From: Candidatus Babelota bacterium
Lineage (GTDB): Bacteria > Babelota > Babeliae > Babelales > Vermiphilaceae
NCBI GenBank assembly: GCA_029262595.1
Contig: JAJCZB010000011.1
Coordinates: 1-64,000 of the forward strand
Length of the DNA stretch: 64,000 nt
Reading direction: 5' to 3'
The notes below the pieces were generated by a model that did not search any database, was not told where the DNA came from, and saw only the letters and a list, made by a program, of their open reading frames with translations. The position numbers and the translations under genes are program-made. Positions 1 to 64,000 of the stretch are shown here, piece by piece. Position 1 is the first letter of the stretch. Each line of letters starts with the position of its first letter.

Positions 1-1
1 T

Positions 2-544
2 CTATTTTTTATTCTTACAAGTATGCCTACCACCATGTGGGGGGGACCCAGTCGTACACTTCGAAGGTTTTCAAGTTCTGGTGCAGGAGCAGGAAGTGCT
101 TCTGATCCTGCGCAAACAGCCATGCATGCAACCGCCGCAAGTGCTGCTGCAAGCGCAGCTGCTGGTAGCGCAGTTCAAGCTGCCGCAGATGCCGCTCATG
201 CTCACGGCGATGCGGGAAGTGCCACCGCCTGCGCACAAAATGCAGCTCAAGCAGCCGCTGATGCAATTGCCGCGCAAACTGCCGCACAACAAGCACAACG
301 ACTCGCAGCCCAAGCAGCAACCGATGCCGCCACTAACGCACGACATATTAGAAATATTACGCCCGTTCTTATGCTGATTGGCGTTTACTGCTTTTATACT
401 TCTCTCGTACTTGCGCCTAAGTTTAAGCGCCACTATCATCGCGTGGTAAAACGTACACTGCGCCAAATGCTGCGCAATACAAAAAGCACTCGCCTTGCAT
501 CGCAACTCCGCTCGGCATTGATCGCGTATACCCGCAAGGCATAG
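2..544 (+). CDS. Ala-rich protein with C-terminal membrane segment (5' end off-window)
   Basis: The frame is open to the window edge, so the gene probably starts upstream; the first visible ATG is at 23 but has no ribosome-binding site. Most of the visible protein is Ala/Gln-rich with heptad-like spacing, likely helical or coiled coil. A hydrophobic stretch follows (around NITPVLMLIGVYCFY), then a basic Arg/Lys tail. The next gene has the same order of regions and the same size, and starts 2 bp after this stop codon, so the two are tandem paralogues in one operon. The basic tail after the membrane segment predicts a cytoplasmic C-terminus. I do not recognise a family and infer no function beyond an envelope-anchored protein. 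Confidence 0.6.
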   Translation, partial: LFFILTSMPTTMWGGPSRTLRRFSSSGAGAGSASDPAQTAMHATAASAAASAAAGSAVQAAADAAHAHGDAGSATACAQNAAQAAADAIAAQTAAQQAQRLAAQAATDAATNARHIRNITPVLMLIGVYCFYTSLVLAPKFKRHYHRVVKRTLRQMLRNTKSTRLASQLRSALIAYTRKA

Positions 545-546
545 CC

Positions 547-1068
547 ATGAAATACACACTTTTATTTGGTATACTTGCGCATATCGTGCCCGCTCTTCTA
601 CACGCTGCCCCTTCTCCGCCTCCTGCGCCTCGTCCGGCGCGGCGAATGCCTCCTATTTCATGCTATGGAACACAAGCATCCTCTCCCTTTGATAATGCAG
701 ATGCGCATCCTCTGCGTGATAGCCACAATACCCAGGCCTATGCTGCGGATGCGCAGCGAGCAGCCGAAATCGCAACTGCAGCGGCATCACGTGCTCATGA
801 CTCTCAAACCACCGCAGCCCAAGTACTTGCAGAGGCGCAGGAAGCGTTGCGCCAAGCAAACCTCGCGGCCAAGCAAGCGAAAGGAAATGCGATTCTGATA
901 CAATCAATTACGCCAGCCATTATTTGCATTGGCGCGTATTGCCTATATAGCTCTCTCATCATTGCATCTGATATGCAACGGCATTATCTCTATGCACGAA
1001 AGTATGTATTACGAAAATTACAAAAAGCTCGCGAAAGATCCTTGAAAAAACGTGTGTTTGAACGTTAA
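547..1068 (+). CDS. Ala-rich exported protein, paralogue of the preceding gene
   Basis: 173 residues. An N-terminal signal peptide (MKYTLLFGILAHIVPALLHA) is followed by a Pro-rich linker, an Ala/Gln-rich helical region (about residues 60-115), a hydrophobic segment near residues 118-140 (ITPAIICIGAYCLYSSLII) and a basic tail. The layout matches the gene just upstream, and the 2 bp gap implies one transcript. The DNA for its last residues (KARERSLKK) is repeated 678 bp downstream, beside the end of tgt. No known domain is visible. Function unknown; an inner-membrane protein with a periplasmic helical part is plausible. Confidence 0.65.
   Translation: MKYTLLFGILAHIVPALLHAAPSPPPAPRPARRMPPISCYGTQASSPFDNADAHPLRDSHNTQAYAADAQRAAEIATAAASRAHDSQTTAAQVLAEAQEALRQANLAAKQAKGNAILIQSITPAIICIGAYCLYSSLIIASDMQRHYLYARKYVLRKLQKARERSLKKRVFER
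1014..1051 (+). repeat. 38-bp direct repeat, copy 1 (inside the 547-1068 gene)
   Basis: These 38 bases match 1692-1729 with one mismatch (position 1021). This copy encodes the C-terminal residues KARERSLKK of the paralogue at 547-1068. The two copies bracket the palindromic block at 1108-1651. Confidence 0.9.
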
Positions 1069-1107
1069 TAAAGCCTATTTTTGATAAAAAATTATTTTTA
1101 TTCTTAC

Positions 1108-1651
1108 GTTCACCCTGAGTGTTCTATGTAGCTTTAGTGGAGTAGAATGTATCGAAGGATAGCGATTTTTCAAATTATACTTATTTTCTTCCGTAGAATA
1201 AAATTTTTATTAATTATTTCTTAGTCGAATCAGGAAATTAAAAATAATCATAAAATACTTTAGAATAACGAAAAACAACCCAACCGTTCGCCCTGAGCAT
1301 GTCGAAGGGTATCGAGCGGTCAAATATTGAAGTACTTATGGATTGTAAGCTTGCAATGCTCTTTTTTAAGTTCAAACAGATTAGTCACTGTGAAAGTTTT
1401 TAACCCTTCGACAAGCTCAGGGCGAACGGAGTGAGGAATGAGCGCAGCGTTTACTGCTGAGTTTATCGAAGCATCAGGGCGAACGGAGTGAGGAATGAGC
1501 GCAGCGTTTACTGCTGAGTTTATCGAAGCATCAGGGCGAACGGAGTGAGAAGAGTCTTATAGGCTTTTTTCTAAAATTCAATTTCCTGATTCGACTATTT
1601 CTTATCCTTCGATACAATTTATCGCTTTGCTCAAAATCACTCAGGACGAGC
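1108..1651. repeat. Nested palindromic repeat block (MITE-like)
   Basis: There is no gene here. Three inverted pairs are nested. The outer arms are 1108-1160 and 1603-1651, a pair related to TATCCTTCGATAC...ACTCAGG. The middle arms, 1222-1239 and 1580-1597, form an 18-bp perfect inverted repeat (TAGTCGAATCAGGAAATT). The inner arms, 1284-1310 and 1403-1429, belong to the CCGTTCGCCCTGAGC family. A 57-bp tandem repeat lies inside. The block is flanked by 38-bp direct repeats. No transposase is encoded, so movement, if any, would depend on an enzyme elsewhere. Confidence 0.8.
1417..1548. repeat. 57-bp tandem repeat, two full copies plus a partial third
   Basis: The unit beginning TCAGGGCGAACGGAGTGAGG starts at 1417, 1474 and 1531. 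The first two copies are complete and the third is cut after about 18 bases. The unit contains one half of the family A palindrome. It lies at the centre of the block at 1108-1651. Confidence 0.85.
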
Positions 1652-1691
1652 TGAGAGAGGAATATGAAGCATCACGTTTTAAAGCAAATGA

Positions 1692-1729
1692 AAAATTATA
1701 AAAAGCTCGCGAAAGATCCTTGAAAAAAC
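1692..1729 (+). repeat. 38-bp direct repeat, copy 2 (remnant of an Ala-rich paralogue 3' end)
   Basis: This is a near-perfect copy of 1014-1051. In the matching frame it would encode KARERSLKK but is interrupted by a TAA just upstream, so it is not expressed. It ends 6 bp before the stop codon of tgt on the opposite strand. Confidence 0.85.
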
Positions 1730-1735
1730 AAGGGG

Positions 1736-2932
<1,197 letters not shown>

Positions 2933-2996
2933 TTAGTCGCCAAAATGTGTATAATTACTTCGATTATAAATTATTTCCAAATGGAGGTTTCACATT

Positions 2997-3335
2997 ATGT
3001 TACACAAATATCTTGTTCTTGTTGTTTCAAACATTGCATTGACGTCTCTGCACCTTTCTGCAGCGCCTGCGCATTCTAAAATGCTTCCAACAGGAGTCAG
3101 CATTGAGCAAGCGGAATTCAATCGGTATAGCCCTGAAAATCTGGCACACCAATTTGAACGCGCAATCGATCCTGACACCCCGACAAGCGAACAGAAAAGA
3201 ATTGGAAAGCTGCTTGCCCATCTCCCCAAACCTAAAGAATCTGCTGTGCTTGCCGTTCTTGCCCAGCAGGTTGACCCCGCTATACTTTCGCAGGGCTTCC
3301 AAGCCATCGGTGCAGCGAAAGCATCAGGCCAGTAA
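2997..3335 (+). CDS. Small exported protein, unknown function
   Basis: 112 residues with a signal peptide (MLHKYLVLVVSNIALTSLHLSAA) and a polar mature part. A strong GGAGG lies 11 bases before the ATG. The last 56 bp overlap the 3' end of the convergent YhhQ-type gene, so both C-termini share DNA; the coding potential of the shared region is clearer on the minus strand. Downstream of residue 25 the protein contains charged helical stretches (EQAEFNRYSPENLAHQFERA). No family recognised. Could be expressed, given the good ribosome-binding site. Confidence 0.55.
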   Translation: MLHKYLVLVVSNIALTSLHLSAAPAHSKMLPTGVSIEQAEFNRYSPENLAHQFERAIDPDTPTSEQKRIGKLLAHLPKPKESAVLAVLAQQVDPAILSQGFQAIGAAKASGQ

Positions 3336-3966
3336 GGGGAGCAGCAATCGCGATCACTATCATCTTGATCGCATAGCTCACCAGCAAAATATCCATGATA
3401 TTGGAAATGATGCCGAGCCAATAGAGAATGAGCGTAAAAGAGAGCGTGTCGAAAAATTGCGATACGCTCAACGAAAGCACATTCCGCGCAACGAGCCAAT
3501 AATTCGGCCAGATTTTTTTAAATAATTGATAGAGCAAATAATCGATTACTTGCGCTGCCATAAAAACTACAATCGATCCAAAAATCAGCCAGGGCGTTAC
3601 TGAAAAAAGTGCATGGTAATGCCCATGCATCGTATCGCAAATGCTTGGAATATATGCCAAATGTACATAACTCATTACCGCATAAAACAGTGCAAACGTA
3701 AATGTGATAGGAATTGTCCGTCGCGCTGCCTGCGCGCCATAGAGTTCATTAATCAAGTTAAAACTCAAAAGAGATCCAATAATAAATGCATCTGCGCACG
3801 TAGCGTTCAATCCAAATAATGTGGTTTGCTTGAGCACAAACATATTCGCAAGAATCATTTGAAGCACCGAAAACGCTACCAGCGACGATTCGCCTAAGCG
3901 CAATGCGATGAAGGTAGTGCCCGCGATAATGATGATATGTGAAAGTAATACTAATTCATTAAACAT
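3280..3966 (-). CDS. yhhQ: Queuosine precursor transporter (YhhQ/VUT family)
   Basis: 228 residues, mostly hydrophobic, with about six predicted membrane segments. It carries family features: a NLINELYG motif after the third segment, polar residues inside membrane helices, and SQFFDTLSF near the fifth. YhhQ-family proteins import preQ0, preQ1 or queuine bases in several bacteria. The nearby tgt supports that role. Its 3' end overlaps the convergent small secreted-protein gene by 56 bp. Upstream lies a palindromic repeat unit (3992-4129) that separates it from murB. Confidence 0.85.
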   Translation of the reverse strand: MFNELVLLSHIIIIAGTTFIALRLGESSLVAFSVLQMILANMFVLKQTTLFGLNATCADAFIIGSLLSFNLINELYGAQAARRTIPITFTFALFYAVMSYVHLAYIPSICDTMHGHYHALFSVTPWLIFGSIVVFMAAQVIDYLLYQLFKKIWPNYWLVARNVLSLSVSQFFDTLSFTLILYWLGIISNIMDILLVSYAIKMIVIAIAAPLTGLMLSLHRWLGSPAKV

Positions 3967-3991
3967 ATGCTTCTCTTTAGCCGCTCGAATA

Positions 3992-4129
3992 ACCCTTCGA
4001 CAAGCTCCCAGGTGTCGTCAAGGCTATGCCAGACTGTCGCAAGGCGAACGGGTTATGATCTTGTGCTGTTTTCATATTTTATTTTAAAAAGTCAAAATTA
4101 TCTCGTTCGTCCTGAGCCTGTCGAAGGAT
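3992..4129. repeat. Inverted pair of family A palindromes
   Basis: A long-form family A element (3992-4052, beginning ACCCTTCGACAAGCTCCCAG) faces a short element in the opposite orientation (4103-4129, TCGTTCGTCCTGAGCC). The right element lies inside murB and encodes its last ten residues. The same long form occurs at 36745-36805. Confidence 0.85.
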
Positions 4130-5111
4130 ACGAACCATTAAGTAATGGATATTCATCAAACCCTACAAGCCTGCATTCTGGCTGCGGCACAATTCCAAAT
4201 TCCTTGCGTACCAATTCCTGCATTTTGCGTGCAACGCCAATGATGTCTGCCGTTGTTGCCGATCCATCATTCACAATCATATTGGCATGTTGATACGATA
4301 CGGATGCACCGCCAACTTTCAGCTGGCCCTTCACGCCAATTTTATCTAAGTAATACGCCACCCAAATCGCTTTGCGCCCATTAACTTCAAGCGCCACTTC
4401 ATCATCATGAAAATTTCTAAAAAAGCTTCCGCACGTGTTTTTTGAAGGGTACCGTTTTTCACGATGCCGCATTATTTCGTGCCGACGCCCTTGCGCATAA
4501 AAAACATCCGTTATTGCATCCGCTTTATAGACGCGAAACGTTGCATCAATCAAAATATGCGTGCCCGCATGCAGGGTAGATTGATTATAGCCAAACGCAA
4601 ACCATGCGTTATCAACTGTCATCAACTCACCGCGCACCACATCAAGCACTGTTGCTTCTAGTAAAAACTGCGAAAGTAAAAATTCAAAGTAGTGCAAATT
4701 AATATACACCGATCCACCAACCGTTCCCGGAATGCCGCTAAACTCTTCAAGGCCAAGAAAGTGATTGGCCAGGCAAAAAGTAATCACGTCGTCCAGCGTA
4801 GCGCCCGCGCCCGCGGTTACCAATGCAACAGATGCACCGCCATCGCGATACGTAATATCTTTCATCTGCGACTTGATTACTACGCCATCAACGCCATCAT
4901 CACTGATTAACGTATTTGCGCCACTACCAAGGATAGTAACTGTATGATCGTTCTCATGCGCAAATTGAATTGCATCTCGTAACTCTTGCGGATACAGCGG
5001 CTCAACAAAATGAGCTGCCGCTCCTCCCGTGCCAAACCAATTTTTATCGGCCAGCGGCACGTTGCCTTCAATCAAGCATGATTCGTACAAAAACTGCGTT
5101 TCAATCAGCAT
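4098..5111 (-). CDS. murB: UDP-N-acetylenolpyruvoylglucosamine reductase
   Basis: Reduces UDP-GlcNAc-enolpyruvate to UDP-MurNAc with NADPH and FAD in peptidoglycan synthesis. FAD-binding domain at the N-terminus (NWFGTGGAAAHF, ILGSGANTLI, EEFSGIPGTVGGSVYIN), then the MurB C-terminal domain with the proton-donor Ser in KNTCGSFFRN and the late Glu in VPQPECRLVGF. The FGYNQSTLH segment resembles the FGYR-S region of type I enzymes. The protein should end near DEYPLLN; the extra tail YPSTGSGRTR is translated from a family A repeat, with the stop 3 bp beyond the repeat. Start chosen at the first ATG, consistent with family length. Confidence 0.93.
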   Translation of the reverse strand: MLIETQFLYESCLIEGNVPLADKNWFGTGGAAAHFVEPLYPQELRDAIQFAHENDHTVTILGSGANTLISDDGVDGVVIKSQMKDITYRDGGASVALVTAGAGATLDDVITFCLANHFLGLEEFSGIPGTVGGSVYINLHYFEFLLSQFLLEATVLDVVRGELMTVDNAWFAFGYNQSTLHAGTHILIDATFRVYKADAITDVFYAQGRRHEIMRHREKRYPSKNTCGSFFRNFHDDEVALEVNGRKAIWVAYYLDKIGVKGQLKVGGASVSYQHANMIVNDGSATTADIIGVARKMQELVRKEFGIVPQPECRLVGFDEYPLLNGSYPSTGSGRTR

Positions 5112-5183
5112 TGTATGCCTTTTGAATGTTTATAGTGCCACAAACTATTTCTTACCTTCACCAAAAACCTCCCAACCGTTTAG

Positions 5184-5210
5184 ACCCTTCGACACGCTCA
5201 GGGCGAACGG
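5184..5210. repeat. Single family A palindromic element
   Basis: 27 bp, ACCCTTCGACACGCTCAGGG then GCGAACGG. It lies between murB and trhO. No inverted partner is within 200 bp. Confidence 0.85.
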
Positions 5211-5293
5211 GGAGGGGGAATTACTTAATCTATTTTTGCTACAGAAAGTGCGGCATCACCGCTATGATTTCAAAATAATACTGAACCCACCTT

Positions 5294-6223
5294 TTACTTT
5301 TTTTTAACAACGCTTTGCTCAGGCGCCGTCTGAAAAGGCACGCGCACCGGCACGTCTTGCTGCGCTACGAGTTTCTCGCACGGTTGACTGCACGTATTGT
5401 TTGTTTGTTCAATGCATGGTCCGCACGAAATATAATGCGCATTGCATTTCATATTGATGCAGTTGGTATAGTCATCGCACGGCGCTTTGCACACATCGCA
5501 CTCAGAAAGCACGTCATCATTTATGCGTACCGCGACGCGACGATCAAAGACATAATTTTTTCCGCGGAAATGCCCGTCCGGAAATGCCTCAGTATAGCGC
5601 ACGATGCCGCCCTTAATTTGAAACACCTGCTTTGCAATGCCCTTGGTCTTTAAATACGCAGTCGCGCGCTCGCAGCGAACGCCACCCGTGCAATGCATTA
5701 GCACTTGCTTGTTTTCAAAAAGCTCCGGATTTTCATCGATGAACTGTGGAAGATCACGGAAGTTAGTAATGTCCGGCGTGATTGATCCGGTGAATGTACC
5801 AATACGAGATTCAAAATTATTACGCGTATCAAGAATTACTAAATCGTCTGGCTTATTTGAAAGGAGTTCATGCACCTGAGTCGGCTCTAAATGCACGCCA
5901 CCATCTTTCACGGTAAGTTTTTCTGGGTCCACCCCGAGCGCACAAATCTCTTCACGCACTTTGATTTCCATACGTGGAAAATAATCTGCATCGCCGTCAG
6001 AAATTTTGAAATCGATATCGGCAAACTGCTCGTTTTTGCGCATCGTAGTCATATAGCGCTCAATGGCTTTATCCTCTCCGCCAACAGTGCCGTTAATGCC
6101 CTCTTTTCCAATAAGAATCCGGCCCTTCAAGTTCAAATCTGCGCAGATCTGCTTTTGCCATTTGAGGATGCGCTTTGGAAATTCGATTTCAGTGTATTTA
6201 TAATATAAAAGAATTTTGCCCAT
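5294..6223 (-). CDS. trhO: tRNA uridine(34) hydroxylase, rhodanese family
   Basis: TrhO (YceA) makes 5-hydroxyuridine at tRNA position 34. 309 residues from the ATG at 6223, which follows a GGGCAA site; an upstream in-frame ATG would add residues without family similarity. An N-terminal acylphosphatase-like domain (GRILIGKEGINGTVGG) is followed by a rhodanese domain with the catalytic Cys in MHCTGGVRCERA. A C-terminal Cys-rich segment (CDVCKAPC ... CGPC) is typical of the family and may bind metal. A variable basic tail ends the protein. Upstream is the terminator of the next minus-strand gene. Confidence 0.92.
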   Translation of the reverse strand: MGKILLYYKYTEIEFPKRILKWQKQICADLNLKGRILIGKEGINGTVGGEDKAIERYMTTMRKNEQFADIDFKISDGDADYFPRMEIKVREEICALGVDPEKLTVKDGGVHLEPTQVHELLSNKPDDLVILDTRNNFESRIGTFTGSITPDITNFRDLPQFIDENPELFENKQVLMHCTGGVRCERATAYLKTKGIAKQVFQIKGGIVRYTEAFPDGHFRGKNYVFDRRVAVRINDDVLSECDVCKAPCDDYTNCINMKCNAHYISCGPCIEQTNNTCSQPCEKLVAQQDVPVRVPFQTAPEQSVVKKK

Positions 6224-6282
6224 AATTGCCCTTTCCGACCTATAGGGCCTAGTATAGCAGAAAAATGAAGGGGCGATAAGTG

Positions 6283-6310
6283 AAAAAGCCCCTTGCAAAA
6301 AGGGGCCTTT
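6283..6310 (-). terminator. Intrinsic terminator
   Basis: A GCCCC/GGGGC stem with an A/T-rich loop and T-runs. It lies downstream of the secreted-protein gene at 6401-6862 and before trhO. Confidence 0.7.
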
Positions 6311-6400
6311 CTGTAATCACATATCGATACTCAATTACCTCAGCCCATAGCATATTGCTTAATCAAATTCATTCTTTTTAAGTAATATGCACTTGAAAAG

Positions 6401-6862
6401 CTACTTCTCTTGACCAGTCAATTCTTCTATAGCGTCTGCTACTTCTCTTTTTACTTCTGCTAAAAAGGGCCCAAACTTAACCCCGCTGCCTAACAAAGCG
6501 TCGCTACCGTTAGAGTACACATGGGGACCATTCACAGCTTCTATCATCTGTAGCACTCGCAACATTTTCTTAAGCCTACTCGTATCATCTTGAGTCGCAC
6601 CACCTACAACGCCTGCTACTTCTCTTTTTACTTCTGCTAAAAAGGGCCCAAACTTAACCCCGCTGCCTGACAAAGCGTCGCTACCGTTAGAGTACACATG
6701 GGGATCATTCACAGCTTCTATCAGCTGTAGCACTCGCAACATTTCCTTAAGCCTGCTCGTATCATCTTGAGTCGCACCACCTGCAGCCGCTGCGCCAGCG
6801 CCATCTGCGGAAAAACTAGCCATGGGAAATAAAAAAGCCAAAGTCATTAATGTTTTTTTCAT
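6401..6862 (-). CDS. Exported protein with two tandem 59-residue repeats
   Basis: 153 residues. The signal peptide is MKKTLMTLAFLFPMASFSA. Residues 28-86 and 87-145 are near-identical copies of one unit (GATQDDTSRLK...FGPFLAEVKREVA). The DNA shows this as a 177-bp tandem duplication (about 6433-6609 and 6610-6786) with few differences, so it is recent. Each unit has a helical half and a motif HVYSNGSDAL. The first 83 bp, including the ribosome-binding site and signal peptide, are almost identical to those of the next gene upstream (offset 510 bp), although the mature proteins differ. Function unknown. Confidence 0.7.
   Translation of the reverse strand: MKKTLMTLAFLFPMASFSADGAGAAAAGGATQDDTSRLKEMLRVLQLIEAVNDPHVYSNGSDALSGSGVKFGPFLAEVKREVAGVVGGATQDDTSRLKKMLRVLQMIEAVNGPHVYSNGSDALLGSGVKFGPFLAEVKREVADAIEELTGQEK
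6433..6786 (-). repeat. 177-bp in-frame tandem duplication
   Basis: Two adjacent copies inside the gene at 6401-6862, differing at only a handful of positions. Reading frame is kept (59 codons). Confidence 0.9.
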
Positions 6863-6873
6863 GCAAATCCTTT
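6791..6873 (-). repeat. 83-bp direct repeat, copy 2: leader and signal-peptide module
   Basis: Matches 7301-7383 with four differences. It covers an AAGGATTTGC ribosome-binding site, the ATG, and about 23 codons of signal peptide and linker. The stop codon of the upstream gene (6872-6874) sits exactly at its edge. Confidence 0.9.
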
Positions 6874-7372
6874 ATTTGCCATCAGAGGATGCGTCCTCTT
6901 CTCTTATCTGCCTTTCAAGGCTCTCTCTTCTTCTCTCTTTAAAGTCCTCATACGACCCTGCAACTCCACCTGTGAAGAGTATAGCATCATTCCATTCCTG
7001 ACTTACTAAGAGATCTATACGAAGCTCAGTTAGATGGCCATCAAGTCTCGCTTGAGCACTAATCACCTCTCCTAATAATTCCTGAGCATCAGCATCACCC
7101 AAACCTTTAACTGACGTACCATAGAGTTCTTTTGCTCTACGAAAATCACCTAGTCCGGCTTTATAATAGCCGAAGGCGCCTTGATTCTCCTGCTGCGCTA
7201 TCTCTCCATACTGAGTAAAAGCCAGAGCCGTTGATAACAGGTCTTGCTGTGCTTGCGCTACTTGGCTAGCTACTCCTTCATGCACAGCACCTTCTGCCGA
7301 TGCGCCAGCGCCAGCTGCGGCAAAACTAGCCATGGGGAATAAAAGAGCCAAAGTCATTAATGTTTTTTTCAT
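6872..7372 (-). CDS. Exported helical protein, unknown function
   Basis: 166 residues from the ATG at 7372, chosen because AAGGATTTGC precedes it and a signal peptide (MKKTLMTLALLFPMASFAAA) follows; the longer frame to 7486 adds non-signal sequence. The mature part is charged and helical (QAQQDLLSTALAF, FKERRRESLERQIRE) and ends in an acidic/basic tail. Leader and signal peptide are shared with the downstream gene, but the mature part is unrelated. Its stop codon overlaps the ribosome-binding region of the next gene, so the two are probably translated from one mRNA. Confidence 0.65.
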   Translation of the reverse strand: MKKTLMTLALLFPMASFAAAGAGASAEGAVHEGVASQVAQAQQDLLSTALAFTQYGEIAQQENQGAFGYYKAGLGDFRRAKELYGTSVKGLGDADAQELLGEVISAQARLDGHLTELRIDLLVSQEWNDAILFTGGVAGSYEDFKERRRESLERQIREEDASSDGK

Positions 7373-7383
7373 GCAAATCCTTT
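7301..7383 (-). repeat. 83-bp direct repeat, copy 1: leader and signal-peptide module
   Basis: Partner of 6791-6873, 510 bp apart. Contains the ribosome-binding site and signal peptide of the 6872-7372 gene. Confidence 0.9.
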
Positions 7384-7512
7384 TGGGTAATAAAAATATA
7401 AAAACATTTTTGAAATAGTAATCGATATTGCAGAAAAATAAAGGATTCTTTAAAATTGCTTCCCAATTGAGTATGATCAAGCGCACGGGGATTTTAAAAA
7501 GGGGAGTCCGTT

Positions 7513-8241
7513 ATGAAAACAATTCTTTTCAGCATAGTTGCATGCACATCACTGCATGCCATGGTAGAAGTACCAGACTTCGCACCGCATGATCCAACAC
7601 AGAATTTTGCATTACCAGATGGCTCACACATCGAATTTACTCCCGAAGACTTTTCGGGCGACGATAGCGCGCGCTTTATCACTCTCTGCCCACCTGGTGC
7701 CGTACGGCCAAGCATGGCAGGAGCTCCGCCACGGCATACTCGCATGAATGGCGATCGCCAAGAGACGCGTGTTGCTGTTGAACTCATGCCTATCGAACTC
7801 GTCATAGATAACTTCCAACCCATTATTGCATTTGATGCATACCCAGAAAGTAATCGCGCATTCATTGTGTGCAGAGATGATGGAACATGCACACTTATTA
7901 ACCTTGAAAATCCTGCCGAACACCACTATGTTACCGCCCGCATTGAGCATGATGCGATTCGAGCCTGCTACTTTGTAAGCGAAAACACCGTACGCATTAT
8001 TAGCCAATCAAACGTCTATGAATGGAATTTTACTGCCGGACGGCTTGCACTAATAGGCCGCCCATCGCACTCACCAACCTTTGATGCATCATGTATTACT
8101 ATAGTTCGTCGCAAAGGTGCCGGAGCTGGCGCTGCCGCACCCGGAGCCGCAGTTGCTCGTGGCACCACGCCGCGCCAACCAATGGGATGCTGGAGGATGC
8201 TGATGTGGGTGCTTTTTGGAAAAAAAATATATGGCCGCTAA
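7513..8241 (+). CDS. Exported protein with beta-propeller-like repeats, C-terminal basic tail
   Basis: 242 residues. A short signal peptide (MKTILFSIVACTSLHA) follows AAGGGGAG at a normal distance. Residues 95-185 contain beta strands spaced as in WD-like blades (AFIVCRDDGTCTLINL, TVRIISQSNVYEWNF), but too few for a full propeller. A Gly/Ala linker (GAGAGAAAPGAAVA) precedes a C-terminal CWRMLMWVLFGKK segment that could associate with a membrane. No family recognised. It diverges from the secreted genes at 6401-7372, and a convergent secreted-protein gene follows. Confidence 0.6.
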   Translation: MKTILFSIVACTSLHAMVEVPDFAPHDPTQNFALPDGSHIEFTPEDFSGDDSARFITLCPPGAVRPSMAGAPPRHTRMNGDRQETRVAVELMPIELVIDNFQPIIAFDAYPESNRAFIVCRDDGTCTLINLENPAEHHYVTARIEHDAIRACYFVSENTVRIISQSNVYEWNFTAGRLALIGRPSHSPTFDASCITIVRRKGAGAGAAAPGAAVARGTTPRQPMGCWRMLMWVLFGKKIYGR

Positions 8242-8265
8242 AAAACCTATGCACTTTTTATGCAC

Positions 8266-8655
8266 TCAATCATCAAAATCAAATTCTTCCGGCGCCCCCT
8301 CGCGCTCTTGGCAATACGAACCTAACGCCCATGTAGTCCCTGCAGAAATTCCATACACAGCTGCTTGAGCACACAAGTCTCCCCACGTCCACACTTCTTC
8401 TTGGGCAAAACACTGCATATCGCTATCCGGGACAACGTGACTTTTTTGGCACACAGATCCTCCATCGATATCTCTGCAATAGTAAGCAGCTCGCGCAAAA
8501 AACGCGGATGCTCCGCATAATGCCGCTACTGCCCCCTCTTTGGCTGCCTTCACAACCTGGCGCCGCCAAAGCCCAGGATCATCATCTGCTGCATACCCCA
8601 CAAAGCAGTGCATTACCAATGCACAAAAAAGAAAAACTAATGAATGATTTTGCAT
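8266..8655 (-). CDS. Small exported Cys-containing protein
   Basis: 129 residues with a signal peptide (MQNHSLVFLFCALVMHCFVGYA). The mature part has six or so cysteines (CGAS, YCRD, VCQK, QCFA, LCAQ, YCQE) that could form disulfides outside the cytoplasm, an Ala-rich helix near residues 38-57 and an acidic end (EEFDFDD). No homologue recognised. Convergent with the gene at 7513-8241. Confidence 0.6.
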   Translation of the reverse strand: MQNHSLVFLFCALVMHCFVGYAADDDPGLWRRQVVKAAKEGAVAALCGASAFFARAAYYCRDIDGGSVCQKSHVVPDSDMQCFAQEEVWTWGDLCAQAAVYGISAGTTWALGSYCQEREGAPEEFDFDD

Positions 8656-8754
8656 TACTACTCACACAATTTTAATTTTTTCGACACTCACTCCATAACG
8701 CGATAAGCTTGGAGAAAGGTTCAAATAATCCGTTTCACTATACCGAAAAACGCT

Positions 8755-9498
8755 ATGAAAACAATTAATTCTCGCACCAATGATACCATCAAACACGTCG
8801 TATCACTGTATCAAAAAAAGCAACGCTCTGCGCACAAGCAATTCATAGCCGAAGGCCTGCGCACATGCGCAACGCTCATTGAAAGTGGGATGCAATTAAT
8901 TCAGTTTTTTGTCACGGAGCAGCACGTCAGCGCAGCGCAAAAATTAGTTAATGAAACTATGATTACACTTGTTGCTGATTCTGTAATGGAAAAACTCAGC
9001 AGCGCGACAACACCCAGCGGAATCGTTGGACAATTTGCAATGCCGGAAGCTCACTCTGCGCATACCCTTTCTTCCGGATTAGTACTCGCAGAGATTTCCG
9101 ATCCAGGAAACATGGGCACACTCATTCGTACTGCAGCTGCACTCAATCAAAAATCAGTTGTGATTGTTGGCGGCACTGATCCGTATAGCCCAAAAGTAAT
9201 CCAATCCTCTGCCGGAACGATTGGCATGGTGCACATCTTTCAGTGGGAATGGCATGAGCTTCTCGAGCACAAAGGCAAAAATCAACTCATCGCGCTCGTA
9301 GTATCAGGCGGCAAAACGCCTTCAGAAATGAATGCCCCACATGCTCTTTTAGTAGTTGGATCGGAAGCACACGGCATTCCTGAACAGTGGGTTTCTGATT
9401 GTGATATGCGCATGACACTTGCAATGCCCGGAAGCACTGAAAGTTTGAATGCGGCCGTCGCCGGATCGATCGCTTTATATGTGTGGAGCGTTTCATAA
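8755..9498 (+). CDS. SpoU/TrmH-family RNA 2'-O-methyltransferase
   Basis: 247 residues with an N-terminal substrate-binding domain (residues 1-90) and a C-terminal SPOUT knot domain. The three family motifs are present: SDPGNMGTLIRTA (motif 1, with N and R), VGSEAHGI (motif 2) and PGSTESLNAAVAGSIAL (motif 3). Such enzymes methylate 23S rRNA (RlmB type) or tRNA; the sequence alone does not fix the target. A second, TrmH-like member is at 46512-47138, so an rRNA target is more likely for this one. Confidence 0.88.
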   Translation: MKTINSRTNDTIKHVVSLYQKKQRSAHKQFIAEGLRTCATLIESGMQLIQFFVTEQHVSAAQKLVNETMITLVADSVMEKLSSATTPSGIVGQFAMPEAHSAHTLSSGLVLAEISDPGNMGTLIRTAAALNQKSVVIVGGTDPYSPKVIQSSAGTIGMVHIFQWEWHELLEHKGKNQLIALVVSGGKTPSEMNAPHALLVVGSEAHGIPEQWVSDCDMRMTLAMPGSTESLNAAVAGSIALYVWSVS

Positions 9499-9919
9499 CT
9501 TGAATCTCGCAAAAAAGCTGGTACATTAAACACAAATGGCGGTTTTTCAATCTCTAACTATCTACACATAATGAATACTACATCTTTGAGCAAACACCTG
9601 AGTAAATCTCTGCGATATTACAACATCTGCCTTTTCAATCGCTGCAAACGAGTAGAGTCGTTGCATTCCCGCTCTAAAGCTAAATCTCGGTGCTCCTACT
9701 GCCTGCAACGGCATGGCAGTGCCTATGAAGCATGGGCTCTGGAGCACAATTAACCCCTTTTTGGCCAAATTACAAAGGGCATAAGGGCCTTAGTATACCA
9801 CCCCAAAAGGCTGCTATACTAAGGACAAATGGAATAAATAGTACACGCCTGAGCGCTTTCAGCGCAATGGCTGAAAAAATCATGTCGAAGCTGTAAAGCC
9901 AAGACGGATGGAGGTTATT
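9499..9919. other. Gene-free stretch with a 10-bp inverted repeat
   Basis: No convincing gene. Short frames on both strands near 9562-9768 lack ribosome-binding sites and protein-like composition. A perfect 10-bp inverted repeat, CCTTAGTATA at 9788-9797 and TATACTAAGG at 9815-9824, has a 17-base loop and no T-run. It could be an operator or an RNA hairpin upstream of the two secreted-protein genes that follow. Confidence 0.5.
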
Positions 9920-10363
9920 ATGAAAAAGCTACTTTTTTTCTCAGTCGCATTTCTTTTTACGCCCGCACTCTTTGGTGCAGATATAGATAGAAATCTTAAG
10001 ACTGCTTTAGATATAAATAATATCCATACTCAACTTAAGCTACTTCAAGAAGAAACAATTAAACTCAATGTACAGCTTGAGGAGTGCTTTGAGGGCAGAC
10101 GGCAAAATGGCGAGCAGATCCGTGCAAAACTTGATACTGTTCATCTGAACATCAGAAAACTGCTTTTTGATAAACAAAAATATACACCAATACTCAATCA
10201 ACAAAGAAAGCAAAGAGATGCTCTTAACGAGGCACGATATTTTTTACAAACTGAGTGGCGAGAAGACCGGCCAGTAACAGAACTTTCACCAGAACTTCAA
10301 AGATTGCTTAAACGCACAGATCCAAAAGATCATTCGCTGCCCGAGTGGCCAAATCTTGGCTAG
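9920..10363 (+). CDS. Exported coiled-coil protein
   Basis: 147 residues from the ATG at 9920; an earlier ATG at 9908 overlaps the ribosome-binding site GGAGGTTATT, so it is not used. Signal peptide MKKLLFFSVAFLFTPALFGA, then a long charged helix with heptads (residues 25-110, e.g. LKLLQEETIKLNVQLEE), and a Pro-containing tail. The GGAGGTTATTATGAAAAA leader is shared with the next gene, 27 bp downstream, and with exported-protein genes at 22.8 and 28 kb. Function unknown. Confidence 0.65.
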   Translation: MKKLLFFSVAFLFTPALFGADIDRNLKTALDINNIHTQLKLLQEETIKLNVQLEECFEGRRQNGEQIRAKLDTVHLNIRKLLFDKQKYTPILNQQRKQRDALNEARYFLQTEWREDRPVTELSPELQRLLKRTDPKDHSLPEWPNLG

Positions 10364-10390
10364 ATTCGCAAGGTATTTACTGAGGTTATT

Positions 10391-10864
10391 ATGAAAAAAC
10401 TATATCTCTTTTCATTACTACTTTTTTCAGGCGCATGCGCCTGGGGCGCTGATCAAACTGTATCGCGAAGCGAATCATTACCTGCAGAGGTTTTTATTTG
10501 TCTCAAAGAAAAATACTGCCCGCCGAAAAAAGACGGCGTTGGCAAACGAGACTTTAAAAAACCTGAAAAACCTCATCGGGTGCTTAATCGTGATCAAGGA
10601 AAGCCTAAAGCTGGCTCTAGACCAAAACGAGCACATCCGAAAGCCGCTCCAAAATATTCTCGACGCCCATCCAGGCAGAATGGTGGCCATCCTTTTAAGC
10701 TAGAACATATCGGGACGCCACAGCCTCATGGCTGGACTCCCGCTCAAGTGCCCGATGGCGCCGCTGTTCAAATAGGTGTGCTAGGCAGGATGATAGTCGT
10801 TCGTGCCGCCCCTCCAGGTGATCAGCAAGCTCTTCCTGCTGGCAGCGACGAGCCTGCAACATAA
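10391..10864 (+). CDS. Exported basic Pro/Lys-rich protein
   Basis: 157 residues: signal peptide (MKKLYLFSLLLFSGACAWGA), then a very basic, Pro-rich middle (KPEKPHRVLNRDQGKPKAG, PKRAHPKAAPKYSRRPSRQ; residues 45-100) and a Gly/Pro/Ala end. It starts 27 bp after the previous gene with the same GAGGTTATT leader, so they form a two-gene operon. The composition suggests a disordered protein that binds acidic polymers, but this is inference only. Confidence 0.62.
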   Translation: MKKLYLFSLLLFSGACAWGADQTVSRSESLPAEVFICLKEKYCPPKKDGVGKRDFKKPEKPHRVLNRDQGKPKAGSRPKRAHPKAAPKYSRRPSRQNGGHPFKLEHIGTPQPHGWTPAQVPDGAAVQIGVLGRMIVVRAAPPGDQQALPAGSDEPAT

Positions 10865-10957
10865 TCCCCTTGTTTGATACAAACGAGAAAAATCGGTATC
10901 TTGAAAAGCATATAACTGCTCTGCTTTTTACAATAACTTTCAATCCGGCCGCTCGAA

Positions 10958-10984
10958 ACCCTTCGACACGCTCAGGGCGAACGG
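10958..10984. repeat. Single family A palindromic element before alaS
   Basis: ACCCTTCGACACGCTCAGGG then GCGAACGG. It ends 15 bp upstream of the alaS start codon, so it lies in the alaS leader. Confidence 0.85.
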
Positions 10985-10999
10985 TAGATGAGGGATTCC

Positions 11000-13591
11000 A
11001 TGAAATCAAAAGAAATACGTAAACGATTTTTCGACTTTTTTACTGAACGCAAACACACAGCTGTACCCAGCTCATCATTAATTCCTGCGCAAGACCCAAC
11101 GCTTTTATTTACCAATGCGGGAATGAATCAATTTAAAGATCTTTTTCTGGGCAAAGAAAAGCGCAGCTATACGCGCGCGGTTTCTATTCAAAAATGCGTA
11201 CGCGCTGGCGGTAAGCACAACGACTTAGACAACGTTGGTTTTACCAAGCGCCATTTAACGTTTTTTGAAATGATGGGAAACTTCTCGTTTGGCGATTACT
11301 TTAAAAAAGACGCAATCGAGTGGGCATGGGAATTTCTTACCAAGCAAATGAATTTACCCGTCAAAGAATTACACGCATCGGTGTATGCAACAGATGATGA
11401 ATCATTCGATATCTGGAAAGATGTTATCGGCCTTCCAAAAGAAAAAATTCATCGCTTAGGAAAAGCGGATAACTTCTGGCAAATGGGAGACATTGGCCCC
11501 TGTGGCCCCTGCTCAGAAATCTTCATTGATCGCGGGCCCGAGTTTGGATGCAAAGAGCCCTGCGGCCCGGCATGCGAATGCGATCGATTTTTAGAAATTT
11601 GGAACTTAGTATTCATGCAATTTGATCAGCAAACTGATGGTGCAATGAAGCCATTAACGCAAACCGGCGTGGATACCGGAATGGGCCTTGAACGGCTCTG
11701 CAGCGTTATGCAAAATACTGATTCGGTATACGAAACTGATCTTTTCATGCCGATCATCAAAAAAACAGAAGAACTTACTGGCAAAAAATACGATGAGTCT
11801 GATGAAATCAAAGCAGCGTTTCGCGTTTTAGCTGATCATATTCGTTCGGCAACGATGATCATCTCTGATGGTGGCGCTCCTTCAAATGAAGGCCGTGGAT
11901 ACGTGCTTCGAAAAATTATTCGCCGTGGCGCACTCTTTGCACGCAAACTCACCAAAGAAAATATTTTCCCTCAGCTTGCAGACGTGGTAATTGAAGAGTT
12001 TAAAGATATCTATCCAGAGCTTGCGCAAAACCAAAAATTGATCACACAAATTCTAACAAGCGAGATTGAGAAGTTCTCCGTCAACTTAGATCGTGGACAA
12101 GATATTCTTGCTGATTACTTTGAGCAGAAAAAAGATTCTAAAACTATTTCTGGTGCTCAGGCATTCAAGCTCTACGATACGTACGGCTTTCCCGTGGAAC
12201 TTGTGCATGCGCGTGCTCGGGAACACGGCTACACGGTTGATACGGATGGCTTTGAAAAAGAGATGGAAAAGCAAAAAGCGCAATCCGGCAAAAAAATGGC
12301 CGATCCACTTGATCATGTTTCGCTGCCTGACTCCGTGCAAACGGAATTTACCGGCTATGAAGAGCTTGAAACGAAATCAAAAGTTAATGCATTAGTTCAA
12401 GATGGCAAAGCTGTGGATGCAGTGAAATCAGGAACTGAGTGCTACGTAATTATGGAGCGAGCGCCCTTCTTTATCGTAGGCGGTGGCCAAGTTCCCGATC
12501 AGGGATGGCTCCAGTTTGGTGATGCAAAGCAAGCAATCAGCCAAGCGCGCTATATCAATGGACGCATTGCAGTAAAAATAAAAGCTCCCGTGGACATAAA
12601 AGTTGGTGATGCAGTGATCAGCATGGTTGATCCCGTGTGGCGAACGAATGCAATGAAAAATCACACCGCGACGCACTTGCTGCAAGCGGCACTTATTCAA
12701 CTCTTTGGCCAGCACATTAAACAATCCGGATCGCTCGTGCATCCTGATTATTTGCGATTCGATTTTACGTATCACAAAAACTTAACGGCCGCTGAAATCA
12801 AGCAGGTTGAAGATCTGGTTAACGCAAAAATTCGTGAAAACATTCCCGTTGCAATCGAATACATGGAATTCAAAAAAGCAATCGATAAGGGCGTGCTTGC
12901 ATTCTTTGGCGAAAAATATAACCCAGAAAACGTGCGCGTCGTGAACGTGCCTGAATTTTCTATGGAGCTGTGCGGGGGAACGCACGTTGCTCGCACCGGC
13001 GATATCGGAACGTTCAAAATCACTGACTGCTCCTCCATCTCAGCGGGGCATAAACGAATCGTTGCACTCACCGGCCCACGCGCTCTTGATCTCTTTCAAG
13101 AAACATTTGCAACGACTAAAAACTTGAGCTTGCACTTTAACGTTAAGCGGCAAGAAGTTGAATCATACGTAGACAAGCAATCGCACGAGCTAAAAAATCT
13201 ACAAAAACAAATCAAGCAATTAAAGCAGCAAGTCTGGCAAGCGCAGGCTGAACATTGGCTCAATCAAGTAGAGACGCATAACGGCGTGCCATTCTTATTT
13301 CTTTCAATTGCCAATGCTGCGCACGATGAATTGCGCGCAATTACGCAACTATTGCAAGCAAAAAAGCCAGGGCTCTATCTTTTGGTCAGCCCGGTTGAAA
13401 ATCGCACCGCTTTCTTGGCGAGCCTTCATCCCACTCTAGGCGATGCCGTAAATTTGAAAAATTTTGGGGCGTGGCTCAAAGATGTGCTCGGATTGCGAGG
13501 CGGTGGCTCGAAGGGAACCCTTCAAGGCGCTGGCGGCAAATTTGATGTGAAATGGAGAGAAGCGATTATTTCATGGTTACAAAAGGCCTAA
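11000..13591 (+). CDS. alaS: Alanyl-tRNA synthetase
   Basis: Charges tRNA-Ala. 863 residues, close to the bacterial norm. The start at 11000 (MKSKEIRKRFFDFF) is the family start and follows GAGGGA; an ATG four codons earlier is not conserved. Class II catalytic domain: TLLFTNAGMNQFKDLF (motif 1 region), RHLTFFEMMGNFSFGDYF (motif 2), and the RVLADHIRSATMIISDG segment. Editing domain: HTATHLL and CGGTHVARTGDIG supply the zinc ligands. A coiled coil (residues 715-755) and DHHA1-type C-terminal domain (GGGSKGTLQGAGG) complete it. A repeat element lies directly in its leader. Confidence 0.97.
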   Translation: MKSKEIRKRFFDFFTERKHTAVPSSSLIPAQDPTLLFTNAGMNQFKDLFLGKEKRSYTRAVSIQKCVRAGGKHNDLDNVGFTKRHLTFFEMMGNFSFGDYFKKDAIEWAWEFLTKQMNLPVKELHASVYATDDESFDIWKDVIGLPKEKIHRLGKADNFWQMGDIGPCGPCSEIFIDRGPEFGCKEPCGPACECDRFLEIWNLVFMQFDQQTDGAMKPLTQTGVDTGMGLERLCSVMQNTDSVYETDLFMPIIKKTEELTGKKYDESDEIKAAFRVLADHIRSATMIISDGGAPSNEGRGYVLRKIIRRGALFARKLTKENIFPQLADVVIEEFKDIYPELAQNQKLITQILTSEIEKFSVNLDRGQDILADYFEQKKDSKTISGAQAFKLYDTYGFPVELVHARAREHGYTVDTDGFEKEMEKQKAQSGKKMADPLDHVSLPDSVQTEFTGYEELETKSKVNALVQDGKAVDAVKSGTECYVIMERAPFFIVGGGQVPDQGWLQFGDAKQAISQARYINGRIAVKIKAPVDIKVGDAVISMVDPVWRTNAMKNHTATHLLQAALIQLFGQHIKQSGSLVHPDYLRFDFTYHKNLTAAEIKQVEDLVNAKIRENIPVAIEYMEFKKAIDKGVLAFFGEKYNPENVRVVNVPEFSMELCGGTHVARTGDIGTFKITDCSSISAGHKRIVALTGPRALDLFQETFATTKNLSLHFNVKRQEVESYVDKQSHELKNLQKQIKQLKQQVWQAQAEHWLNQVETHNGVPFLFLSIANAAHDELRAITQLLQAKKPGLYLLVSPVENRTAFLASLHPTLGDAVNLKNFGAWLKDVLGLRGGGSKGTLQGAGGKFDVKWREAIISWLQKA

Positions 13592-13667
13592 ACCATTGCT
13601 GTTTGCCCCCTTTTTCATGCTATTCTGAAGGAGAATAAAGAGATCATTCTTCAAAAAAAGGATACCT

Positions 13668-14114
13668 ATGAAGAGAAGCATGTTACTTGCAATGGGGCTA
13701 CTGTTTATCGTTACAGCACTGCACTTTGCACCTCGTCTATACAGCGCCGCTGCTGCTGGCGCCGCCGTCGATGCATTAAGCGGAGATGATATAAGTGGGG
13801 ACTGGGTACACACATCAAAGGAATACACCGTTAAAGTAGCTCATCCGATTGACCCTGTAACGGGCCATACAGACATCACACGTGTACAAATTACCGAAAC
13901 GAAAATCAATTGGGGCGTCATCGATGGAAGCGATGATAATAAAGTAAGAACAATGAATACATTAACGGATAGTATACGAAACACAATTATGCCATTTGAC
14001 GAATTTAAAAAAGAATATCGCCGATCGCTCACGTATAATCCTCTCACAAAACCTGCTACCGATGCCGCTGAAAACTGGATAGACGGCATGGGCGGTGTAT
14101 TAGGCGGAATGTAA
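13668..14114 (+). CDS. Exported protein, unknown function
   Basis: 148 residues with a signal peptide or N-terminal anchor (MKRSMLLAMGLLFIVTALHF), an Ala-rich linker and a mature region with alternating polar strands (EYTVKVAHPID, TRVQITETKINWGVID), then a Gly-rich end (GMGGVLGGM). AAAAGGATACCT gives the ribosome-binding site. A strong bidirectional terminator follows. No family recognised. Confidence 0.6.
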   Translation: MKRSMLLAMGLLFIVTALHFAPRLYSAAAAGAAVDALSGDDISGDWVHTSKEYTVKVAHPIDPVTGHTDITRVQITETKINWGVIDGSDDNKVRTMNTLTDSIRNTIMPFDEFKKEYRRSLTYNPLTKPATDAAENWIDGMGGVLGGM

Positions 14115-14129
14115 AAAAACGTTTGAATA

Positions 14130-14160
14130 AAAAAGCCCGGCGTTTCTGCCGGGCTTTTTT
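14130..14160. terminator. Bidirectional intrinsic terminator
   Basis: Stem AAAAGCCCGGC/GCCGGGCTTTT with loop GTTTCT. It serves the plus-strand gene ending at 14114 and the minus-strand FKBP cluster. It lies just beyond the distal 58-bp repeat copy. Confidence 0.9.
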
Positions 14161-14180
14161 ATTCACTATTTTAAGCGAAA

Positions 14181-14238
14181 TTAATTCAGCTTTAAAAGCT
14201 CCACATCGAATACCAAAGTAGCATTCGCAGGAATTACT
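14181..14238 (-). repeat. 58-bp direct repeat, distal copy of the FKBP gene 3' end
   Basis: Identical over 58 bases to 14661-14718, the last codons of the FKBP gene, exactly 480 bp away. The stop codon of the intervening gene (14234-14236) falls inside this copy in another frame. Confidence 0.95.
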
Positions 14239-14617
14239 TCGTCTCTAAAGCTTGTGCTACTCGATCTAATGCATCTGCAAATGCCAACCAACGAGGTTTG
14301 TCATGAATCATCTCCCCTGGAGACTTATCAAAAATATCTGCATAAGCCATAAAGGCATCCGCATTCACACGATCAACCTGTCTAGCCGTTTGTCTTAAAA
14401 CTTGAGCATCATCTGCTCTATTCATATGATTGAAGGGATTATAGACAGGATAAACATGCGACAAAAAGACTCTAACGTCTTCCTCAGAAACTTCGCTTGT
14501 TTCATCATTCGCAAAATTACGAACTACGCGAGCTGCATCCGCAATTTGCCGTGATGTTGCTGCCTCAGCATGTGAAGCCAATAACAATAATGTGCATGCA
14601 AGCAAATTCTTTTTCAT
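14234..14617 (-). CDS. Exported protein inserted between FKBP gene end and its terminator
   Basis: 127 residues. Signal peptide MKKNLLACTLLLLASHAEA, then a helical mature protein (residues 22-125) with Asp/Ala-rich helices and a central FLSHVYPVYNPFNHM. Its final codons and TAA lie in a 58-bp copy of the FKBP gene 3' end. The gene therefore appears to have been placed between the FKBP gene and its terminator with duplication of flanking DNA. AAAGATATTTTTGAGGATTC precedes the ATG. No family recognised. Confidence 0.65.
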   Translation of the reverse strand: MKKNLLACTLLLLASHAEAATSRQIADAARVVRNFANDETSEVSEEDVRVFLSHVYPVYNPFNHMNRADDAQVLRQTARQVDRVNADAFMAYADIFDKSPGEMIHDKPRWLAFADALDRVAQALETK

Positions 14618-14660
14618 TGAATCCTCAAAAATATCTTTTATTCTGTGAAATAAAACAGCC

Positions 14661-14718
14661 TTAATTCAGCTTTAAAAGCTCCACATCGAATACCAAAGTA
14701 GCATTCGCAGGAATTACT
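14661..14718 (-). repeat. 58-bp direct repeat, proximal copy (FKBP gene 3' end)
   Basis: Encodes the FKBP C-terminal residues from about VIPANATLVFDVELLKLN. Identical copy at 14181-14238. Confidence 0.95.
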
Positions 14719-15140
14719 CCGCCAACTGCATTGCTGCCGTATGCAATTTCTGGGGGTAAAATAAACGTGCGCTTTTCGCCCTCTTTCATGAGCGCAACGC
14801 CTTCATCCCATCCGCGGATTACCATGCCACCGCCAAGATTGAATTGAAACGGCTCTCCACGATCAACGCTGCTATCAAACTTAGCGCCTTTTGATTCTGG
14901 AGCGCTTGGATCAAAAAGCCATCCAGTATAATGCACGGTTGCAACATCGCCTGCTTTTGCTTGCGCGCCTGTGCCTTCTTTCAGCACGATATACTTGAGC
15001 CCTGAATCAGTTGCCATAAATTCTTTTTTAGTCTCTTCCATTTTGGATCCTATGTTTGGTTGTTGTTGTTTTTGAATAACAAAATATGTTCCACCAGCCA
15101 ATGCTGCAGCAATTACTGCGGCAAATATCATTTTTTGCAT
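14661..15140 (-). CDS. FKBP-type peptidyl-prolyl cis-trans isomerase, membrane-anchored
   Basis: 159 residues. An N-terminal hydrophobic segment (FAAVIAAALAGGTYFVI) should export or anchor it outside the inner membrane, where it would help fold exported proteins. One FKBP domain (residues 45-159) has the expected residues: VHYTGWLFD, FDSSVDRGEPFQFNLGGG, VIRGWDEGVALMKEGE, PPEIAYG and PANATLVFDVELL. It begins 13 bp after pth and ends the prs-pth cluster. Its last 58 bp are duplicated downstream. Confidence 0.93.
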   Translation of the reverse strand: MQKMIFAAVIAAALAGGTYFVIQKQQQPNIGSKMEETKKEFMATDSGLKYIVLKEGTGAQAKAGDVATVHYTGWLFDPSAPESKGAKFDSSVDRGEPFQFNLGGGMVIRGWDEGVALMKEGEKRTFILPPEIAYGSNAVGGVIPANATLVFDVELLKLN

Positions 15141-15153
15141 ACGAGTTCCTTTA

Positions 15154-15693
15154 TTAGGTATCAGATTCGTCAGTCATAATTTCGCGCTCAATCATATCCA
15201 CCGCCTGATCCACTTGATCATGCACCTCAGATTCAGATGCATCAAAACGCTGCAAGACATAATCACTCACATCTTCTTTGCGCTCGGGGCGCCCGATGCC
15301 AAATCGCAATCGTTTAAAGTCAGGGCCACTATGCGCAATAATTGATCGCAGTCCATTATGCCCGCGATGGCTCCCGCCTTCTTTAATTGCACGCGTGCCA
15401 AATGGCTTTTCAAGTTCATCATGCACCACAAGAATATTTTCTGGTTTGATGCCTTGCTTGGCCAAAAATGGCATCACTTTACCCGAGTCGTTCATGAACG
15501 TTTGCGGTTTGACGAGCGCAAGTTTTTTGCCACCTACTTGAATATCGCAGATAAGCATCGGCCCTTTTTCCTGCCACGTGCCGTAGTAGCGATCGGCTAA
15601 TGCATCGAGAACTAAAAAGCCGGCATTATGCCGCGTGAAAGAAAACTTTGGGCCCGGATTGCCGAGACCGATGATAGCTTTAATTTCATTCAT
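15154..15693 (-). CDS. pth: Peptidyl-tRNA hydrolase
   Basis: Recycles tRNA from prematurely released peptidyl-tRNA. 179 residues, slightly short of the usual 190. Family landmarks: IIGLGNPGPKFSFTRHNAGF (substrate-site Asn and catalytic His), KPQTFMNDSG, VVHDELEKPFG with the catalytic Asp, and GGSHRGHNGLRSI. The start overlaps the end of the small exported-protein gene by 8 bp, so translation is likely coupled. Confidence 0.96.
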   Translation of the reverse strand: MNEIKAIIGLGNPGPKFSFTRHNAGFLVLDALADRYYGTWQEKGPMLICDIQVGGKKLALVKPQTFMNDSGKVMPFLAKQGIKPENILVVHDELEKPFGTRAIKEGGSHRGHNGLRSIIAHSGPDFKRLRFGIGRPERKEDVSDYVLQRFDASESEVHDQVDQAVDMIEREIMTDESDT

Positions 15694-15949
15694 TGATTGG
15701 TTCCATATAATCTAGATGCGCTTGCCCATCACCCTGATCTACGTGCATAGGGGTAACGTGCTGATCATGCACTACTCGTGCCATCTGTGCCGCAATTATA
15801 AAGTGATCATGTAAAAATACGGCATAAGAGGGACTGCCGTCTCTGGGAACGCATAAAAAATTTCGCCTCGGAGGCCATGCCGACTGATTTTCCATCGCAG
15901 AGCACAAAAATAGATGCGTCATTGCACACACCAGAAAATATTTTTTCAT
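15686..15949 (-). CDS. Small exported protein within the prs-pth cluster
   Basis: 87 residues from the ATG at 15949, chosen for its signal peptide (MKKYFLVCAMTHLFLCSA) and preceding GGTAGGAAT; an ATG four codons earlier is part of the leader. The mature part has several His residues (HDHF, VVHDQHVTPMHVDQGDG), which might bind metal. It lies 12 bp after prs and overlaps pth by 8 bp. An exported protein inside a cytosolic housekeeping operon is unusual. Confidence 0.6.
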   Translation of the reverse strand: MKKYFLVCAMTHLFLCSAMENQSAWPPRRNFLCVPRDGSPSYAVFLHDHFIIAAQMARVVHDQHVTPMHVDQGDGQAHLDYMEPINE

Positions 15950-15961
15950 AATTCCTACCAT

Positions 15962-16879
15962 TTAAGAAAGAAGTGATTCCAGTTTTTCTACCAGTATGGC
16001 GCTTACATCAAAAACTGCAATCTTTGCGCTTTCTTGCGCAGCTTTTTTAAGCGGAAGTGTGTTGCTTACAAATATTTTTTCAAAACTACTTTTTGCGATT
16101 TTTTCAATCGCAGTACCCGCAAGCACGGGGTGCACAAAATAGCCCATAATTTCTTGATACCCCATCTGCGGCAATGTATCTGCCACATTAATCGCAGTAC
16201 CACCCGTTGCAATAATATCATCAATCATAATCGCGGTTGTGCCCACACATGATCCTTCATGTCCGAGTACTCGCGTTTGATCAGCGGCAAATCGCTCTTT
16301 TGAAAAAGTCAGCGTACCCACAGAAAGCATATGCGCTACCTGCTGCACGTATTGCTCTGCACCTTTATCGGGCGCAATTAAGCACACCCCTGAAAGCGAA
16401 TCTAATTGCTGCTTGATATGCTGCGCAATGACTGGCTGCGCTGCAACGTTATGCACGGGAATAGAAAAGAAATCAATTGCCCGCGGCTCGTGCAAATCAA
16501 CTACGATCATCTCATCAATTCCAGAACTTTCAAAAAGTTTTGCAATTACCGCTACGCTACCCGGCTTGCCTTCGATAGCACTACGCTCTTGCCGCGCATA
16601 GCCCAAGTAAGGAATCACGGCAATAACTTTTGCCGCGCCTGCATTCTTAAGCGCATGAGCCAAAAATGCAACGCCCATCGTATGCTCATTAACCGGATCA
16701 CCCGTTGATTGGATAATCACGACTGTTTTGCCCGCATACTGCTCATAATCAGAAAGTGATACATGAACTTCTCCATCAGCAAATTCTCGATAGTGAACGA
16801 TATGCAAATCCCGCTTAAGTTGATTGGCGACCCTGCGAGCAATATCAGTTTCTTGTAATGCAATGCATTCATAACTCAT
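15962..16879 (-). CDS. prs: Ribose-phosphate pyrophosphokinase (PRPP synthetase)
   Basis: Makes PRPP from ribose 5-phosphate and ATP, the substrate of PyrE (49.5 kb) and of purine synthesis. 305 residues from the ATG at 16879 (MSYECIALQ); the upstream extension to 16945 is not family-like and overlaps the terminator region. Key motifs: REFADGEVHVSL, IPYLGYARQER (catalytic loop), VVDLHEPRAIDFF (metal/ATP) and the PRPP loop MIDDIIATGGTA. DLHEPRAIDFF differs from the usual DLHAxQIQGFF, so regulation by ADP may differ. Confidence 0.95.
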   Translation of the reverse strand: MSYECIALQETDIARRVANQLKRDLHIVHYREFADGEVHVSLSDYEQYAGKTVVIIQSTGDPVNEHTMGVAFLAHALKNAGAAKVIAVIPYLGYARQERSAIEGKPGSVAVIAKLFESSGIDEMIVVDLHEPRAIDFFSIPVHNVAAQPVIAQHIKQQLDSLSGVCLIAPDKGAEQYVQQVAHMLSVGTLTFSKERFAADQTRVLGHEGSCVGTTAIMIDDIIATGGTAINVADTLPQMGYQEIMGYFVHPVLAGTAIEKIAKSSFEKIFVSNTLPLKKAAQESAKIAVFDVSAILVEKLESLLS

Positions 16880-16945
16880 TATTTTTCCAGATTTTGGTTT
16901 TGGCAAAAGGTAATGAGTTACACAATAAAAGTCAATCACGGGCAT

Positions 16946-16981
16946 GAAAAAGGCCCGCTTTTGCGCGGGCCTTCGTTTTTT
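16946..16981. terminator. Intrinsic terminator after skp
   Basis: Stem GGCCCGC/GCGGGCC with loop TTTT and flanking A- and T-runs. It separates skp from prs on the minus strand. Confidence 0.85.
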
Positions 16982-16997
16982 ATCGAAATGCGTGATA

Positions 16998-25407: not shown

Positions 25408-25993
25408 GCTGTTCCGATTTTTTTACGCGTTGTTTTACTCGTGCAATGAGTGGCTTTGCTTTACGTGCCAAATTATGCGCAGCTTTTTTTGATCGCAGCA
25501 CTGTCTGCTTCACTTTCTTTTTTCCTCGCTCTTTGATCACTACAAATAAACGTTTAATCATAGGGTAGCACATCACGCCTAAGGCAATGCCTAAAATGTT
25601 GCCGCCGATCATAAATGCCCAAAAAGAAAACCCGCGTAGCCCAATCGCTTCATGTGCCCAGGAATTCAAACTCGTGATCCAAGATGGATTCCATTCATAA
25701 TGATTAATACCACACCAGGAAAGCATCCAATCGCCAAACCAATGCCCTGCACCATACACCGGCACCATCGTCCACGGATTATTTACAAACATTGAAACGG
25801 AAAGCATTACAGCAAAATTAAGCGCAAAGATCCATGCGAATAAAAAAACCAACGCGGTATGAAACCCAACAAACGGGCAAAAGGCAATATAAATGCCCAT
25901 GCAAAAAGAAAGCGCTAAGCGATCAACGCATTGCTCATATCCTAATAAACGAATCAGAATCCGTTCCGCCCAATTGTTTATGCCTGTATCCAT
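25385..25993 (-). CDS. DUF2062 membrane protein
   Basis: 202 residues. An N-terminal region (RLALSFCMGIYIAFCPFVGFHT) and membrane segments with NNPWTMVPVYGAGHWFGDWML match DUF2062 (PF09835), whose members often have a FVGxHT and NPxTxxPxY pattern. Three to four membrane segments span residues 25-165. A long basic C-terminal tail (residues 160-202) is cytoplasmic by the positive-inside rule. Function unknown. Overlaps smpB, so cotranscribed. Confidence 0.8.
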   Translation of the reverse strand: MDTGINNWAERILIRLLGYEQCVDRLALSFCMGIYIAFCPFVGFHTALVFLFAWIFALNFAVMLSVSMFVNNPWTMVPVYGAGHWFGDWMLSWCGINHYEWNPSWITSLNSWAHEAIGLRGFSFWAFMIGGNILGIALGVMCYPMIKRLFVVIKERGKKKVKQTVLRSKKAAHNLARKAKPLIARVKQRVKKSEQHENSRTK

Positions 25994-26073
25994 TGCACTG
26001 CCCGATTTGAAATGCCCTATACTTTGTACTATTCTATCATTACTGAGATTATTATTAAACGGGAGGCCCGCCC

Positions 26074-26781
26074 ATGAGAATAGCGTCTATTTTATACCCT
26101 TTAGTATTGCTTATTTTATCCCAGGTAGCAAGCGCTCGAAGCCCTGAAAGCACCCTACTTCTGGGCACTATCCAATTTCCACAGAACATTCAAACGATGC
26201 CTGATGTTCCAGTAATTTTTCGGGCAAGCCCTATTGCCACTCAAGTAGACAAAACAAATCACACGATCACCTTTTCGATTTTTCGAGAGCCTACGCAGTT
26301 CAATTTTGGATTTCTAATCGCCGAACCTCAAAGTATTGAGCCGGTATATCTGACGTCTAAATACCAAGTAGAGCCAACCAATCTCGTAGCCTACCAAAGA
26401 ATTAAATCAGGTCATGCGTATCGTTATTTTACTCTCACGCTGATCCCAGAAATACAAAAAAGTGGCGCCGATCGAAAAGTGACGTATAGCTGGAGATGGC
26501 GAGAAAGCACGCTCCCTGCAAAAAGAAAAATCCCTGACGACGCACTCATAGTGCATACCGCTCCTGAATGGATAGAGTCGCTCTACGCAGGGACTGGATT
26601 TAATTTCCCCACTATTCGCATGTGTGAAAATATGGGAACAGAGCAAATGAGAAGAAAACGTCTTGAAAAAATTGCACTTGCTGGCCTTGATACAAAACCA
26701 TTCCAAGGGACTGCGCAAGCGCCCAATACTAAACTAGTAGGAACTACGCTCGTCATTGCCCCCGCACAACGAGTCAGCTGA
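26074..26781 (+). CDS. Exported beta-rich protein
   Basis: 235 residues with a signal peptide (MRIASILYPLVLLILSQVASA) and a mature part rich in beta-like strands (TITFSIFREPTQFNFGFLIAE, AYRYFTLTLIPE, VTYSWRWRES). GGGAGG lies a few bases before the ATG. It ends 8 bp before tsaD, so the two form an operon. No family recognised. Confidence 0.62.
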   Translation: MRIASILYPLVLLILSQVASARSPESTLLLGTIQFPQNIQTMPDVPVIFRASPIATQVDKTNHTITFSIFREPTQFNFGFLIAEPQSIEPVYLTSKYQVEPTNLVAYQRIKSGHAYRYFTLTLIPEIQKSGADRKVTYSWRWRESTLPAKRKIPDDALIVHTAPEWIESLYAGTGFNFPTIRMCENMGTEQMRRKRLEKIALAGLDTKPFQGTAQAPNTKLVGTTLVIAPAQRVS

Positions 26782-26789
26782 AGACAACT

Positions 26790-27812
26790 ATGAAACCATA
26801 CATCACTCTCGGAATAGAAACATCATGCGACGAAACAGGCGCAGCCGTTTATAGTAGCGCAGACGGACTCCTTTCAAATGCACTTTTTTCTCAAATTGAA
26901 CTGCATAAAAAAGTGGGGGGAGTAATTCCCGAAGTTGCATCCCGCTCGCAACTAGAAAAAATTGAACCCATTGTAAGCGCCGCACTTGAGCGTGCAGGAA
27001 AAACGCTGGAAGATATTGATGCTATCGCCGTAACCAACAAACCCGGACTTCCTGGATCACTTTTGGTGGGCGTGTGCTTTGCGAAAGCACTTGCATGGGC
27101 GCAAAATAAAAAAATAATTGGCGTAAATCATATGGAAGGCCACGTCTTTTCTTCTTTTTTAGAAAACGATGTACCATTTCCACATCTCTGCTTAACTGCA
27201 TCGGGCGGCCATACTGCGCTTTTTTTAGTGCGGGGATTTGGCGATTATGAATTGATTGGCCACACGGATGATGATGCAGCGGGCGAAGCGTTTGATAAAA
27301 TTGCAAAGCTTTTGAACCTGCCGTATCCCGGCGGACCAGAAATTGAAAAGCGCGCGCAGCAAGCGGGCTTTGAAGACTTTTTTGCATACCCGCGCCATAA
27401 TCCACAGAGCTTGGATTTTAGTTTTTCCGGGCTTAAGACTGCCGTGCTGTATGACTTAGTTAAGCGCAAAGTGTACGACATACATGCAAAAAAATTACTT
27501 GATGATTCGCAAGAGATTAAAAATCAAGTCGCAAGCTCACTACTCGTATGCATCGGAGATATTTTTGCACAAAAAATGGAACTCGCGCTCAAAAAATATC
27601 CGCAAGTGAAAGCAATTACGTTTGTAGGCGGCGTTGCCTGTAATAAATATTTACGTGCAAGACTCAAAGATGTAGCGAATGCACACAATCTGCCCTTCTT
27701 TTTCCCGTCGCCGCAGTACTGCACCGATAATGGTGCCATGATTGCATTCGTGGGGAACTATAAAGCACAACAAGGCAAATTTTCTGATTGGAATTTAGAT
27801 ATTTTGAAGTAA
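26790..27812 (+). CDS. tsaD: tRNA threonylcarbamoyladenosine synthase subunit
   Basis: Transfers the threonylcarbamoyl group to A37 of ANN-decoding tRNAs with TsaB and TsaE. 340 residues, normal length. Motifs: LGIETSCDETGAAVY (ASKHA phosphate loop), the metal-binding His pair in GVNHMEGHVFSSF, LTASGGHTALFLV, GEAFDKIAKLL, LDFSFSGLKTAV and the C-terminal TDNGAMIAF with its metal-ligand Asp. A strong terminator follows. Confidence 0.97.
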   Translation: MKPYITLGIETSCDETGAAVYSSADGLLSNALFSQIELHKKVGGVIPEVASRSQLEKIEPIVSAALERAGKTLEDIDAIAVTNKPGLPGSLLVGVCFAKALAWAQNKKIIGVNHMEGHVFSSFLENDVPFPHLCLTASGGHTALFLVRGFGDYELIGHTDDDAAGEAFDKIAKLLNLPYPGGPEIEKRAQQAGFEDFFAYPRHNPQSLDFSFSGLKTAVLYDLVKRKVYDIHAKKLLDDSQEIKNQVASSLLVCIGDIFAQKMELALKKYPQVKAITFVGGVACNKYLRARLKDVANAHNLPFFFPSPQYCTDNGAMIAFVGNYKAQQGKFSDWNLDILK

Positions 27813-27846
27813 AAAAGAGCGCCGATTTAACGGCGCTCTTTTTTTA
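27811..27846. terminator. Bidirectional intrinsic terminator after tsaD
   Basis: Stem AAAAGAGCGCCG/CGGCGCTCTTTT with loop ATTTAA. Serves tsaD and the minus-strand gene at 27860. Confidence 0.92.
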
Positions 27847-27859
27847 ATCATTTATTTGA

Positions 27860-28117
27860 TTATCGACGATTGCCTCTATTTTGAGCCGCAACTCGCGCTG
27901 CTGCTGCAGCAAGACATGCTGCCGAAGGCGCTGCCGGTCTAGCTGAGGGAGCCGAATGCATCACACGTGCAGGTCTCGGGTGTTGCGCTGTTGCTGCATG
28001 AGCAAGTGATGGGACAGCTACAACTGCTGCTGCAGCTGGTACAACCACTCCTGGACGGAAAGCTTGTACCATTGCTGGTGCTGCCATGATAATCAAAGAA
28101 AGTAATACACGTTTCAT
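27860..28117 (-). CDS. Small exported Ala/Pro-rich protein
   Basis: 85 residues. Signal peptide MKRVLLSLIIMAAPAMVQA, then a low-complexity Ala/Pro/Val/His/Arg mature part (SAPSARPAAPSAACLAAAAA) and a basic end. GGAGGTTTT precedes the ATG. A decayed relative appears to lie just upstream at 28163-28420. Function unknown. Confidence 0.58.
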   Translation of the reverse strand: MKRVLLSLIIMAAPAMVQAFRPGVVVPAAAAVVAVPSLAHAATAQHPRPARVMHSAPSARPAAPSAACLAAAAARVAAQNRGNRR

Positions 28118-28162
28118 AATAAAACCTCCATTATGAATAATTAAAATACCAAAAATATTTTT

Positions 28163-28420
28163 TTAGCTACCTGGTTGAGTGCTGTGCGCTGCTGCTTGTG
28201 CTGCTCGAGATGCGATTACCGCTTGAACTCCTGCAACAGTATTAATGAGTTTACTATCTTGATGCTTTTACTTTTCCAAAGCCTAAATTGACTACTCGGA
28301 TGAGTATCGAGAAGTATCCAATTGTATTGTTAATTTATAATCATTTCTCTTAAAAAAAGACCATGCATTCTCATCTACTGACGCAATAAAACAAAAATCA
28401 GCACAGAATATGCGCTTCAT
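28163..28420 (-). pseudogene. Decayed gene for a small Ala-rich exported protein
   Basis: A ribosome-binding site of the local type (GGTGGAGGTTATTCT) precedes ATGAAGCGC at 28420, giving MKRIFCADFCFIAS, which looks like a damaged signal peptide; this frame stops after about 43 codons. In another frame the 3' part encodes VAGVQAVIASRAAQAAAHS and ends with TAA at 28163, resembling the Ala-rich neighbour at 27860. I read this as a frameshifted or rearranged copy. The alternative is a short functional ORF. Confidence 0.5.
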
Positions 28421-28505
28421 AGAATAACCTCCACCTATGAAAAACAGCATAATACTATATTTCTTATTGTAATATATCGATATGTATTGTCAAAAGGGGG
28501 TGCCC

Positions 28506-28973
28506 TTATTGATTAACCGATAAAAATATATCAATTTTAGCGTCCAGCGGGTTCATTGCCCCTTTTCCATAGCGCTCAAAATCAAAAGTATACGACCGCT
28601 TTTTGCCTAATTTCTCATCCTGCCATATGGATTTCCATGCCTGCGGTACGGCTTGAGAAATAGGCCCGGATGCCTCAATATGGGCATACTCACCGGCAGG
28701 AATAGTAATTCCTACAAGCCCCTCAGGAATACTCTCCAAAGAGCTAACCGGACAACCAAGAATGAACGAGTATGATCCTTCGTGATCACCCTCATAGTCG
28801 GTATAAATGGCATACACTTCTTGCGCTGTTTTGTTTGGAATTCGCGCAATGACTCCATCACGCGTAAACTCCTGCCACCAGCGAGGAATATCTTCCATCG
28901 CCTGATTATTTTCATTGGTAGTTCGATGCTTGACGCCAATTATATCCAAGGAGGGCAATTGCATACTTTTCAT
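28506..28973 (-). CDS. GyrI-like effector-binding domain protein
   Basis: 155 residues from the ATG at 28973, just after the rho stop codon (4-base gap). The sequence fits the AraC/GyrI-type effector-binding fold: IIGVKHRTTNENN, IPRWWQEF, VYAIYTDYEGDHEGSYSFILGCPV, GLVGITIPAGEYAHIEASGPI and a terminal DAKIDIFLSVNQ. Stand-alone proteins of this kind bind small molecules or inhibit gyrase; no DNA-binding domain is attached. Probably cotranscribed with rho. Confidence 0.8.
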   Translation of the reverse strand: MKSMQLPSLDIIGVKHRTTNENNQAMEDIPRWWQEFTRDGVIARIPNKTAQEVYAIYTDYEGDHEGSYSFILGCPVSSLESIPEGLVGITIPAGEYAHIEASGPISQAVPQAWKSIWQDEKLGKKRSYTFDFERYGKGAMNPLDAKIDIFLSVNQ

Positions 28974-28977
28974 CGCG

Positions 28978-30648
28978 TTACTGGCCTGATGGTTTCTTAT
29001 TGATCGACTCAACAAATTCCTGATTGGTCTTATGTCGACGCATTTTATCGATCAGAAATTCCATGCCTTCCACAGTGTTCATGGTGCTTAGGAATTTCTG
29101 CAAGACCCATACTTTATTCAGATCTTCAGGAGAATGAAGCAAGTCTTCCCGACGCGTTCCAGAAATAAGTAAATCAAATGCCGGGTAGATACGACGATTA
29201 GAAAGCTTACGAGTCATATGCATTTCCATATTACCCGTACCTTTAAATTCTTCGTAAATCACTTCATCCATACGTGATCCTGTATCAACCATTGCCGTTG
29301 CGATAATCGTTAACGAACCGCCTTCTTCAGTTGAGCGTGCCGCACCGAAGAATCGCTTTGGCCATTGCAATGCATTTGCATCAATACCACCGGTAAGAAT
29401 TTTACCCGATGCTGGAGCAGTTGTATTATATGCACGCGCTAAACGAGTAATCGAATCAAGTAAAATAACTACGTCTTTTCCTGATTCTACCATGCGCTTT
29501 GCCTTTTCAAGAACAAGCTCTGCCACTTGAACGTGCCGCTCTGCAGGCTCATCAAACGTAGAACTAATTACTTCAGCACCCGTACCTTTTACCGTACGAC
29601 GCATATCAGCAACCTCTTCCGGACGCTCATCAATTAAAAGAATAATAAGATGCGCTTCAGGATGATTTGCGATTAAACTCTTAGTAAGCTCTTTTAAAAG
29701 TAAGGTCTTACCAACTTTTGGTGGCGCCACAATTAAGCCACGCTGCCCTCTACCAATCGGCGTAAAAATATCCATAATACGAGTACCGATTGAAGTTGGT
29801 TCAAATTCAAGCGTAAATTTATCTTTTGGATGCTGCGGCGTAAGACGTTCAAAATGCAAGCGATCTGTCATTTCCAAAGGATCAGAACTATTTACATCTT
29901 TGATTTTAAGAAGTGCAAAATATTTTTCGCCATCTTTTGGCTTGCGAATAACGCCCGTTACCGTATCACCCGTACGCAATCCAAAACGACGAATTTGCGA
30001 AGGAGACACATACACATCATCCGGCCCACTTACATAGTCATAATGAGCAGAACGCAAGAAACCAAACCCATCAGGAAGCTTTTCCAAAACACCATGCACT
30101 TCCATTTCTTGATCCGGATGTTCCTGCGCATATTTAATTCTATCAATGAGCTTGGGCTTATTCATTAAACCCGCACCAACGATACCATAGCGCCGTGCAA
30201 ACAAATTAAGTTCCGGCAGCGTTAACTCTTCCAGTGGACGCCTATCTAATGGAGACTGCTGGCCTCCCCCACCATGACGTGATCTTCCATGCTGACGATC
30301 ATGCTGCCTATGATTTCCATCCTGACGATGATTGCCATCACCACGTTGATGTTGTTGACGATGAGGAGGATTATTTGTTGATTGCTTTTGATGCTCTCGA
30401 GGTTGCTTTGGTTGAACAACCGGCTGCTCAGCGGGACTATTTTTTTCTTGCTCTCGTACTGGTTTTTTCTCAGGAGACTTCGCAGGCGAACCTTTAGAAT
30501 CTGTTTTTGTATCTTTTGGCGCAACCACCATTACAGGATCCTTTACCGGATCTTTAATTTTTTTACGCGGTCGTGGTTTTTTTTCTTTCACTTCTTGCGT
30601 ATTAGCAGTCGCTGCTGCTTTTAATTCAGAATTTTTTTGTTCTTTCAC
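28978..30648 (-). CDS. rho: Transcription termination factor Rho with a long disordered N-terminal region
   Basis: RNA-dependent ATPase that ends transcription. 556 residues from a GTG start at 30648, which GGGGGAATTTT precedes; the upstream ATG extension is less likely. Residues 1-135 are Lys/Pro/Gln/His/Arg-rich and low in complexity ([14 protein letters not shown]). Then come the Rho N-domain ([18 protein letters not shown]), the cold-shock-like RNA-binding domain (GFGFLRS), Walker [15 protein letters not shown], Walker [17 protein letters not shown] and the Q/R-loop region. Inserted N-terminal regions of this type occur in Bacteroidota and others, where they promote phase separation. Confidence 0.95.
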
Positions 30649-30866
30649 AAAATTCCCCCTTTGAAAGAGACATACCATATCATAGTATTAGACCTCTTAA
30701 GCACTAATTATTTCTTACTTACTAGACGTTCAGCAGAGAGGCATGATTAGGATACATCTCTCCTAATCCGCTCTTAAAAGACATAGAAAGAACGCTCAAT
30801 GAATCGACATTTTATCAACGTTTTGGATAAGCTTCAGTACCCTCTACACGATTATTGGTTTTTGTT

Positions 30867-31760
30867 CTAGGCCTTACTTTCACGATTGAATAACATCATT
30901 ACAGGACTAGCAATATAAACAGAAGAATAGGTACCAACAACGATACCAACCAACAAAGCAAGAGAAAAATCACGTAGCGCCTCGCCACCAAGAACAAGCA
31001 TGGAGACTACTGCCAAACCGGTTGAAATACTGGTCAAAAGCGTACGTCGTAACGTTTGATTCAGACTCACATTCACTACCGTTTTGAGTGAATCGTTCGA
31101 CATTTTTTTCGCATTGTCCCTAATTTGCGAAAAAATCACGATGGTATCATTAATCGAATACCCCATCACTGCTAAAATCGCACCAATAACATTAACTGAA
31201 ATTTCTCTATCGAATAAAAGAAAGACCGCAAGCATCAAAATTGCATCATGAAAAAGTGCTACTACCGCACCAACGGCAAAGCCAAGAGACCAAAAACGCA
31301 ACGCGATGTATGCAAGCATAGCCAACAACGCAAGAAGCACAGCGCGTAACGATTTTCCACGCAATGTTTCACCCACTTCAGGGCCAACGCTTTCGCTTTG
31401 CAATACGGTTACTTGAATCTCAGGCAACGCTTTTTGAATCGCTGACTGCATGATTTCTGCAACCTGCCCAAGCTCTTTACTTACCTCATCAAGCTTGATA
31501 CGCACTAAAATTTCATCTTCGCTAAATTCACGAAGTGCAGCGCCACTCCACCCTTCTTTATCAAGAATATCTTTAATCGCAAGCATGCTTACTGGTTGTG
31601 AAAATTTTAAAAGAACCTGAGCTCCACCAGTAAAATCAACACTATACCGAAATACGTGCCCCGTTGTTTGTTTTTTATAAATGGCAAAGCCGATAAAGCC
31701 TCCCACTAAAAAGAATGAAACTAAGGCCGTGAGCATGCGGTATTTTACAAAATTAATCAT
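30867..31760 (-). CDS. secF: Protein translocase subunit SecF
   Basis: Works with SecD to pull proteins through SecYEG using the proton gradient. 297 residues with six membrane segments: one at the N-terminus, a periplasmic domain (residues 35-130, with YSVDFTGGAQVLLKF), and five more. Signature sequences: VGPEVGETLRGKSLRA, IGAILAVMGYSINDTIVIFSQIR and LRRTLLTSISTGLAV. No secD is adjacent: upstream is rpmA, downstream rho. It could lie elsewhere. Confidence 0.95.
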   Translation of the reverse strand: MINFVKYRMLTALVSFFLVGGFIGFAIYKKQTTGHVFRYSVDFTGGAQVLLKFSQPVSMLAIKDILDKEGWSGAALREFSEDEILVRIKLDEVSKELGQVAEIMQSAIQKALPEIQVTVLQSESVGPEVGETLRGKSLRAVLLALLAMLAYIALRFWSLGFAVGAVVALFHDAILMLAVFLLFDREISVNVIGAILAVMGYSINDTIVIFSQIRDNAKKMSNDSLKTVVNVSLNQTLRRTLLTSISTGLAVVSMLVLGGEALRDFSLALLVGIVVGTYSSVYIASPVMMLFNRESKA

Positions 31761-31854
31761 AGACGTTCTCTCCAGATCGGATGTATGTGCAGAAGATCAT
31801 AAGATTCGCTTTACGCAAGTTTTAGCATGTAAAGATGAGTTAGGCAAGTGGAGA

Positions 31855-32115
31855 CTACGCTTCAGTTGGTAACACAGAAACGTATTTTCTACCCTTATGC
31901 CCGTAATGGAATTTGACAGATCCTGCTACTTTAGCAAACAATGTATCATCGCCACCTTTTCCAACGTTTACACCAGCATTGACACGGGTTCCTCGTTGGC
32001 GAACAATGATTTCACCGCCATTTACGCATTGGCCATCAAAAAGTTTTATACCTAACCGCTTACTTTGGCTATCGCGATTATTCTGTGTACTACCACCGGA
32101 TTTACTTGTAGCCAT
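31855..32115 (-). CDS. rpmA: 50S ribosomal protein L27
   Basis: 86 residues. The N-terminal tail reaches the peptidyl-transferase centre. Family residues [37 protein letters not shown] and [19 protein letters not shown] are present. The start MATSKSGG has no cleavable Firmicutes-type prepeptide. Its usual partner rplU (L21) is not adjacent. Confidence 0.96.
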
Positions 32116-32250
32116 TATCGTTTCCTTTAAAAAGTACCGTTAGTTTTTTGAATTTCTCTTAAAAGAATGGGTCTCAGAAAGACGAGTATCAACTATATTC
32201 ACCAATTAGTATGGCAATCACACACCAAAAAGTCAATAATCCGGGAGGCT

Positions 32251-33831
32251 TTACTCCGCTTTTTGTGCCCATCGTCTTGCTTTAGGAGGGGCAAAAGCAG
32301 ATTGAGCCCTTTTTTGAGGATCTTCGCACACTGGCAATGCCACGTGAACATAATCTCGATAGGCCTCTCCCCCCTTGCGCAGTCGGCGGCCTTTTTTAGC
32401 TGGATCCTGACTCAGAGTATTTACTTCATACAAGCCAAATTTTTTGGTATGTCCCATATTCCACTCAAAATTATCAACCAACGACCAATAGTAAAAACCT
32501 ATCAGATTAACTCCTTCCTGCAGCGCCTTATAAGCAGCATTTGCATAGCCGATAATCCACTTTTCACGGCGATCGTCTTTCGCATCAGGAATACCATTTT
32601 CCGTAATATAAATTGGCTTGCCAAGCTGATTCATCTCATGCAATGCCTCATATAGCGCCTCCGGCCACGTACAATAATCCATATCAGTCATAGGGCGCCC
32701 TTTTGCTGGAGCCGGCTGAGGTTTTAAAATCACGCGAGAATAAAAGTTGAGCCCGATATAGTCATTACAATACGGCGCATCTGCGTATGTCTTTCGAATA
32801 GGCTTCATAGCAAATGGCCTTACCGGGACTACCCATCGAACAGCTCCCAGCATGTTAGACCACGTAGGGACATATTCAAAATCACCCGTTTTGAAAAAAT
32901 TAAATACTGTGTCATGTCCAAAAATAAAGTTCATAAAGGAAGCGGCCCCAACTTGAAATCTCTTCTGCTGGAAGCGAAGCATTTGATGCACAATGCCGAT
33001 TTTGCTTTCTTGGCCATGCGGCATGAGCTTGAGTGCTTTGTATGTTTCGCAATGCGCCTTAAGCAAATGCCAAAGTACTGGCCCAGCATACTGTGCTTGG
33101 CCTGCCGGAGCATGGGTGCCCAAGACGTACCCGCACGCACTGATTACCGTTGGCTCATTCATAGTGCACCACAACTGTACTTTATGCCCAAATCGCTTAA
33201 ATGCCTCCTGAGCAAAACGCACAAAATGTTCAATATTTTCTTCTTTTTCCCATCCGCCTAAGCGCGAAAACCACATGGGATGCACCCAATGATACAAGGT
33301 AATCATCGGTTTAATATCATTTTCTAATAATGCGTCAATGTAGCGATCAAATAACTTAAACGCTTCCTCATTCCATTCGCCTTGCACCGGATTTAAATCC
33401 GCCCATGGCAAATCAAATCGCCAGGAATTAAGGCCCTGCTCTTTCATAAGCTTGATATCATCAAACATCCGATTCCACCCATCAGCTCCATTGCCTACGG
33501 TGTGGCCAAAATCTATCGGAGAGACTTTCGAACCAATTCCTACCCCACGTTTTTTTTTACGTGAGATTTGATATCGAACTTTGTGTTTGTTTTCAAAAAA
33601 GGTCCAATTACTGTTTGGCTTGCCGTGGGTTTTCCATGAATTGTGGCCCGCATATTGATACCAGGAAATACCGGAGCCTTTGATCGCAAAAGAAACGCCA
33701 CCTTCTTTTTTTTCAAAGATGGAATCAGAAAGGGGCAATCGTGCAATAGATACAGCAGAGCTCTTCATTACCGCTCCAACTAAACTACTCACCACAATAG
33801 ACACACCTAAAAGCATTCGCGCTAAGCGCAT
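32251..33831 (-). CDS. Exported glycoside hydrolase family 1 beta-glycosidase
   Basis: 526 residues. An N-terminal signal peptide (MRLARMLLGVSIVVSSLVGA) is unusual for bacterial GH1 enzymes, which are mostly cytosolic. The (beta/alpha)8 domain runs from residue 50. The acid/base is Glu226 in WCTMNEPTV and the nucleophile Glu411 in IYITENGIPD; SWRFDLPWADLNP and FYYWSLVDNFEW also match. It would hydrolyse beta-glucosides or similar in the periplasm or outside, perhaps host glycans. The substrate cannot be read from sequence. Stands alone between rpmA and polA. Confidence 0.93.
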   Translation of the reverse strand: MRLARMLLGVSIVVSSLVGAVMKSSAVSIARLPLSDSIFEKKEGGVSFAIKGSGISWYQYAGHNSWKTHGKPNSNWTFFENKHKVRYQISRKKKRGVGIGSKVSPIDFGHTVGNGADGWNRMFDDIKLMKEQGLNSWRFDLPWADLNPVQGEWNEEAFKLFDRYIDALLENDIKPMITLYHWVHPMWFSRLGGWEKEENIEHFVRFAQEAFKRFGHKVQLWCTMNEPTVISACGYVLGTHAPAGQAQYAGPVLWHLLKAHCETYKALKLMPHGQESKIGIVHQMLRFQQKRFQVGAASFMNFIFGHDTVFNFFKTGDFEYVPTWSNMLGAVRWVVPVRPFAMKPIRKTYADAPYCNDYIGLNFYSRVILKPQPAPAKGRPMTDMDYCTWPEALYEALHEMNQLGKPIYITENGIPDAKDDRREKWIIGYANAAYKALQEGVNLIGFYYWSLVDNFEWNMGHTKKFGLYEVNTLSQDPAKKGRRLRKGGEAYRDYVHVALPVCEDPQKRAQSAFAPPKARRWAQKAE

Positions 33832-33881
33832 ATCTCATCCCCTAAAATACAACTTTTTTCCCTATCTATCCCTAGTTTAGC

Positions 33882-36602
33882 TTATTTTGAGACTTGGGCC
33901 CAATCCTTTCCTATTCGCGTAGTTACCACCAAAGGTACATTCCAATCTACTATCCGCTCAAGAGTATCTTTTGCCAGCGCTTCAACCTGCGTACTTACCT
34001 CTTTCGGAGCGGAAATAAGAAGTTCGTCATGAATTTGAAGAAGCATCTGAGATTGAGGAAATTCTTGCTTAAGTCGCTGCTCGAGCTGAATCATCCCTTG
34101 TTTCATAATTTCAGCAGCAGTCCCCTGTGCAACCGTATTAATCGCAATTCGCTTGGCTTCTTCATATAGGACTCTGTTTTTTTCATAAATCGCAGGTACG
34201 TATCGGCGACGCCCCCAATGGGTAGTAACATATCCATCGCGCTCAGCATCTGAAACGATTTTATCCATCCACTCACGAACCCCTGGGTATTGCGCAAAGT
34301 ACGTATCGATATATTGCTTTGCTTCTTTAAATGAAATACCCAAATCTTTTGAAAGGCCATAGGGAGTAAGCCCATACAAAATACTAAAGTTGATGCGCTT
34401 ACCAATTTGCCGTTGCGCGCTCGTTACCTGATCGAGTTGCACATCAAAAAGTCGCGCTGCCGTTTCGGCGTGAATATCATGCCCACTTTTAAACGCTTCA
34501 AGCAGTGCCGCATCTTGCGAAAGATACGCAAGCACACGTAGCTCAATCTGCGAATAATCGCCGGAGATAAATGCGTTACCTTCAATGGGCTGAAATGCTG
34601 CACGAATCGCAAGCCCCGGGCCAGATACCGGCACATTTTGCAAATTCGGATCAAAGCTTGAAAGGCGCCCCGTAGCCACACGCGTTTGATTAAACGTGGT
34701 ATGAATGCGCTTATCTTTGGGGTTAACGTAACTGGGCAACGCTTCTATATATGTGCTTTTTAATTTAAAGAGCTCGCGATATTTCAAAATTAATGCCGGC
34801 ACAGGATGTAATTGCGACAGCGCTTGCAGCACTTCGTGATCGGTTGAGTATCCCGTTCCTTTTGAGCTCTTTTTTTGCGGTGGTAATTTAAGATCATAAA
34901 AAAGCAGCTGCTCAACTTGTTTTGGAGAATTGAGATTAATTTTTTCATGTTTTTGCTCGAGCATTGCAATAATATCCGCCTCAATTTTTGCAAGCGCGTT
35001 ACCAACCTGCAAATCCAGCTTCATCAGCAATTCTTGATCTACTAAAATACCACGCCGCTCCATTTGATAGAGCACGTGCATGAGTGGCATTTCAATATTA
35101 TAAAAAAGCGATGCCATACCTTCTTTTTCAAGTTCTTTTTTGAAAATGCCATGCAGCTTAAATGTTTGATATGCATCGTTAGCCGAGTAATCAGTAGCAA
35201 GCGCAAGATGCACAAATGAAAAGTTTTTGAGCTTAGGCGCTTTGACTACTTCATCGAACGTAAGCATCTCCTCATCAAAATAAAACTGTGCCAAATGCTT
35301 CAGACCAATGCGCTGCCAATCTTTTGTTACAAGCGATGCGGCAATCAAAGTATCAAACGATACATTCGCCACTTCGATGCCATGCGAGGCCAAAACGTGC
35401 ATATCGAATTTTGCATTATGCATGTAGACCTGAATATTTTTATTTTCTAGCACCGGCTTGAGCGCTGCTTTAACTTCATCGTAAGAAAGTTGCTGCTCAA
35501 TCGTCTGATGGCCAAACGGAATATAATAGGCTACCGATTCATTTGTGCAGATCGAGATTCCCACCATGTTAGTCTGCAAAGGGCTCACGCTATCGCACTC
35601 TGTATCCAATGCGCACAGGCCCGCAGTTTCAATTTCTTGTACCACGCTTGCAAGCGCGATCGGCGTATTCACGCATTGAAAATTTTTCTGCTTAAGGGCT
35701 ACCAACTTTTGCTCAAACATCGCTTGGCGCTGCTCTTTAGTCGCGCCGAGCTCATCAAGTAAACTTTTAAGCTCTAATTTTTTAAATACCGGCTGCGCCT
35801 TAATCCAATTGCGCGCATCGAACTGAATATCTGCTTGCGTTACGTTCGTTGGTACGCGCTGCAGTAAAAAAAGCGTACGGCTTAAAAACGCATTATCGCG
35901 CCCTGCTTCCAGCGCATTCTTGGTGCGAGGTTTTTTCACTTCATCAAGGCGCTCATAGAGATCTTCTAGCGAATCAAACTGGGTTACTAATTCTTGCGCG
36001 CCTTTTTTTCCAATGCCACGCACACCCGGAATATTATCTGAAGCATCGCCAAGAAGTGAAAAAAAGAACGGAAGTTTTTCTACCGGAAAGCCAAGCTTAG
36101 TTTCAAGATCCTCTTTTGAAATAAGTTCATCTTTAAAAAAGTCATAGAGGTAGGCATTGGCTTGCGTAAGCGCTTGGCCCATATCTTTATCGGAAGTAAC
36201 GTAGACCATTTTTTTATCGCCATTGCCCTGCTCGCGCGCAAGCGAATACATCAAATCATCCGCTTCATATCCTGAGCGAGAAAGCTGATGCAACCCAATT
36301 AAATCTGCAAATTCTTGGATATGCACTTTTTGATCAAAGAGATCGCTTGGCGGCGCTTGGCGCGTCGCTTTATATTCCTCAAAAAGTTCATGGCGCGTTG
36401 TTGGGCCTTTGCTATCCCAAACAAGTGCAACGTATGATGGGCCAAATTTTTCAATCAAGCGTTTTATCATCCGGCAAAAAGTATACACCGCATTAACCGG
36501 CTCACCACGAGAGGTATGCAGCGGCCGTGTGCCATAATAAGCGCGGTATAAAAAGGAGGAGCCATCAATTAAAAAAACTGTTTTTTTTGGATCTAATTTC
36601 AT
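33882..36602 (-). CDS. polA: DNA polymerase I
   Basis: 906 residues with three domains. 5'-nuclease (1-290): FLIDGSSFLYRAYYG, VALVWDSKGPTTRHELFEEYKATR, LGDASDNIPGVRGIGKKGA. 3'-5' exonuclease (about 310-500): LDTECDS, YMHNAKFDMHVL and DYSANDAYQTFKL keep the acidic residues, so proofreading is probably active. Polymerase (500-906): SSFDPNLQNVPV, GDYSQIELRVLAYLSQD, RQIGKRINFSILYGLTPYGL and LQIHDELL. Roles are Okazaki fragment processing and repair. Upstream is an inverted repeat pair. Confidence 0.97.
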   Translation of the reverse strand: MKLDPKKTVFLIDGSSFLYRAYYGTRPLHTSRGEPVNAVYTFCRMIKRLIEKFGPSYVALVWDSKGPTTRHELFEEYKATRQAPPSDLFDQKVHIQEFADLIGLHQLSRSGYEADDLMYSLAREQGNGDKKMVYVTSDKDMGQALTQANAYLYDFFKDELISKEDLETKLGFPVEKLPFFFSLLGDASDNIPGVRGIGKKGAQELVTQFDSLEDLYERLDEVKKPRTKNALEAGRDNAFLSRTLFLLQRVPTNVTQADIQFDARNWIKAQPVFKKLELKSLLDELGATKEQRQAMFEQKLVALKQKNFQCVNTPIALASVVQEIETAGLCALDTECDSVSPLQTNMVGISICTNESVAYYIPFGHQTIEQQLSYDEVKAALKPVLENKNIQVYMHNAKFDMHVLASHGIEVANVSFDTLIAASLVTKDWQRIGLKHLAQFYFDEEMLTFDEVVKAPKLKNFSFVHLALATDYSANDAYQTFKLHGIFKKELEKEGMASLFYNIEMPLMHVLYQMERRGILVDQELLMKLDLQVGNALAKIEADIIAMLEQKHEKINLNSPKQVEQLLFYDLKLPPQKKSSKGTGYSTDHEVLQALSQLHPVPALILKYRELFKLKSTYIEALPSYVNPKDKRIHTTFNQTRVATGRLSSFDPNLQNVPVSGPGLAIRAAFQPIEGNAFISGDYSQIELRVLAYLSQDAALLEAFKSGHDIHAETAARLFDVQLDQVTSAQRQIGKRINFSILYGLTPYGLSKDLGISFKEAKQYIDTYFAQYPGVREWMDKIVSDAERDGYVTTHWGRRRYVPAIYEKNRVLYEEAKRIAINTVAQGTAAEIMKQGMIQLEQRLKQEFPQSQMLLQIHDELLISAPKEVSTQVEALAKDTLERIVDWNVPLVVTTRIGKDWAQVSK

Positions 36603-36629
36603 GCGATATGCGCCTTATGCATCTTTCAT

Positions 36630-36805
36630 CCGTTCGCCCTGAGCGTGTCGAAGGGTCTACAAATATTCAAAAAAATGCAACTTTGATTTGTAACAATTCA
36701 CGCTATCTTTTTCTTTTCATGACTTATACATTTGCCCGTTCATAACCCTTCGACACGCTCCCAGGCGTCGCTAATGCTATGCCGGACTATCGCAGGGCGA
36801 ACGAG
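36630..36805. repeat. Inverted pair of family A palindromes
   Basis: The left element is 36630-36656 (CCGTTCGCCCTGAGCGTG...). The right element, 36745-36805, is inverted and of the long form with the extra CCAGGCGTCGCTAATGC-type insert, as at 3992-4052. Together they occupy most of the 309-bp gap between polA and the next gene; nothing else is visible there. Confidence 0.85.
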
Positions 36806-36884
36806 AAGAAAATTATAACATCATAAGATAAAGTTTTTCTTTTTTCTTATATTTTCAGCATACCAGAATGGCCAAAAATAGAAA

Positions 36885-36906
36885 CCGGCAGCCAAAGGCT
36901 GCCGGC
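36885..36906 (-). terminator. Intrinsic terminator
   Basis: Perfect 9-bp stem CCGGCAGCC/GGCTGCCGG with loop AAA and a T-rich run on the minus strand. Follows the exported-protein gene at 36912-37973. Confidence 0.8.
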
Positions 36907-36911
36907 TTGGA

Positions 36912-37973
36912 TTATCTATTCAACCAGCGAACTTGACTACTCTCAATACAGTACGGGGCAAGCACTACTGTCGTTGAATCAGCTCCCGGCGGATTATACA
37001 CCTGGTCCGCTTGGTCCTGCAGGTTACGTTTTTTCTCATTCCATATATCTTGTGCATTTGGGCCTCTCCATCTGCCCTCTTTTACCAAAATTGGTACAAT
37101 CGTATATCGGGTGCCATCAGCATCATTAACTAGTACGCGCTCTTTTGCAACCTCAAACGTACCCGATTCAAGGCGCTGCTCTAGCTCAACATGCTTATTG
37201 GTCATGCAGCGCTTAAAGTATGCAATGGCTGCATTATCGTCCGCATAATCTCCCACCGCAACTCCATTTGCTTGCTGCAATTCTTGCACAAGAGCTTGCA
37301 AATATCGCTCCATTGCCTGAGTGCGAGTATCAACAGCGCCAATGCGTGCATCTGGCGCAGCTGCCCCAGCAGCAGCTGTACCAGGCGATCCTTCAACTTC
37401 CGCCCCGACGCCTCTAACCTGACCCTGCAACGTCTGCAATAGCGCCGTCTCTGCAGCATGATCAGCTGCTCGTTTAGCTTCATGTGCCGCCATCTGATCC
37501 AAATTTTTTTGTTGGCGATCACCCAAATATTTTAGCCCTCCCAAAAATCCTACTGCGGGAATTCCATACCAAAATCCATAGTACGCCGTATTTATAACTG
37601 CGCGTCGCACCATGCGTTTGCATTCTTTACTACGCACATACTGAATCGTATTAGGGCCAACAGCTAATGCGCCGTTAACGCTTGATCGTGCACTCTTTCG
37701 TGCATTGCGCGCAAAGCGCTTGAGCAAAACTTTCCATCGAGCAGGCTTGCGATCGGAAGCAAGTACTGCGTGTTGATCTGCAAATGGATTGGAAACTGCA
37801 ACAGATGGAATTGATGGTAATGCCATTGAAACTTGCGGAATGTGCGGAATTTTTGGAATAAGCTTTGACCAATTAAATTTTCGTCTTTGTGATTTTTTAG
37901 GTGCACCATGAGCAGAAAAAACAGTTACAACAGAGAATCCGATTAACATACAAAACAGCATACGCTTTTTCAT
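36912..37973 (-). CDS. Exported protein with internal hydrophobic segment and coiled coil
   Basis: 353 residues. Signal peptide MKKRMLFCMLIGFSVVTVFSAHGA; a basic region (residues 25-130); one short hydrophobic stretch (AYYGFWYGIPAVGFLGGLKYL, about residues 132-153); a helical Ala/Glu/Gln region with a Gly/Ala linker; then a mixed C-terminal domain (ERVLVNDADGTRYTIVPILVKE). The layout suggests a membrane-attached periplasmic protein. GGAGGCCTTC precedes the ATG. No family recognised. Confidence 0.6.
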   Translation of the reverse strand: MKKRMLFCMLIGFSVVTVFSAHGAPKKSQRRKFNWSKLIPKIPHIPQVSMALPSIPSVAVSNPFADQHAVLASDRKPARWKVLLKRFARNARKSARSSVNGALAVGPNTIQYVRSKECKRMVRRAVINTAYYGFWYGIPAVGFLGGLKYLGDRQQKNLDQMAAHEAKRAADHAAETALLQTLQGQVRGVGAEVEGSPGTAAAGAAAPDARIGAVDTRTQAMERYLQALVQELQQANGVAVGDYADDNAAIAYFKRCMTNKHVELEQRLESGTFEVAKERVLVNDADGTRYTIVPILVKEGRWRGPNAQDIWNEKKRNLQDQADQVYNPPGADSTTVVLAPYCIESSQVRWLNR

Positions 37974-38084
37974 GAAGGCCTCCGCACAAATTTAAATACT
38001 GCAATACTATTGAAGAATATGTTGGAGTACTTTACCATAAGTACATTGTTTTGCACAAAATTATATGATTCTTACTGAGACAGA

Positions 38085-40046
38085 ATGTACATACGAGTCC
38101 AATTATTAACCGGCTATCGAGAATATTTATGGTACAGTTGCCCCCGTGCCTGGGACAACAAATCCTTGATTGGATCGTTAGTTCGCGTGCCATTGCGCAA
38201 GCAAAACGTGCCCGCCCTGATACTTGCAAAACAACACGCAAAACCAGACGTACCATTCGAGCTACGCGATGCGGTTGGCCTCGAGCCGGTGCCTGATGAT
38301 CCACACTACTATCGTTTTATTTCAATGCTCAGCACGTATTATCAAATTAATGCAACCGTTTTAATTAAGCGCATCAAACAGTTTCTCTTTCAAAAAGAAG
38401 TCAAAGCGCACATAGATGATGCGCGCAGCGATGAGCCGCTGCCAGACGTGAAATTAACGCCGGAACAAAAAACAATCGTTGATGCGCTCATGCCAACCAT
38501 CACGCAACCCCGCTTTGCGCCAACAGTACTGCATGGAGTTACCGGATCGGGAAAAACCGAAATTTATAAAGAGCTGATTAAGGCTGCATACGCGCACAAA
38601 AAGAACGCGCTTTTTTTACTTCCGGAAGTTACGCTTTCGCTCGCTTTTGAAAAGCGATTACAAAAAGAGTTGCCCAATATTCCCATCATTGGCTTTCACT
38701 CAGCCGCATCGCCCAAACAAAAAAAACAAGTATGGCAAATGCTGCTTGATAAAAAACCGGTCGTAATTGTTGGCGTGCATTTGCCCGCATTGCTTCCAAT
38801 ACCAAATCTCGGCGTGATCATCGTTGATGAAGAGCACGACGTTGGATATCAGGAAAAAAAACATCCTAAAATTAATAGTAAAGAGGCTGCGCTTATGCGC
38901 GCAAAGCAGATTGGTATTCCGATTATACTCGGATCAGCAACGCCATCGCTTGCATCATTGCATAACGTAAAAGAAAAAAAATGGCAGTTTTTCCAGCTGC
39001 TCAAGCGATTTGCCGGATCGTTTCCCACCGTGAAAACAGTGTTACTCAATGATAAAAAACAGCGCAAAAATTTCTGGATCAGTACCGATTTATATAAAGC
39101 GATTGGCGATCGCATTGAAAAAAAAGAACAAACGATCATTTTTTTAAATCGCCGCGGGCATAGTTTTTTTGTGCAATGCAAGCCGTGCGCAAACATTCTC
39201 ATGTGCCCATCCTGCTCGGTAAGCTTAACGCTGCATAGCGACAACATTTTACGGTGCCACTATTGCGATTATAGTTTGGCATATCCAAACGAATGCCCTT
39301 CATGCCGAGAAAATGAATTCATTAATAAAGGAATTGGCACGCAACAGGTAGTAACTATTTTGCAAAAACTTTTTCCATCGGCACGTATTGCACGCGCAGA
39401 TTTGGATACGACTAAAAAGAAAAAAGAATGGCATGAAACAGTGCAAGGCATGCATGATGGCACAATCGACATTTTGATTGGTACGCAAACCATTACCAAG
39501 GGCTATCACTTTCCGAAAGTTACGCTCGTTGGCATCTTATGGGCTGATTTGAATTTGCATTTTCCGCGATATAATGCAGCTGAGACTACTTTGCAACAAC
39601 TCATTCAAGTAGCCGGACGCGCAGGAAGGCAATCTGAGGAAAGTTTAGTAATCGTGCAAGCAATGGATGATCATCCGGTGTTTTCATTTTTAAAAGAAGA
39701 GACGTATTTGCAGTTTTATAAAGACGAATTGCAAACGCGCGAGCTGCTTTCATATCCTCCGTGCAAGCGCTTGGTAGAACTAGAGATTAAACACACCAAT
39801 GAAGCGTCACTGCATCACGATGCGCAACTCATTGCCGCAGCACTCGATACGATTATTACGCGCAGCGATTTGAAAATTCAACTTCTTGGCCCCGCGCTAC
39901 CACCGGTTCATAAAGTAAAAAATTGGCATTATCGATTGATCTATTTAAAAGCGGATACGATGACGGAACTTTTGGATGTGTATCAAGCGCTTGCTTCAGT
40001 ACGTATCACGAGCTTGGTATCCTTTAATCCAAATCCATTGGGATAA
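38085..40046 (+). CDS. priA: Primosomal protein N' (PriA helicase)
   Basis: Restarts stalled replication forks. 653 residues, shorter than the typical 730, mainly in the N-terminal DNA-binding region, which still starts like PriA (YIRVQLLTGYREYLWYSC). Walker A LHGVTGSGKTEIY, the DEEH box IIVDEEHDVGYQ, and zinc-binding cysteines in CKPCANILMCPSCSVSL and CHYCDYSLAYPNECPSC are present. Helicase C region: ARADLDTTKKKKEWHE, ILIGTQTITKGYHFP, QVAGRAGRQ. A bidirectional terminator follows. Confidence 0.95.
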   Translation: MYIRVQLLTGYREYLWYSCPRAWDNKSLIGSLVRVPLRKQNVPALILAKQHAKPDVPFELRDAVGLEPVPDDPHYYRFISMLSTYYQINATVLIKRIKQFLFQKEVKAHIDDARSDEPLPDVKLTPEQKTIVDALMPTITQPRFAPTVLHGVTGSGKTEIYKELIKAAYAHKKNALFLLPEVTLSLAFEKRLQKELPNIPIIGFHSAASPKQKKQVWQMLLDKKPVVIVGVHLPALLPIPNLGVIIVDEEHDVGYQEKKHPKINSKEAALMRAKQIGIPIILGSATPSLASLHNVKEKKWQFFQLLKRFAGSFPTVKTVLLNDKKQRKNFWISTDLYKAIGDRIEKKEQTIIFLNRRGHSFFVQCKPCANILMCPSCSVSLTLHSDNILRCHYCDYSLAYPNECPSCRENEFINKGIGTQQVVTILQKLFPSARIARADLDTTKKKKEWHETVQGMHDGTIDILIGTQTITKGYHFPKVTLVGILWADLNLHFPRYNAAETTLQQLIQVAGRAGRQSEESLVIVQAMDDHPVFSFLKEETYLQFYKDELQTRELLSYPPCKRLVELEIKHTNEASLHHDAQLIAAALDTIITRSDLKIQLLGPALPPVHKVKNWHYRLIYLKADTMTELLDVYQALASVRITSLVSFNPNPLG

Positions 40047-40085
40047 AAAAGAGCGGAGATTTCTCCCCGCTCGTAGCTCTTTTTA
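40045..40085. terminator. Bidirectional intrinsic terminator after priA
   Basis: AAAAAGAGCGG...CCGCTC, with an alternative outer pairing to GCTCTTTTT. It lies between the convergent priA and the gene at 40100. Confidence 0.75.
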
Positions 40086-40099
40086 GACTTATTTGGAGG

Positions 40100-40660
40100 C
40101 TATGCGCCGCCCATGTGCTCATCGCCTCCGCCGGATGCCCCTGCCTCGGCTGGCGGATCATATTGATCCAAAAGTGCCCCCAAAGCAGTCTCTTCTCCTG
40201 CCTCATATGGAGGACTCGCTTGCGGATGAGATCCATAAAATTGAATAATTGCTCGGGCAGTGGCTTGACTTGCTGCAGTTTGCGCCTGAATAAGTGCGCG
40301 GACTGCAGCATCGCCCTTCTCTTCTTTCACTCGTGCTAACAACTGTGAAACTAATGCTTGGCGTGCATCTGCAAATTGAGGACCGTCTTCAACAATATGT
40401 GAATGCTTTACAAGCAATTCATGCAAAGGCGTTTTTCCGCCCCATGGCTTGCCATCATCATCTATCTCTTGCCTTGAAGCGCTTGTAATATCTGCAGCGG
40501 CTTTCACCCGATGCTCAAGTGCCTGAAAAATTGGAAGTTCTACCAGGCGCGGCACCCCGTACGTGAGATGATCTGCCAATGTTTGCTCTGCTGCTGCACC
40601 ATCCATTTTCATACCACCCAACAATCCAACGGCAAGTAACACGAAAAAAATGCGTTTCAT
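40100..40660 (-). CDS. Exported ankyrin-like protein
   Basis: 186 residues from the ATG at 40660; GGAGGAAAAT precedes it. Signal peptide MKRIFFVLLAVGLLGG. Residues 65-100 include GGKTPLHELLVKHSHI, which matches the start of an ankyrin repeat (G-TPLH-A), followed by a helical region and a Gly-rich tail. Only one repeat is clear. Such proteins in host-associated bacteria may contact host proteins, which is inference here. Confidence 0.6.
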   Translation of the reverse strand: MKRIFFVLLAVGLLGGMKMDGAAAEQTLADHLTYGVPRLVELPIFQALEHRVKAAADITSASRQEIDDDGKPWGGKTPLHELLVKHSHIVEDGPQFADARQALVSQLLARVKEEKGDAAVRALIQAQTAASQATARAIIQFYGSHPQASPPYEAGEETALGALLDQYDPPAEAGASGGGDEHMGGA

Positions 40661-40696
40661 ATTTTCCTCCAAGAATAAGTGAATAATATTTCAAAC

Positions 40697-40726
40697 CAAA
40701 AAGAGCGGGACTGCTCCCGCTCTTTA
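40697..40726 (-). terminator. Intrinsic terminator
   Basis: Stem AAGAGCGGGA/TCCCGCTCTT with loop CTGC. Follows the Cys-rich protein gene. Confidence 0.85.
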
Positions 40727-40758
40727 TATCGTCTACTATACGCCTGATTTTTAATTTC

Positions 40759-41088
40759 TCAAGCGGCTGCTTGCTGATCCGCGCCTTTTTCACATGTGTT
40801 CTTAGAACACTCTGCTGCACATACTGTCATAGATCTTCCGCATACACCGCCACATCCACCATATCTATCATCCTTTTCGCCGGATTTGGTGCATACTCCT
40901 CCGCAGCCATCACCATCATTACGCGCCACCTTATCACATGGGCAGGTATCGTGAGTTTTTAAACAATCGCAGCCTTCACCACATTTACATACTGCTTGTT
41001 CAGCTGCTGGAGAACTTGCTGGAAGATCAGTTGCGAGTGCTGATCCCGATGCTAAAAGCAATAGTGAGAAAAAAAGTTCTTTTTTCAT
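40759..41088 (-). CDS. Small exported Cys-rich protein
   Basis: 109 residues with signal peptide MKKELFFSLLLLASGSALA. The mature 85 residues hold about fourteen cysteines in closely spaced groups: CKCGEGCDCLKTHDTCPC, two CGGVC motifs, and CAAECSKNTC. The first group recalls metal-thiolate proteins (Cys-x-Cys); the second could be disulfide-bonded. Whether it binds metal or is a disulfide-knotted secreted peptide cannot be decided. It has its own terminator. Confidence 0.65.
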   Translation of the reverse strand: MKKELFFSLLLLASGSALATDLPASSPAAEQAVCKCGEGCDCLKTHDTCPCDKVARNDGDGCGGVCTKSGEKDDRYGGCGGVCGRSMTVCAAECSKNTCEKGADQQAAA

Positions 41089-41163
41089 TACGATCCTTGA
41101 TTAGAGATTATGTTTTTAAGCTGTGGCATTGTAGCAAGGAGATGCCGTTTATGCAAAAGGATG

Positions 41164-41354
41164 TATCCTTCGATACAATTTTTCGCACACGCTCAAAACC
41201 ACTCAGAATGAGCGAAAAAAAATAATTTTGTCTCAAAAGTAAATTTCTGATCCTGCAAAATTTTTGTTAGAAAAACGATACTTAAAAAACAAAAAATTAT
41301 TCCCCCGCTCATCCTGAGTGTTTGCGAATATATGAGCAAAAGTATCGAAGGATA
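41164..41354. repeat. Inverted pair of family B palindromes
   Basis: The left arm is 41164-41214 (TATCCTTCGATACAATTT...CACTCAGAATGAGCG). The right arm, inverted, is 41304-41354 (CCCGCTCATCCTGAGTG...GTATCGAAGGATA). They occupy the gap between the Cys-rich protein gene and orn. Confidence 0.88.
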
Positions 41355-41356
41355 CC

Positions 41357-41899
41357 TTACACAAAAAAGTGCTGCCGATAGTGCTTAAGCTCAGCAATCG
41401 ATTCACGAATATCATCCAACGCGCGATGCGTCTCGCGTTTATTAAACTGAGCTTCCGGATCATTCGGATACCAGCGATTCACAATCTCTTTAATACTCGT
41501 TACATCGATCATGCGATAATGCAAAAGTTCTACAATGCGCGGCATATGCACTGCTAAAAATCCTCGATCCGTCCAAATTGAATTGCCGCACAACACCGAT
41601 GCAGAAAGCGTGCAATGTTTTTTAATAAAAGCGACCGTTTGATCTTCTGCTTGCTTGAGTGATGTATCCGATGCACGCACTTTTTCAATTAATCCTGAAG
41701 CCATATGCAATGCTTTTACTTCATCACTCATCCTATTTAAATACTTTTCATCACACTGCACAACTATCGACGGCCCCTCCTCAATAAGCGTCAAATTATT
41801 ATCAGTGATGATGGTTGCAATTTCTAAAATCTGATCTGTGCGCGGGTTGAGCCCGGTCATTTCTAAGTCGATCCAAATAAGGCGAGATTCACGTTCCAT
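41357..41899 (-). CDS. orn: Oligoribonuclease
   Basis: Degrades 2-5 nt RNA fragments and linear c-di-GMP products to nucleotides. 180 residues from the ATG at 41899, which AAAGGTATT precedes. DEDDh exonuclease: Asp11 and Glu13 in WIDLEMTGL, ILEIATIITD, CGNSIWTDRGFL, YRMIDVTSIKE and THRALDDIRESI with the late His and Asp. Length and motifs are normal. It stops 3 bp from a family B repeat. Confidence 0.96.
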   Translation of the reverse strand: MERESRLIWIDLEMTGLNPRTDQILEIATIITDNNLTLIEEGPSIVVQCDEKYLNRMSDEVKALHMASGLIEKVRASDTSLKQAEDQTVAFIKKHCTLSASVLCGNSIWTDRGFLAVHMPRIVELLHYRMIDVTSIKEIVNRWYPNDPEAQFNKRETHRALDDIRESIAELKHYRQHFFV

Positions 41900-42080
41900 A
41901 GTAATACCTTTATCATAAGTGAGCATTGTCTTGTTGTATCATACGCACATTCAATTGCAATGAAAACGCACAGTATAGCATTCTTCCATTCGTTTCTCTT
42001 TACCTAAAAGCAACAAATTATTAGTCTAGTGTTCATCTGATCAGTGCACAAAAAAAGCGCAACGAAAAGAAGGAATATAG

Positions 42081-44300
42081 ATGCCAAAGCTACGGGTTGG
42101 CGTTTTGATGGGTGGCAAATCAATTGAAAAGGAGGTTTCTTTTAACTCCGGACGGACCATTTGCGACCACCTTGATACTACCCGCTACAGCATCGTTCCG
42201 CTCTATCAAAATTCTCTGGGTACCGTATATATTTTACCATGGCACTTTTTGCACCGCGGCAAAACAAATGATTTTGAACACCGCCTTGAAACAGAAGCTC
42301 AAAAAATTATTTGGGACGAGCTACGCGATCATGTTGATTTTATTTACATCGCAATGCATGGCCGCTATGCAGAAGATGGCATTTTGCAGGGCACTCTGGA
42401 ATTACTTGGCATTCCGTATTTAGGATCATCGCGCCTTGCAAGCGCACTCTGCATGGATAAAACAAAAATCAAAACCGTCCTTGCAAGTCATGGTATCGCT
42501 ACTCCCCGAGACGTCACTCTCGATGCGTCGCACGCGCAAACAATTACTACGACACATGCACAGGTAATTGCTCAACTAAAGAAAAAAAACATTCCGCTGC
42601 CTTGGATTATAAAACCCCGCAATGAAGGCTCAAGCATTGGAATCACGGTAGTACGGGATGAAAAAGAATTAGCACCGGCGGTGCACAAAGCCTGCATGGT
42701 ACAGCCCGGAAATCCGCAAGCTGTTTTAATCGAAGAATATTTGATTGGCATGGAATTTTCATGCATTACACTCGTTGATTATAAAACCAATACACTCATG
42801 CCACTGACGCCTACTGAAATTGTACCCGATCCGGGAACTGAATTCTTTGATTACGATCAAAAATATATGCCCGGCCGCGCAATGAAATATACGCCTCCGC
42901 GCTGCTCACAAGAAACAATTCAAAAAATACACGATACGTGCATAAAAATTATGCGCGCTTTAGATATTCAAACAATCTCACGCATTGATGGATTTGTAAC
43001 GCAAGATGGCGCTATTATAATCGTTGATCCCAACACGTTTTCCGGAATGGCACCATCCAGCTTTGTATTTCGAGAAGCTGCTGAAATGAACATGAGTCAT
43101 ACGCAGCTGATTAATCATTTAATAGAAACCGATATTCATCGCTACCGCATACCAACCACGTTCACCAAAAGCGAACAAAAACGAAATGCTATGAAAAAAA
43201 AACTTCGCATCGGCGTCCTTTTGGGTGGCGCATCTCACGAACGAGAAATTTCACTCGAATCGGGGCGTAATGTTACGTACAAATTATCGCCTGAAAAGTA
43301 TGAAATTACGCCAATCTTTGTAACTACTGAAAATAAACTATACCGCATCTCACAATCACAATTGGTGCGTAATTCCACGGCGGAAATTACTGCTGCGCTG
43401 CAAAAAGAGCAGCAGATTACCTGGCAGAGTTTGCCGGAACAATTTGATTTTATTTTTAATGGATTGCACGGCGGAGCGGGAGAAAATGGATCAGTGCAAG
43501 GGATGCTTGAAATGCTTGGAATGCCCTATAATGGATCGTCTGTATGCGCAAGCGCACTCTGCATGGACAAACATAAAACAGTCGATTTTTTACGCGCATC
43601 TGGATTTGCAACTCCCACGCAAATACTTCTTGAAAAGCAAGCATGGCGCACACATCCAAAATCGCAACTCGAAAAAATTATCAAAACTATTCCAGCGCCA
43701 TATATCATAAAACCATTTGATGATGGATGTAGCGTGATGGTAAGTAAAGCAAAAACGGTACAAGAATTAAGCGCTGCAATTGATGCCCTCTTTAAAACAG
43801 AAAAAGACGCTGCACTTATTGAAGAATTTGTAGTCGGCATGGAACTTACCGTCGGAGTAATTGGCAATGAGTCGGCCCGGGCTTTGCCCCCCAGCCATGC
43901 TGTAACGCAATCAGCAATTCTTTCAATAGAAGAAAAATTTTTGCCAGGCGCAGGAGAAAATCAAACGCCCGCGCCACTGCCCGCAGCTACACTCAAGCTC
44001 GTGCAAGCAACAATGGAACGCGTTTTCAAAGCGGTAGGATGCTGCGGCTATGCACGCATTGATTGCTTTTATCAAACCGCACAACAAAGCCCCACCAACC
44101 AAGAACGCGTGGTGGTTCTTGAAATTAATACGCTGCCCGGTCTCACTCCAGCAACCTGCATTTTCCATCAAGCAGCTGAAATTGGATTAAAACCGATGGA
44201 TTTTATTGATCGTATTATCGAGCTTGGCCTGCAAGCGCATCACACGCAACAACCAGCAACCCCACATCCAAACAAAAAGGCCACTCGCATTTCGACATAA
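42081..44300 (+). CDS. ddl: Fused double D-alanine-D-alanine ligase
   Basis: 739 residues: two complete Ddl units in one frame. Unit 1 (1-365): GVLMGGKSIEKEVSFNSGR, AMHGRYAEDGILQG, WIIKPRNEGSSIG, and metal-site RIDGF / VDPNTFSG, where the usual Glu-x-Asn is Asp-x-Asn. Unit 2 (from Met371): GVLLGGASHEREISLESGR, GLHGGAGENGSVQG, IIKPFDDGCSVM, RIDCF and LEINTLPGLTP (canonical). The omega-loop residue is Tyr in unit 1 (QKYMPG) and Phe in unit 2 (EKFLPG). Ddl joins D-Ala for peptidoglycan; normal Ddl is one unit of about 300-370 residues and acts as a dimer, so this may be a covalent pseudo-dimer. Met371 lacks a ribosome-binding site. Confidence 0.93.
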   Translation: MPKLRVGVLMGGKSIEKEVSFNSGRTICDHLDTTRYSIVPLYQNSLGTVYILPWHFLHRGKTNDFEHRLETEAQKIIWDELRDHVDFIYIAMHGRYAEDGILQGTLELLGIPYLGSSRLASALCMDKTKIKTVLASHGIATPRDVTLDASHAQTITTTHAQVIAQLKKKNIPLPWIIKPRNEGSSIGITVVRDEKELAPAVHKACMVQPGNPQAVLIEEYLIGMEFSCITLVDYKTNTLMPLTPTEIVPDPGTEFFDYDQKYMPGRAMKYTPPRCSQETIQKIHDTCIKIMRALDIQTISRIDGFVTQDGAIIIVDPNTFSGMAPSSFVFREAAEMNMSHTQLINHLIETDIHRYRIPTTFTKSEQKRNAMKKKLRIGVLLGGASHEREISLESGRNVTYKLSPEKYEITPIFVTTENKLYRISQSQLVRNSTAEITAALQKEQQITWQSLPEQFDFIFNGLHGGAGENGSVQGMLEMLGMPYNGSSVCASALCMDKHKTVDFLRASGFATPTQILLEKQAWRTHPKSQLEKIIKTIPAPYIIKPFDDGCSVMVSKAKTVQELSAAIDALFKTEKDAALIEEFVVGMELTVGVIGNESARALPPSHAVTQSAILSIEEKFLPGAGENQTPAPLPAATLKLVQATMERVFKAVGCCGYARIDCFYQTAQQSPTNQERVVVLEINTLPGLTPATCIFHQAAEIGLKPMDFIDRIIELGLQAHHTQQPATPHPNKKATRIST

Positions 44301-44325
44301 ATTTTTCACAAAAAAAGGAAGTTTA

Positions 44326-45096
44326 ATGAAACACACCCTCTCCGTTCGCCCTGAGCTTGTCGAAGGGTTAGTAAACTTACTAAAAAAGGATCTTGCTCTC
44401 AAAGCATACAAATTTTCTAATTCACAGAATCATCTTTATACTTTTGGCCGTTCGACACCATTCGACAAGCTCAGGGCGAACGGGTGGGGAGTTAAAAAAT
44501 CGATCGCTCTTGGATTAACTTTGTTTTTTTCATCATTAAGCCATTCAAGACCGAACGAACAAAAATCACCCATCATAATTACACAAGAATCAATTGCATC
44601 CTACCGCGATAAGGGATTTAAAGATTTTATCAAAGACCGGCATACGCAATTTCAAACCGCTCAAAGCATCAGCTCAATTCCAATCGTAGGAACCATTTTT
44701 AATTGGGGGCTTGCGGCAATCAAGGGAGTTGATATGGAAAAAGCGAAACGTTTTTTTGATCGAGTGGCAGACGAAGGAAAAGCCTTCTATGCGCGCATGA
44801 AAAATTTTGAAACAAATGAACATAATCTCAAATATTTAAATGCCATTTTTGCGCATCTCACGCCGGAAATGATTTCAAAAAAATCTACCGAGGACCTTTC
44901 AAACGCGATTGAATCGGTTAAAGAAAAATATTTTCCTGATTCTGAAGGGATGTATACTAAAAGCGAAAATAATGCGTATACGTATGCGAGTAATACATTT
45001 ACTGATTATGCTCTGTGCAATTTGCTCGCAGCGCACATTGTTAATTCATCACCTCGACACACACGAGGATTGCAAAGAAGAAAGCACGTTTCATAA
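44326..45096 (+). CDS. Exported protein with repeats inserted before its signal peptide
   Basis: 256 residues from the ATG at 44326, 6 bases after AAGGAAG. Residues 6-14 (SVRPELVEG) and about 44-52 (PFDKLRANG) are translated from two family A repeats. Only then comes a typical signal peptide (VKKSIALGLTLFFSSLSHS, about residues 55-73), followed by a helical mature domain with FKDFIKDRHTQFQTAQSI, a hydrophobic VGTIFNWGLAAIKG, and FFDRVADEGKAFYARMKNFE. The original start was probably near residue 55. Whether the extended protein is still exported is unclear. It begins 25 bp after ddl. Confidence 0.6.
   Translation: MKHTLSVRPELVEGLVNLLKKDLALKAYKFSNSQNHLYTFGRSTPFDKLRANGWGVKKSIALGLTLFFSSLSHSRPNEQKSPIIITQESIASYRDKGFKDFIKDRHTQFQTAQSISSIPIVGTIFNWGLAAIKGVDMEKAKRFFDRVADEGKAFYARMKNFETNEHNLKYLNAIFAHLTPEMISKKSTEDLSNAIESVKEKYFPDSEGMYTKSENNAYTYASNTFTDYALCNLLAAHIVNSSPRHTRGLQRRKHVS
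44342..44483. repeat. Inverted pair of family A palindromes inside a coding region
   Basis: The left element is 44342-44368 (CCGTTCGCCCTGAGCTTG...). The right element, inverted, is 44458-44483 (CCATTCGACAAGCTCAGGGC...). Both are read through in the frame of the gene at 44326 without stop codons. Confidence 0.9.
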
Positions 45097-45130
45097 ACAA
45101 CATCACTCTGTCACGGCGCGTCAATAAATA

Positions 45131-45158
45131 ACAAAGGGAACCCGAAGGTCCCCTTTGC
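45131..45158 (+). terminator. Hairpin terminator
   Basis: CAAAGGGAACC/GGTCCCCTTTG with loop CGAA and one mismatch. It follows the plus-strand exported-protein gene; the T-run is weak. Confidence 0.6.
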
Positions 45159-45176
45159 TACATTACTATATTATAG

Positions 45177-45254
45177 TCATTTATCTAGCTCATCAGTTAT
45201 TTCATTATATTTTTCAAGATTATAAAAATAAGGTCTTAAAATTACTAACCACAT
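45177..45254 (-). CDS. Possible 25-residue ORF coupled to the upstream membrane protein
   Basis: The stop of the gene at 45254-45433 overlaps an ATG (TAATG), opening a 25-codon frame (MWLVILRPYFYNLEKYNEIT...). TAATG overlaps allow termination-reinitiation. It may equally be chance, or the frameshifted end of a longer protein. Confidence 0.25.
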   Translation of the reverse strand: MWLVILRPYFYNLEKYNEITDELDK

Positions 45255-45433
45255 TATTTTTTGTACAGCTTGTATGCCTCGATCGCAAATAAAAAAAAAG
45301 CATAAATAGCTATGCTTGTAAAATAATTTTCAAATGTATACGTCCGCATTCCATCAAAGCGTTGCAATATCATCATCACACCACCCACTCCAAGTACAAA
45401 CCAACACATGCGTCTATATACATTTTCATACAT
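45254..45433 (-). CDS. Small two-helix membrane protein
   Basis: 59 residues from the ATG at 45433 (MYENVYRRMCWFVLGVGGVMM). Two hydrophobic segments, about residues 9-22 and 35-52, are separated by QRFDGMRTYTFENYF; the end is basic (YKLYKK). The longer upstream frame runs inside the preceding gene and is not used. The ATG follows that gene's TAA by one base, so it is translationally coupled. No family recognised. Confidence 0.5.
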   Translation of the reverse strand: MYENVYRRMCWFVLGVGGVMMILQRFDGMRTYTFENYFTSIAIYAFFLFAIEAYKLYKK

Positions 45434-45434
45434 A

Positions 45435-46121
45435 TTAGAATGGCCCCGGTATTGCATTTCCTGCTGTATATGCTGCCATAGCAGCCATCTCAATAGGACC
45501 AAGTCCAGCTGCCACTTCAGCCCCTGCCGCTCCCGCCCCAACTCCAACATGATGTACCGTTGCAACAAATGCTAATTTTTCCATAGCTGGATCAATAAAC
45601 TCGCCGTTATTAGCATTCTCCAAAACATCCGCTACTATAGCTGCGCCAGGAACAGCATCAGAAACTCCTTCAGTAGCAAGACTTATTACTGCAGCTGATG
45701 GCCCAGATGCGACACCATTACCATCAGTGAGCTGATGACCTATTTTCGAAATACCTACAGCGATTGCACCGTGAATAACAGCCTTAGTTAGAAAATAAAA
45801 AATACCACCAAGAATAGGGCCACCGCCTTTAATGTCTCCATGAGCGCGAACCGCATACCCTCCATCCTGAAACTTAGACACCTTAAATTTACCCACTGCA
45901 GCAAACGCAGCTATTTCTTGACAGGATCGACCCCTAAAAGCTTCATCTATATCAGCGCGTTGCACACGGGTATGAGAATCTCCGTTATGAACCGTAAACT
46001 CATCGCCATCGTATGATAAACCTATTTCACCAATACGATCCATTCGAATTGATTCACGCGGTAGCTCCATAGCATGTAATGATGACGATAATAATAAATT
46101 TATAAGTAGTAAGCGTACCAT
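45435..46121 (-). CDS. Exported Gly/Ala-rich protein
   Basis: 228 residues with signal peptide MVRLLLINLLLSSSLHA. Residues 25-75 form a charged beta-like region (IGLSYDGDEFTVHNGDSHTR). The second half is Gly/Ala/Val-rich and weakly hydrophobic (GGGPILGGIFYFLTKAVIHG, GVGAGAAGAEVAAGLG), reminiscent of membrane-inserting or colicin-like helices, though no family match is visible. GAAGGAATT precedes the ATG. The small membrane-protein gene follows at once. Confidence 0.62.
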   Translation of the reverse strand: MVRLLLINLLLSSSLHAMELPRESIRMDRIGEIGLSYDGDEFTVHNGDSHTRVQRADIDEAFRGRSCQEIAAFAAVGKFKVSKFQDGGYAVRAHGDIKGGGPILGGIFYFLTKAVIHGAIAVGISKIGHQLTDGNGVASGPSAAVISLATEGVSDAVPGAAIVADVLENANNGEFIDPAMEKLAFVATVHHVGVGAGAAGAEVAAGLGPIEMAAMAAYTAGNAIPGPF

Positions 46122-46511
46122 GATAATTCCTTCTGTACGTTAGAAATGTTGTTACTTCACTGCTGCTGTCATATACCATTTCCTCTTTTTGAATGGTTAT
46201 GCGTTTTGTGACTCCTCTGCTTAAAGGATTAAATCTATAAATCTCTTTTAGAGATACTCCTTTTTTGTAACAAAGCAAGAAATAACACGAAAAATATACA
46301 CTTTTGCGTATTATTTTCAAATAGAGAAACATCAAAAACACTTTGAAAAAATCACACTTATATCTGAAACCATACTTAATTAGCAAGGTGAAAACTATAT
46401 TGCTAATTTTATTAGTACGATACTACACTGAGCGGTTGTTTAATTCAAAATGAGCGTACAGATTACATCTGCTTATACCTAAAGCTATCGGTGTAATAGT
46501 GTATCTGTAAC
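46122..46511. other. AT-rich gene-free stretch
   Basis: 390 bases with no convincing gene; a minus-strand frame at 46054-46386 overlaps the next gene's signal peptide and has no ribosome-binding site. It probably holds the promoter of the exported-protein gene at 45435. No repeat of the local families is present. Confidence 0.5.
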
Positions 46512-47138
46512 TTATTTTGTAATATGTAAAATGCGCTGCAGCCATTCGCGCTGCAGCGTTTCTTTTTGCGCGTCAGTAAGCTGCCACGAAATATCGGATG
46601 CATGCAAGCGAGTAATTAAATCATATAAGCAAATCGCTGCGCTCACAGAAATATTAAAGCTTTCAGTAAAACCAAACATCGGAATGGTTACAAAGTCGTC
46701 AGCCTGCTCAAGAACTTCGTCCGAAAGGCCTGTAATTTCGGTGCCAAAAAAAAGTGCTGTTTTTTGATTAATGGGCAGCTCTGAAAGGGTGTAGCCTCGT
46801 TCATGAGGCGTAGTGGCGACGATACGATAACCATCTTTTTTTAACTGGGAAATGCACTCCTTTGTGCTGCCATGCCGCTGCGCACTTACCCATTTACTTG
46901 CGCCTTTGGCCACTGTGTTGAGCGAGCGAAAGGCCTGCTCAGATTCAATGATATGCAAATCTTGCACGCCAAAAATATCACATGATCGCATCACTGCGCT
47001 CGCATTGTGCGAATTAGTAAGTCCTTCAAGCGCGATAGTAAGATACCGCGTACGATACTTCAATGCGTTTTCAATAAGTGCGCGTTTGTTTTCTGATACA
47101 AGCGTTGCAAGATAGGCAACGTCATCTGTCCCCGCCAT
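46512..47138 (-). CDS. trmH: tRNA/rRNA 2'-O-methyltransferase, TrmH type
   Basis: 208 residues. SPOUT motifs: LTNSHNASAVMRSCDIFG (motif 1, with Asn and Arg), FFGTEITGLSDEVLE (motif 2) and MFGFTESFNISVSAAICLYDL (motif 3). An N-terminal helical region and a C-terminal helix (TDAQKETLQREWLQRIL) match TrmH, which methylates G18 of tRNA. It is 3 bp from the membrane-protein gene that precedes it on the same strand. Confidence 0.9.
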   Translation of the reverse strand: MAGTDDVAYLATLVSENKRALIENALKYRTRYLTIALEGLTNSHNASAVMRSCDIFGVQDLHIIESEQAFRSLNTVAKGASKWVSAQRHGSTKECISQLKKDGYRIVATTPHERGYTLSELPINQKTALFFGTEITGLSDEVLEQADDFVTIPMFGFTESFNISVSAAICLYDLITRLHASDISWQLTDAQKETLQREWLQRILHITK

Positions 47139-47141
47139 TGA

Positions 47142-47609
47142 TCACCCCACATATTTCATTAATTCCGACATATGAATAAACATGTAACTGATCATAGCAC
47201 CAATACCGTTACTAATCCACGTTATAAGTAAAAACCCAACAAGATTGATCTGCCAAAAAAATGACGCAATACAAAAGAAAATAGATTGAAAAACTGCATA
47301 TACAACGCCCAGCCCAATACTCGGAGCCAAGGCAGATATCTGCTTGATTCCTTCTTGCGGCTCAAGAGGCGTAAATTCCCAGTTAAATATATGTACCAAT
47401 ACCCCAATGGCAATTAAGCACAGCATCCCTAAGGCAACCAACTGCGCAACCAATGAGATTATGAAAGAACGCATACGAGGACGACGTAAAATAATGCGTA
47501 ACAAAAAAAACATCACGATGCCAGTAACAACCGGATGAAACCAATCAGCCGTAAACTGCCAAATCCATGATGATAAAATGAAATCACCTAACAGCTTGAG
47601 TATCTGCAT
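47142..47609 (-). CDS. Four-helix membrane protein, unknown
   Basis: 155 residues with about four membrane segments (WFHPVVTGIVMFFLLRIIL, IISLVAQLVALGMLCLIAIGVLV, APSIGLGVVYAVFQSIFFCIASFF, LVGFLLITWISNGIGAMISYMF) and a short Arg-rich loop after the first. Probably cotranscribed with trmH. GGGAGTGC is the ribosome-binding site. No family recognised. Confidence 0.65.
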   Translation of the reverse strand: MQILKLLGDFILSSWIWQFTADWFHPVVTGIVMFFLLRIILRRPRMRSFIISLVAQLVALGMLCLIAIGVLVHIFNWEFTPLEPQEGIKQISALAPSIGLGVVYAVFQSIFFCIASFFWQINLVGFLLITWISNGIGAMISYMFIHMSELMKYVG

Positions 47610-47759
47610 ATGAGCACTCCCTTTTTAAAAATTCATATCAGAAAATCAGTTTATCACGAGACGTAATAATTTTACATGAAACGGTTGATTTACTCCCAAC
47701 GCCCTGGTATTGTTTCAAACAATGCAAAATTAAAATACCAACTTAAAAAGGGTTGTTTT

Positions 47760-48659
47760 ATGAGTAAAGTTCCTCTGTCTTCTTACAATACATTGCAAAA
47801 CTATCATGAGACCACGCAAAAGATGCGTGGTTTTTTTTTAGATCGCGGATTTATTGAAGTAGATACGCAATCTCGCCGCAGCATTTTGGCGGCATGCGAA
47901 GATCCAAAAACTGTTTCTCCGTACGTCTTTGCGGGTACTAAGTGGCCACTGCCTCAAACTGGCCAAATGTGGCTCGAGCACGATCTTTTGAAAAATCCAG
48001 ATGTGCCAGGCTTATTCTGCCACACTACAAGTTACCGCGATGAACCAAATCCAATCGCTGAACGCCACCTGAATATGTTTCCAATGTTTGAATTTGAAAC
48101 GCACGGAGACATGAAAGCTCTTCAAAAGTTACTTGAAGATCTCTGCGAACATATGGGATTTGGCTCAAAGGATCAATTCCGAGATGGCGATTATAACTTT
48201 GTAGCCGATTACTATAAAACAAAAGAAATTAATGCTGCGCAAGAAATGAGCATGTGGGATGATTTCGGAAAAGTATTTTTCTTGAAAAACTTCCCATGGC
48301 ATACGCACCCATTCTTTAACATGAAAAAAGATGGTGACGTGGCAAAAAAAATCGACACTATTTTATATGGTATGGAAACAATTGGCTCAGCAGAACGAAG
48401 CTGCAGTGTTGATGAAATGAGAGAATTGTTCCACACAATCAGTGATGGCCAATACTCACAATTGCTTTTTGATCATTTTGGCAAAGAACGAGTGCTCAAA
48501 GAACTTGATGAATTTCTCAGCCTCGATTTCTTCCCACGATTTGGAGCTGGCGTTGGCGTAACTCGTATGATTCGCGCAATGCAACTTTCAAAACAAGAAC
48601 GTGGAGAAATTCCAGTAGCTGCAACAAGCACTACAACAAGCCGCCAACAACTCGCATAA
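47760..48659 (+). CDS. Class II aminoacyl-tRNA synthetase-like enzyme (AsnRS/AsnA-related)
   Basis: 299 residues from the ATG at 47760, with AAAAAGGG upstream. Only the class II catalytic core is present; there is no anticodon-binding domain. Motif 2 is CHTTSYRDEPNPIAERHLNMFPMFEFE and motif 3 is FFPRFGAGVGVTRMIRAM, both with their Arg residues, so ATP binding and amino-acid activation are likely. Closest in style to Asp/Asn/Lys synthetases and to archaeal AsnRS paralogues that make asparagine. Substrate uncertain: it may amidate aspartate or aminoacylate a non-tRNA target. A strong terminator follows. Confidence 0.78.
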   Translation: MSKVPLSSYNTLQNYHETTQKMRGFFLDRGFIEVDTQSRRSILAACEDPKTVSPYVFAGTKWPLPQTGQMWLEHDLLKNPDVPGLFCHTTSYRDEPNPIAERHLNMFPMFEFETHGDMKALQKLLEDLCEHMGFGSKDQFRDGDYNFVADYYKTKEINAAQEMSMWDDFGKVFFLKNFPWHTHPFFNMKKDGDVAKKIDTILYGMETIGSAERSCSVDEMRELFHTISDGQYSQLLFDHFGKERVLKELDEFLSLDFFPRFGAGVGVTRMIRAMQLSKQERGEIPVAATSTTTSRQQLA

Positions 48660-48661
48660 CT

Positions 48662-48696
48662 AAAAAGGCCCCGCGTTTCTGCGGGGCCTTTTTTTA
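48662..48696. terminator. Bidirectional intrinsic terminator
   Basis: Stem AAAAGGCCCCGC/GCGGGGCCTTTT with loop GTTTCT. It separates the convergent synthetase-like and pyrF genes. Confidence 0.93.
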
Positions 48697-48699
48697 TAA

Positions 48700-49506
48700 T
48701 TATAGCTGTTCTTGATACGCATCCCATCCCGCCTTTTTATACTGCTGGGCTTGGGCCCCAGGATCATCGGCTTTATAAATGCCACGCCCAACGATAATAA
48801 CATCAATTCCCGCCTCGATTGCAAACTTCGGTGTAATATATCGTTGGCCCATGCCGTCGCCCCCTTCTTGCATTTGCACTCCCGGGCAAAAATGCAAAAA
48901 GTTCGGAGCTAAATATTCACGCGCAATAAATCCGATGACAAACTCGTGCTCTTGCGTAGCCATCGCAATTGTTTTTTGCGTATAGTCGCCAGTCGCTAAT
49001 GTCCCTGAGGAGCTCATTTGGGGCAACAATAAAAGAGCGCGCCCTTTTGATGCGCCAACTTTTTTTAGTCCTTGAATAATTCCTGGGCCAGGGACAGTAT
49101 GCGCATTTACAATGTCTGCCCAGTCAGAAATATGGTACACGCCGCCTTCGTATTGATGCATCACAGTGTTTCCGATATCGGCAAATTTACGATCTTCAAA
49201 TAAAAGAAAGTCGTACTGACTGGCAAGCTCTTTTAATTGCTTAATCATGGATGAATGAAAATCATGCAAAATATCAATGTGCGTTTTGAGCATGCAGATA
49301 TGCGGGCCTACCTGATGAATCAGCTCAAGAAGCTCTTTGCAAGAAGTAACGTCTGCCGCAACACAGAGATTTGTTTGTTTGCGCGCAATCGTTGCAAGCA
49401 GTTTTTTAGCGGTTGGATTTTTAAAGTCTGCAATACGATCCGCATAGGAAATACGGCGTTCATATACTGGTTTTTGAGGGGGCGTGGGGATATCTTGGAT
49501 GTGCAT
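48700..49506 (-). CDS. pyrF: Orotidine 5'-phosphate decarboxylase, eukaryote-like form
   Basis: Last step of UMP synthesis. 268 residues. The active-site segment FLLFEDRKFADIGNTV is of the URA3/UMPS type found in eukaryotes and some bacteria, rather than the short E. coli PyrF type. Other matches: VAADVTSCKELLEL, CMLKTHIDIL, and IIVGRGIYKADDPGAQAQQYKKAGW at the phosphate site. It is the third gene of pyrD-pyrE-pyrF, 18 bp after pyrE. Confidence 0.94.
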   Translation of the reverse strand: MHIQDIPTPPQKPVYERRISYADRIADFKNPTAKKLLATIARKQTNLCVAADVTSCKELLELIHQVGPHICMLKTHIDILHDFHSSMIKQLKELASQYDFLLFEDRKFADIGNTVMHQYEGGVYHISDWADIVNAHTVPGPGIIQGLKKVGASKGRALLLLPQMSSSGTLATGDYTQKTIAMATQEHEFVIGFIAREYLAPNFLHFCPGVQMQEGGDGMGQRYITPKFAIEAGIDVIIVGRGIYKADDPGAQAQQYKKAGWDAYQEQL

Positions 49507-49524
49507 ATGGTACCCTTTTTGCGC

Positions 49525-50259
49525 TTAAAATTGATTTTGTTGGATAAAGGTAGCAATACGAGAAACTGCCGCTTCATCAATTTTACCTGCTTGCCTTAAC
49601 GCATCCATTGCTTGCGAAAGCGTACATACAGCTCGTAGTGCAATACCGCGCTCTGCAAGTTTTTGCGCCGCTCCCTGCTCTCGATCCATAAAGCAAACAA
49701 CCTCTTTAACAATCAATCCCTCTTTTTCAAGTGCATCAATTGCAGCTAAAATACTGCCACCACTGGTTACTACGTCTTCAAGCATCACAATAGTGTCGCC
49801 AGATTTATATACCCCTTCGATCGTACGGCCAGCGCCATGATCTTTTACTTCTTTACGGGGCATAAGCATGGATTTTCGATACAACAACGCAACTCCACTT
49901 GCCAAAGGAAGCGCAGCATAGGGAACGCCACCTACGTGGTGTGCATGCTTATCTTCTATTGCATCCCACAATAAATCTACTACGTGCTGATACACATCCG
50001 GAAAAGAAATTATACGGCGCAAATCAATATATACCGGAGAAACAATACCACTTGCAAGCGTAAATTCGCCCTCTTTAATTGCGTCAATTTCAAATAATTT
50101 TGCGAGTAAATCTGCTTTAGAATTGTGATCCATATTCGCCCTTTGTGTGTGAGAAATATCAAAACGTTTTTTTTCTTCTGTACTCTTTTTTGCATCACTT
50201 GCGTGCGTTACTACCAGTGATATACAGAGTGCTAAAAATTGCAATGCTCTTTTATTCAT
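49525..50259 (-). CDS. pyrE: Orotate phosphoribosyltransferase with N-terminal signal-like extension
   Basis: Joins orotate to PRPP. 244 residues. The enzyme proper starts near residue 43 (MDHNSKADLLAKLFEI): SGIVSPVYIDLRRI, GVPYAALPLASGVAL, PRKEVKDHGAGRTIEG (catalytic loop) and the PRPP motif VMLEDVVTSGGSILAAID. Residues 1-23 (MNKRALQFLALCISLVVTHA) look like a signal peptide. The long start overlaps the pyrD stop (ATGA) and has AGGAG upstream; an internal ATG at 50133 also has AAAGGGCG. The cytosolic form could come from the internal start. Confidence 0.92.
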   Translation of the reverse strand: MNKRALQFLALCISLVVTHASDAKKSTEEKKRFDISHTQRANMDHNSKADLLAKLFEIDAIKEGEFTLASGIVSPVYIDLRRIISFPDVYQHVVDLLWDAIEDKHAHHVGGVPYAALPLASGVALLYRKSMLMPRKEVKDHGAGRTIEGVYKSGDTIVMLEDVVTSGGSILAAIDALEKEGLIVKEVVCFMDREQGAAQKLAERGIALRAVCTLSQAMDALRQAGKIDEAAVSRIATFIQQNQF

Positions 50260-51326
50260 CGTTGTAGCTCCTGTTGTTTTTGCGTAGGTATATGCATAGA
50301 TGCATACTCATGCATAATATATGGATTGTACATCGCAGCGGCTCCTGATAGCGCAGCATCAGCGCCTGCCTCTAAAAATTCATTGATGTGCTGAGGCAGA
50401 GTAATGCCACCGCATCCTAAAATCGTAAAATTATAATTACGAGCATCACTGATTGCCCGCGCATCCCGAATAAACTGCAATGCGAATGGCCGAATCGGCG
50501 TGCCGCACACTCCCGCATGCAAACGGCCGGGAAAAAATCCTTCTCCCTTTTCATTCACAATATCCATGCCAACGGCATTGATTGCGGTAATCCCGCGCAC
50601 TCCAGCCCGGGCTGCGATACCTAAAATTAATTCAATTTGCTCAAAAGAATCAAAAACGCCCAGTTTAATTGTTAGCGGCGTATCGCCTAGTGCCTTTGCA
50701 AGCGCAGTGCATACCTCTAATACCAATTCAGGGTCTTTATACAATAATCCACCCACATTCGGGCATGAAAGATTTGCTTCTACGGCGTGTACGCCAACTT
50801 CTTTTACGCGCATAGCAAGAAATACAAAGTCATCAATGAGTTCTTGGCGCGTATCACCCACCCCATAAATAGAAGAAATTAAAATTTGGCCCGGCTTGAG
50901 CAACTGCACTCCCTTGCGCATATCATCGAGTACTGTCTCAAGCTCGATAGACGCATTTCCAATTGATACGGTAAACGCAAATTCTGAAAATGAATCGGGT
51001 ACGCTTTGCGTAGTTACCATTTTTTGATCGAGACGTTTGATTGGCGTATTTTTCAAAAGTGAAACCTGCGGAAATGGCCGCGCTTGAGTAGCTTGGCTTC
51101 TAATTGTCTTCCACGTAATAACATCAAACCCCAAATCGCTTGCGAGTTTTACGCCGCGGGAATTGACTACGAACGGGCACGCCGGCACGCCCACTGGCCG
51201 CATAACCGGATAGCCAAAAAGCGTTTTCCATTCACTTTTGGGAAGCTCAATTCGATCAGGAATTGTGCCAGTAAAAAAAGGACCCTCCAGGAGATTCTCC
51301 TGGAAGGTCTTGGTTGCATCATACAT
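50256..51326 (-). CDS. pyrD: Dihydroorotate dehydrogenase
   Basis: Oxidises dihydroorotate to orotate with FMN. 356 residues from the ATG at 51326 (MYDATKTFQENL). FMN barrel: VGVPACPFVVNSRG, TWKTIRS, VEANLSCPNVGG, PLTIKLGVFD, GITAINAVG, ILGCGGITLPQHINEFLEAGADA. NLSCPN with Cys is of class 1 type, but the N-terminal region is atypical, so the electron acceptor is uncertain. It overlaps pyrE by 4 bp. No carAB, pyrB or pyrC gene is in the window. Confidence 0.9.
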   Translation of the reverse strand: MYDATKTFQENLLEGPFFTGTIPDRIELPKSEWKTLFGYPVMRPVGVPACPFVVNSRGVKLASDLGFDVITWKTIRSQATQARPFPQVSLLKNTPIKRLDQKMVTTQSVPDSFSEFAFTVSIGNASIELETVLDDMRKGVQLLKPGQILISSIYGVGDTRQELIDDFVFLAMRVKEVGVHAVEANLSCPNVGGLLYKDPELVLEVCTALAKALGDTPLTIKLGVFDSFEQIELILGIAARAGVRGITAINAVGMDIVNEKGEGFFPGRLHAGVCGTPIRPFALQFIRDARAISDARNYNFTILGCGGITLPQHINEFLEAGADAALSGAAAMYNPYIMHEYASMHIPTQKQQELQR

Positions 51327-51361
51327 AGATATATCTCGCGTCCTCATATATCCTCGCCCGG

Positions 51362-52009
51362 TTACGGAGTAAAAGTTTCCTTCATTACCGTCTTAGAAAG
51401 TGGGTTACGCAAACTCACATCTTCAACGCTTTTTAATGCTTTTAATGTTTCTTTTTCAGGCTTGCCAACTGCCACCATCGCTTGCACGGTATAGCCATCA
51501 GGAATGTTGAGCTCTTTTTTAACTCGATCATAATCAAACCCACTCATTCCATGCACAACGAGCCCCATTGCATATCCTTGCAATGCAAGATTTTGCCATG
51601 CAGCGCCCGTATCAAATGAATGCGTTAAAGACAGTTCGCCATTATGATCAAATGTATTTTTTGAAACGATAACAATTAATACAGCCGCATCTTTGCACCA
51701 GCCTTGATTAAATGGCACCAGGAAATTCAAAAACTGATCCCATTTTTTGCTATCACGTTCTGCATAAATAAAGCGCCATGGCTGCCCATTATATGATGAT
51801 GGCGCCCAACGAGCTGCTTCAAATAAGCGCATAAGTTCGCTATTGGGTATTGATTCCCCAGACATTTTTCGCGGAGACCATCGCTCTAATAATAATGGTT
51901 CTATTTCATGATCAGCTTTTCGAGTAGCCACTGCATGTATCCCATTGTGTTGTACCGCGCCCGCAAGCAGACCGATAAAAAGTGCATAGTTTATTCTCTT
52001 GCGCATCAT
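51362..52009 (-). CDS. Exported nitroreductase-family flavoprotein
   Basis: 215 residues from the ATG at 52009, with AAAAAAGGA upstream. The first 26 residues (RINYALFIGLLAGAVQHNGIHA) form a signal peptide or anchor. The FMN domain has ERWSPRKMSGESIPNSELMRLFEAARWAPSSYNGQPWRF, a TGAAWQNLALQGYAMGLVVHGMSGFD and VQAMVAVGKPEKE, all typical. Such enzymes are normally cytosolic and use NAD(P)H; export would need another electron source. It starts the pyrD-E-F strand but is 36 bp from pyrD. Confidence 0.85.
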   Translation of the reverse strand: MMRKRINYALFIGLLAGAVQHNGIHAVATRKADHEIEPLLLERWSPRKMSGESIPNSELMRLFEAARWAPSSYNGQPWRFIYAERDSKKWDQFLNFLVPFNQGWCKDAAVLIVIVSKNTFDHNGELSLTHSFDTGAAWQNLALQGYAMGLVVHGMSGFDYDRVKKELNIPDGYTVQAMVAVGKPEKETLKALKSVEDVSLRNPLSKTVMKETFTP

Positions 52010-52131
52010 AAACATTCCTTTTTTAAATAATTTTTCTATGAGAGATAGCAACGCTTTGCTAGGATTGGCTATCTTTGAATAAATATTGCATGGAACAATA
52101 CCATATGCACGTCAAAAAGCAAGGAGATCCA

Positions 52132-53016
52132 ATGGTAATGAAGTCTCGCGCACACTTTCTGGTAATTTTTTTATGGAGTACTTTTTTGTGCGCAGGAGGG
52201 GTGCCAAGTAAAGCCGGGGGTGCCCCTACACCTGGTGGGGCGGCTGTATTACCTGGAGCCGAAGCACCCGCATATGCTGCGGCCATTGTCGCACCACCCC
52301 CTACAAAAGTTGCAGCTCCCGCACACGCAGGAGAATTTGCAATTCCTGCTGGTGGCGCTGGCGCGGGCGCCCCAATGACTTTGCAAGTAGTGGTCCAAGG
52401 AGGCAGCGCACACGCAGCTCCCGTAGTAACTGCTGATGCACGAGCGGCAACTCAAACTACAGTAACAACCTTAGTATCAAACGTATCGCAATCAATAAGT
52501 GAAGCTGCACAAAACTTACAAGCGCTTTTACAACAACATAATATTCCCAGCAATTCAGGCGAGTGGGGTGGATTTTTTAGAGCGCACAAAAAAGGTGTGA
52601 TAATCGGATCTGTCGTAATTACGTATGCAACGCTTTGCGCAGTACTCGTTTCTGGCAATCGCTACTGCGCACGCGACGATCTTTGGGCTCGTTGGCAGCC
52701 ACTCATGAGTATTAAAGAGCTGCAAAAATTGGCCCAAGCAGAACTGCAAAAAAAATTGTGCGAAGATATTTTAAAGGCGTATTTACTCAAAGAAAAAAGC
52801 CGAATTGGCGCATACTTGCGATTCATGAAAGACGTAGAAAAAGAAGAACGGCGCCTGGCGCAGCATATTACATTGTGCACCTGGCTTCAGCGGATGCCCT
52901 TTTCGCGATTCCTTCCCATATCTGACGAAAAGTTAAAGCGAGCACGCTCTTTAAAAAAACGGCTCGCTTTTATAAAACATATTTTTATTTCGTGGTCTGC
53001 TCAGCAGGATTTTTAG
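52132..53016 (+). CDS. Exported Gly/Ala/Pro-rich protein with membrane segment and helical tail
   Basis: 294 residues from the ATG at 52132, preceded by AAGGAG. Signal peptide MVMKSRAHFLVIFLWSTFLCAGG, a long Gly/Ala/Pro low-complexity region (to about 100), a helical region, a membrane segment (VIIGSVVITYATLCAVLVSG, about 160-180) and a basic helical C-terminus rich in Lys, Arg and Leu. The order matches the Ala-rich pair at 2-1068: signal, low-complexity part, membrane anchor, basic tail. No family recognised. Confidence 0.63.
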   Translation: MVMKSRAHFLVIFLWSTFLCAGGVPSKAGGAPTPGGAAVLPGAEAPAYAAAIVAPPPTKVAAPAHAGEFAIPAGGAGAGAPMTLQVVVQGGSAHAAPVVTADARAATQTTVTTLVSNVSQSISEAAQNLQALLQQHNIPSNSGEWGGFFRAHKKGVIIGSVVITYATLCAVLVSGNRYCARDDLWARWQPLMSIKELQKLAQAELQKKLCEDILKAYLLKEKSRIGAYLRFMKDVEKEERRLAQHITLCTWLQRMPFSRFLPISDEKLKRARSLKKRLAFIKHIFISWSAQQDF

Positions 53017-53020
53017 AATT

Positions 53021-54628
53021 TTATGATCCGGCAAAGCTGGTGCCACCAACTCCGGAGATACTAGAAAGGAAGTATTTTATATCATCATCGCCAAAACGTA
53101 TACCCGCACCGAAGAATACGCTGGCATTTCTCTGACTTGCAAAATCGTCAGCACCGAACGTGGTGTAGATATTACGTAAGATAAAGATTTTGTTGAGCCA
53201 CTTTAAGTGAGGGCGACGATCATCAGGCAGTAATCGACGATTACGCCCATTAAAGTCGTATGCTTCAAATGAAGTTACCCAGCGGAATTTATCAGTGCCG
53301 AATGGAATATCAACGTCTACTGCGGCTCCAGCTGTACCCTCAAAAAGCCCAAACCTCAATGCAATATCTTTATAAATTTTACCGAATTGGAAATCAACTT
53401 TAAATGCATCTCTATTTACGGTGGTCTTTCTAAAATCTTGTACAAACGCCAGGCGCGTTAAATCATCTAGATCAAGTTTTTCTTTTTCATTAAATGGGCG
53501 ATCTTGGATTGCCGTAGTATCGATTGGCTTGTTCTGCGAATCAAAGTAATCTTTTTCGATAAACTTCCGCTTGATATACCCCTTTTCAGAGCTTGCGATT
53601 TGCAAGAGATAGAAATAGTCTTCGCGCGGATAAATACGCATGCCGAAGAACCCTTTCGAATCCTCCCATTGATATCCTTCCGCTTTTCTAATCATTGATT
53701 CAAAGTGAGAGTCAAAGACGATTTGCATACGATCGATCTTAGTCAGGTAGTTTTTAAATCCTTCGATTGCCAACTTAAGATCGCGATACGTCTCATCTTC
53801 ATTGACGAGCTTACCAAGCAGCCCGCGCCCTTCATCTATTTTTTCTGCAACGGAACTCACGCTGCGCAAGCCATCCCGCGCTTGCAGCGATGCATCTTCT
53901 AATGCACCAGCGGTGCTTTCAAACTTGGTTGCTACGCGATTGAAATCTCTATCGAATACATTTGATATTTTATCAAATCCAGTCTGGAAAGTTGTTCCAA
54001 TTTGCATGAAGTTATCAACGTGATCTTCATTGCGGACAAGTGCTTTATCGATAACACTTGTTACGGAAGATAATTTTTCAACAGACGTTTGCACGTTATC
54101 AACGATTGATTGCAATTGCTCTCTTCCCTCAACGCCACCGATGACGTCTTTAAAGGAAGTGGTAATTTCATCTACATTTGTCGCAATCTTTTTAAATTGC
54201 TGCATCAATTCATCAACGGATACCGGCTCAGTACTCGGCCTACTTAAAGGATCGCCCGCTTTGAGCTTAGGCAAAAGAGGATCTCCCGGATTGAGCTCTA
54301 TATATTTTGGCCCAAGGAGCCCGTCTTGGCGGACTGTCGCATACGCATCGCTATATAATGCATAGTCTTTTGAAACCATAACGATAACTTCTGCCTGGGT
54401 TGGATCATTCGGTACAAGATGTACGTTCTCGACCCACCCAACCTTTACACCGGCAATTTTAACGTCACCTTTACGAGAAAGCCCAGACACATCTTTAAAG
54501 AAAAGAAGATATTGCGCATACTGGCCACGATCAAAACGAAAAGCTCCGATTTGAAAACCCATATAGCCAAACACGGCTAGTGCGAGTAAAACGAAAATAC
54601 CAACTCGTGTCTCAACTTTGCCGATCAA
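53021..54628 (-). CDS. MCE/MlaD-domain lipid-transport protein
   Basis: 535 residues. One N-terminal membrane helix (RVGIFVLLALAVFGYMGFQIG) is followed by a MCE domain (about 38-115: FKDVSGLSRKGDVKIAGVKVGWVENV, DGLLGPKYIELNPG), a coiled-coil region (145-290), and a beta-rich C-terminal part (FKVDFQFGKIYKDIALRFGLFEG ... FGAGIRFGDDDIKYFLSS) that resembles an outer-membrane barrel or a domain that docks on one. MlaD-type proteins shuttle phospholipids between membranes. It follows gspK by 15 bp, so it is in the T2SS operon. No permease or ATPase partner is present. Confidence 0.88.
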   Translation of the reverse strand: MIGKVETRVGIFVLLALAVFGYMGFQIGAFRFDRGQYAQYLLFFKDVSGLSRKGDVKIAGVKVGWVENVHLVPNDPTQAEVIVMVSKDYALYSDAYATVRQDGLLGPKYIELNPGDPLLPKLKAGDPLSRPSTEPVSVDELMQQFKKIATNVDEITTSFKDVIGGVEGREQLQSIVDNVQTSVEKLSSVTSVIDKALVRNEDHVDNFMQIGTTFQTGFDKISNVFDRDFNRVATKFESTAGALEDASLQARDGLRSVSSVAEKIDEGRGLLGKLVNEDETYRDLKLAIEGFKNYLTKIDRMQIVFDSHFESMIRKAEGYQWEDSKGFFGMRIYPREDYFYLLQIASSEKGYIKRKFIEKDYFDSQNKPIDTTAIQDRPFNEKEKLDLDDLTRLAFVQDFRKTTVNRDAFKVDFQFGKIYKDIALRFGLFEGTAGAAVDVDIPFGTDKFRWVTSFEAYDFNGRNRRLLPDDRRPHLKWLNKIFILRNIYTTFGADDFASQRNASVFFGAGIRFGDDDIKYFLSSISGVGGTSFAGS

Positions 54629-54643
54629 TGCGTATCCTCTTTT

Positions 54644-55744
54644 TTATATCCAATAGAATTTTCTAATTTTAACATCATACCACGTTTTCTCTTTATCAAC
54701 GTGCCGTACTCGCTCAAGGATTGCATATACTCGCTGTGTCACTGTGCCAATTACTCCATACGATACCACCGAAAATATCGCAGGATCAAATGAAGGCGTA
54801 AAGAACGCCTCTATCCCTTTGAATAAGCGCTTAAATTCGATTCCATATAGAGGCTGAAAGAGCGTATTCCAATCTTGGGCAACATTTACACTGGGTTTAA
54901 ACTTTTTCACGAGCTCCTGTACCATTTTGCTTTTCTCTTTCTCATCCATCGGCTCTACTCGCTTCATTTCAAACGTTTCTCGTATCGAATCTGAAAGCAG
55001 CCACGGCTGCAATTTCCCCGATCCATACACGGTAAAAAGATCAAGTAAATAAAGCGGCCTCTCTGATTGCTTTGGTGATGATGGATTGTAAAAAACAGTG
55101 CGAGCAAACGCCTTAAACGTATCTAATGGTAAAAGCTCAGTCGCATCATTCACCTTAGATTGCCGTTGTTTAAAGAATTTTTCAAATGATTCAAACACAT
55201 TACCAGAAATTCCCATGCTTTTTTGGATGCGCTTACAGACGTACTCCATCATTTTTTTCCAATCGCCGGTTGGCTGCCCCTCTCCTTTAAATCGTCGACG
55301 CGCAAAATCATAGATTTGATTAAGATTTATTTTACCTTCTTCGCACGCAATCGAAATTTGTATTTTTCCGTCAATACCATCAATGTCTTTTTTCAATAAA
55401 TAGGTTTGCCATTGATTAAGAGAGGGCAAAAGCTGCGCAAGTAAATTTTGCGCTTCTTGCTGCGGAGATACAGAGGGCTGAGATGCCCCTTCTTTGCCGA
55501 CACCTTCTTTTTTTGCTGGTTCGGGCGCTTTCTTTTTTATATCAGCCGAACGAGGAGATGCCAGTTGGCTCATCGCCACGTGCACACCACTCATGGCAAG
55601 CATTTTTGCATGTTGGCGCTGCGATACGGTATGCATAAACGGCACAAACACCGATCCTTTTTGAAAGATACTTGTCGCTAATATAATTATAATCGAGATA
55701 AGCATCAGCACGAGAGGAATTATAAAACCATTCTGTTTTTTCAT
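54644..55744 (-). CDS. gspK: Type II secretion minor pseudopilin GspK
   Basis: 366 residues. Short N-terminal prepilin segment with a hydrophobic helix (GFIIPLVLMLISIIIILATSIFQ) lacking the usual +5 Glu, as is typical of GspK, which caps the pseudopilus tip. The following region is large and helical with INLNQIYDFARRRFKGEG and the FEKFFKQRQ segment. A Pro/Lys/Gln linker lies at 65-100. It overlaps gspJ by 4 bp (ATGA). Confidence 0.85.
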   Translation of the reverse strand: MKKQNGFIIPLVLMLISIIIILATSIFQKGSVFVPFMHTVSQRQHAKMLAMSGVHVAMSQLASPRSADIKKKAPEPAKKEGVGKEGASQPSVSPQQEAQNLLAQLLPSLNQWQTYLLKKDIDGIDGKIQISIACEEGKINLNQIYDFARRRFKGEGQPTGDWKKMMEYVCKRIQKSMGISGNVFESFEKFFKQRQSKVNDATELLPLDTFKAFARTVFYNPSSPKQSERPLYLLDLFTVYGSGKLQPWLLSDSIRETFEMKRVEPMDEKEKSKMVQELVKKFKPSVNVAQDWNTLFQPLYGIEFKRLFKGIEAFFTPSFDPAIFSVVSYGVIGTVTQRVYAILERVRHVDKEKTWYDVKIRKFYWI

Positions 55745-56622
55745 TCTTTTTGCCCTGCCTGCGCGTCTTTCTCTTTTTCTTTCTCTTTAGCGTCATCTTC
55801 TTCTTTCTTGGGAACTTCAAACTGCCCATACTTTGATTGCACCGGAATAGTCATCACAAACTCTTTATACTTTTCATATACTGAATCCCACAAGGAAAGC
55901 GTAAATTGCACATATTGCGGCAATCGTGGACGCGGGACAGGAGGTGGCGGAGATTTAGGCCTGTCAGCCGAAGCCTTGGCGGAGGCTGAATCGATATCTT
56001 TCCAGTTTGACGCCTCTGTATACGTATGCGTAATGGATTTATTTTCCGTATCTACTTTTTCTTCTACAGAAATAAATCGTATTGAAAGATTTTGAATACC
56101 ATCAATCATCGGATATGCGCGCAAGTCTGCCTGCGCATCTTTTTTGTATGCATCAAATGTTAAATCGGACGTTCCTTCTTGGCGCATGAGAACGTAGGAA
56201 TCTTTTCGCCCTTCTTGCGGAATCAAGCGATACACAACGCGTGCCACGCGCGGCTTAAGCTTAATTTTTTCAACGCCATAAAAAATTTCAAGCGGGTTGC
56301 TCGTAATAAACGTTAGAAAATCAAGGCGCCCGCCTTTTCCTTTGCTCTCACCATAAAAAATTTTTTCGAGCGGCTTAGATTTTTCATCTTTTTTATCCGT
56401 CTGCGTTGGCAGTAAATCATATTGCGTTGGCACAAACGCGCCCATAATATCTCGCTCCATTTGCTGCTCAAAAACAGAAAGACGCCCATACGTGGACGTA
56501 ATATTAAAAATAATTTGTCGCAGACCATTTACTTGCGTAATCGTCGCAAAAAGCCCCGCAGACAAAATACCCGCAATCACCGTACTGATCATGATCTCAA
56601 TTAAGGTGAATCCTTTTTTCAT
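55741..56622 (-). CDS. gspJ: Type II secretion minor pseudopilin GspJ
   Basis: 293 residues. Prepilin peptidase site in MKKGFTLIEIMISTVIAGIL with Glu at +5 after the cleaved Gly. Then the helix and globular domain with RLSVFEQQMERDIMGAFVP typical of GspJ. A segment near residues 212-226 (DSASAKASADRPKSP) is translated from a family C repeat and is foreign to the family. The C-terminal tail is Glu/Lys-rich and low in complexity. Overlaps gspI and gspK by 4 bp each. Confidence 0.87.
   Translation of the reverse strand: MKKGFTLIEIMISTVIAGILSAGLFATITQVNGLRQIIFNITSTYGRLSVFEQQMERDIMGAFVPTQYDLLPTQTDKKDEKSKPLEKIFYGESKGKGGRLDFLTFITSNPLEIFYGVEKIKLKPRVARVVYRLIPQEGRKDSYVLMRQEGTSDLTFDAYKKDAQADLRAYPMIDGIQNLSIRFISVEEKVDTENKSITHTYTEASNWKDIDSASAKASADRPKSPPPPVPRPRLPQYVQFTLSLWDSVYEKYKEFVMTIPVQSKYGQFEVPKKEEDDAKEKEKEKDAQAGQKE
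55958..55990. repeat. Family C repeat inside gspJ
   Basis: GGCCTGTCAGCCGAAGCC followed by TTGGCGGAGGCTGA, read as SASAKASADR on the minus strand. A related sequence lies at 23507-23524. The same peptide is seen in unrelated proteins of other bacteria that carry this repeat. Confidence 0.75.
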
Positions 56623-57023
56623 GGCTTAGGACGCTCCGGTTTGTAAATAAATTGAATCGCTTGGCCTTCAGGACTCCGCTTATCCTTTCCAGAAGTGATA
56701 ACTTCCTGGCGATACATTCCATTCAACTTGGCAAGTGAAGATTTTTTATCAACGGGAGCATAAGTATAACGCATCACACTCACTGGATTTTCTTCTTTTT
56801 TTTCAAGCTTAAATTCTGTAACTTCAGGTTTTTGCTCTTTCGATGCAGTAAACAAAAACTGTTTTGAACGTATAATACGCTGAAATTTTTCAGCTCCCCG
56901 TCCCACTGCATTAAAAACAGACGATTCCAAAAGAAAAATCGGCGCAAGAATGATGCCCATAATGGCAACGGCAATCATTGCTTCAATTAAAGTAGCACCT
57001 GGTTTACTTTTGAAATGCATCAT
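56619..57023 (-). CDS. gspI: Type II secretion minor pseudopilin GspI
   Basis: 134 residues from the ATG at 57023. Prepilin motif KPGATLIEAMIAVAIMGIIL with the Glu at +5 and cleavage after Gly. A short globular part follows (QKPEVTEFKLEKKEENPVSVMRY). The gene overlaps gspH by 20 bp and gspJ by 4 bp. Position between gspH and gspJ and the small size fit GspI. Confidence 0.82.
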   Translation of the reverse strand: MMHFKSKPGATLIEAMIAVAIMGIILAPIFLLESSVFNAVGRGAEKFQRIIRSKQFLFTASKEQKPEVTEFKLEKKEENPVSVMRYTYAPVDKKSSLAKLNGMYRQEVITSGKDKRSPEGQAIQFIYKPERPKP

Positions 57024-57576
57024 ACGCCTTAAATTGCGCCGTGTATGGATTGAGTACGAGCCCAAATCGAGACGGCTTTCCTGCAATCATTTCATCTTTA
57101 TCTATGCCATTGATCGTTACTTGCTGCGTCATACCATCCGGAATAATATAAAACCACGCCGTTTCCGCCTTTCCGCCTCCCGAGCGACGCATCTCATCAA
57201 ATCCTTCAACAAAAAACTGCTGTATAATAAATGTGCTCGGCCAGGCGAGTTCTGCGTCAGGGCCTTTCACTTTTTCAAACGTTAATTGTTTGGTTGCTGC
57301 TGAAGGAGTAACATCTTTTTCTATAAACGCGAGCCTCTCTTTAAAATTAAACACTACGCGATGCACCTCATGCGTAATAATTGCGCCTTGCCACGCACGC
57401 TGCATCACAGTATTCAACCGGGCCGTGAACTGTTTACGTTCATAGCCCGGCTCTCTTTGCATCATCATGGGTATAATTCCTGCCATCATGATCCCAATGA
57501 TCGTAATACCAATCATTAGCTCAATCAGCGTAAACCCATTAGTATTTCTTTTTTTCAAATACTCTAATTTTTCCAT
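57004..57576 (-). CDS. gspH: Type II secretion minor pseudopilin GspH
   Basis: 190 residues. Prepilin motif NGFTLIELMIGITIIGIMMAG with Glu at +5. The globular domain is beta-rich (HRVVFNFKERLAFIEKD, GKAETAWFYIIPDGMTQQVTING, PSRFGLVLNPYTAQFKAY), with a FGLVLNPYTA end similar to GspH. It overlaps gspG by 13 bp. In place 2 of the pseudopilin genes, as usual. Confidence 0.85.
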   Translation of the reverse strand: MEKLEYLKKRNTNGFTLIELMIGITIIGIMMAGIIPMMMQREPGYERKQFTARLNTVMQRAWQGAIITHEVHRVVFNFKERLAFIEKDVTPSAATKQLTFEKVKGPDAELAWPSTFIIQQFFVEGFDEMRRSGGGKAETAWFYIIPDGMTQQVTINGIDKDEMIAGKPSRFGLVLNPYTAQFKAYDAFQK

Positions 57577-57983
57577 GCACTAATTCGACTCGCTTTTTTA
57601 CCTTTTGGTCCATCTGGGCCGTAAGAATAGAGCTCGTATGGGTGCGGTGCATTCTCGCCTGAAGTCAGCGTATACTGAAAGCGCTTGCCCCATGGATCCA
57701 TGAGTTGTGCTTTTTTCAATCCCATGCCCGCATCAACAACCTGTTGCAGAGATTTTGGATAATCGCCTTTCTCGTTTTTATACATATCGATAGCACTCTT
57801 AATTGTCTGAAGCGCTGTATTGGCGGCAGTTCTGTTTGCTCCAGCCATTACTGTCATTGCAGTATATGCAATACCCCCGGCCATGATACCGATAATTGTA
57901 ATACCAATCAGTAATTCAATTAATGTAAATCCTGAACGTACTCTGCGCGCCATAGTTTTTGTTGCATGTAATTCGTGAGTCAT
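57564..57983 (-). CDS. gspG: Type II secretion major pseudopilin GspG
   Basis: 139 residues. AGGAGGACTT precedes the ATG. Prepilin motif RSGFTLIELLIGITIIGIMAGG; then the helix with ANTALQTIKSAIDMYKNEKGDYPKSLQQV and the calcium-binding GspG end DPWGKRFQYT...YELYSYGPDG. It forms the shaft of the pseudopilus. The most certain pseudopilin in the set. It lies 18 bp after gspF. Confidence 0.95.
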   Translation of the reverse strand: MTHELHATKTMARRVRSGFTLIELLIGITIIGIMAGGIAYTAMTVMAGANRTAANTALQTIKSAIDMYKNEKGDYPKSLQQVVDAGMGLKKAQLMDPWGKRFQYTLTSGENAPHPYELYSYGPDGPKGKKASRISAWKN

Positions 57984-58001
57984 AAGTCCTCCTGAAAATT
58001 G

Positions 58002-59225
58002 TTAAACACCTTCTACACCAAACGCTTGCCCACCTTGCATAATTGGCTGAGCAATCGCCATAATAATAAAACCAACCACCACTGCCATGAATACAAGCAT
58101 GATCGGACTAATGAGTCCAGTTGCTCGATCAATCATCTCACCCAAATCAGCTTCATAATTTTTCGCGATAAGTAAAAGCATCGCCCCTAATTGTCCCGTT
58201 TCCTCACCAGTGCGAATCAGATAAATTGCGATAGGTGGAAATACACCCGATTCTTTTAAGTACTGAGCAATTTTACCTTCTTTGATAATTTTGTCACGCG
58301 CCTCTACTAATGACTCTCGCAAAACAGTGTTATCAACAATTTTTACTACGATATCAAGCGCTTCAGCTAAATTAACGCCGCTTTCAATTAAAAGTCCAAG
58401 CGTATAGCAAAATTGTACAACTACATTCGTACGCGTTACGTATTTAATCACGGGCAATTTAAGCTTGAGTGTATCTATGAAATGACGCCCTGATTGGGTG
58501 CGTTTCCAATACGTAAACGCAGCTACAATCAATCCTATAACGATAACCACAATCAAATAGTATTTTTGTACAATCTCAGAGACGCCGAGCATCATTTTGG
58601 TAGTAGTTGGCAGATTTTCTCCCTGCGCTTCAAAAAGCCCTTCTAACTGCGGCACTACTACTGTAAGCAGAAGAAGTACCACACCAAATGCAATGACCAT
58701 CTGCACGATCGGATATTGCATCGCGCTTCTAATACGGCTTTTAATCTGCGCGCTTCGCTCTAAAAATTCAGAAAGTCGCTCAAGAATTTCATCTAATTTA
58801 CCGCTTGCTTCCCCGGCCCGCACTAGCTGCACATAAATAGTATCGAATATTTTTGGGTACTGCTCCATTGCATCAGCGAGAGACTTTCCCTCTTTTACTT
58901 CGTCTTTGATGGCAATCAATACTGAATGCAAACGCCCTTTAAACTGATCAACAAGCAATTCAACCGCCTGCAAAAGAGGAACGCCTGATTTTAAAAGCAC
59001 GGCAAGCTGCTTTGTAAAAAGAATTTTATCTTTCAGCGTAACGCCACCCTGCATCAAACGTTGAAAAAATCCCAGGCGGGATTCTTCAGTTGCTATAAAG
59101 ATGGAAATGGGGTATAACTCTTGCCGAACGAGTTGATCACGAACAGATTCTTTCGAGGTGGCGTCGATTACACCTTTGACTTTTTTACCGTCTTTTGAAA
59201 AGGCCTCATACGAATACAGCGCCAT
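58002..59225 (-). CDS. gspF: Type II secretion inner-membrane platform protein GspF
   Basis: 407 residues. Two GspF domains: about 68-190 (FTKQLAVLLKSGVPLLQAVELL, GKSLADAMEQYPKIFDTIYVQLVRAGEASG) and 270-395 (FCYTLGLLIESGVNLAEALDIV, IAIYLIRTGEETGQLGAMLL). Three membrane segments: IVQMVIAFGVVLLLLTVVV, YLIVVIVIGLIVAAFTYW, and IMLVFMAVVVGFIIMAIAQP. It couples the GspE ATPase to pseudopilus assembly. First gene of the operon; gspE and gspD are not adjacent. Confidence 0.95.
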   Translation of the reverse strand: MALYSYEAFSKDGKKVKGVIDATSKESVRDQLVRQELYPISIFIATEESRLGFFQRLMQGGVTLKDKILFTKQLAVLLKSGVPLLQAVELLVDQFKGRLHSVLIAIKDEVKEGKSLADAMEQYPKIFDTIYVQLVRAGEASGKLDEILERLSEFLERSAQIKSRIRSAMQYPIVQMVIAFGVVLLLLTVVVPQLEGLFEAQGENLPTTTKMMLGVSEIVQKYYLIVVIVIGLIVAAFTYWKRTQSGRHFIDTLKLKLPVIKYVTRTNVVVQFCYTLGLLIESGVNLAEALDIVVKIVDNTVLRESLVEARDKIIKEGKIAQYLKESGVFPPIAIYLIRTGEETGQLGAMLLLIAKNYEADLGEMIDRATGLISPIMLVFMAVVVGFIIMAIAQPIMQGGQAFGVEGV

Positions 59226-59344
59226 CCAACATCCTCGACATGTTTACAACATCATGCAATTTCGCAATTTTATTGAAGAATAAAATGCTTTCATGTTACC
59301 CTATGTATACTTTTTCGTATCACTGTAGCACAAAGGGGACATAA

Positions 59345-60418
59345 ATGAAACGAATGCACATTGGTACTCTCTATACCATCATAGTTGTAGCACTCTGTAG
59401 CCAGATAGTGCTTCTTAATGCACGCCCAAAAAAGAAACGGAAGCCTACGGCTCCCGAATATACGCTCAAGCATGATCCATCATTAGTTGTCAGCGATGCA
59501 GGCGCTGTTATTACCAACAAACCAACGCCAAAAAAGAAACCCGAGAAAAAAGAGCAAAGTACGCAGCATTTACTGGCAACGATCCAAGAAGATCTGCACA
59601 AGCCGCAATATCGGCAAGAGATTTTGCCTCACAATTTCAGTTATATGAGCCAACTGCTGCAGCACGGCAGCGTAAGCAAGCAGGCTCCCGAATATGCGCA
59701 AAACGTGATTAGTTTATTTTCAAAGCTATTAAAAGGATCTGAATACGTAAACTCATACGTCTTTTCAGATTTAATTCAAACACTGCCTGAACATCTCAAG
59801 CATTATTTAGGAAGCTTTCATCTAGAATCATCTGGCACGCTTTTACTCTCCAGTGATTTGGATATGCTTGAGCGCATGGAGCGCACCATCTCTCATTTAG
59901 TTTTCAATAAATTCACGCAAGACTTCGATACGTGCAAGACTAATCCGCGTCTTTTTTTAGACGATCTATCAAAACGCGTCTTTGCAGCAACCACTCAAGA
60001 AGTGAATATGGAATTATTGCGCCAGACACTGGTGAGGTTTCTGGAAGTAGGGCTTGGTAAACTTGTATGGAGCCCCAAAGATCCTGAACAATCTTGGCAG
60101 TCAGTAAAAAATATTTCCGATCGCTTAGCCACGCTTATGGAGCAAAATGTAATCGGTGACTTAAATGATCTTGATGATCTCTATTGGTCTTTGCTTCATC
60201 GCTATCGCTATTTCCTTGAGATCCACGGAAGCGATCTATCGCTGGCGTTTTATCAAAAGCTCAAAGCTGAAATCACTGAAAGCAAGATTTCACTCTTGGA
60301 TCTTGCCGAACAAGAATCATTTATCGAATCAAAAGCATCATGCTTGCTGCATACTGTGCTTGCACAAGAAGCTAAAAAGCGCATGTACGATATGCCGGGC
60401 CAATCGCACGTGGTATAA
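59345..60418 (+). CDS. Exported Lys/Pro-linker and helical protein
   Basis: 357 residues. Signal peptide or anchor (HIGTLYTIIVVALCSQIVLL), then Lys/Pro-rich linkers (ARPKKKRKPTAPE, PTPKKKPEKKEQ) and a helical domain from about 75 to the end with few gaps (FSYMSQLLQHGS, LNDLDDLYWSLLHRYRYFLEIHG). It diverges from gspF with a 119-bp shared promoter region. Its last 36 bp are repeated after the next gene. No family recognised. Confidence 0.65.
   Translation: MKRMHIGTLYTIIVVALCSQIVLLNARPKKKRKPTAPEYTLKHDPSLVVSDAGAVITNKPTPKKKPEKKEQSTQHLLATIQEDLHKPQYRQEILPHNFSYMSQLLQHGSVSKQAPEYAQNVISLFSKLLKGSEYVNSYVFSDLIQTLPEHLKHYLGSFHLESSGTLLLSSDLDMLERMERTISHLVFNKFTQDFDTCKTNPRLFLDDLSKRVFAATTQEVNMELLRQTLVRFLEVGLGKLVWSPKDPEQSWQSVKNISDRLATLMEQNVIGDLNDLDDLYWSLLHRYRYFLEIHGSDLSLAFYQKLKAEITESKISLLDLAEQESFIESKASCLLHTVLAQEAKKRMYDMPGQSHVV
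60383..60418 (+). repeat. 36-bp direct repeat, proximal copy (3' end of the 59345 gene)
   Basis: Three mismatches with 61173-61208, 790 bp apart; weaker similarity extends a further 9 bp left. Encodes the C-terminal MYDMPGQSHVV. Confidence 0.9.
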
Positions 60419-60520
60419 TTTTTGACAAAAAAGCTTTATTTATCGACGCTTTTTGCTATTCATGCTACTTTAAGCGCAACTTTAAAATAGAAAAACTAAT
60501 TAAATACATAAAAGGTTCAA

Positions 60521-61180
60521 ATGAAAATATCCAAAACGATCCTGACTTTTGTACTTGGTTTGCTGTGTATAGGTATGACGCAACTTCATGCTGCTGAACC
60601 TCCTTCTCTTAGGGAGGCATTAGATCGCGATGATATAGATACCTTCAAGCTCTTGATCGGTCAAAGACCAGATGTCAATGAGGTGTTTCGAAATAAGATA
60701 TCACTACTTATGCTAGCAGCACTCAAGCCTAATACTGACTTCGCTAAAACATTGATCGAAGCAAAAGCTTCGGTTGATCCTGCTGACGAGTTCGGCGAGA
60801 CAGTATTTGACTATGCAACTTATGATAAAACAGAAGAGGATGCTCTTGAAATGCTTGAAGCGTTAATGACTGCACATCCAGACTCCTATCTTCTTAGTCT
60901 AGCAATCGCAAATGCTGCACTCAGAGGGCATCTTAGCATAGTTAAGCTCTTGCTAGACAACGGCGCTAATCCTTCTGAGTATACATCTAAACAGGAAATA
61001 AACGCATTAAAAGCAGCAGCATCTAGAGGGCATGAAGAGATTGTTGCCATACTACTCGAAAACAGAGCTAATACAGATGGGGCAGCAGCGATCGCAGAGG
61101 CAAATGGGCACCCACAAATTGCTCAAATGATTAATGAATCTTCAAAATATACAGGCCGAATTAAAAAAACGGATGTATGA
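60521..61180 (+). CDS. Exported ankyrin-repeat protein
   Basis: 219 residues. Signal peptide MKISKTILTFVLGLLCIGMTQLHA. Ankyrin repeats follow: SLREALDRDDIDTFKLLIGQ, NKISLLMLAALKPNTDFAKT, LAIANAALRGHLSIVKLLLDNGAN and EINALKAAASRGHEEIVAILLENRAN. Exported ankyrin proteins in host-associated bacteria often bind host proteins; that role is inferred. AAAAGGTTCAA precedes the ATG. The stop codon (61178-61180) lies at the start of the distal copy of a repeat taken from the end of the preceding gene. Confidence 0.85.
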   Translation: MKISKTILTFVLGLLCIGMTQLHAAEPPSLREALDRDDIDTFKLLIGQRPDVNEVFRNKISLLMLAALKPNTDFAKTLIEAKASVDPADEFGETVFDYATYDKTEEDALEMLEALMTAHPDSYLLSLAIANAALRGHLSIVKLLLDNGANPSEYTSKQEINALKAAASRGHEEIVAILLENRANTDGAAAIAEANGHPQIAQMINESSKYTGRIKKTDV

Positions 61181-61208
61181 TATGCTCGGCCAATCGCACG
61201 TGGTATAA
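61173..61208 (+). repeat. 36-bp direct repeat, distal copy
   Basis: Partner of 60383-60418. It contains the TGA of the ankyrin gene in one frame and a relic of the upstream gene's end, including its TAA, in another. Confidence 0.9.
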
Positions 61209-61216
61209 ATTACTCT

Positions 61217-61255
61217 GAAAAAAGAGCCGCGCTTTTACACCGCGGCTCTTTTTTC
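61217..61255. terminator. Bidirectional intrinsic terminator
   Basis: Stem AAAAGAGCCGCG/CGCGGCTCTTTT with loop CTTTTACAC. It follows the distal repeat copy and serves both convergent genes. Confidence 0.92.
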
Positions 61256-61258
61256 TGC

Positions 61259-64000
61259 TTATCCAATCTGAACGCCCTTAATCAATTGCGTTGCAATTTG
61301 AAGCGCGCTATCTTTTGGCTTTTTGAAATCAAACTGTAGATTTTGCAAGTTAACCTTAACCGAAGGAAGTCCTGGAATATTAACTTCCGCTTTCAAGCTT
61401 GTAAGCTTTGGGAGTTTTCCAGCGCCAAGTTCAACCGCGTTCACTTCACCTATAGCTTCCGTTACTTTAATCACGTTTGCTGCTTTTCCTGCAGCATCAA
61501 TTGCTTTTGTAAGCCCTGTGAGCGTCACACTCACACTTTTTTGAAATATTTTCGCTTCTGAAATCGTTGTTGAAGCTTTTTGGATGCCCGCATTAGCTTT
61601 ATTCAACGCATCCAATGTACCTTCAATTACTACCTTTCCTGGTCTTAAGAGCGTATTAAGATATGTCTCTTGTGCGGCAAGTGCTGTTCCTTGCGCGGTA
61701 ATTTGCGCTCCTACTTTTGGACAAATATATGTCTTTTTAAGAAGTGGAGCATTGTCGCATTCTTTTCTAAGCGCAGCTATTTTCCTGTTAATGAGATTGA
61801 TCGTATTACGCGTTTTATTAATCTCGCGTCGTGTTGCATCAGATCCGGATGATTTCAGTTTCGTTTGCTGCTGTTTCAGCTTTTCCAATTCACCCGCAAG
61901 CTCTCCGATTTTTTTATCTACTTGCGCAAGCTTAGCTTCTGCATCCTTTTTCAATGATTGCAACGCCGGTACAGCTTGTTTTGATAAAAACTCTTGGAAA
62001 TCGCCTTTAAAGCCAAACTTAATATAGGTTTGCTCCCAACGAGATGGCTGGCGCTCTCTATAGCCTGTGATAGTATCATTAAGATCTTTTTGAGCAACTG
62101 CCAATTCAGCTTTTGCAGTTTTAATTGCCTCAGCTTGACCTGCAATTTTAATTGCTTCCACTTGTGCAAGCGCTTGTTGTTTTTCTGCCACTACCTTTTG
62201 GGCACGATCAACTATTTCTTTTTTGCGGGCTTCAAATTCTGTTTTTCTTTTTTCCGTTTCTTCAGGAGTAAGCTTCTCTTTTGCGGGAAGACTTATACCA
62301 AAAACAGTCGTAAACCCAAAGGCTTCTGTTTCAAAGTTCGCTTTAAATGCTCCCGCTGAAACTTCAAAATCTGTCGTGTTTTTCAGTGCTAGTGGAGGCA
62401 CATCCACTGTACCAGCAATTTTAAATGAACCCTCTAGCGGTTTTTTTGCATTGAAGTTGCATGAAACCTCCGGCCCCCCGGCTACGCCTGGACCAGACAA
62501 CGTCATGATTGTTCGATTATTTACTTTGAATGCAACATCACTCATAGTCGCCTTACCTGCAAACGACAATTCTGTATGCTTGATATTAGCATCTAATACG
62601 AACTTTTTATCAAAAAGCTGTGTATCTAAGTTCAATTGGAATCCTGCAGGAATTTTTTCTCCCGCAATTTCAGTATCCCATGGTGCAGCTTTCCCGAATA
62701 TGCGATTAATTGTCATCGTTGGGAATTTATTTGGCGGCACATACGCATTTTTAATCCCTGATTTTTCTGCCATACGAGTCACAAGGCTGAGAATTTCAGC
62801 AAACTGAATATTCTTACCTTCCACTTCCAAGACAAAATCAGCAGCTTTTTTGGTCTCAAGAGACAACTTACCTTTTGCATTTAAGGATGCACGCGTATCG
62901 CCCGGTTTGCCTAAATCAATTCGACCACCCAACGCAATACCACTGACCGGCACCCCAAACAATGCCAATACGGATTCAACTGCCGGATCCCAATACAGCT
63001 CTACCATTGTTTCTCCGATAGCAATAAAGTTGAGCTCAAGCATATCGGGCATCTTGCCGGCAATATTTATTTTTCCAGATAAAATATCTACGCCTCCGAT
63101 TGCTTGAAATCGCAATGGAGTTTGTGGCTGTGACCCTAAAACTATTTGAATACCTGCTTGCGCATTGAATCGCTGCTCAAGTGGTTTGATAACCACACCA
63201 ATGCTCATGTCATCAGTCGTAATTTTGTTAAATACCTTACTAAATCCAGCAGGTATTTTTTTCGCTTTTACAAAATCAACGCCCAAGCGCATTGGGACAA
63301 CACCTTTAAAGGTAACATCAGTCATCGAATCAATTACGCCCTGTAAGTAAATTGGAGCAGCCATATCAACTATAATAAAGTCATACTTGCTTGCCCTTTT
63401 ACGTAACTCACCAAGCGCACGTAATGGGCCAGTAAGATCCATAGTTGCAATAAAGTTGAATCCTTTTTCAACTGAAAATCCTCCCGGCGCTGTGTACTTG
63501 AAGGTAGATGCTACAAATTTCCCTTTCGGCAAAGAGAGCGCATCCACTTTTGTAAATTTAGGGAACATATCAGAAATTTTATATCCTTCTGGCAATTCGA
63601 TACCCAGGCTATATTCGATATTTTTATTCGTATCTTGGATCACGTATACAGTCGCCTGCACTGCAAATTTATTAAATTGAGTGATTCCGGTAAAACCAAG
63701 ACCCGAACGAATGCTTGGACCACTTGGTGCTTTTAAAAATTTCATATCGCGCATTTGAAAGTCATTATTGAAAATTTTAAATGCAGCAGAAGGTATATTA
63801 ATTTTGCTTAAAAAGTTACCAACCAAATTAAAAATTTTTGCATCCGCATCTTGCTTGAGTTTATCAAACTCCCCTGCAAGAAATTTTTTCATATCGTTAA
63901 TAAAACCAGGATCGCCTTCTTTGGGTTTTTCAGCAGGCTTTTCTTCTGGCTTACCTTTACTCTCTTCCGCCTTTTTTTCTGCATCTTTTTTTTGCTGCGC
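61259..64000 (-). CDS. Large beta-rich and coiled-coil protein (5' end off-window)
   Basis: At least 913 residues; the frame stays open to the window edge, so the Met at 63892 need not be the start. The part beyond it is Lys/Glu/Pro-rich (EEKPAEKPKEGDPG). Residues after Met63892 form many amphipathic strand segments with repeated themes (FNKITTDDMSIGVVIKP, LELNFIAIGETMVELYWDP, FKANFETEAFGFTTVFG), then a long coiled coil (about 555-720), and a beta-like end. The style recalls large periplasmic lipid-transport or AsmA-like proteins, but no clear family signature is visible. A terminator follows. Confidence 0.7.
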   Translation of the reverse strand, partial: AQQKKDAEKKAEESKGKPEEKPAEKPKEGDPGFINDMKKFLAGEFDKLKQDADAKIFNLVGNFLSKINIPSAAFKIFNNDFQMRDMKFLKAPSGPSIRSGLGFTGITQFNKFAVQATVYVIQDTNKNIEYSLGIELPEGYKISDMFPKFTKVDALSLPKGKFVASTFKYTAPGGFSVEKGFNFIATMDLTGPLRALGELRKRASKYDFIIVDMAAPIYLQGVIDSMTDVTFKGVVPMRLGVDFVKAKKIPAGFSKVFNKITTDDMSIGVVIKPLEQRFNAQAGIQIVLGSQPQTPLRFQAIGGVDILSGKINIAGKMPDMLELNFIAIGETMVELYWDPAVESVLALFGVPVSGIALGGRIDLGKPGDTRASLNAKGKLSLETKKAADFVLEVEGKNIQFAEILSLVTRMAEKSGIKNAYVPPNKFPTMTINRIFGKAAPWDTEIAGEKIPAGFQLNLDTQLFDKKFVLDANIKHTELSFAGKATMSDVAFKVNNRTIMTLSGPGVAGGPEVSCNFNAKKPLEGSFKIAGTVDVPPLALKNTTDFEVSAGAFKANFETEAFGFTTVFGISLPAKEKLTPEETEKRKTEFEARKKEIVDRAQKVVAEKQQALAQVEAIKIAGQAEAIKTAKAELAVAQKDLNDTITGYRERQPSRWEQTYIKFGFKGDFQEFLSKQAVPALQSLKKDAEAKLAQVDKKIGELAGELEKLKQQQTKLKSSGSDATRREINKTRNTINLINRKIAALRKECDNAPLLKKTYICPKVGAQITAQGTALAAQETYLNTLLRPGKVVIEGTLDALNKANAGIQKASTTISEAKIFQKSVSVTLTGLTKAIDAAGKAANVIKVTEAIGEVNAVELGAGKLPKLTSLKAEVNIPGLPSVKVNLQNLQFDFKKPKDSALQIATQLIKGVQIG

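Follow-up and report, generated by a model that had tools for sequence, protein, structure and literature searches.

Stavrinides, Ma and Guttman reportedly described in 2006 the terminal reassortment of type III effectors, in which a common N-terminal secretion signal and its 5' sequence are joined to unrelated C-terminal parts, giving rise to chimeric families. Phytoplasma proteins with the conserved SVM signal form a family that is known by its signal sequence. In Mycoplasma-type variable lipoproteins, the signal peptide carries a lipobox cysteine at its end, and strains show switching that is invertible or driven by a recombinase.

In the pea aphid, the region coding for the secretory signal of the cassette effectors is highly conserved and the mature sequence is divergent; in the part of the article that was accessible, the authors propose that a common secretory signal cassette is combined with novel coding regions (PMC7495047). 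In the bacterial phylum considered here, 37 tandem gene duplications are given for Babela massiliensis (PMC4378268), and 44% of the genes of Chromulinavorax encode signal peptides, a subset enriched in orphan genes (PMC6561590). The accessible sections of these two articles deal with tandem duplicates and expanded secreted families of Dependentiae and do not describe leaders on unrelated mature proteins (PMC4378268, PMC6561590). A literature search (with supplements and most subscription journals outside its coverage) returned no account of a leader common to unrelated exported proteins of Dependentiae.

Here, we describe two adjacent genes, A and B, in the window (the whole analyzed stretch of 64,000 nucleotides of a Candidatus Babelota bacterium), which share a leader and differ in what follows it. 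Both genes lie on the minus strand, so that A is the upstream and B the downstream gene, and they are separated by 9 nt (Table 1). In their own frames the coding scores are 0.195 for A and 0.178 for B, with a median of 0.169 for 426 sampled genes. One flanking gene encodes a rhodanese, whose relatives are found in metagenome bins of Candidatus Dependentiae/Babeliales. As a promoter-like site precedes A and a terminator-like site follows B (both are consensus matches only), a single transcript is plausible, in which case the cassette of B would need no promoter. Jointly with the cassette copying discussed below, we consider it likely that A and B constitute a short operon for two small Sec-exported orphan proteins of a Dependentiae parasite. 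The mature part of B is a tandem repeat of two units that are 95% identical, which the preliminary description had not mentioned; an internal repeat was also looked for in A and not found. The B units differ in nine codons, eight of them non-synonymously; the register may be wrong at the unit end, where four of these codons are located.

Table 1. Features of the A/B locus and of the compared congener locus; positions without a prefix are those of the window.
Feature	Position	Strand	Size and type	Remarks
Gene A	6872..7372	(-)	166 aa, small, putatively exported	ORF; signal peptide, Gly/Ala linker, mature part all-helical in a model
Gene B	6401..6862	(-)	153 aa, small, putatively exported	ORF; A-like leader, two 59-aa repeats as mature part
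Cassette copy 1 (gene A)	7301..7383	(-)		RBS, ATG, signal peptide, beginning of linker; weaker match as far as 7276
Cassette copy 2 (gene B)	6791..6873	(-)		covers last two bases of the A stop; weaker match as far as 6766
B mature repeat unit 1	6604..6780	(-)	177 nt	
B mature repeat unit 2	6427..6603	(-)	177 nt	
Terminator-like site	6289..6304	(-)		downstream of B; consensus match only
Promoter-like site	7491..7519	(-)		upstream of A; 9/12, consensus match only
Gene C (congener)	L054:2260-2787	(-)	175 aa, exported	own, third mature part
Conserved leader pair	10384-10460 and L054:4747-4823		77 nt	

The preliminary description had reported four differences between the two 83-nt modules, and exactly four were counted over a stretch that spans the ribosome-binding site, the start codon, the signal peptide, and the start of a Gly/Ala-rich linker. 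Its placement of the A stop codon exactly at the module edge holds to within 2 nt, since the B cassette begins with two bases that belong to the TAA at 6872-6874. Within codons 1-24, 20 codons are identical, one differs synonymously, and three differ non-synonymously. The ungapped similarity reaches 108 nt at 89% (6766-6873 vs 7276-7383), the longest exact run within the module is 38 nt, and the leader match amounts to 122 bits. Counted from the start codon in 20-nt windows, the identity is 100, 90, 90, 85, and 65%, after which it falls to 20-40%. The similarity thus ends in the Gly/Ala-rich linker, where the B repeat unit starts (6780). Beyond this point, the mature proteins appear unrelated, as had been claimed from the first reading: both the protein comparison (p 0.84; z between -1.06 and 0.51 with start points from 21 to 41) and the DNA comparison on both strands are at chance level.

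Elsewhere in the window, the 83-mer has no ungapped match better than 41-42 mismatches, and a search of the own genome with the exact cassette yields the two A/B copies alone above noise. Further copies of the module, for which the preliminary description had proposed a search, are therefore absent from this genome; the recurrence concerns the pattern, with leaders of different sequence. In 86 genomes (the own genome and 85 relatives), A and B gave matches at their own locus only, no match was obtained among viral contigs, and neither a donor nor a homologue of the two mature parts was found in the own genome or the 85 relatives. No curated family of Pfam, NCBIfam, or PHROG matches A or B. A PHROG match of B (E 0.0007 over 28 residues) and weak Pfam matches below the cut-off were taken as chance. 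The structure model of A is all-helical (pLDDT 81), and a search of the PDB with it returned nothing at E up to 0.001. The model of B (pLDDT 49) is too poor for a fold comparison.

With their homologous 5' ends and non-homologous 3' parts, A and B resemble the products of terminal reassortment. Unlike the type III effectors, their N-termini are hydrophobic and Sec-like according to a simple hydropathy rule, without a type III secretion signal; moreover, the copies here sit in tandem, in many cases no more than 20 nt apart, and the genome yielded no donor of a mature part. Neither protein contains a cysteine and hence a lipobox cysteine, which sets them apart from Mycoplasma-type variable lipoproteins, and in Pfam at E up to 1 neither matched the phytoplasma SVM signal-sequence family. 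The pea aphid cassette effectors likewise keep the signal region and vary the mature part; however, according to the accessible part of that article, these families are eukaryotic, with miniature exons and mostly scattered loci, whereas the genes here are intron-free and the copies adjacent (PMC7495047). From plain tandem duplicates, A and B differ in that their mature parts are, by sequence comparison, apparently non-homologous.

The comparison with a congener rests on one species (G001). There, a single exported gene, C, takes the place of A and B between the same two flanking genes, whose proteins are 88% and 82% identical in the two genomes, and the region is collinear on both sides. The intergenic region upstream of A aligns with that upstream of C, and the leader of C is 68% identical to that of A over 174 nt and 69.5% identical to that of B over 105 nt. 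The leaders of A and B are thus nearer to each other than either is to that of C, from which it follows that they came to be shared after the species had separated. Gene C has no curated family match either, in a search that left out Pfam. Its mature part has no firm relation to that of A (p 0.25) and a weak similarity to that of B (p 0.0025). C ranks third of 775 sampled proteins for mature B and could be a far-diverged relative of B, although it ranks 32nd and 17th for the single B units and a profile built from both units gave no hit. The idea that C is a fusion of an A-like and a B-like part that was later split by leader insertion is unsupported by the comparisons of the mature parts. The divergent exported neighbour D evolves fast between the species, yet its mature part is still alignable across the split (score 281, z 66). 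As the A and B leaders parted after the species did, and the mature parts of A, B, and C show no firm relation at a distance over which D remains alignable, the cassette would have been joined to, or copied onto, already unrelated sequence.

Elsewhere in the window, positions 1397-1549 hold a repeat array with a 57-nt unit; it includes a stretch that is 93% identical to one of the congener and more alike between the species than most genes of the block, and related pieces occur at other places in the window.

A leader that outlasts its mature part was also observed between the species. Window gene 10391-10864 and C20:4757-5143 of the congener share leader and signal peptide (80.5% over 77 nt) and show no similarity in the mature parts (z -0.8 to -1.1). 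The reverse is seen in several exported orthologues (e.g., 49525, 51362, 52132, and 32251), where the mature part was kept and the signal peptide drifted. Among cross-species pairs sharing the 5' end, the mature z lies below 4 in 6/29 exported and 0/19 non-exported pairs, a contrast that is not significant (Fisher p 0.068), and one of the six (16998/36187) does not match in position.

To count how often neighbours share a leader, a single rule was applied to 415,651 bases of the own genome (G000), 367,158 bases of G001, and 400,000 bases each of G023 and G055. A pair shares its 5' end at 45 bits or more, is module-only if the mature z is below 4, and is exported according to the hydropathy rule. 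Over these stretches of four Dependentiae genomes, 35 of the 298 adjacent same-strand exported pairs share the 5' end, and 8 of these are module-only (G000 3/75, G001 2/74, G023 0/68, G055 3/81). Of the other exported pairs, 63/66,204 share the 5' end and 10 are module-only; six of these ten come from the same clusters, with partners that are next-but-one or more distant. Non-exported pairs hardly show the pattern, with 1/390 adjacent pairs sharing and none module-only, and 2/85,670 other pairs sharing and one module-only. For module-only exported pairs, the Fisher test gives p 6e-15, although it assumes independent pairs and the clusters violate this assumption. At 40 bits and with a strict ribosome-binding-site filter, which misses the C51 genes, the count is 12/124 vs 10/25,478. 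The pattern is real, above chance, and not unique to the A/B spot.

The clearest parallels to A and B are C51:1307/1746/2199 in the own genome, with shared leaders, unrelated mature parts, and gaps of 13 and 18 nt, and C8:70725/71088 in the congener. In the former region (L126:1307-2807), three tandem small exported genes are followed by another with a related-looking start. An array of G055 at 100.7-101.8 kb has the cassette pattern as well; its mature parts are very short (about 31-48 residues compared), which makes the unrelatedness test weak there, and its N-terminus may be an anchor and not a cleaved signal. The pair C20:33961/35131 is weak (51 bits), and a near miss of G023 at 90-92 kb looks, by eye, like diverged homologues.

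In two arrays of the congener, C8:58.1-61.8 kb (L132-L134) and C20:32.7-35.0 kb (32689-35043), neighbours share a longer N-terminal module. Here the upstream region, the leader, the signal peptide, and an N-terminal stretch to about residue 90-110 are common, and the C-terminal parts differ; the fourth gene of the C8 array (61163) has the leader and the signal peptide in common and nothing further. Among 181 genomes this longer module occurs in G001 only, in seven copies. By reading, the C8 genes 58094 and 61163 also end alike, which would make a mosaic.

A competing explanation is that one gene was simply duplicated in tandem and that its leader was kept, with the mature part of one copy, or of both, changing past recognition. 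Tandem duplication of exported genes is common in these genomes: 27 of the 35 cassette-sharing neighbours also have related mature parts, so that plain duplication is the commoner outcome. The pair C65:3811/4380, with leaders 88% identical over 108 nt, no synonymous change in 24 codons, and mature proteins that are homologous and strongly diverged (about 41% identity), fits such a course, and the fast evolution of D between the species speaks in the same direction. For A and B, however, four differences in 83 nt and one synonymous change in 24 codons stand against the lack of any similarity beyond about +100 nt, and the exported neighbour is still alignable over the much longer species split. 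Divergence after simple duplication thus does not fit well, and we regard it as unlikely.

Alternatively, the leaders could owe their likeness not to descent but to convergence or to a strong constraint from the translation start, codon bias, or the Sec signal. The exported genes of the phylum often start with MKK and a leucine-rich stretch, and distant genes do give weak matches of 40-50 bits, but the scarcity of matches of at least 45 bits among non-adjacent exported pairs compared with adjacent ones and the strength of the A/B match argue against this. Nor are leaders more conserved between the species (A/C and 10391/4757) than most collinear blocks, which mostly have about 67-81% DNA identity, and we therefore hold convergence to be extremely improbable. 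It is also very unlikely that A and B were joined at a repeat during assembly: the genome is a draft of 71 contigs, but the longest exact run is short, neither reading frame is broken, collinearity with the congener holds on each side of the block, and other loci show the pattern too, among them three module-only adjacent pairs of G055, a genome in a single contig.

We favour, as the probable explanation, a copying of the 5' cassette that postdates the split from the congener and involved two coding sequences with no relation to each other even before the event. Counted against this reading are the majority of plain duplicates among the cassette-sharing neighbours, the absence of module-only pairs from G023, the weak similarity between B and C, the non-significant cross-species contrast, and the single congener. 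The cassette itself would comprise the ribosome-binding site, the start codon, a Sec-type signal peptide, and the start of the Gly/Ala-rich linker, which may be the place where strands are joined, and it would confer translation and export on whatever follows. Copying may have proceeded by local recombination, either as a segmental duplication with a junction or as a gene-conversion-like overwriting. The reuse of a signal-peptide cassette, as first proposed, is supported by the age contrast to the congener, the recurrence in tandem genes, and the controls, whereas the two routes offered for it are inseparable from a third that had not been listed, namely the overwriting of the leader of a pre-existing neighbour. 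The routes that remain are a duplicated leader with a new mature part and a gene-conversion-like overwriting of the neighbour's leader; the C65 pair, with its like leaders and homologous but diverged mature parts, favours the existence of the latter. Judging from the leader type and the phylum, the products of A and B would be Sec-exported and may face the host.

The A/B case represents a known mode of evolution in a local form that uses a Sec-type leader. More speculatively, Dependentiae might keep making new exported proteins in this way, with an export cassette, promoter-less or promoter-bearing, being locally copied onto a neighbouring or new coding sequence. In that case, orphan host-facing proteins would have their nursery in the tandem exported genes, where conversion keeps the leaders alike and the mature parts turn over. 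If cassettes are copied locally, N-terminal similarity can mislead the clustering of protein families. Orphan exported proteins are numerous in Dependentiae; if true, local cassette copying would provide a concrete and testable route to new secreted proteins in a genome-reduced parasite.
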